Part shown: one piece after another, positions 1 to 32,901 of the stretch
Layout: every line of letters starts with the position of its first letter
Position numbering within the stretch: position 1 is the stretch's first letter
Assembly (NCBI GenBank): GCA_025612375.1
Contig: JAAXKN010000045.1
Location: 1 to 32,901, forward strand
DNA: 32,901 nt
Source of the DNA: Ignavibacteria bacterium
Lineage (GTDB): Bacteria; Bacteroidota; Ignavibacteria; Ignavibacteriales; SURF-24
Direction: 5' to 3'
The notes under the pieces: model-generated
What the model saw: only the letters and a program-made list of their open reading frames with translations
Database searches by the model: none
What the model was told of the DNA's origin: nothing
Made by a program: the position numbers and the translations under genes

Positions 1-43
1 TGATCTTTCCATAGAAAGTTGGTCGATAGCACTTGACTTTTAA

Positions 44-250
44 CATAACGGGTGCGAAGTCCTCCTCGGAGGACGCCAAACCCCGGGTTAACTTGGAATA
101 CATCCGTTTATACAATGCCCAAATCTTATATGTCGCTCCTGGCCGGAGCTTGGTTGGGGTGGGGGGATCTTGCCCCCGGGTTCAGTCGTTCGCCGCAGCG
201 AACTTCTTCACCCCAGGCTACAAACAAAGCGCACCTCTGGTGCTTAATAA
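44..250. repeat. Multi-hairpin intergenic element
   Basis: This GC-rich stretch contains at least four short inverted repeats: GTCCTCC/GGAGGAC (59-74), GCTCC/GGAGC (135-149), GTTCGC/GCGAAC (188-203) and GCACC/GGTGC (231-243). CCCCGGGTT-type motifs lie near 83 and 174. Overlapping open frames of 82 and 96 codons cross it, but they lack a ribosome site and read straight through the hairpins, so I do not call a gene. It resembles the interspersed intergenic repeats of Bacteroidota-type genomes whose fragments are often mis-annotated as small hypothetical proteins. That family assignment is from memory of similar sequences, not from a comparison. Confidence 0.5.
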
Positions 251-290
251 CTGCGCTGTTCCAGCTGGTCTACTTGCATAAGAATTTCAA

Positions 291-409
291 ACCTCAATCC
301 TTGAACCTCCTTGTCTTCCGCTTTTTAATTTTTACTTTTTAATAGATTTCCTGTAACCATTTCTATGGAGCCTGCGTCTAAACTGGTAGAGACAATAAAG
401 GGGTTCGTT
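291..409. promoter_or_regulatory. AT-rich leader of the DUF4097 gene
   Basis: This segment holds a CCTCAATCCTTGAACCTCC motif (292-310), similar to sequences in other gaps of this window, then a T-rich run (321-342). A ribosome site AAAGGGG (397-403) lies 6 bases before the ATG at 410. An upstream in-frame ATG at 365 exists, but it would put a charged 15-residue extension in front of a clean signal peptide and has no ribosome site, so the start at 410 is preferred. Confidence 0.45.
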
Positions 410-1330
410 ATGAAATCTGTCAGTTATTTATTAAAAAGAGCTTCCGGCCTGTTCTTACTTGCAGCCCTCACTCTGGGCTTTGCAGCAAATTTAAAGGCCG
501 GCGACCTTAAGACTATCGAGGAAAAGACTATTCCCACCTCCATGGGCAAGAAACTGGAGCTTAGTACCTCTTCAGGCGACGTCTACGTCAGTACCTGGAA
601 CCGCCCTGAGGTATACGTCAAAATAAGCGGTAACAAAAGGGCCCACGACAAAATGCACTTCAATATCGAAGGCACAGGAGAAGGGGTTAAAGTCCAGGGA
701 AAAAGCGGCGGCTCCTGGCTCTGGTTCGGCTGGAATGTTGTGTACGTTAAATATGAAATTAAACTTCCCGCAAACTATAACGCCTATATCAGAACCTCGG
801 GAGGGGATATAAAAATCTACGACCTCAATGGTTCAATTAAATTTGAAACCTCGGGTGGCGACATAACTTTATTTAATACAAAGGGTTACACGAATCTCAG
901 CACCTCGGGCGGAGATATAAAACTCGAAAATACAAGCGGAGATATGAAAATGTCTACATCCGGGGGCGACGTCCAGGTCCATAACTTTAACGGAAACCTC
1001 AAGGCCTCAACCTCCGGCGGCGATATGACACTCGAGGGCAAAGGGGGCCGCGTCGAAGCCTCTACTACCGGGGGAGATATAACTCTTAACTACTTCGATA
1101 CCAACTACGGAATTGACCTCGAGACCTCGGGCGGTGATATTACAGTCAGGGTACCCGGCAGCTTTTCTGCCAATGCCGACCTTTCAACCTCGGGCGGGGA
1201 AATTGAATGCAGTCTACCCGTTACACAAACCGGAAAACTTACGGGCTCTAAACTCCGAGGCGAACTTAACGGAGGCGGTAAAACACTCCATTGCTATACC
1301 TCCGGCGGCGATATTAAGGTGATAAAGTAG
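410..1330 (+). CDS. Secreted DUF4097-type beta-repeat protein
   Basis: A 306-residue exported protein. Residues 1-30 form a signal peptide with a KR-containing n-region, a hydrophobic core LFLLAALTLGFAA and a likely cut near LKAG. From about residue 50 to the C-terminus it is built of short beta-strand repeats with the core T-S-G-G-D-[I/V/M]; nine such units (TSGGDIKI, TSGGDITL, TSGGDVQV, TTGGDITL, and so on) plus two looser ones recur about every 18-25 residues. This is the signature of the DUF4097 'putative adhesin' family, whose fold is expected to be a stacked beta solenoid. Function in the family is unproven; a surface or periplasmic scaffold role is inference. No lipobox and no T9SS sorting domain is visible (it ends GGDIKVIK). 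It stands alone, followed by a strong hairpin. Confidence 0.8.
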   Translation: MKSVSYLLKRASGLFLLAALTLGFAANLKAGDLKTIEEKTIPTSMGKKLELSTSSGDVYVSTWNRPEVYVKISGNKRAHDKMHFNIEGTGEGVKVQGKSGGSWLWFGWNVVYVKYEIKLPANYNAYIRTSGGDIKIYDLNGSIKFETSGGDITLFNTKGYTNLSTSGGDIKLENTSGDMKMSTSGGDVQVHNFNGNLKASTSGGDMTLEGKGGRVEASTTGGDITLNYFDTNYGIDLETSGGDITVRVPGSFSANADLSTSGGEIECSLPVTQTGKLTGSKLRGELNGGGKTLHCYTSGGDIKVIK

Positions 1331-1354
1331 CTTTTCACGTAATACTCCCGTAAT

Positions 1355-1410
1355 TTGTGAGGCAGGTCAGGCTATTTCTCTTTTGCCTTTTGCCTGGCCC
1401 TGCCTCACAA
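1355..1410 (+). terminator. Long stem-loop after the DUF4097 gene
   Basis: A perfect 12-bp stem (TTGTGAGGCAGG at 1355-1366 with CCTGCCTCACAA at 1399-1410) continues inward as CAGGC/GCCTG after a small bulge and closes on a T-rich loop. There is no U-tract directly after it, so it may be a factor-independent terminator of a weak kind, an mRNA-stabilising hairpin, or a REP-like element. It separates the DUF4097 gene from the next unit. Confidence 0.6.
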
Positions 1411-1487
1411 TTGCTTCAAAATTTCTCCCCGTCATTCTGAAATTTCTTGTATAAATCCCCTTTTTTAGATAGTTTTATACATTAATT

Positions 1488-2198
1488 ATGAAGACACTAT
1501 TATTACTTTTTGTTGCGCTTTTGGGCGGATACGCCTTTGCGCAGGACAGCACTTTTGCTGTCGAGGATTTTAATATTAAAATCCAGGACGCTAAACTCCT
1601 GGCCGGTGATTTGGATAACAAAACCGTTTTCGAAAGACAGTTTCAGGACCCATACGCTTATACTCTTGACATAGATGGCGACGGTGCCAGTGAACTTTTA
1701 ATCAATGACGATACCCAGACTGATGGACAGGATTACTATACACTTTACGTATATAATACAGTTGGAAGCTTCTATCTGATCGATTCCATTTATTCAGGCT
1801 TAAAAGAACCTTATTCTTTCTTCTCCGACGAAATTAACAACGTGGTGCTCGTTACGGGAAGCCCGGACTTTGATTCCTTAAATGTTGCAGGCCAGGATGA
1901 TGTTTTTTCTCCTCTTGTCTGCTGGAGCTTCGTTGACTCTTCTCTTAATATCGTCAACGACCAGCTTTATAACGTGTTCCTGCAGGAAAACGAGGCAAAT
2001 ATGGACTATATGGATTCTTTCTTTAAGGGAAAGGGGAAAAACTGCGAATCCTCACGCCTTCTGAAGGCCGTCATTGCCTCTGCTTACGCAAATTATATCT
2101 ATGCCGATGAATATGCACTTGCAGATAAACTTTTGGAAGAGTATTATCTTTGTGGGGACCTAAAACAATTTAAAGAACAAATTTCCAAGTTGCTTTAA
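1488..2198 (+). CDS. Secreted protein of unknown function
   Basis: A 236-residue protein with a signal peptide (MKTLLLLFVALLGGYAFAQ, cut after AFA-Q). I do not recognise the family. Around residues 54-68 it has DIDGDGASELLI, the acidic calcium-loop-like motif typical of FG-GAP/VCBS repeats, so it may bind calcium through one such loop. The C-terminal quarter is helical and rich in Tyr and Ala. There is no Shine-Dalgarno sequence in front of the ATG, as is common in this phylum. It is 8 bases upstream of the next gene and is probably co-transcribed with it and with the DUF5103 gene, which suggests an envelope-related role; that is inference only. Confidence 0.7.
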   Translation: MKTLLLLFVALLGGYAFAQDSTFAVEDFNIKIQDAKLLAGDLDNKTVFERQFQDPYAYTLDIDGDGASELLINDDTQTDGQDYYTLYVYNTVGSFYLIDSIYSGLKEPYSFFSDEINNVVLVTGSPDFDSLNVAGQDDVFSPLVCWSFVDSSLNIVNDQLYNVFLQENEANMDYMDSFFKGKGKNCESSRLLKAVIASAYANYIYADEYALADKLLEEYYLCGDLKQFKEQISKLL

Positions 2199-2206
2199 GG
2201 AGATCT

Positions 2207-2446
2207 ATGAAACTGGATTGGAAGGAATACCTGCAGAAAATGGTAAATGTTACCATGTTGGAAAACTACGGGATGACCTACGATACCAAAAGCCAGGCGC
2301 CTCTCTATGAGATAGTTTTCAAAACCGGAAAGCTCATAGGCGAGTATGAGGATGGCCTGCTTCTGGAAGCTACCAGGGAACAGCAGCAGATTAAAATATT
2401 TATTCCGCATCATTCAATTAAATGCGTAGAAATCTTTAATGTCTAG
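2207..2446 (+). CDS. Small conserved-looking unknown protein (79 aa)
   Basis: A 79-residue cytoplasmic-looking protein without a signal peptide or membrane segment. The AAGGAG ribosome site (2197-2202) overlaps the stop codon of the upstream gene, and the 3' end overlaps the start of the DUF5103 gene by 8 bases, so translation is probably coupled on both sides. The sequence alternates predicted beta strands (APLYEIVFKTGKLIGEYEDGLLLEA, here cited only by its turns GKLIGEYEDG and IKIFIPHHSIKCVEIF), consistent with a small beta barrel of the kind seen in RNA- or ligand-binding adaptors. No family is recognised. The coupling and codon use like its neighbours argue that it is a real gene. Confidence 0.7.
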   Translation: MKLDWKEYLQKMVNVTMLENYGMTYDTKSQAPLYEIVFKTGKLIGEYEDGLLLEATREQQQIKIFIPHHSIKCVEIFNV

Positions 2447-3707
2447 GCAAAACCGGTCATTTCACGTTATTCTCTCTGTATGCGCCTTCTTAATCCTCTT
2501 CGTTTCAAATGCATTTGCTGAAGAGCTGAGAAGAGTATTGTCCCTGAAGGCCTACACAAACAGAGATGAAACTACACTGCCCGTCCTCCTCTACGACGAA
2601 GGGGGCAGCGATCTACTGACTATTGAGTTTGATGTCGATGCCGACCAGGCCCCGAGCCTCAGCATCGTTTTTAAGTTCTGCGATAGGAACTGGACGCCTT
2701 ATACAAACCTATTCCTGGAAAACATTGGGCAGAACGTAGCCCGCAACCTGGCTTTCGATGCCCTGCCCGTAACCGTTCAGGAGGCAAAGTATCACTTTAA
2801 GGGGAGTTTTCCCGATGAATACGGCTACGTCGATTTCCCGTTCTCGGGCAAATGGCGGTTCTATATTACAGATTCACAGGATACGTCGAAGGTTTATGCT
2901 TCTGGAAAGTTCTATGCCGTTCATCCGATAATGGAAGCCAAATCAAATATTAAACACGAATTCCTGGAAGACATAAACTATTTCCCGACCGATCTGGCCA
3001 GGGTATTTAACCTGACAACCGACTTTACATTGCCCGATGAACTCTTCCCGTTTAACGTCGAGAACGTGGAAATTATTGAAAACCACAAGATCGATTACCC
3101 CTACTTTGTTGAAAGAAAACAGGATAATACTCTTAACAGGTATTACACCTGGGACGGCAACAGGAAATTCAGCTTTACTTCCAAAGAGCTTCGCCCGGGC
3201 AACGAGTACAGGGAAACAGACCTCAGGAATTATAATATCTTTAATTCCAGGAACGTTAACGCCCAGTTCGACGGCGTTGAAACTTCCAGGTTCTTCAGGG
3301 AAAACCTCAGGCGCGACCTTAACGGCGGCTCCGTCCTTACAAGATATAGGGATGAAAACGCCGTCTATATGAACGTGACCTTCAGACTGAGGCCTCCTGA
3401 AGACTATTCAAAGAAAATATTCCTCGTCGGATCCTTTACAAACTGGGATGTTCTTCCGGAATATGAAATGAAGGAAGAACGAAGCGGGATTTTTACCGAA
3501 ACCGTTTTGCTTAAAAGAGGCATCTACGACTATCAGTATGTATTGGCTCACCTGGACGACGGCAAGGTAAACAGCATCGACTGGCTGACTTTGGAAGGAA
3601 ACACATTTACTACGAACAATATATATCACGTTTTTATATATTATGCCGATCCCGACAAGGGGGGCTACGACAGAATTATCGGTTATCAAAAAGTAATCAG
3701 CAAGTAA
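2439..3707 (+). CDS. DUF5103 family secreted protein
   Basis: A 422-residue exported protein with an N-terminal signal peptide (hydrophobic segment ILSVCAFLILFVSNAFA, residues about 11-27). The N-terminal half matches the DUF5103 pattern: a beta-sandwich with CDRNWTPY near residue 82 and a SGKWRFYI strand near 138. The C-terminal part (about 315-410) resembles an early-set/AMPK glycogen-binding-like domain, with LVGSFTNWD, a Y-D-Y-Q-Y-V strand and the family ending Y-D-R-I-I-G-Y. DUF5103 proteins are typical of Bacteroidota and relatives; their function is unknown. The ATG lies inside the upstream gene (ATGTCTAG, 2439-2446), indicating translational coupling. The last gene of this run follows after 18 bases. 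Confidence 0.82.
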   Translation: MSRQNRSFHVILSVCAFLILFVSNAFAEELRRVLSLKAYTNRDETTLPVLLYDEGGSDLLTIEFDVDADQAPSLSIVFKFCDRNWTPYTNLFLENIGQNVARNLAFDALPVTVQEAKYHFKGSFPDEYGYVDFPFSGKWRFYITDSQDTSKVYASGKFYAVHPIMEAKSNIKHEFLEDINYFPTDLARVFNLTTDFTLPDELFPFNVENVEIIENHKIDYPYFVERKQDNTLNRYYTWDGNRKFSFTSKELRPGNEYRETDLRNYNIFNSRNVNAQFDGVETSRFFRENLRRDLNGGSVLTRYRDENAVYMNVTFRLRPPEDYSKKIFLVGSFTNWDVLPEYEMKEERSGIFTETVLLKRGIYDYQYVLAHLDDGKVNSIDWLTLEGNTFTTNNIYHVFIYYADPDKGGYDRIIGYQKVISK

Positions 3708-3725
3708 AGCAGTAAGCAAAATAAA

Positions 3726-4715
3726 ATGGAAAAATTAAAACTTGGAATTATAGGAACAGGGCATCTAGGTAAACTTCATATTAAAATATCTAAAACGATA
3801 CCCGGATGCGAACTGGCAGGCATCTTTGATATGGATGCTGAAAAAGCCAAAGAATGCGGCAGCGAGTTTAACGTAAACGTCTTTAACTCACTTGATGAAA
3901 TCCTTGCCGCTACAGATGCGGTTTCAATTGTTGCTACAACCAGCGCTCATTATGAGCTGGCAAAAAAAGCCCTTGAGGCTGGCCGCCACGTCTTCGTCGA
4001 AAAACCGATCACAAAGCTGATCTCTGAGGCTGAGGAACTGGTTCAGCTTGCAGAGAAGAAATCTCTTAATCTTCAGGTGGGGCATATAGAAAGATTTAAC
4101 CCGGCTTTACTTTCTCTGGACAATTATAAGCTGGAGCCGAAGTTTATTCAAAGCGACCGCCTGGCGCAGTTTAACCCGCGCGGAACCGACGTCGCCGTTG
4201 TTTTAGACCTCATGATTCACGATATTGATATTATACTCAGCCTTGTAAAAAGCGACGTCAAGCATGTCCATGCAAGCGGGGTTGCGGTAGTTTCGGATAA
4301 TATAGATATAGCCAATGCCCGTCTGGAATTTGAAAACGGAGCCGTGGCCAACGTAACTGCCAGCAGAATATCCCAGAAGAAAATGAGAAAAATGAGAATG
4401 TTCCAGCGCGACAGCTATATTTCTCTGGACTTTAATACGGGGGTCTCTGAAGTCTACAGGCTTGTCTCAAAAGATGAAACCATTGAAAATAACTTTATTT
4501 CCTTCGGCGAAATGGGCATAGGCGATAAGAAAAAGCAGGTGGTCTATGAGCAGCCCGAGGTAAAGGAAGTTAACGCCCTTCAGTATGAGCTTAAACTCTT
4601 TATAGATTCGGTGCTTAATAATACAAAGCCCGTTGTAAGCGGCCTGGACGGCCTGAGGGCCTTGAAGGTAGCTGAAGCTATAATAAAGGAAATTGAAAAT
4701 TCACAGATTAAGTAA
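3726..4715 (+). CDS. Gfo/Idh/MocA family sugar dehydrogenase
   Basis: A 329-residue NAD(P)-dependent oxidoreductase. The Rossmann nucleotide motif is GIIGTGHLGKLH (residues 7-18), the family's E-K-P motif appears as FVEKPITK (about 93-100), and the second conserved block is VGHIERFNPA. The dimerising alpha/beta domain follows with the His-containing motif LDLMIHDIDI (about 160-170). Members oxidise hydroxyls on sugars or nucleotide sugars. The GHIERFNPA block and length resemble UDP-N-acetylglucosamine 3-dehydrogenase (GnnA), which works in lipid A biosynthesis, but no GnnB-type aminotransferase or lpx gene is next to it, so I keep the general call. It sits 18 bases after the DUF5103 gene without a terminator between them. 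Confidence 0.85.
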   Translation: MEKLKLGIIGTGHLGKLHIKISKTIPGCELAGIFDMDAEKAKECGSEFNVNVFNSLDEILAATDAVSIVATTSAHYELAKKALEAGRHVFVEKPITKLISEAEELVQLAEKKSLNLQVGHIERFNPALLSLDNYKLEPKFIQSDRLAQFNPRGTDVAVVLDLMIHDIDIILSLVKSDVKHVHASGVAVVSDNIDIANARLEFENGAVANVTASRISQKKMRKMRMFQRDSYISLDFNTGVSEVYRLVSKDETIENNFISFGEMGIGDKKKQVVYEQPEVKEVNALQYELKLFIDSVLNNTKPVVSGLDGLRALKVAEAIIKEIENSQIK

Positions 4716-4890
4716 TGCCGCAAGGCTCATTAGTTTTAAGTTTTTAGTTGTAAGTTTTAAGTTAAATTCGTTCTTCGATTTTTTGTACGCGGAAAATTTA
4801 TTCTACATTCCGGAAGTGATATTGCCTTATTTTTAAGTCACTGTAACAGGTTTTGTAATTGTGATGAATTTTTAAGAAGGAGAGATGAAG
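4716..4890. other. AT-rich spacer with imperfect direct repeats
   Basis: The gap contains a low-complexity block (4733-4763) in which GTTTTAAGTT and GTAAGTTTTAAGTT repeat imperfectly, much like AT blocks at 321-342 and 28041-28073. The ribosome site AAGGAG (4877-4882) precedes two in-frame ATGs at 4885 and 4891; the second has the better spacing of 8 bases. Confidence 0.4.
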
Positions 4891-5505
4891 ATGATACGCA
4901 GAAGAATGTTTTTGTATTTGCTTGCTCTCGGTATGTTTTTCAGTGTCAGCAGCTGCAGTGTAATTAAGACTTTCCAGAATATTGCCCGGCTTAAGTTTAA
5001 GCTCGACAGTATAAACGGTTTACAATTAAGCGGCATCCCTGTCAGCGGTAAAACGAGCCTTAAGGACTTTTCTGCAACGGATCTTTTGAGAATTACCTCA
5101 GCCGTTGCCAGCAAACAGCTTCCCGTATCGTTTGTGCTGAATGTGGATGCGTTAAACCCGAATGACGGCAAGGGCGGCAACCCGCAGACCGACGTTCAGC
5201 TGGCGAAATTCCCCTGGAAGCTCCTTATTGACGACAAGGAAACTATTACAGGAGATATTACTTCTCCCATCAGCGTTCCCGGCGTGGGGCAGGACGTGAA
5301 ATTTCCGCTTAAAATTGAAATGGATCTTTTTAAGTTTTTTAACAATCAGGATTATCAGGGACTCGTTAACCTTGTCCTAAAGCTTAGCGGCCAGCAGAGC
5401 AACCCTGTAAGCGTTAAACTGGTGGCAAGGCCAACGGTCTCAAGTCCAATCGGGAACATTACGTATCCCGGCGATCTGACAATTGTCAGTCAGGAATACA
5501 GGTAA
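4891..5505 (+). CDS. LEA14-like (WHy domain) lipoprotein
   Basis: A 204-residue lipoprotein. The N-terminus is positively charged (MIRRRMF), followed by a hydrophobic stretch and a lipobox S-V-S-S-C, giving an acylated Cys about residue 22. The rest matches the LEA14/WHy-type beta-sandwich: LNVDALNPN (strand with the conserved N-P), then WKLLIDDKETITGDI and SPISVPGVGQDVKFPLKI. Family members are small single-domain proteins linked to stress tolerance or envelope maintenance, with no enzymatic activity known. It probably sits in the inner or outer membrane facing the periplasm. The start at 4891 gives correct spacing to AAGGAG; the ATG at 4885 would add only two residues. Confidence 0.78.
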   Translation: MIRRRMFLYLLALGMFFSVSSCSVIKTFQNIARLKFKLDSINGLQLSGIPVSGKTSLKDFSATDLLRITSAVASKQLPVSFVLNVDALNPNDGKGGNPQTDVQLAKFPWKLLIDDKETITGDITSPISVPGVGQDVKFPLKIEMDLFKFFNNQDYQGLVNLVLKLSGQQSNPVSVKLVARPTVSSPIGNITYPGDLTIVSQEYR

Positions 5506-5534
5506 CATAATTTCTCAATAAAACTCTATTAGTT

Positions 5535-6503
5535 ATGGCAAAAAACAAAAAGTATGTGATCGGCGTCGATTTAGGAGGCACTTCAATTAAGGTGGGTGTC
5601 GTTTCAAAAGAGGGAAAACTGATTAAAAAAGGATTCGTCGATACCCTTGCCGATCAGGGTCCGAAGGTGGTCGTCAGCCAGATAAAAAAAGGAATTGAAC
5701 TAGTCCTGGGAGATTACGAAAAGGAGGTAGGCGGAATAGGTATTGGTGCTCCCGGTGTGGTCTCAATGGAAAAAGGGACTGTTGAAAACCCCCCGAACCT
5801 GCCCGGCTGGAAGAAAGTTTTCTTAAGCAGGGTTATTGAAGACGCATTTAATTTGAGGACAGTTGTTGAAAACGATGCCAATGCTGCTGCAGTGGGCGAA
5901 ATGGTCTTTGGCGCAGGTAAAAATTTCACCGATTTTATGATGGTTACACTAGGAACAGGTGTTGGCGGCGGCATAATTATTAACCGCAAGCTCTATCACG
6001 GAATGCAGGGTGCCGCAGGCGAACTGGGGCACACCACAATCGACTATAACGGTCCAAAGTGCAATTGCGGGTCATATGGCTGCATAGAGACTTATGTCGG
6101 CAACGGCTACCTGGTAGAAAGGGTCCATAAGCTGCTTAAGGACGGAAAGAAGTCTACAAAGATTTATGACCTGCTGGATAATAACCTGAATAACCTTACA
6201 CCTAAAATTATAAACGATGCCGCTCAGCTTGGCGACGAGTTTGCAAAATCTGTAATCGTCGAGACAGGCAAATACCTGGGCTATGCACTTGCTTCTTCGA
6301 TAAACCTGATGGATATTCATAATGTTATTATAGGCGGCGGAGTTGCAGGCTTCGGCCAGCTCCTTTTTGACTCGGTCCGCGAGAACGCCAAGCAGAGGGT
6401 GCTTAAGCCTCTTGCCCCCAAGGTCAAAATTGTTCCTGCAAAGCTGAAAAACGAAGCAGGAATCAAAGGCGCTTCCTCACTCGTATTCTACAGCGAGAAA
6501 TAA
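5535..6503 (+). CDS. ROK family sugar kinase (glucokinase-like)
   Basis: A 322-residue cytoplasmic kinase of the ROK family, which phosphorylates glucose, N-acetylmannosamine or related sugars with ATP. The phosphate loop is VDLGGTSIKVGVV (residues about 11-23). The sugar-binding and catalytic block is VVENDANAAAVGE, with the catalytic Asp in END. The ATP/adenosine motif is LGTGVGGGIII. The ROK zinc site is intact: GELGH followed by CNCGSYGC about 13 residues later, giving one His and three Cys ligands. There is no N-terminal helix-turn-helix, so it is a kinase and not a ROK repressor. Substrate cannot be fixed from sequence; glucose is most likely. It ends in a strong terminator. Confidence 0.9.
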   Translation: MAKNKKYVIGVDLGGTSIKVGVVSKEGKLIKKGFVDTLADQGPKVVVSQIKKGIELVLGDYEKEVGGIGIGAPGVVSMEKGTVENPPNLPGWKKVFLSRVIEDAFNLRTVVENDANAAAVGEMVFGAGKNFTDFMMVTLGTGVGGGIIINRKLYHGMQGAAGELGHTTIDYNGPKCNCGSYGCIETYVGNGYLVERVHKLLKDGKKSTKIYDLLDNNLNNLTPKIINDAAQLGDEFAKSVIVETGKYLGYALASSINLMDIHNVIIGGGVAGFGQLLFDSVRENAKQRVLKPLAPKVKIVPAKLKNEAGIKGASSLVFYSEK

Positions 6504-6544
6504 AGCCGCCTGAAGTAACGGAACTTAATCTTCCGGAAATTGTA

Positions 6545-6594
6545 CCATTTGGGTGCCATTTGACTTGTCTATGGCATCTAAATGGTTTATTTTT
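6545..6594 (+). terminator. Rho-independent terminator after ROK kinase
   Basis: A 15-bp stem (6545-6559 with 6571-6585), closed by an 11-base loop and containing two G-U pairs, is followed by TTTATTTTT. It separates the kinase gene from lptD. Confidence 0.85.
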
Positions 6595-6631
6595 AACAGC
6601 CAAATGTGATGACTATTTTTCTTTTTGATTT

Positions 6632-9259
6632 ATGAATAAAGTAACTTTTCTTTTTATCCTTTTATTAACCGGTTTGCTCTTTTCACAGCAGAAGGATACT
6701 ACTTTATTCAGACCGCCCGCAGGGCCAACGGCCGACAGCCTGAGGGCTAAAAATGATACTACAGCCGTTAAAGATACTACGAAAAGAAAGTCTGATATTG
6801 ATGCCGTAATCTATGCCGCGGGCTCGGACTCTCTTGTCTTCAGAATACCCGACAGAAAAATGGAAATCTTTGGAAACGGGGAGCTGAAATACAAAAAAAC
6901 TGAACTTAAAAGCGCAAATATACTAGTCGATTTTAACCTCAACCGCATTCAGGCCTCGGGTGTTGCAGACACTTCAGACACGGCCACGGTAAAACTTAAA
7001 GGCACCCCGGTAATGTCGGAAGGGGGGGAAGTCTATAAGGGCAGCAAGCTTACCTACGACTTTAAGACTCAGCGCGGCATAATCTCCGCGGCTAAAAGTA
7101 AGGCCGATGCGGGTTTCTACGGAGGCTCCAGGGTCAAGAAGATCGACAAGGAGACCTACTTTATTAAAAACGGAACCTATACCACCTGCGACGCCGACAG
7201 CGCGCACTTCTTCTTTTATGCAAAGGAAATGAAGGTGGTAATGAAAAGCCAGATTATTGCCAAATGGATCTGGCTTTATATAGGCGGCGTTCCATTGCCG
7301 ATTCCGCTGCCTTTCGGCGTGTTTCCGAATGAAACCGGCAGACGTTCAGGCATTATTGCCCCGGCCTACGGGCAGAGCGCTCAGTACGGGCAGTACTTTT
7401 CTCACCTGGGATACTTTTGGGCAATAAGCGATTATATGGATATAAACCTCTTAAGCGACCTCTACTTAAGGGGTGGCTATAACCTCACAAGCCGCTTCCG
7501 CTATGCAAAACGCTACTCTCTTTCCGGAAGCGTGGACGGCGGATTTACAAGCCTGCAGTCGGGCGAAAAGGGAGATCCCGACTACGGCGAAAAAAGAGAC
7601 TGGCGCATAGGTTTTTACCATAACCAGCAGATTGACCCCACGATGAGGCTGGATGCCAATCTGAATTATATGTCCTCAAAGAATTACCTGAACAGAACGA
7701 GCTATAACTATAACGACCTTTTAAGCCAGAACATACACTCCTCTGCAACTTTATCCAAGACATGGGAGGGTTCGGGCAACAGCTTATCTCTAAGTTACAG
7801 CCGCGACCAGATAATTGACGCTTCTGATTCATCACAGATAGGCAATATACGGGAAGTGCTCCCTTCTGCAAGCTTTACCATGCTTCCGACCTATCCTTTT
7901 AAGCGGAAGGGAAGAGTCGACCCTGCCGATGAGAAGTGGTACGAGCAGATCGGAATCAACTATTCGGGACAGTTCCAGAATTTAAGGAATAAGCAAAGCG
8001 GCGTCTTGACTTCACACGCTGGCTTCCAGCACAGTATCTCAACAAACATTGCTCCTAAGATCGGGTACTTTAATATTTCCCCCAGATTCAGCTATGTCGA
8101 GCGCTGGTACAATAAAAAAATTGAAAGAACAGATTACCATGTAATTGACCGCGCACGTTCAACTGCCGGAAGCATCGTCTATAAAGATTCTGTGGTAACA
8201 AGAGATGTTAATGAATTAAATGCAGTACGTTCCTTTGACCTTGGTGTGGAGGCTTCTACAAAGCTTTACGGCATAATTCAGCCTAATGCGATCGGCATTC
8301 AGGCCATGAGGCACACCATTACGCCCAGAATATCCTATACCTATACACCCGACTTTTCATCCCCCACATGGGGCTACTACGGAACCTATACGGATGCGGC
8401 GGGTAACTTAGTGAAATATAACAGGTTTGAACGCGAGGTCTTCGGGGGACCCGGGGGCGGCGAGCAGCAGAACGTGAACTTCAGTGTAAATAATATCTTT
8501 GAAATTAAAACAATGAAGGATCCATCGGATACAACTTCCGAGGCTAAAAAGATTCAGCTCTTAAACCTGGATGCAAACCTGAGCTATAATTTTGTCGCAC
8601 CGACAAACAAATTGTCGGACCTCTTTCTTTCATACAGGACTCAGGTAGGGGATCTCTTCAGCTTTAACGGGTCATCTTCCTACTCTTTCTACGACTTTGA
8701 TTACGAAAAGGGCACAACTTCAACCAGGTTCCTTTCCTCGCGTAAAGGAGGAGGCTTTATGCGCCTTACAAACTTCCAGTTCTCTGTCAATACCTCTCTG
8801 TCTGCTGAAAGGCTGAAGGGGAAAGAAACAAAGAAGGAAGAACAGACCGCGCCTTCGGTTACACAGAGCGCTTATGGCAGCCAGAACCCTTATATGGGTA
8901 TTTACAATGATGAGCCGCCTGACTATAATATACCGTGGGACCTGGCTCTGAGTTTCAGCTACAACATGGATAAAAGGGACCCGAGGCATGTAAGCACCTA
9001 TTCTAACATGAACGCCAGCTTTAACTTCAGTCTGACAGAAAGTATCAAGCTTGCTTTTACGGGCAGCTACGATTTCAAGCAGAAGGCTTTTGCGGCTCCG
9101 CAGGTCAGGATCTACAAGGATCTGCACTGCTGGGAGATGAACCTCAGCTGGAACCCCCTCGGGGTATACAGGGGCTACCGCTTTGAGATCAGGGTCAAGG
9201 CGCCTCAGCTTCAGGATATTAAAGTCGAGCGCTCAAGAGGCCAGTTCAGCGGAAGGTAA
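6632..9259 (+). CDS. lptD: LPS assembly outer-membrane protein LptD
   Basis: An 875-residue outer-membrane protein that would insert lipopolysaccharide into the outer leaflet at the end of the Lpt bridge. It begins with a signal peptide (residues 1-19, FILLLTGLLFSQQ). A periplasmic OstA/LptA-like beta-jellyroll covers about residues 65-200, including GNGELKYKKTELKSA and the Bacteroidota-type hallmark NGTYTTCDAD. The rest (about 230-875) is a large beta barrel of alternating strands rich in aromatic girdle residues, with the conserved GRRSGI block just before it. The disulfide pattern of E. coli LptD is absent: only two Cys are evident (TTCDAD and LHCWEM). No lptE is adjacent. The start has no ribosome site, as is common in this group. 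The next gene starts 9 bases downstream. Confidence 0.88.
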   Translation: MNKVTFLFILLLTGLLFSQQKDTTLFRPPAGPTADSLRAKNDTTAVKDTTKRKSDIDAVIYAAGSDSLVFRIPDRKMEIFGNGELKYKKTELKSANILVDFNLNRIQASGVADTSDTATVKLKGTPVMSEGGEVYKGSKLTYDFKTQRGIISAAKSKADAGFYGGSRVKKIDKETYFIKNGTYTTCDADSAHFFFYAKEMKVVMKSQIIAKWIWLYIGGVPLPIPLPFGVFPNETGRRSGIIAPAYGQSAQYGQYFSHLGYFWAISDYMDINLLSDLYLRGGYNLTSRFRYAKRYSLSGSVDGGFTSLQSGEKGDPDYGEKRDWRIGFYHNQQIDPTMRLDANLNYMSSKNYLNRTSYNYNDLLSQNIHSSATLSKTWEGSGNSLSLSYSRDQIIDASDSSQIGNIREVLPSASFTMLPTYPFKRKGRVDPADEKWYEQIGINYSGQFQNLRNKQSGVLTSHAGFQHSISTNIAPKIGYFNISPRFSYVERWYNKKIERTDYHVIDRARSTAGSIVYKDSVVTRDVNELNAVRSFDLGVEASTKLYGIIQPNAIGIQAMRHTITPRISYTYTPDFSSPTWGYYGTYTDAAGNLVKYNRFEREVFGGPGGGEQQNVNFSVNNIFEIKTMKDPSDTTSEAKKIQLLNLDANLSYNFVAPTNKLSDLFLSYRTQVGDLFSFNGSSSYSFYDFDYEKGTTSTRFLSSRKGGGFMRLTNFQFSVNTSLSAERLKGKETKKEEQTAPSVTQSAYGSQNPYMGIYNDEPPDYNIPWDLALSFSYNMDKRDPRHVSTYSNMNASFNFSLTESIKLAFTGSYDFKQKAFAAPQVRIYKDLHCWEMNLSWNPLGVYRGYRFEIRVKAPQLQDIKVERSRGQFSGR

Positions 9260-9268
9260 ACGGGATCT

Positions 9269-9721
9269 ATGGCAATGAAGCATTACATTATAGATGCCAA
9301 TAACCTCATCGGGAAAATAAAATTTCTACGCAATCTTCAGAATAAAAGCGGGCAGGGCTCAAGAGAAAAACTGGCCTTTATGGTAGATAAGCATTTCCTC
9401 GGGAAAAAAGTCAGGGTAACGCTGAACTTCGACGGCTTCATGGACCTGGCAATCAATACCTCCAAACTCAGGATACATTACTCTGAAAAGCGCACCGCCG
9501 ATGAACTGATCAAGCAGCAGATCGAAATGGAAAAAAATCCCAGACTCATTACACTCATTTCTTCAGACAGCAACCTGGCCGAGTTTGCAAGGGTATGCCG
9601 CTGTGAAGTAATATTAAGCGAAGACTTTGCACGCGAGCTGACCCAGGAGAACATAGATGAGGAAGAGGAAAAGAAAAGATCCATCGGAAACGACGAAATT
9701 AAAAGGCTCTTCGGTTTATAA
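9269..9721 (+). CDS. YacP-like NYN domain protein (putative RNase)
   Basis: A 150-residue protein with a PIN-like NYN fold. The opening strand YIIDANNLIG carries the conserved metal-binding Asp and Asn; LNFDGFMD and TLISSDSNLAEFARV provide further acidic positions, and ADELIKQQIE is the conserved helix. This matches the YacP/Rae1 branch, in which the B. subtilis member cuts mRNA on the ribosome. It is shorter than the usual 170 residues and has a charged tail (EEEEKKRS). It follows lptD by 9 bases with no terminator and precedes the serine hydrolase by 15 bases, so the three are likely co-transcribed. ATG at 9269 is used; ATG at 9275 is equally possible. Confidence 0.72.
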   Translation: MAMKHYIIDANNLIGKIKFLRNLQNKSGQGSREKLAFMVDKHFLGKKVRVTLNFDGFMDLAINTSKLRIHYSEKRTADELIKQQIEMEKNPRLITLISSDSNLAEFARVCRCEVILSEDFARELTQENIDEEEEKKRSIGNDEIKRLFGL

Positions 9722-9736
9722 CAAAACGGAGTGGTT

Positions 9737-10648
9737 ATGAAGCTGCGCTCTAAAATTTTTTGTCTGTCTATACTGCTCCTTTTAACAACTGTAACACAAA
9801 ACGCACAGGTGAAAGACTTGAAATCAGAAGAACTAAAAAACAGAATCCAGGCAGAGTTCTCCGCGCTAAAGGGAGATTTTGCGCTGGCCTTTAAGGATCT
9901 CCGGAATCCTGAGGCTGAAATTCTTATCAATGCCGATGAGGTTTTTCACGCCGCAAGCACAATGAAGACCCCCGTGATGATAGAGGTATTCCGCCAGGCA
10001 GCCCTGGGAAGTTTCAGCCTGGATGATTCCATTATTGTAAAAAACGAATTCAAAAGCATCGTCGACGGCTCTACTTTCAGCATGGCTATAGACCGCGACG
10101 GGGGAGAGGACCTCTATGAGTATATAAACAAAAAGAGGACTATCCGTCAGCTCGTTTTTGACATGATTACCGTAAGCAGCAATCTTGCTACAAATATTCT
10201 TATCGGACTTGTAAAAGCTGAAAACGCACAGAACACAATGCTATCGCTGGGTGCAAAAAATATCAAGGTCCTGCGCGGAGTTGAAGATATGAAGGCTTTC
10301 GATAAGGGCTTAAACAATACTACAACGGCAAGGGACCTTATGATAATCTTTGAGCAGATTGCCAAAGGCTCTGTTGTTTCAAAAGAAGCCTGCAGGGAAA
10401 TGACAGATATACTCCTTTGCCAGAAGTTCCGGGAGGTGATCCCGGCAAAACTTCCCAAGGGAGTAAAAGCTGCCCATAAGACCGGCTCGGTTGACGGCAT
10501 TAAGCACGATTCCGGATTCGTCATTCTGCCCGACGGGCGTAAGTACGTCCTGGTTCTCCTCTCCAAAAACCTGAAAAATATGAACCAGGCCACCGAAACG
10601 CTCTCCAGCGTCTCAAAGATCGTCTACGATTATTTTGTGGATAACTAG
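9737..10648 (+). CDS. Secreted class A beta-lactamase-fold serine hydrolase
   Basis: A 303-residue exported protein (signal peptide to about NAQ, residue 23). The active-site triad of the penicillin-recognising family is visible: S-T-M-K (nucleophile Ser near residue 73), S-S-N in place of class A S-D-N (about 147-149), and K-T-G near residue 249. The omega-loop region reads RGVEDMKAFDKGLN, which departs from the R-x-E-x-x-L-N of true class A enzymes by one extra residue, so the deacylating Glu is uncertain. It could be a peptidoglycan-active or ester hydrolase and not a resistance enzyme. GGAG (9728-9731) is spaced 5 bases before ATG 9737; a GTG at 9731 overlaps that site and is disfavoured. 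Confidence 0.82.
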   Translation: MKLRSKIFCLSILLLLTTVTQNAQVKDLKSEELKNRIQAEFSALKGDFALAFKDLRNPEAEILINADEVFHAASTMKTPVMIEVFRQAALGSFSLDDSIIVKNEFKSIVDGSTFSMAIDRDGGEDLYEYINKKRTIRQLVFDMITVSSNLATNILIGLVKAENAQNTMLSLGAKNIKVLRGVEDMKAFDKGLNNTTTARDLMIIFEQIAKGSVVSKEACREMTDILLCQKFREVIPAKLPKGVKAAHKTGSVDGIKHDSGFVILPDGRKYVLVLLSKNLKNMNQATETLSSVSKIVYDYFVDN

Positions 10649-10857
10649 GGTGCAACTGTCCAGGGCGGGCCGCCGCTCGCCCACAAACAACCGAACGCTT
10701 CCTTTCCTCCGGACCTCAGACCTCTCTTGCTATTTCCCTCCCGCTTGTATTATATTTAATTAAAGACGGGGACCCGGGGAATATTCCTTTTCTTAAAACT
10801 GCTGCCTCATACCCCAGGGACTTTGAAGCCGTTAAAAACTTTAACAAGGGTGGCAAT
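10649..10857. other. Intergenic spacer with GC-rich hairpin and recurring motif
   Basis: Just after the hydrolase gene is a GGGCG...CGCCC hairpin (10663-10681) followed by ACAAACAACCGAACGCTTCC, whose first part also occurs in the repeat near 220. GACCTCAGACCTCTCTTGC (10713-10731) resembles motifs at 292 and 13189. A ribosome site AAGGGTGG (10847-10854) precedes the VOC gene. No gene is seen. Confidence 0.4.
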
Positions 10858-11223
10858 ATGGGTATAAGCATTAAAAGAACCGGTCATACTGCATTACTGG
10901 TTGACGATGTCGAAAGAGCTGCAAATTTCTATAATGTTAATTTCGGCTTCGACATCATTTTTATTTTTGAACAATGGGGCCTTGTACGCAAGAACAAGGA
11001 CGATATTGCATTTATAAGAAAAGGCGCCCCGCATCCCCCGCATTTCGGAATGAGAGTTGCTTCAAAAGATGAAGTGGATAAAGCCCTGCATAAACTCAGG
11101 GAAATCGGTACCGAAATTCTCGAAGAACCGAAACTTCACACAGACGACAGCTATTCACTGCTGTTTGCTGATCCCGACGGAAATGCCGTCGAAATAATTT
11201 ATGACCCCAATATTTCGGGCTGA
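10858..11223 (+). CDS. VOC family (glyoxalase/dioxygenase fold) protein
   Basis: A 121-residue single-module protein of the vicinal-oxygen-chelate superfamily. It has the two paired beta-alpha-beta-beta-beta units: HTALLVDDVERAANFY at the start and FADPDGNAVEIIYDP at the end. Likely metal ligands are His10, His59 or His62, and Glu112. The family includes glyoxalase I, extradiol dioxygenases and antibiotic-binding proteins; the sequence does not allow a choice between these. No signal peptide is present. The gene stands alone, with AAGGGTGG upstream and a terminator that begins at its stop codon. Confidence 0.85.
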   Translation: MGISIKRTGHTALLVDDVERAANFYNVNFGFDIIFIFEQWGLVRKNKDDIAFIRKGAPHPPHFGMRVASKDEVDKALHKLREIGTEILEEPKLHTDDSYSLLFADPDGNAVEIIYDPNISG

Positions 11224-11286
11224 AAGGGATGACTTAGGTCCTCCCTTTACAGGAATTTGACAATCTGCAGTCATTCCTTTATTTTG
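11223..11286 (+). terminator. Terminator after VOC gene
   Basis: A 12-bp stem (AAAGGGATGACT 11223-11234 with AGTCATTCCTTT 11269-11280, one G-U pair) encloses a 34-base loop and is followed by ATTTTG. The stem starts at the last base of the TGA stop codon. Confidence 0.7.
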
Positions 11287-11365
11287 CTGTTCGAAATTTT
11301 TAAACTGAGAATAATTCATCTTAAAGAGAATTATAATTTATATAAAAAACCGTGATGGAGGATGC

Positions 11366-12757
11366 ATGGAATATAGAACTGAATCAGATAGTATGGGAGA
11401 AATAAAGGTACCTTCTGATAAATACTACGGGGCACAGACAGCCCGCTCTTTACAAAACTTCAAAATAGGCGGAGAACGCTTCCCGAGGCCTCTTATCAGG
11501 GCCCTTGGCATATTAAAAAAAGCAGCTGCACTCTCAAACAAAGAATTGGGAATTCTTCCTGCTGAAAAAGCCGACCTTATCATTCAGGCTGCAAACGAGG
11601 TTATTGAGGGGAAACTTGATGAACATTTCCCGCTCGTGGTCTGGCAGACCGGAAGCGGCACACAGACAAACATGAACGCAAACGAAGTTATCTCCAACCG
11701 CGCCATTGAAATCTCGGGCGGACAGATGGGAAGCAAGAAACCTATCCATCCCAACGACGACGTCAATAAGGCACAGTCATCAAACGATACTTTCCCTACG
11801 GCAATGCATATTGCGGCTGTTGAGGAAATCCACAGAAGACTCATCCCGATGGTTACAAAGCTGCGCGACGCGCTCGATAAAAAGTCACATGAATTCAATG
11901 GCATTATTAAGATCGGCCGCACGCACCTGATGGATGCAACCCCTCTTACGCTCGAACAGGAATTCTCAGGCTATGTTCAGCAGCTTACAAACGGCCTTGA
12001 AAGAATTAACTGCGCGCTTCCCAGGCTCTATGAGCTTGCATTGGGAGGCACTGCCGTTGGTACAGGCTTAAATACACACCCTGAATTTGCAGTTAAAGCT
12101 GCCGGAAACATTGCAGAGCTTACAGGCAAGCCTTTTGTTTCAGCAAGAAACAAGTTTGAAGCTCTTGCAGCTCACGACGCTTTGGTAGAAATGAGCGGCG
12201 TTCTGAAAACACTTGCAGCCTCACTGATGAAAATTGCAAACGACGTACGCTGGCTCGGCAGCGGTCCAAGAAGCGGAATAGGCGAACTCTCTCTTCCTGA
12301 AAACGAACCGGGCAGTTCAATTATGCCGGGCAAGGTTAACCCCACACAGTCTGAAGCAATGACTATGGTCTGCGCCCAGGTTTTCGGCAACGACGTTACC
12401 ATAAACTTCAGCGGCTCAATGGGTAACTTTGAACTGAACGTCTTTAAGCCGGTTATCATATTCAACCTCCTGCAGTCAATAAAGCTTATTTCAGATGCCT
12501 GCGAAAGCTTTACCGATAACTGCGTAGTTGGAATACAGGCCAATACGGGCAACATTAAAAAACACCTTCAAAACTCCCTTATGCTTGTTACAGCACTTAA
12601 CCCGCATATCGGATACGACAACGCCGCAAAGGTTGCAAAGAAGGCACACAAGGAAAACAAAACCCTCCGCGAGGCAGCCATTGAACTTGGACTCCTTACC
12701 GGGGAGAAGTTTGATGAAGTTGTAAAACCTGAAGAAATGATCGGGCCAAAGAAATAA
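11366..12757 (+). CDS. fumC: Fumarate hydratase class II
   Basis: A 463-residue cytoplasmic enzyme that interconverts fumarate and malate in the TCA cycle (or its reductive direction), working as a homotetramer. Full length for the class II family. The substrate-binding motif [13 protein letters not shown] lies near residues 96-108, [16 protein letters not shown] near 184-199 holds the catalytic His, and the family signature [17 protein letters not shown] near 315-331 holds the catalytic Ser loop. These distinguish it from aspartase, which shares the fold but differs in the PTQSEA region. GGAGG (11356-11360) lies 5 bases before the ATG. It is monocistronic: a stem-loop follows the stop. Confidence 0.97.
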
Positions 12758-12772
12758 TCATTTAACAATTGA

Positions 12773-12801
12773 GGCCGGAAGAGAACGAAATTCTTCCGGC
12801 C
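12773..12801 (+). terminator. GC-rich stem-loop after fumC
   Basis: A perfect 10-bp stem, GGCCGGAAGA with TCTTCCGGCC, has a 9-base loop and lies 16 bases after the fumC stop. There is no U-tract directly after it (CCGGTTT), so efficiency as a terminator is uncertain. Confidence 0.65.
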
Positions 12802-12832
12802 CCGGTTTAACAACCAAAAGAGGGCAATAAAA

Positions 12833-13165
12833 GTGTTAGAAATCATACTGAATATCTACCTTATCATTAACGACGGGCTTGTTGTGGCCTTCAGGGCCAA
12901 GGGCTATGAAATGGAAGGCGGTGACAATAATAAAATTGAATTTCTGAAAAGGAAGGCCAGGGAGGATTTTGAACACGCCTATCATTTTGACGCCCCGCAG
13001 AACAGAAAAGGGGAATTCATGAAATATAACAAGTTTGCCCGCCTGGAGCAGCAGGGAATGCAGTACGAGCTCTTTGAAGAGATATTCCAGAGCTTCAAAC
13101 TCCCGGAACAGCCCCTTATCTGCGTTACCCCGGTTGTAAACGGCAAAATTATCAGCGAATATTAA
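12833..13165 (+). CDS. Small unknown protein (110 aa, GTG start)
   Basis: A 110-residue protein that I do not recognise. The N-terminus begins with a GTG codon; the first segment LEIILNIYLIINDGLVVAF is hydrophobic but looks more like a buried beta-helix pair than a signal peptide. The middle is charged and helical (KIEFLKRKAREDFEHAYHF) and the C-terminus ends with strands PLICVTPVVNGKIISEY. GAGGGC (12822-12827) is a plausible ribosome site 5 bases before the GTG. An ATG at 12908 would remove the hydrophobic part. It sits between fumC and tkt without a clear link to either. Codon use is like its neighbours, which supports its being real. Confidence 0.6.
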   Translation: MLEIILNIYLIINDGLVVAFRAKGYEMEGGDNNKIEFLKRKAREDFEHAYHFDAPQNRKGEFMKYNKFARLEQQGMQYELFEEIFQSFKLPEQPLICVTPVVNGKIISEY

Positions 13166-13329
13166 TATTTAAACCGCCGAAGGCGGACCTCAAACCTTGA
13201 ACCTTCTTTTCCCTTCATATTTTAATGATAATTTTTATACATTAAAAGAATGATAATTTCATAATTGAAATAATATTGAATAAATATTCTTATATTTATA
13301 ACCAATTTTAAAGAATTTGAGAGGCTTTT
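13166..13329. promoter_or_regulatory. tkt upstream region
   Basis: A small hairpin CCGCC-gaa-GGCGG (13173-13185) is joined to the motif GGACCTCAAACCTTGAACC (13184-13202), which recurs in other gaps. Downstream the DNA is very AT-rich. TATATTTA (13291-13298), 31 bases before the tkt ATG, is a candidate -10/-7 element; the same octamer stands before metG and pta. GAGAGG (13320-13325) is the ribosome site. Confidence 0.4.
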
Positions 13330-15360
13330 ATGTCCGACAAGGCACATGAGCTCGATGAGCTTTGCATTAACACAATAAGATTTCTTGCAGTGGATGCTGT
13401 ACAGAAAGCAAATTCGGGCCACCCTGGTATGCCTATGGGCTGCGCTCCTATTGCTTATAGATTATTTACAAAATATATGCGCTATAACCCCGATAACCCG
13501 AAGTGGTTCAACAGGGATAAATTCGTTCTTTCGGCAGGACACGGCAGCATGCTGCTCTATAGTATGCTTTACCTGACAGGCTATGACATTTCAATGGAAG
13601 ATCTTAAAAGTTTCAGGCAGTGGGACAGCAAAACCCCGGGCCACCCCGAGGCAATCCTGACCCCAGGCGTTGAAACTACAACGGGACCTCTTGGACAGGG
13701 GATCACTAACTCCATAGGTATGGCTGTTGCACAGGAATTCCTTGCTGCAACTTTTAATAAAAAAGACCTTCCCCCGGTGCTCGACCACTACATCTATGTA
13801 ATCGCAAGCGACGGCGATATGATGGAAGGTATTTCTCACGAGGCATCCTCATTTGCCGGACACCAGGGACTTGGAAAACTTATCGTTTTCTATGACGACA
13901 ATAATATCAGCATAGACGGCAGTACAAACCTTGCCTTTACCGAGGACGTAGGTAAACGCTATGAGGCCTACGGCTGGCATGTCCAGCACCTGGATGACGT
14001 TAACGACCTTAAGGCAATGGACCGTGCAATTGAAAACGCACAGAAAGAAAAAAACAGGCCTTCTTTTATTGTTACCAAAACACATATAGGCTTTGGAAGC
14101 CCTAATAAGCAGGACAAGGCTTCAGCCCACGGCTCACCCTTAGGCCCCGATGAAGTAAAGCTTACAAAGAAAAACCTCGGATGGCCCGAAGATAAAACTT
14201 TTTATGTCCCTGAAGAAGTTTCAAAGTTCTTTTCACAGTTTAAGGAAAAAGGTCATAAGCTCGAAGAGGAATGGGGAAAACAGTTTGAAGAGTACTGCGG
14301 AAAATACCCCGAAGAAGGGAAGCTCTTTAGTGATGTAATGACAGGCAATTTCGGGGACAAATGGCAGGCGAAACTTCCCAAGTTTGCAGTTGAACCAAAA
14401 GGCATGGCAACACGCTCGGCCTCAGGAAAGGCTCTTAACGCCATAGCCTCTTCCATTCCTACTTTAATCGGCGGCTCTGCAGACCTTGCTCCTTCAAACA
14501 ACACGGAATTAAAAGGCTATCCTGCATTTTCTCCCGAACACCGCGAAGGACGCAACTTCCACTTCGGTGTGCGTGAGCACGGTATGGCCGGAATGCTTAA
14601 CGGCATGGCAATCTACGGCGGAGTAATTCCCTACGGAGGTACTTTCCTCGTATTCTCAGATTACCTCCGTCCTGCAATACGCCTGGGCGTACTCTCGGGC
14701 TTAAGGCCTATTTACATTTTTACACACGACAGCATTGGACTTGGCGAAGACGGTCCTACACATCAGGCCGTTGAGCACCTGGCAGCCTTAAGGGCAATTC
14801 CTGAAGTTGTCGTAATCCGCCCGGCTGATGCCAACGAAACGAGTTTTGCATGGCGCGCGGCAATTGAACATTCGGGCAGCCCGGTTGCACTTATCTTAAC
14901 CAGGCAGAACGTCCCGGTAATTGACCAGGATAAATACCCAAGCGCTGAAGGCCTCCTTAAGGGTGCCTATGTGCTGCGTGATACAGAAGGTACTCCGGAC
15001 ATTATTCTTATGGCAACAGGAAGCGAAGTTCAGCACATACTGGCCGCCAGCGAAGAGCTCGAAAGCCAGGGCATTAAAGCCAGATGCGTAAGCTTCCCGT
15101 CGTGGGAGCTCTTCGACCGCCAGACAGAGGAGTACAAGAATTCAGTCCTTCTGCCTGAGGTAAAAGCACGCCTCTCGGTTGAAGCCGCAGTTAAAATGGG
15201 ATGGGAAAAATATGTCGGTCAGTCGGGCGACTCTGTGAGCCTGGACAGGTTCGGCATGTCTGCTCCCGGTGAAGTTGTAATGGAAAAATTCGGCTTTACC
15301 TCAGCTAATGTGGTAAAAAGAGCAAAAGAATTATTAAATAAAATAAAAAATAATAAGTAG
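13330..15360 (+). CDS. tkt: Transketolase
   Basis: A 676-residue thiamine-diphosphate enzyme that moves two-carbon units between sugar phosphates in the pentose phosphate pathway. It has the usual full length and three domains: the pyrophosphate domain with the [10 protein letters not shown] motif near residue 27 and the ThDP/metal motif [12 protein letters not shown] near 157-168; the pyrimidine domain with the catalytic Glu in FGVREHGM near 415; and the C-terminal domain after about 540. The histidines that contact substrate phosphate and ThDP (GHGS, GPLGQG, HGSP, THDS) are present. GAGAGG precedes the ATG. It is followed by a terminator and probably transcribed alone. Confidence 0.97.
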
Positions 15361-15371
15361 TAAATTGATTT

Positions 15372-15405
15372 AAGGGGCATCCTTCCCAAGGTATGCCCCT
15401 TTCTT
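15372..15405 (+). terminator. Rho-independent terminator after tkt
   Basis: A 9-bp stem AAGGGGCAT / ATGCCCCTT with a 12-base loop is followed by TCTTT. It lies just ahead of the ribosome site of the DedA gene. Confidence 0.85.
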
Positions 15406-15420
15406 TACAGGAGTTGTTTT

Positions 15421-16065
15421 TTGGAGCATATAAGATATTTTATTGATCTGTTCATTCATCTTGATAAACATCTAAACGGAATTATACTTGAATACGGCAT
15501 CTGGACTTATCTTCTTTTATTTATCGTAATATTTGCTGAAACAGGTTTTGTAGTTACACCATTTTTGCCCGGGGATTCACTGCTCTTTGCGGCAGGAGCC
15601 TTTGCGGCACTCGGGTCTTTTAACATTGCCATTTTGTTCCTTATTCTTGCCCTTGCCGCAATCTTAGGCGATACTGTCAACTACTGGATCGGAAACTATA
15701 TAGGTCCAAAGATATTTTCGCAGGATAAGGTACGGTTTCTTAAAAAAGAGCACCTGGAAAGGACACACCAGTTCTACGAAAAACACGGCGGAAAGACTAT
15801 TATTATAGCCCGCTTTATACCGGTAATCCGCACATTTGCACCTTTCGTTGCCGGCATAGGCAGCATGTCCTACGGCCGCTTTATTTCCTATAACGTTTTC
15901 GGCGGACTTCTGTGGGTTGTTCTGTTTCTTTTTGCAGGCTACTTTTTTGGCAATCTGCCATTTGTGAAAAATAACTTTTCTTTTGTTATTTTAGCAATCA
16001 TTTTAATTTCTGTTTTGCCGGGCTTCATAGAGTACTTCAGGCAGAAAAGGATGAAAAAGGCTTAA
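15421..16065 (+). CDS. DedA family membrane protein
   Basis: A 214-residue inner-membrane protein of the DedA/SNARE-associated family, thought to flip or transport lipid carriers such as undecaprenyl phosphate or phospholipids. It has about five hydrophobic segments. Family motifs are present: [15 protein letters not shown] (re-entrant loop with Pro-Gly-Asp), the acidic E in [16 protein letters not shown], and the second re-entrant block [18 protein letters not shown] with the conserved arginines. The start is TTG at 15421, with AGGAG at 15409-15413 spaced 7 bases upstream; no ATG in frame gives the full first helix. C-terminal tail RQKRMKKA is cytosolic by the positive-inside rule. Confidence 0.9.
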
Positions 16066-16174
16066 AACCCGAAAAGTTCAGTTCCGCTTTCTTTTATCTT
16101 TTTTATGTGTTATATCTGCCTGTTTAATGCGGGATTAACTTAATCCTTTTAATTTCAAGGGGACACATACACAT

Positions 16175-17299
16175 ATGGGTAATGCTAAATCGGAACGTCT
16201 GCTCTCGCTGGATGTTTTCAGGGGAATTACAATTGCAGGTATGATACTTGTAAATACTCCCGGCACCTGGGAGCATGTTTATCCTGCACTGCAGCACGCC
16301 AAATGGAACGGGATTACGCCAACGGACCTGATATTCCCTTTTTTCCTTTTTATTGTCGGCGTCGCTACGACACTTTCACTTTCCAAAAGAAAGCAAAGAG
16401 GCGATGACAAGAAAAAGCTGGTACTTCAGATCGTAAGGCGCTCTGTTATAATATTCCTGCTTGGTATCTTTCTGGCCGCATTCCCCGATTTTAATTTTTC
16501 AACCGTCAGAATACCAGGCGTTCTGCAGAGGATTGCGGTGGTTTATATGATTACAAGCCTGCTCTACCTTTGGACAAACACCAGGAATCTTACCATTACT
16601 GCAGCTGTGATTCTGCTCCTTTACTGGGCTATGATGACTCTTATTCCCGTGCCCGGAGTGGGCTATGCTAACCTGGAACCATCTACAAACCTCGGCGCCT
16701 GGCTAGACCGCACGATCATTGGGCCGCATATCTGGTATTACTCCAAAACCTGGGACCCGGAAGGGCTCTTAAGCACACTGCCCGCAATTTCAACGGCCAT
16801 ATTCGGCATACTGGCAGGGGAGTGGCTAAGAAGGACTGACGTTGAAAATTCCACCAGGACCGTCTGGATGTTCTTCTGGGGAAACGCGGGACTGGTGCTT
16901 GGAACTATATGGGATATGTGGTTCCCGATAAATAAGAACCTCTGGACCAGCTCATATGTCGTTTTTACGGCCGGCATGGCACTTCAGTTTCTTGGAATGT
17001 GCTACTGGGTTATTGATGTTAAAGGATATACAAAATGGACAAAGCCTTTTGTTGTATACGGCACTAATGCCATTGCGGCATATTTCCTTTCCGAAATAAT
17101 TGAGCGCGCTTTATACATACCGAAGGTAATGGATGCTTCAGGCCATATGATAGATCTGAGGGTTTATCTCTACAACGTCCTTTTTGCTTCCTGGCTTCCC
17201 GGCCTTAACGCCTCACTTGCCTGGGCGCTGGCATATGTAGTAATTTTGTGCGGACTGTTCTGGATCTTATATTCCAAAAAAATATTTATAAAAGTTTAA
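16175..17299 (+). CDS. NagX-like membrane acyltransferase (DUF5009/HGSNAT type)
   Basis: A 374-residue polytopic membrane protein with roughly ten transmembrane helices. The opening RLLSLDVFRGITIAGMILVN (Leu-Asp-x-Phe-Arg-Gly) is the hallmark of the heparan-alpha-glucosaminide N-acetyltransferase/NagX group, followed by a conserved WNGITPTDLIFPFFLFIVG block and RIPGVLQRIAVVY. In human HGSNAT and relatives the enzyme transfers an acetyl group from cytosolic acetyl-CoA to an amino sugar across the membrane; the bacterial substrate is unknown but probably an aminosugar. AAGGGG lies about 12 bases before the ATG. It starts 109 bases after the DedA gene and is followed after 36 bases by the acyl-CoA synthetase gene; no terminator is seen between them. 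Confidence 0.88.
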   Translation: MGNAKSERLLSLDVFRGITIAGMILVNTPGTWEHVYPALQHAKWNGITPTDLIFPFFLFIVGVATTLSLSKRKQRGDDKKKLVLQIVRRSVIIFLLGIFLAAFPDFNFSTVRIPGVLQRIAVVYMITSLLYLWTNTRNLTITAAVILLLYWAMMTLIPVPGVGYANLEPSTNLGAWLDRTIIGPHIWYYSKTWDPEGLLSTLPAISTAIFGILAGEWLRRTDVENSTRTVWMFFWGNAGLVLGTIWDMWFPINKNLWTSSYVVFTAGMALQFLGMCYWVIDVKGYTKWTKPFVVYGTNAIAAYFLSEIIERALYIPKVMDASGHMIDLRVYLYNVLFASWLPGLNASLAWALAYVVILCGLFWILYSKKIFIKV

Positions 17300-17335
17300 T
17301 TTAAGTGTTAATGAAAAAGTGTTATTGGAGAATTA

Positions 17336-19159
17336 ATGCCTGTAATAAGAAAATTTAAGACGATTCCCGAACTCTTTGTAATGCTGACAGAAGAGTATGC
17401 AAAGACGACGGATAGGCCTTTAATGAAACATAAAGTAGCCGGCCAGTATAAAGGGATCAGCTACGGGGAATTTAAGGAAGAAACCGAAAAGTTTGCCAAC
17501 GGCCTGGCTACGCTTGGCCTTAAGCGTGAGGATAGAATTGCCATTATTTCCGAAAACCGCCCTGAATGGGTCTATTCAGATATGGCTATTCTTGCTCTTG
17601 GGGTTGTGGACGTGCCTTTGTATCCTTCACTTACTTCCGATTCGGTGGAATTTATTCTCAACAATTCTGAGGCGGCAGGAATAATAGTTTCAAATAAATT
17701 CCAGCTCAATAAGGTCCTTAAGATCAGGGCCAACTGCAAGATGCTGAAGTTTATTATTGTCTTAAATGAAAAGGATGTTCCCTCCGGCGTTTCGGATATT
17801 TTTTCATTCCGCGAAATCCAGGAACGGGGAGTTATCTTCAGGCAGCAGAACCCCTTCTTTTTTAAGGAAAGCATAAAAGTCTGCAAACCTGATGACATAT
17901 GCACAATAATTTATACTTCTGGCACTACGGGCGTTCCCAAAGGGGTAATGCTTACGAACTGGAATATTGTTTCAAATGTCCTTGCGGCGTCAGAGGCCAT
18001 TCCTTTTACAAAGGATGACGTATTTTTATCATTTCTTCCCTTATGCCATATTTTTGAAAGAATGGCAGGCTACTATACAGCCTTTTCTTCCGGCGGACAG
18101 GTCTGCTACGCCGAGGGCATTGAAGCCGTTGCAAACAATATGATTGAAGTAAAGCCTACCATACTTACAACGGTTCCCAGGCTTTTTGAAAGAATTTACA
18201 GCAAAATTAAAAAGAACGTGGAAAGCCAGTCCGAAAAGAAACAGAAGATCTTCAACTGGGCTATTGAAATGGGGAGGCAGTACGCTTTGGCTAAAAAAGC
18301 CGACAGTGTAACAATCAGCCTTCTTCTTAAATATAAGGCGGCCGAAAAGCTCGTACTTAACACAATAAGGGAAAAAACCGGAGGGCGCCTGAGGTTCTTT
18401 GTCTCCGGCGGAGCCGCGCTTCCGCGTGAACTGGGCGAGTTCTTTGAGGCTGTTGGAATTACGATACTCGAAGGCTACGGACTAACCGAGTCATCCCCTG
18501 TAATTGCGGTTAACCGCGTGGACGACTACAAGTTCGGCTCAGTCGGAAAACCTTTCCCCGGCGTTGAGGTGAAAATTGCCTCCGATGGCGAGATACTTGC
18601 CCGCGGGCCGAATATTATGCAGGGCTACTACAAAAATAAAAAGGAAACTGAAGCCGTTCTTAAGGACGGATGGCTGCATACGGGTGACATTGGTGTCTTT
18701 GATGCAGAAGGGTTCCTGGTTATAACCGACAGGAAAAAACATTTGTTCAAGACCTCTGCCGGAAAGTACATTGCCCCAACACCCATAGAAAACCTGTTCC
18801 TGGGAAGCAAGTACATAGACCAGTTCGTCCTTATTGGCGACAGAAGAATGTTCCTAAGCGCTCTTATTGTCCCTGACTTTGAGGCCATAAGGGAATATGC
18901 CGATTCGCACGGAATTGATTATACGTCAAATGAGGATCTGACTAACAGCAAGGAAATCTATAATATAATTGAAAAGGACCTGGAACGCTTCCAGAAGCAG
19001 CTTGCAAATTATGAAAGGGTCAGGAAATTCGTTCTTCTGGAAAGGCCTTTCAGCCTGGAGTCAGGTGAGGTTACGCCGACCCTGAAGCTCAAGAGGAAAG
19101 TAATAGAAGAGCGCTACGGAAGTCTTATTGACGAGATGTATTCAAGCCTGGAAAAATAA
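17336..19159 (+). CDS. Long-chain fatty acid-CoA ligase (AMP-binding)
   Basis: A 607-residue adenylate-forming enzyme that activates fatty acids with ATP and CoA. Motifs in order: the phosphate loop IIYTSGTTGVPKG (about 189-202), LPLCHIFER (about 234), the adenine/acyl motif GYGLTESSP (about 380-388), HTGDIG (about 447-452) and DRKKHLFKTSAGKYIAP (about 464-480), plus the C-terminal catalytic-Lys region TPTLKLKRK near residue 583. The length and these features match the long 600-residue FadD15/ACSL-like branch, not the 560-residue E. coli FadD type. TGGAGA is spaced 6-7 bases before ATG 17336. It may share a transcript with the upstream NagX-like gene. It ends in a terminator shared with the convergent kinase gene. 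Confidence 0.93.
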   Translation: MPVIRKFKTIPELFVMLTEEYAKTTDRPLMKHKVAGQYKGISYGEFKEETEKFANGLATLGLKREDRIAIISENRPEWVYSDMAILALGVVDVPLYPSLTSDSVEFILNNSEAAGIIVSNKFQLNKVLKIRANCKMLKFIIVLNEKDVPSGVSDIFSFREIQERGVIFRQQNPFFFKESIKVCKPDDICTIIYTSGTTGVPKGVMLTNWNIVSNVLAASEAIPFTKDDVFLSFLPLCHIFERMAGYYTAFSSGGQVCYAEGIEAVANNMIEVKPTILTTVPRLFERIYSKIKKNVESQSEKKQKIFNWAIEMGRQYALAKKADSVTISLLLKYKAAEKLVLNTIREKTGGRLRFFVSGGAALPRELGEFFEAVGITILEGYGLTESSPVIAVNRVDDYKFGSVGKPFPGVEVKIASDGEILARGPNIMQGYYKNKKETEAVLKDGWLHTGDIGVFDAEGFLVITDRKKHLFKTSAGKYIAPTPIENLFLGSKYIDQFVLIGDRRMFLSALIVPDFEAIREYADSHGIDYTSNEDLTNSKEIYNIIEKDLERFQKQLANYERVRKFVLLERPFSLESGEVTPTLKLKRKVIEERYGSLIDEMYSSLEK

Positions 19160-19168
19160 ATTCATATT

Positions 19169-19204
19169 AAAATGATGTCAGGAGATTTTTCCTGGCATCA
19201 TTTT
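19169..19204. terminator. Bidirectional terminator between convergent genes
   Basis: A near-perfect inverted repeat AAAATGATG-t-CAGG / CCTG-g-CATCATTTT with a T-rich loop lies between the ends of the acyl-CoA ligase gene (plus) and the histidine kinase gene (minus). A-runs on one side and T-runs on the other would serve both strands. Confidence 0.85.
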
Positions 19205-19208
19205 AATT

Positions 19209-20456
19209 CTAACTGAAAACCACAGTAAAAACCGAGCCTTCATTCTTCCGGCTTTTGACTTTGATCTCGGCATTATTTAAGCCGGCATATTGTTCCACTA
19301 AGGCCAGCCCCAGGCCGTTTCCGTCAAACTGCCTTGTGTAACCCGTTTTTTCCTGCGAAAATGGCGTAAAAAGATTGGGCAGGTACTCTTCTGAAATCCC
19401 TACGCCCGTGTCTTTTATATCCACACAAAGCCTTTTTCTGTTATCCCTGTAGACTTTAATCTCAACAGTCCCCCTCGGTGTAAACTTGATCGCATTGTCA
19501 ATCAGGTTTTCAAATATCTGGTTAACCGTGTAAAGATCGGCTCTGAGCACCGTGCTTTGTTCATCGTTTGTGTATATGAGCTGAAGCCCTTTCAATCTTG
19601 CAACAGAATGAAAATAGAAGATCTGGTTTTCAAGCACTTCTTTTCCCAGATCTATTTCTTCGGGGTTAATTTTCAGGTTGCCGCTTTGTACCTGCGACAT
19701 GTCAAGAAGCAGATCAATGGTTCTGATGAGTCTTTTGGCGCCGTTATCTATCATCTTAAAGCCTGACTTGAGCTCTTCGGTAAGCCTTCCTTCCATCTCA
19801 TCCTTGATCAGGCTTATAAAGCTCATCATGGTGTTAACGGGGGTGCGTATCTCATGCGAAATCTGGGCCAGAAATTCGGATTTTAACTTTTCCGACTTTT
19901 CTGCAATTTCCCTTGCCTTGCGAAGCTCCTCTTCTGAGGCTTTTCTTTGTGTGATATCCTCCTTTACGCAAATAAAATGCGTTACTTCGCCGCTATCGTT
20001 CTGAACCGGCGAAATTGAGGACAAATCCCAGAAGAGCTCCCCGTTTTTCTTTTTATTATGGAACTCCCCGTGCCATTCCTTTGCTGACATAATAGTTGTC
20101 CAGAGCTTTTCATACTCTTCGGCCGGGGTCTCTCCTGATTTAAGAATGGCTGGGGTCTTACCCTTTACTTCATCCGGCTCATATCCGGTTACAGCTGTAA
20201 ACTTGGGGTTTACATATTCTATGATGCCATTTTTATCGGTGATAATGATAAGGCTGGAGCTTTGATTTACAGCCCTCAAAAACTTTCTTAACTCTTCCCT
20301 GGAATTGTCAACCGATATCTGAAACTCTTCTTGTTCCCGGAAACCGGATTCAGGCCTTCCGTTTACTTCATTTCCGTTTAATTTATTAAAATCCTTAGAA
20401 TTACCAGTCTCCGCAGCGCCCGACTCAGCTAATTCACATCCGTAATTTCTCTTCAT
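19209..20456 (-). CDS. Soluble PAS-domain sensor histidine kinase
   Basis: A 415-residue hybrid-free histidine kinase without transmembrane segments. The first 55 residues are low-complexity. A PAS domain with PAC motif spans about 57-170 (IITDKNGIIEYVNPKF, GYEPDEVKGK, FICVKEDITQRK), then a short coiled coil (170-192), the HisKA dimer domain with phospho-accepting His201 in ISHEIRTP, and the HATPase_c domain with N box ENLIDNAIKF (316-325), G1 DTGVGIS (349-355) and G2 GNGLGLAL (379-386). All catalytic boxes are intact. The PAS ligand is unknown; no haem- or flavin-type signature was recognised. No response regulator is adjacent, so its partner is elsewhere. GAGGG lies 4-5 bases before the start. 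Three direct repeats occur upstream. Confidence 0.92.
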   Translation of the reverse strand: MKRNYGCELAESGAAETGNSKDFNKLNGNEVNGRPESGFREQEEFQISVDNSREELRKFLRAVNQSSSLIIITDKNGIIEYVNPKFTAVTGYEPDEVKGKTPAILKSGETPAEEYEKLWTTIMSAKEWHGEFHNKKKNGELFWDLSSISPVQNDSGEVTHFICVKEDITQRKASEEELRKAREIAEKSEKLKSEFLAQISHEIRTPVNTMMSFISLIKDEMEGRLTEELKSGFKMIDNGAKRLIRTIDLLLDMSQVQSGNLKINPEEIDLGKEVLENQIFYFHSVARLKGLQLIYTNDEQSTVLRADLYTVNQIFENLIDNAIKFTPRGTVEIKVYRDNRKRLCVDIKDTGVGISEEYLPNLFTPFSQEKTGYTRQFDGNGLGLALVEQYAGLNNAEIKVKSRKNEGSVFTVVFS

Positions 20457-20751
20457 GAACCCTCAGTATTTCTTAACCGGTCAAATTGAAGATTTGCCCT
20501 GTTTCTGTTTTGGTGAATAAACTTCCTTTGCTAAACTTCCTTATGCTAACCTTCCGGTTGTAAAACGATCGGAAAAATATAGCCCTCAGCCTTTAGAGTC
20601 AATCCTATTTTTTCAGACTTGAGAGAAAAATTACACAAACATGCTTTTATTAGTTTTCATATCACTTATTAAATATCAGAATTTGTGCGTGAATTCCGGT
20701 TTTTCAGGAAATTTTACTTATATTTAGTGATACGTATAAAAATTAGTGGGA
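20457..20751. promoter_or_regulatory. Divergent promoter region of kinase and metG
   Basis: This 295-base gap separates divergently transcribed genes. On the kinase side (20518-20557) three tandem copies of TAAACTTCC/TAACCTTCC with a 14-15-base period occur. On the metG side TATATTTA (20719-20726) is a candidate -10/-7 element 33 bases before ATG 20752. No ribosome site is clear before metG, where both a GTG (20746) and an ATG (20752) are possible. Nothing else, such as a T-box stem-loop, was recognised. Confidence 0.4.
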
Positions 20752-22800
20752 ATGAAATTGGATAAAGAAAAAATTATTGTTACTTCTGCTTTGCCATATG
20801 CCAACGGACCTATCCATCTGGGGCACTTAAGCGGCGCATACCTGCCGGCCGACATTTATGTCAGATATAAAAGGCTCATTGGAGCCGATATTCTCTATAT
20901 CTGCGGCTCAGATGAGCACGGTGTGCCGATTACAATTACAGCCGATAAGGAAAACGTTAAACCTCAGGTCGTTATCGACCGGTTCCATAATATAAATAAG
21001 GACGCCTTCGAAAAGTTCGGAATGAGCTTCGATATTTATTCCAGAACCAGCCTTCCTGTACACCACGAGACATCGAAGGAATTCTTTCTTACATACTTTA
21101 AGCAGGGAATCTTAAAGGAGAAAAAATCTCTCCAGTTTTATGATGAAAAGGTAAAAATGTTTCTGCCCGACCGCTACGTTGAAGGCACATGCCCGAACTG
21201 CGGCAACGAGCAGGCAAGAAGCGATGAATGTGAAAACTGCGGTGCTCTTTATGACCCCGCAGAACTTAAGAACCCGAAAAGCAAGATCTCGGGCGAAACC
21301 CCGGTCTTAAAGGAAACTTCCCATTACTATTTCCCCCTGGGCAAGTACCAGGAAAGGCTCGAAAATTACGTATCCGAAATGAATCAGAAATACGGCTGGA
21401 AGGAAAACGTCCTCCAGTACTGCCGCGGATGGTTTAAGGACGGACTTCAGGACAGGGCCGTAACACGCGACCTGGACTGGGGCGTTCAGGTACCTCTCGA
21501 TTCGGCACAGGGTAAGGTTCTTTATGTGTGGTTTGAAGCCGTTCTCGGATATATTTCTGCAACAAAGGAACTCTCGCAAAAGCTCGGGCAGCCTGAAATG
21601 TGGAAAGAGTACTGGCAGAACCCTGAGACCAAATACGTCGCTTTTATAGGAAAAGACAACATTGTTTTCCATACAATTTTCTTCCCCGCAATGCTTATGG
21701 CCTGGAACGACGCCAGGGAGGATAAATATATACTTCCTCAGAACGTGCCGGCAAATGAGTTCCTGAACTTTGAAGGCAAGAAATTCTCCAAAAGCAGGAA
21801 CTGGGGAATTGACGTAATTGACTTTTTGAAGCTTTTCCCGGCTGACCCGCTGCGTTATACTCTGGCTGCAAATCTGCCCGAGAACAGGGACACAGATTTT
21901 TACTGGAAGGAATTCCAGGCAAGAAACAACAGCGAACTGGCCGATATACTGGGAAATTTTGTAAACAGGACTTTTACCTTCGTTCATAAGCATTTTGAAG
22001 GAAAAGTGCCTCAGAAAGGGACTCTTCAGCAGATTGACAGGGATATGCTGGAGCTTCTTAAAGGATATCCGAAAAAAATTGCAGGATACTTCGAACAGTA
22101 TAAAATTAAAGACGGCGTAAATGAGATAATGAACCTGGCAAGAGCCGGGAACAAGTATTTTAACGATTCCGAGCCGTGGAAATCGGTTAAAACTGACCGT
22201 GAACGCTGCCAGACAACACTTTACGTCTGCCTCCAGGCAATAAATACGCTTGCCGAGATGTTCTACCCCGTAATACCGTTTTCAGCTGAAAAGCTCTTTA
22301 AGATGCTGAATTCAAAGCCTGTTGAATGGGAAAAATCGGGCGGTGAGAACCTTCCCGAGGGCCACCAGCTGAACCAGGCTGAGATACTTTTTACAAAGAT
22401 CGAAGACAAGACGATTGAAGAGCAGACAAATAGGCTTGGACAGGCTGAACAGCCCCAAAAGGTGGAAAAATTTGAGGAAATTACGATTGACGATTTCTTC
22501 AGGGTCCAGCTAAGGACTGCAGTAATAACCCACGCCGAAAGCGTTCCCAAGAGCGAAAAACTTGTAAAACTTAAAGTTGACCTGGGATTTGAAAAAAGAC
22601 AGGTCGTGGCAGGAATTGCCAAAAGTTTTAAGCCCGAGGAGCTCATCGGTAAAAAGATTCTTATGGTAGCTAACCTTAAACCCGCAAAACTCATGGGCCT
22701 GGAAAGCCAGGGAATGATTCTGGCAGTAGATAACGGCCAGGGCGGCGTAAGTTTGCTGGAAGTAGATGAAAACATTAAACCAGGAACAAGAGCTAAGTAA
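20752..22800 (+). CDS. metG: Methionyl-tRNA synthetase with tRNA-binding tail
   Basis: A 682-residue class I aminoacyl-tRNA synthetase that charges tRNA-Met. The HIGH motif is HLGH in PYANGPIHLGHLSG (about 16-29). The zinc-binding knob has CPNCGNEQ and ECENCG (about 146-163), giving four cysteines as in the E. coli-type group. The KMSKS motif appears as KFSKS near residue 344. The anticodon-binding helical domain follows to about 530. Residues from about 578 form a C-terminal EMAPII/Trbp111-like tRNA-binding domain (FFRVQLRTAVITHAE through VNLKP-type motif MVANLKPAKLMG), which often dimerises the enzyme. A GTG six bases upstream (20746) would add two residues. The stop codon lies inside the terminator. 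Confidence 0.97.
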   Translation: MKLDKEKIIVTSALPYANGPIHLGHLSGAYLPADIYVRYKRLIGADILYICGSDEHGVPITITADKENVKPQVVIDRFHNINKDAFEKFGMSFDIYSRTSLPVHHETSKEFFLTYFKQGILKEKKSLQFYDEKVKMFLPDRYVEGTCPNCGNEQARSDECENCGALYDPAELKNPKSKISGETPVLKETSHYYFPLGKYQERLENYVSEMNQKYGWKENVLQYCRGWFKDGLQDRAVTRDLDWGVQVPLDSAQGKVLYVWFEAVLGYISATKELSQKLGQPEMWKEYWQNPETKYVAFIGKDNIVFHTIFFPAMLMAWNDAREDKYILPQNVPANEFLNFEGKKFSKSRNWGIDVIDFLKLFPADPLRYTLAANLPENRDTDFYWKEFQARNNSELADILGNFVNRTFTFVHKHFEGKVPQKGTLQQIDRDMLELLKGYPKKIAGYFEQYKIKDGVNEIMNLARAGNKYFNDSEPWKSVKTDRERCQTTLYVCLQAINTLAEMFYPVIPFSAEKLFKMLNSKPVEWEKSGGENLPEGHQLNQAEILFTKIEDKTIEEQTNRLGQAEQPQKVEKFEEITIDDFFRVQLRTAVITHAESVPKSEKLVKLKVDLGFEKRQVVAGIAKSFKPEELIGKKILMVANLKPAKLMGLESQGMILAVDNGQGGVSLLEVDENIKPGTRAK

Positions 22801-22824
22801 GCCTTGTAAAAAGGCTTACTTATT
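22794..22824 (+). terminator. metG terminator overlapping the stop codon
   Basis: A perfect 12-bp stem, TAAGTAAGCCTT (22794-22805) with AAGGCTTACTTA (22811-22822), closes on a 5-base loop. Its left arm contains the TAA stop codon of metG (22798-22800). There is only a short T-run after it. Confidence 0.75.
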
Positions 22825-22914
22825 GCATAAATAGCATTCCCAAATTCCCTTGCTTTTATTGGAAGCTTTGGGTAAAATAGCAGGTCAATTTTATAATTAG
22901 TGGAGGTAAATCAG

Positions 22915-24885
22915 ATGCGGATTCGGATCTTATCCGTTTTATTTGTCGTGGTTGCTATGTACCTTTCTTCCTGTTCTCCTGAACATTCAAAGCTCGTTTT
23001 AGCAGAATATGGAAACGAAAAGGTTACGTTAGGTGAATTTGAAAATGTTTATTTGAAAAACGGCAGCACAATGGAAACAGCCCAGAAGGACTCGCTTTCC
23101 AAACTCAAGAATTTTCTTGATCTGTACGTGAATTTCAAAATGAAGCTCTCAGATGCTTCTCAAAGAGGTTTTGATAAGGATCCTGCACTTCAGTCTGAAT
23201 TAAAGGACTATAAGGAAAGGATCGGCAGCTCTTATCTCGTTGAAAAAGAGATGACTGCCCCGGCCATTAAAAGCCTTTATGACAAGAGAAAGTATGAACT
23301 TAGAGTAAGCCATCTGATGATCAGGCCGGATACGATTCCGGATGCCAAGGCTAAGGAAATTGCACAATCACTCCTCGACAGGATCAAAAAAGGCGAAAGC
23401 TTTGAGACACTAGTAAAACAGTACTCTGCAGACGTATATTCCCAGAAATACGGCGGTGATATCTATTATATAACTGCCGGCACGGTACTCCCTGAATTTG
23501 AAGATGCAGCCTATGCAACTGAAGTAGGAAAAATTTATCCTGAGATCGTAAAGACACGTTACGGATACCATATACTGAAAGTAACTGAAAAACGCGAAAG
23601 GATCCCTTCTATCAGGGCCAGCCACATCTTAATCAGCTTCAGAAGCGACAGCGGAAAAGTTGATACGGCTGCCGCACTGGCAAAGATTCAGGATATTAAA
23701 AACCAGCTCTTAAAGGGAGCCGACTTTGCTGAACTGGCCAAAAAATACTCACAGGATCCAGGCTCCAAAGAAAACGGCGGCGATCTGGGCTTTTTTGAAA
23801 GAAGAATGACCGTTAAGCAGTTTGACGAGGCCGCCTTCAATCTTAAGAAGGGACAGGTCTCAGACATCATTAAAACCGATTACGGCTTCCATCTCATTAA
23901 GCTTACAGATATAAACCCTTATCCTCCTTTTGAACAGGAGAGGGAAAACCTTAAGAAGCTTTACCAGAAAACCCGTTACGATTTTGATTATGCTAACTTT
24001 ATAAAGAAACTTAAAGATGACTTCAGCTTCCGCGTAAACAGGAATGCAGTTGACTATATCGCCAAGAACAACGATACAATAAAAGTCGGCTCGCAGTACT
24101 GGGAGAGCAAATGGAGAAACGGAATTAAAGATTCTGTGCTCTATTCTTTCAGGGGAACAACTGTTCCGGTTGACTCATTCTTTAAGGACATTGAACAGAA
24201 TCCTGACTACGTTAACAAAAAGATCGACCAGAACCTCTTAAATACGGCAATCAGCAAATCTGCCGAAAGCAGCCTCTTAAATGCTGCCGCACTGGAACTG
24301 GACAAGAAAGATGCACAGTTTGCCTCACTGATGGACGATTACAGAAACGGCATCTATATCTTTAAGCTTCAGGATGACGAGATTTGGAGCAAAATCCAGA
24401 TCGACAGCACAAAACTTGCAAACTACTACGAGCTTCACAAATCAGAATACAAATGGCCCGACAGGGTAAGCTTCCAGGAAATTTATTCTGCAAGTGATTC
24501 GCTGATTAACAGCTATTATAAGCTCCTTCAGAATGGAGTAAGCTTCGACAGCCTGGCTGCAAAGAAGAGTGAAAAACCGGGAAACAGCAAACCTGTGCTG
24601 GTTGACCCTTCTACAAGCCAGACGGCTAAAGAGGCTGAAAAACTCGGAACCCCCGGCACATACAGCAAACCGATAAAAATGGGTACCGGATATGTTATCG
24701 TGAAACTGGTTTCAAAAGAGCCCGCACGCCTGAAGACTTTTGAAGAAGCTAAGGCCGAGGTTTCTGCTCAGTACCAGGACCTTGAAAGCAAACGACTTGA
24801 ATCCGAGTACATTTCGAACCTGAAGAACAGATATAAACCTGTTGTTTACAACGAAGAACTTGAAAAAGCTTTTAAATCAAATTAA
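22915..24885 (+). CDS. PpiC-type peptidyl-prolyl isomerase lipoprotein
   Basis: A 656-residue lipoprotein chaperone. It has a signal peptide (MRIRILSVLFVVVAM) with lipobox L-S-S-C, Cys20. After a SurA-like N-terminal helical region (about 30-125) it carries two parvulin-type rotamase domains: about 130-225 (RVSHLMIRPD ... YGYHILKV) and about 234-345 (RASHILISF ... GGDLGFFERR ... YGFHLIKL). A degenerate third one may lie near 520-625 (PIKMGTGYVIVKL). Parvulins speed cis-trans Pro isomerisation and, like SurA, guide outer-membrane proteins through the periplasm. GGAGG (22902-22906) is spaced 8 bases before ATG 22915; the upstream GTG at 22900 precedes this site. First gene of a likely four-gene operon. 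Confidence 0.92.
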   Translation: MRIRILSVLFVVVAMYLSSCSPEHSKLVLAEYGNEKVTLGEFENVYLKNGSTMETAQKDSLSKLKNFLDLYVNFKMKLSDASQRGFDKDPALQSELKDYKERIGSSYLVEKEMTAPAIKSLYDKRKYELRVSHLMIRPDTIPDAKAKEIAQSLLDRIKKGESFETLVKQYSADVYSQKYGGDIYYITAGTVLPEFEDAAYATEVGKIYPEIVKTRYGYHILKVTEKRERIPSIRASHILISFRSDSGKVDTAAALAKIQDIKNQLLKGADFAELAKKYSQDPGSKENGGDLGFFERRMTVKQFDEAAFNLKKGQVSDIIKTDYGFHLIKLTDINPYPPFEQERENLKKLYQKTRYDFDYANFIKKLKDDFSFRVNRNAVDYIAKNNDTIKVGSQYWESKWRNGIKDSVLYSFRGTTVPVDSFFKDIEQNPDYVNKKIDQNLLNTAISKSAESSLLNAAALELDKKDAQFASLMDDYRNGIYIFKLQDDEIWSKIQIDSTKLANYYELHKSEYKWPDRVSFQEIYSASDSLINSYYKLLQNGVSFDSLAAKKSEKPGNSKPVLVDPSTSQTAKEAEKLGTPGTYSKPIKMGTGYVIVKLVSKEPARLKTFEEAKAEVSAQYQDLESKRLESEYISNLKNRYKPVVYNEELEKAFKSN

Positions 24886-25684
24886 TCTGAAATCTGCCTT
24901 TGTTCTTTCAGCCGCAGTCGCCCTTAGCGCCTGCGGCAAAGAACAGCCCCGAAAGGACTTTGTTGCCCGGGTGGAAAATTCATACCTGACTTCAAAGGAC
25001 CTGGCTGCCGACCTGGATACTGCGGGACTTGAGCCCAGCCGCAAGAATGAATATGTCAGAAACTGGATTGAAACCGAGCTTCTTTACAAAGAAGCTTCTT
25101 CTGAGGATATCCTGGAGGATAAGGAATTCCTTAAGACACTCGAAAAGGCAAAAAGGGAACTTGCCAGGGCTTTTCTCATTAATAAGATATTAGACGAAAA
25201 CGAAATTGAACTTAAGGACAAGGAGCTGGAAGAGTTCTATAACTCCCACAGGGATGAATTCAGGCTCTTCCAGGATACGTATTACTATAATCTTATTAAA
25301 TTTAAGGACGAGGATAAGGCGGTTTTCTTCAGGACGGCCCTAATGGAAGGCGACTGGATGAAGGCCTCAAACGCCATCAGGGGCAACCGTTCCCTAATCT
25401 CTGAAAATACCGGCATACTTAAGAGTGACTACCAGATTCAGCCCAATAGCCTCCTGCTCAGCCTGCAGGGCTTAATGCCTGGTGAAACAAGTATTGTCTT
25501 AAATACGGAACCTTCTGTGTTCACGGTGGTACAACTTAAAAGAAAGTATTCCACAGGGGAAATACCCGACTACGACGTGGTTAAAAGCCAGGTCAGGGAA
25601 AGGCTTCTTTTAAGACGGAAACAAAAAATGCTTAGTGAGCATATTAAAGGTTTATATTCAAAGTATAAAGTTGAAATCAAATAA
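24860..25684 (+). CDS. SurA-like chaperone lipoprotein without clear PPIase domain
   Basis: A 274-residue lipoprotein. From a TTG start at 24860 the N-terminus reads MKKLLNQINLK, followed by a hydrophobic stretch and lipobox A-L-S-A-C (Cys25). The body resembles the SurA N-domain: helical, charged, with YLTSKDLAADLD and WIETELLYKEA, and a domain without the conserved parvulin His-x-Leu (HILI) block. A distant remnant may be YYNLIKFKDEDKA and TVVQLKR. It overlaps the upstream gene by 26 bases, implying coupled translation, and sits 9 bases before the surA-like gene. Another TTG, at 24842, is possible. Its likely role is outer-membrane protein folding without isomerase activity, inferred from place and fold. 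Confidence 0.78.
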   Translation: MKKLLNQINLKSAFVLSAAVALSACGKEQPRKDFVARVENSYLTSKDLAADLDTAGLEPSRKNEYVRNWIETELLYKEASSEDILEDKEFLKTLEKAKRELARAFLINKILDENEIELKDKELEEFYNSHRDEFRLFQDTYYYNLIKFKDEDKAVFFRTALMEGDWMKASNAIRGNRSLISENTGILKSDYQIQPNSLLLSLQGLMPGETSIVLNTEPSVFTVVQLKRKYSTGEIPDYDVVKSQVRERLLLRRKQKMLSEHIKGLYSKYKVEIK

Positions 25685-25693
25685 AGGAAATAG

Positions 25694-26965
25694 ATGAAAA
25701 AGTTTGTGCTTTTTGTTATACTAATAATTAGTTCTTCCCTCTACGCACAGGAGGTTCTGGATAAAGTTGTTGCCGTAGTGGATAATGAAATAATTATGAA
25801 AAGCGAGCTCGACTTCCAGACCGCCCAGTTCGCAGCCCAGCGTAACCTGAACCCTGATGACCAGAACCTGAAAAAACAGGTGCTGAATTCTATTATTAAT
25901 GATAAGCTGCTTTATGCACAGGCACAGCTGGATTCGGTTATCGTAAACGACGATGAAGTCAACAGGCGCGTCGACTACCAGCTCGAACAGTTCATGCAGC
26001 AGTTCGGATCGAAGGAGAAGGTTGAGCAGGCATACGGCATGAGCACTGAAAAGATTAAAAGGGTTCTCAGGGAAAATACACGCAAAGGACTAATGTCGCA
26101 GATGCTGATACAGAAAAAATTCGGGCAGGTGGAGTCCTCAAGGCGCGAAGTTGAAGATTTCTTCAGCCAGTACAAGGATTCACTGGGTCTTATTCCTGAA
26201 AAGTACACCATAGCACACATTTTCAGGACTCCCAGGGCAAGCGATAAGGTTAAGGAATCCTCGCTTAAGTTAGCACAGGCAATACTCGATTCCATTAAAG
26301 CCGGGGCTGACTTTGCAACAATGGCAAAACGGTATTCCGAAGACCCGGGAACAGCACAGCAGGGAGGCGACCTCGGTTTCTCAAAAAGAGGACGACTGGT
26401 TCCGGAATTTGAATCAGCAGCCTTTGCACTGGAAAACGGACAGCTTTCAGATATAGTTGAATCTCCATTCGGCTTCCATATCATTCAGCTGATTGAAAAA
26501 AGAGGGGAAACGGTCCATGCAAGACACATTCTCATCAAGATCAAAAGCGATCAGGAGGCAGACCTTAAGACTATTGAATTCTTAAGCGACTTGAGAGACA
26601 GCGTTATAAGAGGTCTCGGCAAATTTGAAGATTACGCAAGAAAATACAGCGAAGACAAGGAATCCTCAAAGCTCGGCGGACTTTTGGGCAGCTTCGACGT
26701 CGGACAGCTGGATAAAAGCCTCACAGATGTAGTCGGCAAAATGAAACAGGGCGAAATCAGCTATCCCAAGAGGATGGAAATGGGCAACGCGATCTACGGA
26801 TATCATATTGTATATGTCATAAAAAAGACCCCGCAGCATAGACCTGATATTAACCAGGATTATGCCGAGATCAAACAGATTGCCGACTATACAAAGCAGG
26901 AGAAAATGAAGGCAAAATGGATTGACGAGCTTAAAGAAAAAATTTACTGGGAAGTAAGACTCTAA
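25694..26965 (+). CDS. surA: Periplasmic SurA-like chaperone/PPIase
   Basis: A 423-residue exported chaperone with a signal peptide ending SSLYAQ (residue 19). The SurA N-domain spans 20-165 (VLDKVVAVVDNEIIMKSELD, the family opening). Two parvulin domains follow: about 170-268 (YTIAHIFRTP ... YSEDPGTAQQGGDLGF ... FGFHIIQLIEKR) and about 275-378 (VHARHILIKIKS ... GGLLGSFD ... YGYHIVYVIKK), then a C-terminal helix (to 423). This order equals that of SurA, which escorts barrel proteins such as LptD to the Bam complex. AAGGAAATAG lies directly before the ATG. It ends the three-chaperone run; the MoxR gene starts 68 bases later. Confidence 0.92.
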   Translation: MKKFVLFVILIISSSLYAQEVLDKVVAVVDNEIIMKSELDFQTAQFAAQRNLNPDDQNLKKQVLNSIINDKLLYAQAQLDSVIVNDDEVNRRVDYQLEQFMQQFGSKEKVEQAYGMSTEKIKRVLRENTRKGLMSQMLIQKKFGQVESSRREVEDFFSQYKDSLGLIPEKYTIAHIFRTPRASDKVKESSLKLAQAILDSIKAGADFATMAKRYSEDPGTAQQGGDLGFSKRGRLVPEFESAAFALENGQLSDIVESPFGFHIIQLIEKRGETVHARHILIKIKSDQEADLKTIEFLSDLRDSVIRGLGKFEDYARKYSEDKESSKLGGLLGSFDVGQLDKSLTDVVGKMKQGEISYPKRMEMGNAIYGYHIVYVIKKTPQHRPDINQDYAEIKQIADYTKQEKMKAKWIDELKEKIYWEVRL

Positions 26966-27033
26966 GACGTAAGGCTCTGAAAGGGTAAGTAACTGAAGAA
27001 ATTGCGGTATCATAAATAAAAGGAATATAGAAT

Positions 27034-28032
27034 TTGAAATCTGAAGTTCAGTCTTCTGAGGATATTCAGCTTGTCGAACAGCTGAACGAAGCTGTAGGCA
27101 AAGTAAAAAGGGAAATCGGCAAGGTTATTATAGGGCAGGATGAGATCATAAATAATCTTCTCATATCGCTCCTTTCAAGAGGGCACTGCCTGCTTGTTGG
27201 CGTGCCGGGGCTTGCAAAAACCCTGCTCATTAAAACCCTGGCTGAGGTCCTGCACCTGAAATTTAACCGTATACAGTTTACGCCCGACCTTATGCCGAGC
27301 GATATTACGGGTACGGAAATTATAGAGGAAGATCCGATTTCAAAAAGGAGATCTTTCAGATTTATGGAAGGACCGGTTTTTTCAAACATTATTCTGGCAG
27401 ATGAAATCAACAGAACGCCTCCAAAGACGCAGGCTGCTTTGCTTGAGGCAATGCAGGAGCACAGGGTTACAGCTGCAGGCGTAACCTACGCTTTAAGCGA
27501 GCCCTTTTTCGTCCTGGCTACGCAGAACCCGATTGAGCAGGAAGGCACATACCCGCTTCCGGAAGCACAGCTGGACCGCTTTATGTTCAATCTCTGGCTT
27601 GATTACCCGACATTTGCTGAAGAGCTTGAAATTGTAAAATCCACAACCAGCCAGTACAAGGCTGAGCTGAATAAGGTTGTAACGGCTGAAGAGCTTATAA
27701 AATTTCAGGACCTTATACGCCGCGTTCCCGTGGCAGATAACGTCATTGAATATTCAGTTAAGCTTGTCAATAAAACGCGCCCGAAGCACAATGAGGCTCA
27801 GAAGTTTATTAAAGACTGGGTAAACTGGGGTGCTGGCCCGAGGGCCTCACAGTATCTTATACTTGCCGCCAAGGCAAAGGCTGTTATGGAAGGAAGGTTT
27901 ACCCCGAATATTGAGGACGTTAAGTATGCCGTCATTCCGGTTTTAAGGCACCGCCTGATCGCAAACTTTAACGCCGAGGCTGACGGAGTGACTTCTGTGG
28001 ACATAATCCGCCGCCTGATGGAAAACGTCTGA
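27034..28032 (+). CDS. MoxR family AAA+ ATPase
   Basis: A 332-residue AAA+ ATPase of the MoxR family. Walker A is GVPGLAKT (about 55-62), Walker B is IILADEIN (about 116-123), sensor 1 is in FFVLATQNPIEQEGTYPLPEAQLDRF, and the lid follows to the C-terminus. These proteins act as chaperone-like ATPases, usually with von Willebrand A (DUF58, BatA/BatB) partners. No such partner follows here: the gene is closed by a terminator and a convergent gene. Start is TTG at 27034 with AAGGA (27019-27023) upstream, spaced about 10 bases; no better start is in frame. It may extend the chaperone operon, but the 68-base gap allows its own promoter. Confidence 0.93.
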   Translation: MKSEVQSSEDIQLVEQLNEAVGKVKREIGKVIIGQDEIINNLLISLLSRGHCLLVGVPGLAKTLLIKTLAEVLHLKFNRIQFTPDLMPSDITGTEIIEEDPISKRRSFRFMEGPVFSNIILADEINRTPPKTQAALLEAMQEHRVTAAGVTYALSEPFFVLATQNPIEQEGTYPLPEAQLDRFMFNLWLDYPTFAEELEIVKSTTSQYKAELNKVVTAEELIKFQDLIRRVPVADNVIEYSVKLVNKTRPKHNEAQKFIKDWVNWGAGPRASQYLILAAKAKAVMEGRFTPNIEDVKYAVIPVLRHRLIANFNAEADGVTSVDIIRRLMENV

Positions 28033-28076
28033 AATCAATAAAAAATGAAAAATTAAAAATTAAAAAGTAAAAACAA

Positions 28077-28109
28077 AAAGCCCCGGCTTGCAATAAAGTC
28101 CGGGGCTTT
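28077..28109. terminator. Bidirectional terminator after MoxR gene
   Basis: A perfect 10-bp stem AAAGCCCCGG / CCGGGGCTTT with a 13-base loop lies between the ends of the MoxR gene (plus) and the AI-2E transporter gene (minus). A-runs before and TTTC after serve both directions. An AT-rich block (28041-28073) and the motif AACCTTGAATCTCGAATC (28116-28133) flank it. Confidence 0.9.
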
Positions 28110-28136
28110 CTTCTAACCTTGAATCTCGAATCTGCG

Positions 28137-29189
28137 CTAGGCCCTAATAATTGTATAATTCTTATAAGCGTAATAAATCTCTTTTGCGGCTGTTCTTAGA
28201 ACCGTTGCCGTGGGTACGGCCAGGAGCATCCCGAGAATTCCCCCGATCTGGCTTCCTGCAATAATCAGTACAATAATAATAATCGGGTGCATATCCACGC
28301 TTTTTGAAAAAACGTTCGGCTGAATCAGTCCGTTATCAACTGCATAAACACCCAGGAACATAATTATTATTTTAGGCAGCATCGAAAAATCACCGAACTG
28401 TGCAACTGAAATTATTATTGCCGGAATTCCCCCAATGATCGGTCCGAAGTAGGGGATAAGATGCCCCACACCGGCAACAATACCTATCGGAATTGCATTA
28501 TTGATTCCAAGGAGTGAAAGCCCTATTCCGCTTAAAAGCCCCACCATAAACGCGTCAAAGAGCCAGCCTCTTACAAAACGCCCGAGCTGAATGCTGATCT
28601 GCCTGATGACATAATAAGACATTTCAAAATAGCGGTTGGGCACAATATTAATTATCCCTTTTACAATTGTCTTATTGTCCCTTAAAATAAAGAATGTCAT
28701 AAAAGGCACAATTACAAGTACCGCTGCCAGTGAAAGGAGGCTCGATAAAAAGAAGGACATGCTGTTTAAGAAATCCATAACTATTCTGCCGGCAAAGCTT
28801 TCAATCCTGCTGTAGATCGTCCCCTGGCGTATAAAAGGAATGTATTTGGTCAGGTTTCTGTCCCAATCGTGAAGCGTTCCCTTCAGATTGGCGTGTCTTA
28901 CAGATTCAATCAGTGTGGTCATCTGCTCTGAAAGTTCGGGTATGAGAAAATATATACCCAGGAAGAGCAGCAGGCTTCCTGTAACAAGAAGCATAAAAAT
29001 TGCCCAGCCCCGGCTTAAACCCCTCTTCTCGAGAAAGCATACAAACGGGTGAAATATGAAGGTTAAAAGCACCGAAATTGCAAGCATGAGGAGTATATCA
29101 ATAAACAGGTAAGCCAGATATATGGCCAGCGCGATGCCGAGAACTGTGAGTGTTACTCTTTTTATTTTGTTAAATGTAGTTTCAGACAT
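28137..29189 (-). CDS. AI-2E family transporter (PerM-like)
   Basis: A 350-residue inner-membrane protein of the AI-2E/PerM family. It has about eight hydrophobic segments: a pair near the N-terminus (TVLGIALAIYLAYLFIDILLM and VLLTFIFHPFV), a long soluble loop around residues 95-145, and a C-terminal block with the family motif VGHLIPYFGPIIGGIPAIIIS and the ending GILGMLLAVPTATVLR. Family members include the TqsA autoinducer-2 exporter and cation antiporters; the name does not define the substrate here. No lsr or lux genes are nearby. The start has no ribosome site. It converges with the MoxR gene. Confidence 0.9.
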   Translation of the reverse strand: MSETTFNKIKRVTLTVLGIALAIYLAYLFIDILLMLAISVLLTFIFHPFVCFLEKRGLSRGWAIFMLLVTGSLLLFLGIYFLIPELSEQMTTLIESVRHANLKGTLHDWDRNLTKYIPFIRQGTIYSRIESFAGRIVMDFLNSMSFFLSSLLSLAAVLVIVPFMTFFILRDNKTIVKGIINIVPNRYFEMSYYVIRQISIQLGRFVRGWLFDAFMVGLLSGIGLSLLGINNAIPIGIVAGVGHLIPYFGPIIGGIPAIIISVAQFGDFSMLPKIIIMFLGVYAVDNGLIQPNVFSKSVDMHPIIIIVLIIAGSQIGGILGMLLAVPTATVLRTAAKEIYYAYKNYTIIRA

Positions 29190-29365
29190 ATTTATACGTA
29201 AGTACTTTATTCAAAATACAAAAAAAATCCGCAACTTGTTAATGCTTGCCCGTTCTTTGTCATTTTTCCCGTATCTTTTTGCCGATTTAATGCCTCTTAA
29301 TATAAGATTGCCGGGGAATTTTGTATATTTAAAGACACATTTATTAAAATATTACGGATAATAAT
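29190..29365. promoter_or_regulatory. Divergent promoter region of AI-2E gene and pta
   Basis: An AT-rich gap of 176 bases between divergent genes. TATATTTA (29324-29331), 34 bases before the pta ATG, is a candidate -10/-7 element shared with tkt and metG. No ribosome site is seen before either start. Confidence 0.35.
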
Positions 29366-30352
29366 ATGGCAGAAATTGAATTATTGAACCAGATGAGACA
29401 GAAAGCTGCCCAGAGAAAGAAGACTATCGTTCTTCCTGAATCGCACGACGACCGCGTGCTGCAGGCAGCAGAAATTCTGGTAAAGGAAAAGATTGCAAAT
29501 GTAATTACACTTGGAAATGAGGATAAGATTAGAGAAGATGCTAAAAGACTGGGTGTAGATCTTCAGGGCATTAGGATAATTGATCCTGAAAAATCGGAAA
29601 AACTGAGCGATTTTGCTAACATCTTCTACAACATGCGCAAGCAGAGGGGAAAAGAGATTCCAATTGAGAAAGCCCGCGACACCATAAAAAGGGATATCTT
29701 CTTCGGCGCAATGATGGTTAAAGAAGGCCTGGCCGACGGATCTGTTTCAGGTTCAACAGCTACAACAGCCGACGTTATGAGAGCTTCAATTATGGTTGTT
29801 GGAATGCCTCAGGGAATTTCAATTGTTTCAAGCTTTTTCCTCATGGTATTCCCGGAAAAAGTTTTCAGCTTTGCCGACTGCGCCGTAAACCCGAATCCGA
29901 ACGCGGCTCAGCTTGCAGACATAGCAATTTCAACAGCTGAAAACCACAAAAAGCTTACAGGCGAAGAGCCTTACGTTGCAATGCTTTCTTTCTCGACCAA
30001 GGGAAGCGCAGATCACGAACTGGTTGACAAGGTACGTGAAGCTACAAAGATCGCACAGGAAAAACGCCCCGACCTTAACATAGACGGAGAGCTTCAGTTT
30101 GACGCCGCAATTGTAAACGGCATAGGACAGAAAAAAGCCCCGGGCAGCAAGGTCGCCGGACGCGCAAACGTTCTCGTATTCCCGGATCTTCAGGCAGGAA
30201 ATATAGGCTACAAGATAGCCCAGCGCCTGGGTGGTGCCGAAGCCATTGGCCCCATCAGCCAGGGACTTTCAAAGCCATTTTTTGACCTCAGCCGCGGATG
30301 CAGCCCAAGCGACATCGTAAACACAGCAGCCATTGCATGCCTTATGGCATAA
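29366..30352 (+). CDS. pta: Phosphate acetyltransferase
   Basis: A 328-residue enzyme that interconverts acetyl-CoA and acetyl phosphate, linking acetate metabolism to ATP production with acetate kinase. It is the short, single-domain form (about 330 residues), without the N-terminal DRTGG/P-loop region of E. coli Pta. Conserved blocks: KTIVLPESHDDRVLQAAEIL at the start, GLADGSVSGSTATTADVMRA (about 126-145), ANVLVFPDLQAGNIGYKIAQRLG and the terminal GPISQGLSKPFFDLSRGCS. No ackA is adjacent in this window, so acetate kinase must be encoded elsewhere if the pair is used. The start has no ribosome site. A terminator follows. Confidence 0.95.
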   Translation: MAEIELLNQMRQKAAQRKKTIVLPESHDDRVLQAAEILVKEKIANVITLGNEDKIREDAKRLGVDLQGIRIIDPEKSEKLSDFANIFYNMRKQRGKEIPIEKARDTIKRDIFFGAMMVKEGLADGSVSGSTATTADVMRASIMVVGMPQGISIVSSFFLMVFPEKVFSFADCAVNPNPNAAQLADIAISTAENHKKLTGEEPYVAMLSFSTKGSADHELVDKVREATKIAQEKRPDLNIDGELQFDAAIVNGIGQKKAPGSKVAGRANVLVFPDLQAGNIGYKIAQRLGGAEAIGPISQGLSKPFFDLSRGCSPSDIVNTAAIACLMA

Positions 30353-30388
30353 GACAGGGATAACTTCCCAAAGCATAAAAGTTAATTA

Positions 30389-30430
30389 AAAGTCCTGGAC
30401 AGCATAGCTTGAAAGGGCTTTTTGTTTTTT
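30389..30430 (+). terminator. Rho-independent terminator after pta
   Basis: The stem AAAGTCC / GGGCTTT (one G-U pair, extended by an A-U pair) closes on a loop of about 17 bases and is followed by TTTGTTTTTT. It marks the right end of the conserved housekeeping part of the window. Confidence 0.75.
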
Positions 30431-31140
30431 TATAAGCACCCTCAGATTTTCTCATCCTGAATTCTCCCAATGTCTTTATATTATTAACGTGTTCAGAAAT
30501 GGAAAATATAAATTAGTATTATTAAAATTTAAAATATTTCTTGACAGGAGCAATTAGTATAATTATTTTTAGCATCAAGAATTTTAAAAGATACCTCTAG
30601 AAAAATTAAAATTAATCCGCATTATTATTAGATAATCTATCTCTATTTCTATTCTCAAACCTTTCAAACGAAAGTGTTTTCTAAACTGACTATCTTGCCT
30701 GCAAAGGCATAGAATAAATTTACTTCAACAAAATAGTTTAAACAAGTTTCTGCAAAAGACCAATAGTATCCAATACACATTAGTATTATACGTTAGAGAT
30801 GTCCATTTGGGGAGCTATTACTCTTTGAGATTTTACTATTATAAAGCAAAAATCTGACCCACGGGTAGATTTTTTTTTTTTTTTTTTTTTTTTTTTGGAA
30901 AATTTTTCCGAAAACGCTTATCGTCACCATATATATATATATAAGAAAAAATATTTTTCACATAAAAGTCGAACTGAACAGACCCATTGACCTGTAAATC
31001 AGGGGAATAAGTTTTCAATTTAGTTAAATTCAAGTTGATTTATTTATCTAAATAAAGAAACATTTCTAAAGTACAAATAAGCTTCTTGAACGGAATTATT
31101 GGTGTTGGTTTTTGTAATTGCGATCAACTAGAGGAATAAA
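30431..31140. other. AT-rich gene-free region with homopolymer tract
   Basis: About 700 bases without a credible gene. The sequence is visibly richer in A and T than the rest of the window. It includes a run of 27 T (30870-30896), an inverted repeat GGAAAA/TTTTCC just after it, and an (AT)n run (30930-30943). A minus-strand frame of 64 codons crosses the T-run and is mostly Lys; it is not called. At the right end GAGGAA (31132-31137) precedes an ATG at 31141. No tRNA or structured RNA was recognised. Confidence 0.6.
30870..30896. repeat. 27-base poly-T homopolymer
   Basis: An uninterrupted run of 27 T bases. Such a long tract is rare in bacterial genomes and prone to slippage; it may be biologically variable or an assembly artefact. 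It is followed after about 34 bases by an (AT)n stretch. Confidence 0.9.
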
Positions 31141-31769
31141 ATGCTCAGTACCGGAAAACCTTATGCCACAGTTGTTCTCTTATTATCATTTAATACTCTT
31201 GACTTGGATTACAGGGGGAAATGGAAGAGTCCAAAGCCTCAGGGTAACTATTTTTACCAGTTCCAGTTTTGCAGTCCTCATCAGGATTTCTCAAAACATT
31301 TGGCAAAAACCTGTGATCTACAAACGATGCCGGCAATGCATGGAATGAAAGAATCATGAGTAATACCACTGAATACTTTGGACAAGTAAGCAGTTTTTTC
31401 TTTCAGACTCACTACACTGATATGAAGCAGGCAAAGATACTCCTCCATACATTTCAAAAACTAAAGATGGCGGAAAGAACTGGATTTGGGATTGACTTAG
31501 TGGAAAGGAATTAAGGGGGGGGGACAGATTGGGTGGTAGTACATACTTCAGACAGAAGAAAGAACTTGGGACATCAGAAGAACAATACTACGAGCCAATG
31601 AGGTTTATGTTATTGTAAGAGGAAAGATCAGTACACTACTGGATGAAGAGAAAAGAGCCGTGAATATACTCTCCAGTTTTCCGGAGAAGGACTCTCAAGC
31701 GGCATATACATTTATCAGGTCATTTACCAGTGGAAATTGTTCGCTGGGAAGATGATAATTCTCAAATAA
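31141..31769 (+). pseudogene. Decayed secreted BNR/Ycf48-like protein with T9SS sorting domain
   Basis: A broken gene read across frames. It begins with a ribosome site GAGGAATAAA and ATG 31141. The first frame gives a hydrophobic VVLLLSF stretch and WKSPKPQGNYF, typical of the start of Ycf48-like repeats. Frame shift to STNDAGNAWNE (31322-31354), then another to ISKTKDGGKNWIW (31459-31497): both are BNR/Asp-box motifs. Near the end, ANEVYVIVRGKISTLLDEEKRA changes frame to EYTLQFSGEGLSSGIYIYQ and ends FAGKMIILK-stop (31767-31769). This tail is the type A T9SS C-terminal sorting domain. At the last shift GCCGTGAA looks like GCCGGTGAA with one G lost. An intact product would have been exported and attached to the cell surface. 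Confidence 0.8.
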
Positions 31770-31787
31770 ACAAAGTGAGGTAAAGTA

Positions 31788-32852
31788 ATGCAAAAACTTT
31801 CTATTCAGTTACTTCAAAAGGTTTCTCTATGCTTTCTATTGTTTTTATTGTTTTTCAGTTATTCAATTTTTGCGCAATCGAAAGTATATTCTGAAGCTCC
31901 AGTTATTTTTGAAAATGGTGTAAAAAAATCAACTCAAATTACAGTTCATTTCAAATATCCTATTTTTTCAGCTGCTAAAGGGGAAAAAGAGGCGTTTATG
32001 TCGAACAGCTCACTTCTTTATCCTAATTTAATAAAATACTTCAAGCGACTGGAAGACAAATATGGTAAAATTAAGTTCAATAAGGCGATCCCATCTGCTG
32101 TTTGGGGTGAATTTGAAACTCAAAATAAAGCAGCAGGAAATGGGATAAAAGTAAAAGATATGTCACAGTTGCTGTTTATTAAATTCAATCAGTTTGTCCC
32201 AATCGACTCCATTATTGCAGAATTGTCCACAATGGATGAAGTATTATACGTACACCAGCCAATTCAGGCTACAAATCTTGCAGAGCCAAATGATACATAC
32301 TATCAGGCGAACCAATGGAATCTGACAAAAATAAACGCTTCCAAGGCATGGGATATTTCAAAGGGAGATGGAAACGTAAATGTTGGAATTATTGATCCTG
32401 AAGGAAATGCCTACAAGTATCATTCTGATTTACAAAATAAGGTTGTAACGAATAACGAGATTTTTGGCTCTCATGCAACAGAATGTGCGGGAGTGGTAGG
32501 TGCTTCAACTAATAACAATGGAGTAGGAATTGCTAGTCTTGGATGGGATTTAAAAATAAAATCCTTTGATGACTCAGTGGATGATTTAGTATTACTTATT
32601 ATGAATGCAGCTAATGATTCATCGATTAAGGTGATAAATTTAAGCTGGTGTACATTGGGTACACAACAGGTGGAAGATCCGTCTTGTGATGTCATTACAA
32701 AATACCATTGCTTTAGTTATTTCAATTGTAGTTACCCAGAGATTGAAAATGCGATTAACTATGCAGTTGTTACTATGAAAAAAGTTGTTGTGGCTGCCTC
32801 CGGGAACGAAAATCCCAATGAATATTTGGGCAATGCGGAATGGTGTATATAG
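31788..32852 (+). pseudogene. Subtilisin-like (S8) peptidase truncated by an insertion
   Basis: A 354-residue open frame encoding the front of a secreted serine protease. It has a signal peptide (LLFLLFFSYSIFAQ, to residue 30), a propeptide-like region (about 50-160), then the S8 catalytic domain opening QWNLTKINASKAWDI. The catalytic Asp is D203 in VGIIDPEG, the His is H229 in GSHATECAGVVGA (with Glu replacing the usual second His), and the oxyanion Asn is N340 in VVAASGN. The block with the catalytic Ser (G-T-S-M) is missing: the frame leaves homology after Trp352 and stops in the terminal sequence of an insertion element. GTGAGG precedes the ATG. The product cannot be active as written. 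Confidence 0.85.
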
Positions 32853-32901
32853 TTCCCCCCAAAAACTGGACAAAAATATGGAATAATTTAAGGTGAAAAA
32901 A
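32844..32901. mobile_element. Left terminus of an IS3-family-like insertion sequence
   Basis: Starting at TGT (32844) the sequence reads TGTATATAGTTCCCCCCAAA and goes on to AACTGGACAAAAATATGG. TGTA...CCCCCAAAAA..TGGACA is the usual look of IS3-family terminal inverted repeats. It begins exactly where the peptidase reading frame loses homology and supplies its TAG stop. The window ends 58 bases in, so no transposase is visible; the family is judged only from the end sequence. Confidence 0.65.

Follow-up and report, generated by a model that had tools for sequence, protein, structure and literature searches.

What is encoded between the phosphotransacetylase gene (pta), which ends at position 30352, and a subtilase gene that starts at 31788 in this Ignavibacteria genome? 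The window, that is, the entire analyzed stretch of 32,901 nucleotides, constitutes contig 45 of a draft assembly of 5.23 Mb in 140 contigs. The rest of it is coding: of its first 30400 bases, 28206 belong to 24 open frames with lengths of 100 aa or more. The interval between the two genes contains no open frame that has a usual start and reaches 80 residues. The original prediction interpreted positions 31141-31769 of the plus strand as the fossil of a BNR-type protein exported by a type IX secretion system (T9SS). The analysis described here supports this interpretation: the collinear landmarks, frameshifts, stops and a large deletion make us confident that the 629 bp segment is a pseudogene of a secreted, BNR/Ycf48-like protein with a T9SS tail, which has lost its middle and in which the reading frames are broken.

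Anatomy of the relict

The relict begins with an ATG at 31141, followed in the same frame by an open stretch (31141-31262) that encodes a leader-like segment and a W-x-x-PKPQGN N-terminus and aligns with the N-termini of six homologs. In these alignments, KWKSPKPQGN of the relict resembles the corresponding segments of intact homologs (NWEWLNPKPQGN, WFWQNPKPQGN). Five of the six homologs, all from other genomes in the order, place the first frame change at approximately 31250-31275; the exception is L101, which places it at 31317. A stop codon at 31314-31316 directly precedes, in the same frame, the first Asp-box (STNDAGNAWNE, second frame, 31308-31355). The second frame change falls in 31373-31457, and the third frame contains a very clear second Asp-box (TKDGGKNWIW, 31448-31495), after which comes a stop at 31493-31495. 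Three-frame translation thus recovers both motifs exactly where they had been predicted, TNDAGNAWNE from 31320 and TKDGGKNWIW, in another frame, from 31460.

To score the repeated Asp-boxes (S/T-x-D-x-G-x-x-W), we used a matrix built from 117 boxes of 13 intact homologs and compared the results with 300 dinucleotide shuffles. Two boxes stand above chance: the first scores 7.7 bits, a value reached by 3 of the 300 shuffles, and the second scores 18.2 bits, reached by none. A possible third, worn box (HTSDRRKNLG, 31533-31580), which is a 73% DNA repeat of the second one over 22 nt, is doubtful (4.9 bits; 11 of 300 shuffles).

From 31600 to 31769, the relict corresponds to the C-terminal domain (CTD) of a T9SS type A protein, of which only the second half is represented, and reads through the LSSGIYIYQ...KMIILK ending to a stop at 31767-31769, as originally reported. 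The third frame change lies within 31650-31677, where it is placed with 10 of the 13 homologs; this agrees with the frameshift that had been attributed to the loss of a single G near 31660, although the affected base cannot be pinpointed from the alignments. In general, the exact positions of the shifts vary from homolog to homolog, and stops occur in all three plus frames of the relict. In the 788 bases upstream, which were compared with the 13 homologs on both strands, the scores (28-48) are at the level of controls from elsewhere, suggesting that this sequence contains no further piece of the gene. The 30300-32901 region has no Rfam match at gathering scores, and one 54-residue piece of the relict has no match among phage records.

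Homologs and the support for common origin

A search of the genome with the joined pieces of the relict (limit E 10) gave 11 matches in seven genes besides the relict itself. The best of these has an E-value of 9.7e-5, and the best matches of the other genes are between 0.006 and 0.2; because only one paralog falls under E 0.001, the case for the remaining ones rests on frameshift-tolerant alignments. Each of the seven genes has an uninterrupted frame of 440-745 residues that encodes multiple Asp-boxes and ends in a T9SS-type tail, in contrast to the relict, which is frameshifted and lacks the middle. In particular, L048 (717 aa) and L051 (741 aa) share with it the leader-like start, the Asp-box blades and the T9SS CTD, and their tails have the TKKM...LK or IK ending. 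Across the order, 49 of the 116 genomes, including this one, contain matches at E 0.001, and every match listed, apart from the relict's own pieces, is without an internal stop. Six of these homologs from other genomes, with open frames of 703-826 residues, were aligned to the relict along with the seven paralogs. Sequence identity between the relict and its homologs is 31-43% in the alignments of the N-terminal part and 23-40% in the order-wide search. Close parallels among the homologs from other genomes are L096 (703 aa, about 32% identical over the N-terminal part) and L098 (741 aa, about 43%), both intact, in which the N-terminus including W-x-x-P-x-P-x-G, the first two blades and the CTD are collinear with the relict.

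A direct ortholog was not found at the DNA level in 58 relatives, only two of which contain short matching pieces (81 bases at 73% identity, at the end of the CTD, in G004, and 30 bases at 90% in G032). A contig scan of genomes with the joined N-terminal part identified 40 stretches that fit the pattern, none of which was confirmed. Given that no ortholog was found, the shape of the intact gene is deduced from the paralogs.

Frameshift-aware comparison bears out the predicted homology. We performed frameshift-tolerant local alignment of the N-terminal part (31100-31510) and the C-terminal part (31490-31780) with the 13 intact homologs, using 40 shuffles per homolog. The N-terminal part scores 61-106 versus shuffle maxima of 38-52, so that all 13 homologs exceed all 40 shuffles. 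For the C-terminal part, with scores of 33-85 versus shuffle maxima of 39-49, the same is true of 12 of the 13 homologs, 11 of which align on the CTD, whereas L100 aligns on an Asp-box; L050 is the sole homolog that does not exceed its shuffles, and L097 is marginal (47 versus 45). When 31050-31790 as a whole was compared with the seven own-genome homologs, the scores were 66-81, versus a maximum of 46 in 15 shuffles each.

These results bear directly on the trivial explanation that non-coding DNA resembles a few short motifs by chance. The low scores of single frames with the curated profiles fit that explanation, and most of the single-frame pieces have no relevant match. It is contradicted, however, not only by the shuffles but also by real DNA, with 60 window segments per part and four homologs per part reaching at most 57, compared to 70-106 for the relict, and by five unrelated proteins, which score 26-37 against the relict. 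Furthermore, landmarks of several kinds occur in the correct order, and we consider the probability of a chance resemblance to be negligible.

The curated profiles identify the families that the pieces of the relict resemble, with all scores under the cut-offs: PF14870 (PSII_BNR, Ycf48) gives 20.7 bits (E 2.8e-4; cut-off 27) for the joined N-terminal part, PF18962 (Por_Secre_tail) 12.8 bits (cut-off 27) and TIGR04183 13.2 bits for the single-frame tail. Such values are as expected for a decayed copy. Mending the frame does not bring the tail up to the TIGR04183 cut-off of 23, the joined sequence scoring 12.7 bits. By contrast, a CTD profile built from nine of the 30 CTD loci fetched from this genome detects the tail with E-values of 7e-6 in one frame and 4e-9 when joined, the best of 600 shuffled frames being 0.73. 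The T9SS type A ending, which had been called clean, is real but partial: the N-terminal half of the sorting domain, with the NPFNP stretch, is absent from the relict, and this loss, as part of the missing middle, partly accounts for the low TIGR04183 score.

The missing middle and the alternatives to a pseudogene

The N-terminal part of the relict matches residues up to 126 of the six homologs from other genomes, and the C-terminal part matches their tails. Four of these homologs (L096, L098, L099 and L101) are collinear with the relict at both ends, the N-terminal match ending at residue 107-118 and the C-terminal match beginning at residue 649-679. Only about 115 bases separate the two matches in the window, compared to 535-560 residues, or approximately 1.6 kb, in the homologs, which places a large internal deletion at 31487-31599. 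The original prediction missed both this deletion and the doubtful third Asp-box.

The missing middle argues against simple read errors as the source of the broken frames: for a single intact frame to be restored, the middle would have to be supplied in addition to the mended shifts. More generally, an assembly or sequencing artefact, such as a misjoin across repeats or homopolymer errors, with the gene intact in the cell, appears to be quite unlikely. The window's two longest homopolymers are indeed close by, an intergenic T27 (30870-30896) that ends about 245 bases before the relict and a G9 (31515-31523) inside it, and about 1.1 kb beyond the relict the contig terminates in a repeat. Nevertheless, the frame changes are placed away from these homopolymers, long intact frames extend across the rest of the window, and 535 residues cannot vanish by homopolymer error. 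In addition, the relict is single-copy in the genome, so that there is no repeat of its own DNA to invite a misjoin. For the same reason, a silent cassette for gene conversion was rejected, the relict DNA having no second copy in the genome.

The same tracts raise the possibility of a phase-variable surface protein gene that is switched by slippage in G9 or T27, given the location of G9 within a gene for a surface-type protein, with T27 upstream, in an AT-rich stretch. This is, in our view, very improbable. Three stops, one per frame, at 31493, 31498 and 31512, precede the G tract, further shifts are present on both sides of it, and the middle is missing; because of the stops and the shifts, no length of the G tract yields one frame.

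The relict thus combines homology to intact genes with a disrupted frame and missing parts, and a fossil is the best reading because the leader-like start, W-x-x-P-x-P-Q-G-N, the Asp-boxes and the CTD tail are all collinear with the intact homologs. Under this interpretation, the ancestral gene would have encoded a secreted, BNR/Ycf48-like protein of the beta-propeller type, with a Sec leader at the start, a number of Asp-box blades and, at the end, a T9SS type A CTD that, judging from the intact homologs and from what is known of T9SS, would have directed its passage through the outer membrane. A deletion of approximately 1.6 kb would have removed the middle of the copy, with most of the blades and the N-terminal half of the sorting domain, and the remainder would have gathered about three frameshifts plus stops; both this order of events and the loss of expression are what we infer. 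Judged by its sequence, the relict can hardly make an exported protein.

Type IX secretion and the surroundings of the relict

The relict had been taken as direct evidence that the organism has, or had, a T9SS. The genes of such a system are indeed present, as the rest of the genome demonstrates far better than the relict. SprA is encoded over the cut-off in a single open frame of 2360 residues (contig 3); three C25-peptidase domains, of the family that includes PorU along with other proteases, were detected; and 20 of the 31 PorV-family (NF033709) matches are over the curated cut-off. On contig 12, some 1.2 kb separates the best C25 domain from the best PorV match. At least 150 TIGR04183 sorting domains are over the cut-off, none of them with an internal stop (150 of the 231 candidates scored). 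By these sequence matches, the T9SS genes are in place in this organism. With 20 matches over the cut-off, L189-L191 among them, the PorV family, a T9SS-associated outer membrane family, shows a large expansion in this genome.

Two further observations concern other loci of the system. On contig 17 (31891-32637; L104 and L105), the similarity of a 362-residue frame to SprA is confined to positions 859-954 and 999-1191, with 45 and 75.5 bits, below the cut-off, and the frame is either an SprA fragment or a short relative. Three of the 150 T9SS sorting domains are in open frames of just 114-135 residues, on contig 4 (1459-1686), contig 63 (13131-13358) and contig 30 (46866-47093); these are possibly further cargo remnants, cuts at contig edges or very short cargo proteins.

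Downstream of the relict and outside it, the 354 aa frame on the plus strand at 31788-32852 is a stub of a subtilase gene that covers only positions 42-156 of the 288 in PF00082 (49-156 in a second search). The frame stops 49 bases before the end of the contig, inside a 55-base repeat (32847-32901), which cuts the gene before its S8 domain is complete. The reverse complement of this terminal sequence is found, without a difference, at the beginning of contig 3; the overlap looks like a repeat in the assembly graph and is probably the end of a mobile element, which, by its look, may be of the IS3 type. The other half of the subtilase was not found among the eight S8 matches in the genome, the seven besides the stub being complete or almost complete domains within long frames.

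By its phosphotransacetylase, the nearest named relative of this bacterium is the Ignavibacteria MAG bin-C14 (94%), with MAGs labelled Melioribacter, at 75-81%, among the next matches. Four genomes of the family, G001 among them, carry other genes in the 5.9-6.3 kb after pta. No BNR or CTD gene was found there: of the 138 frames with 60 aa or more in these stretches, none resembles the 13 homologs (best blastp E-value, 0.25) or the CTD profile, which indicates that the relict sits in a variable stretch. It is conceivable, albeit unlikely, that the region following pta acts as a hot spot in which genes for secreted proteins arrive and then break, the propeller gene by deletion and frameshifts and the subtilase by a mobile element whose terminus coincides with that of the contig; the long T and G tracts would then reflect slippage. 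The two losses may also share one cause, for example, relaxed selection on a single lost surface function.

The predicted loss of a cargo gene holds for the relict copy only, since seven intact genes of the same kind remain in the genome. With the T9SS genes in place and many other cargo genes intact, the decay of this copy is best viewed as routine turnover in a large paralogous family. The titles and opening lines of abstracts covered by a literature search mention no T9SS pseudogenes in Ignavibacteria. The relict, an ordinary pseudogene of little significance by itself, represents a dead member of a large family of BNR proteins with T9SS tails; it illustrates that careful reading of all three frames can recover a pseudogene that the curated profiles leave below their cut-offs.
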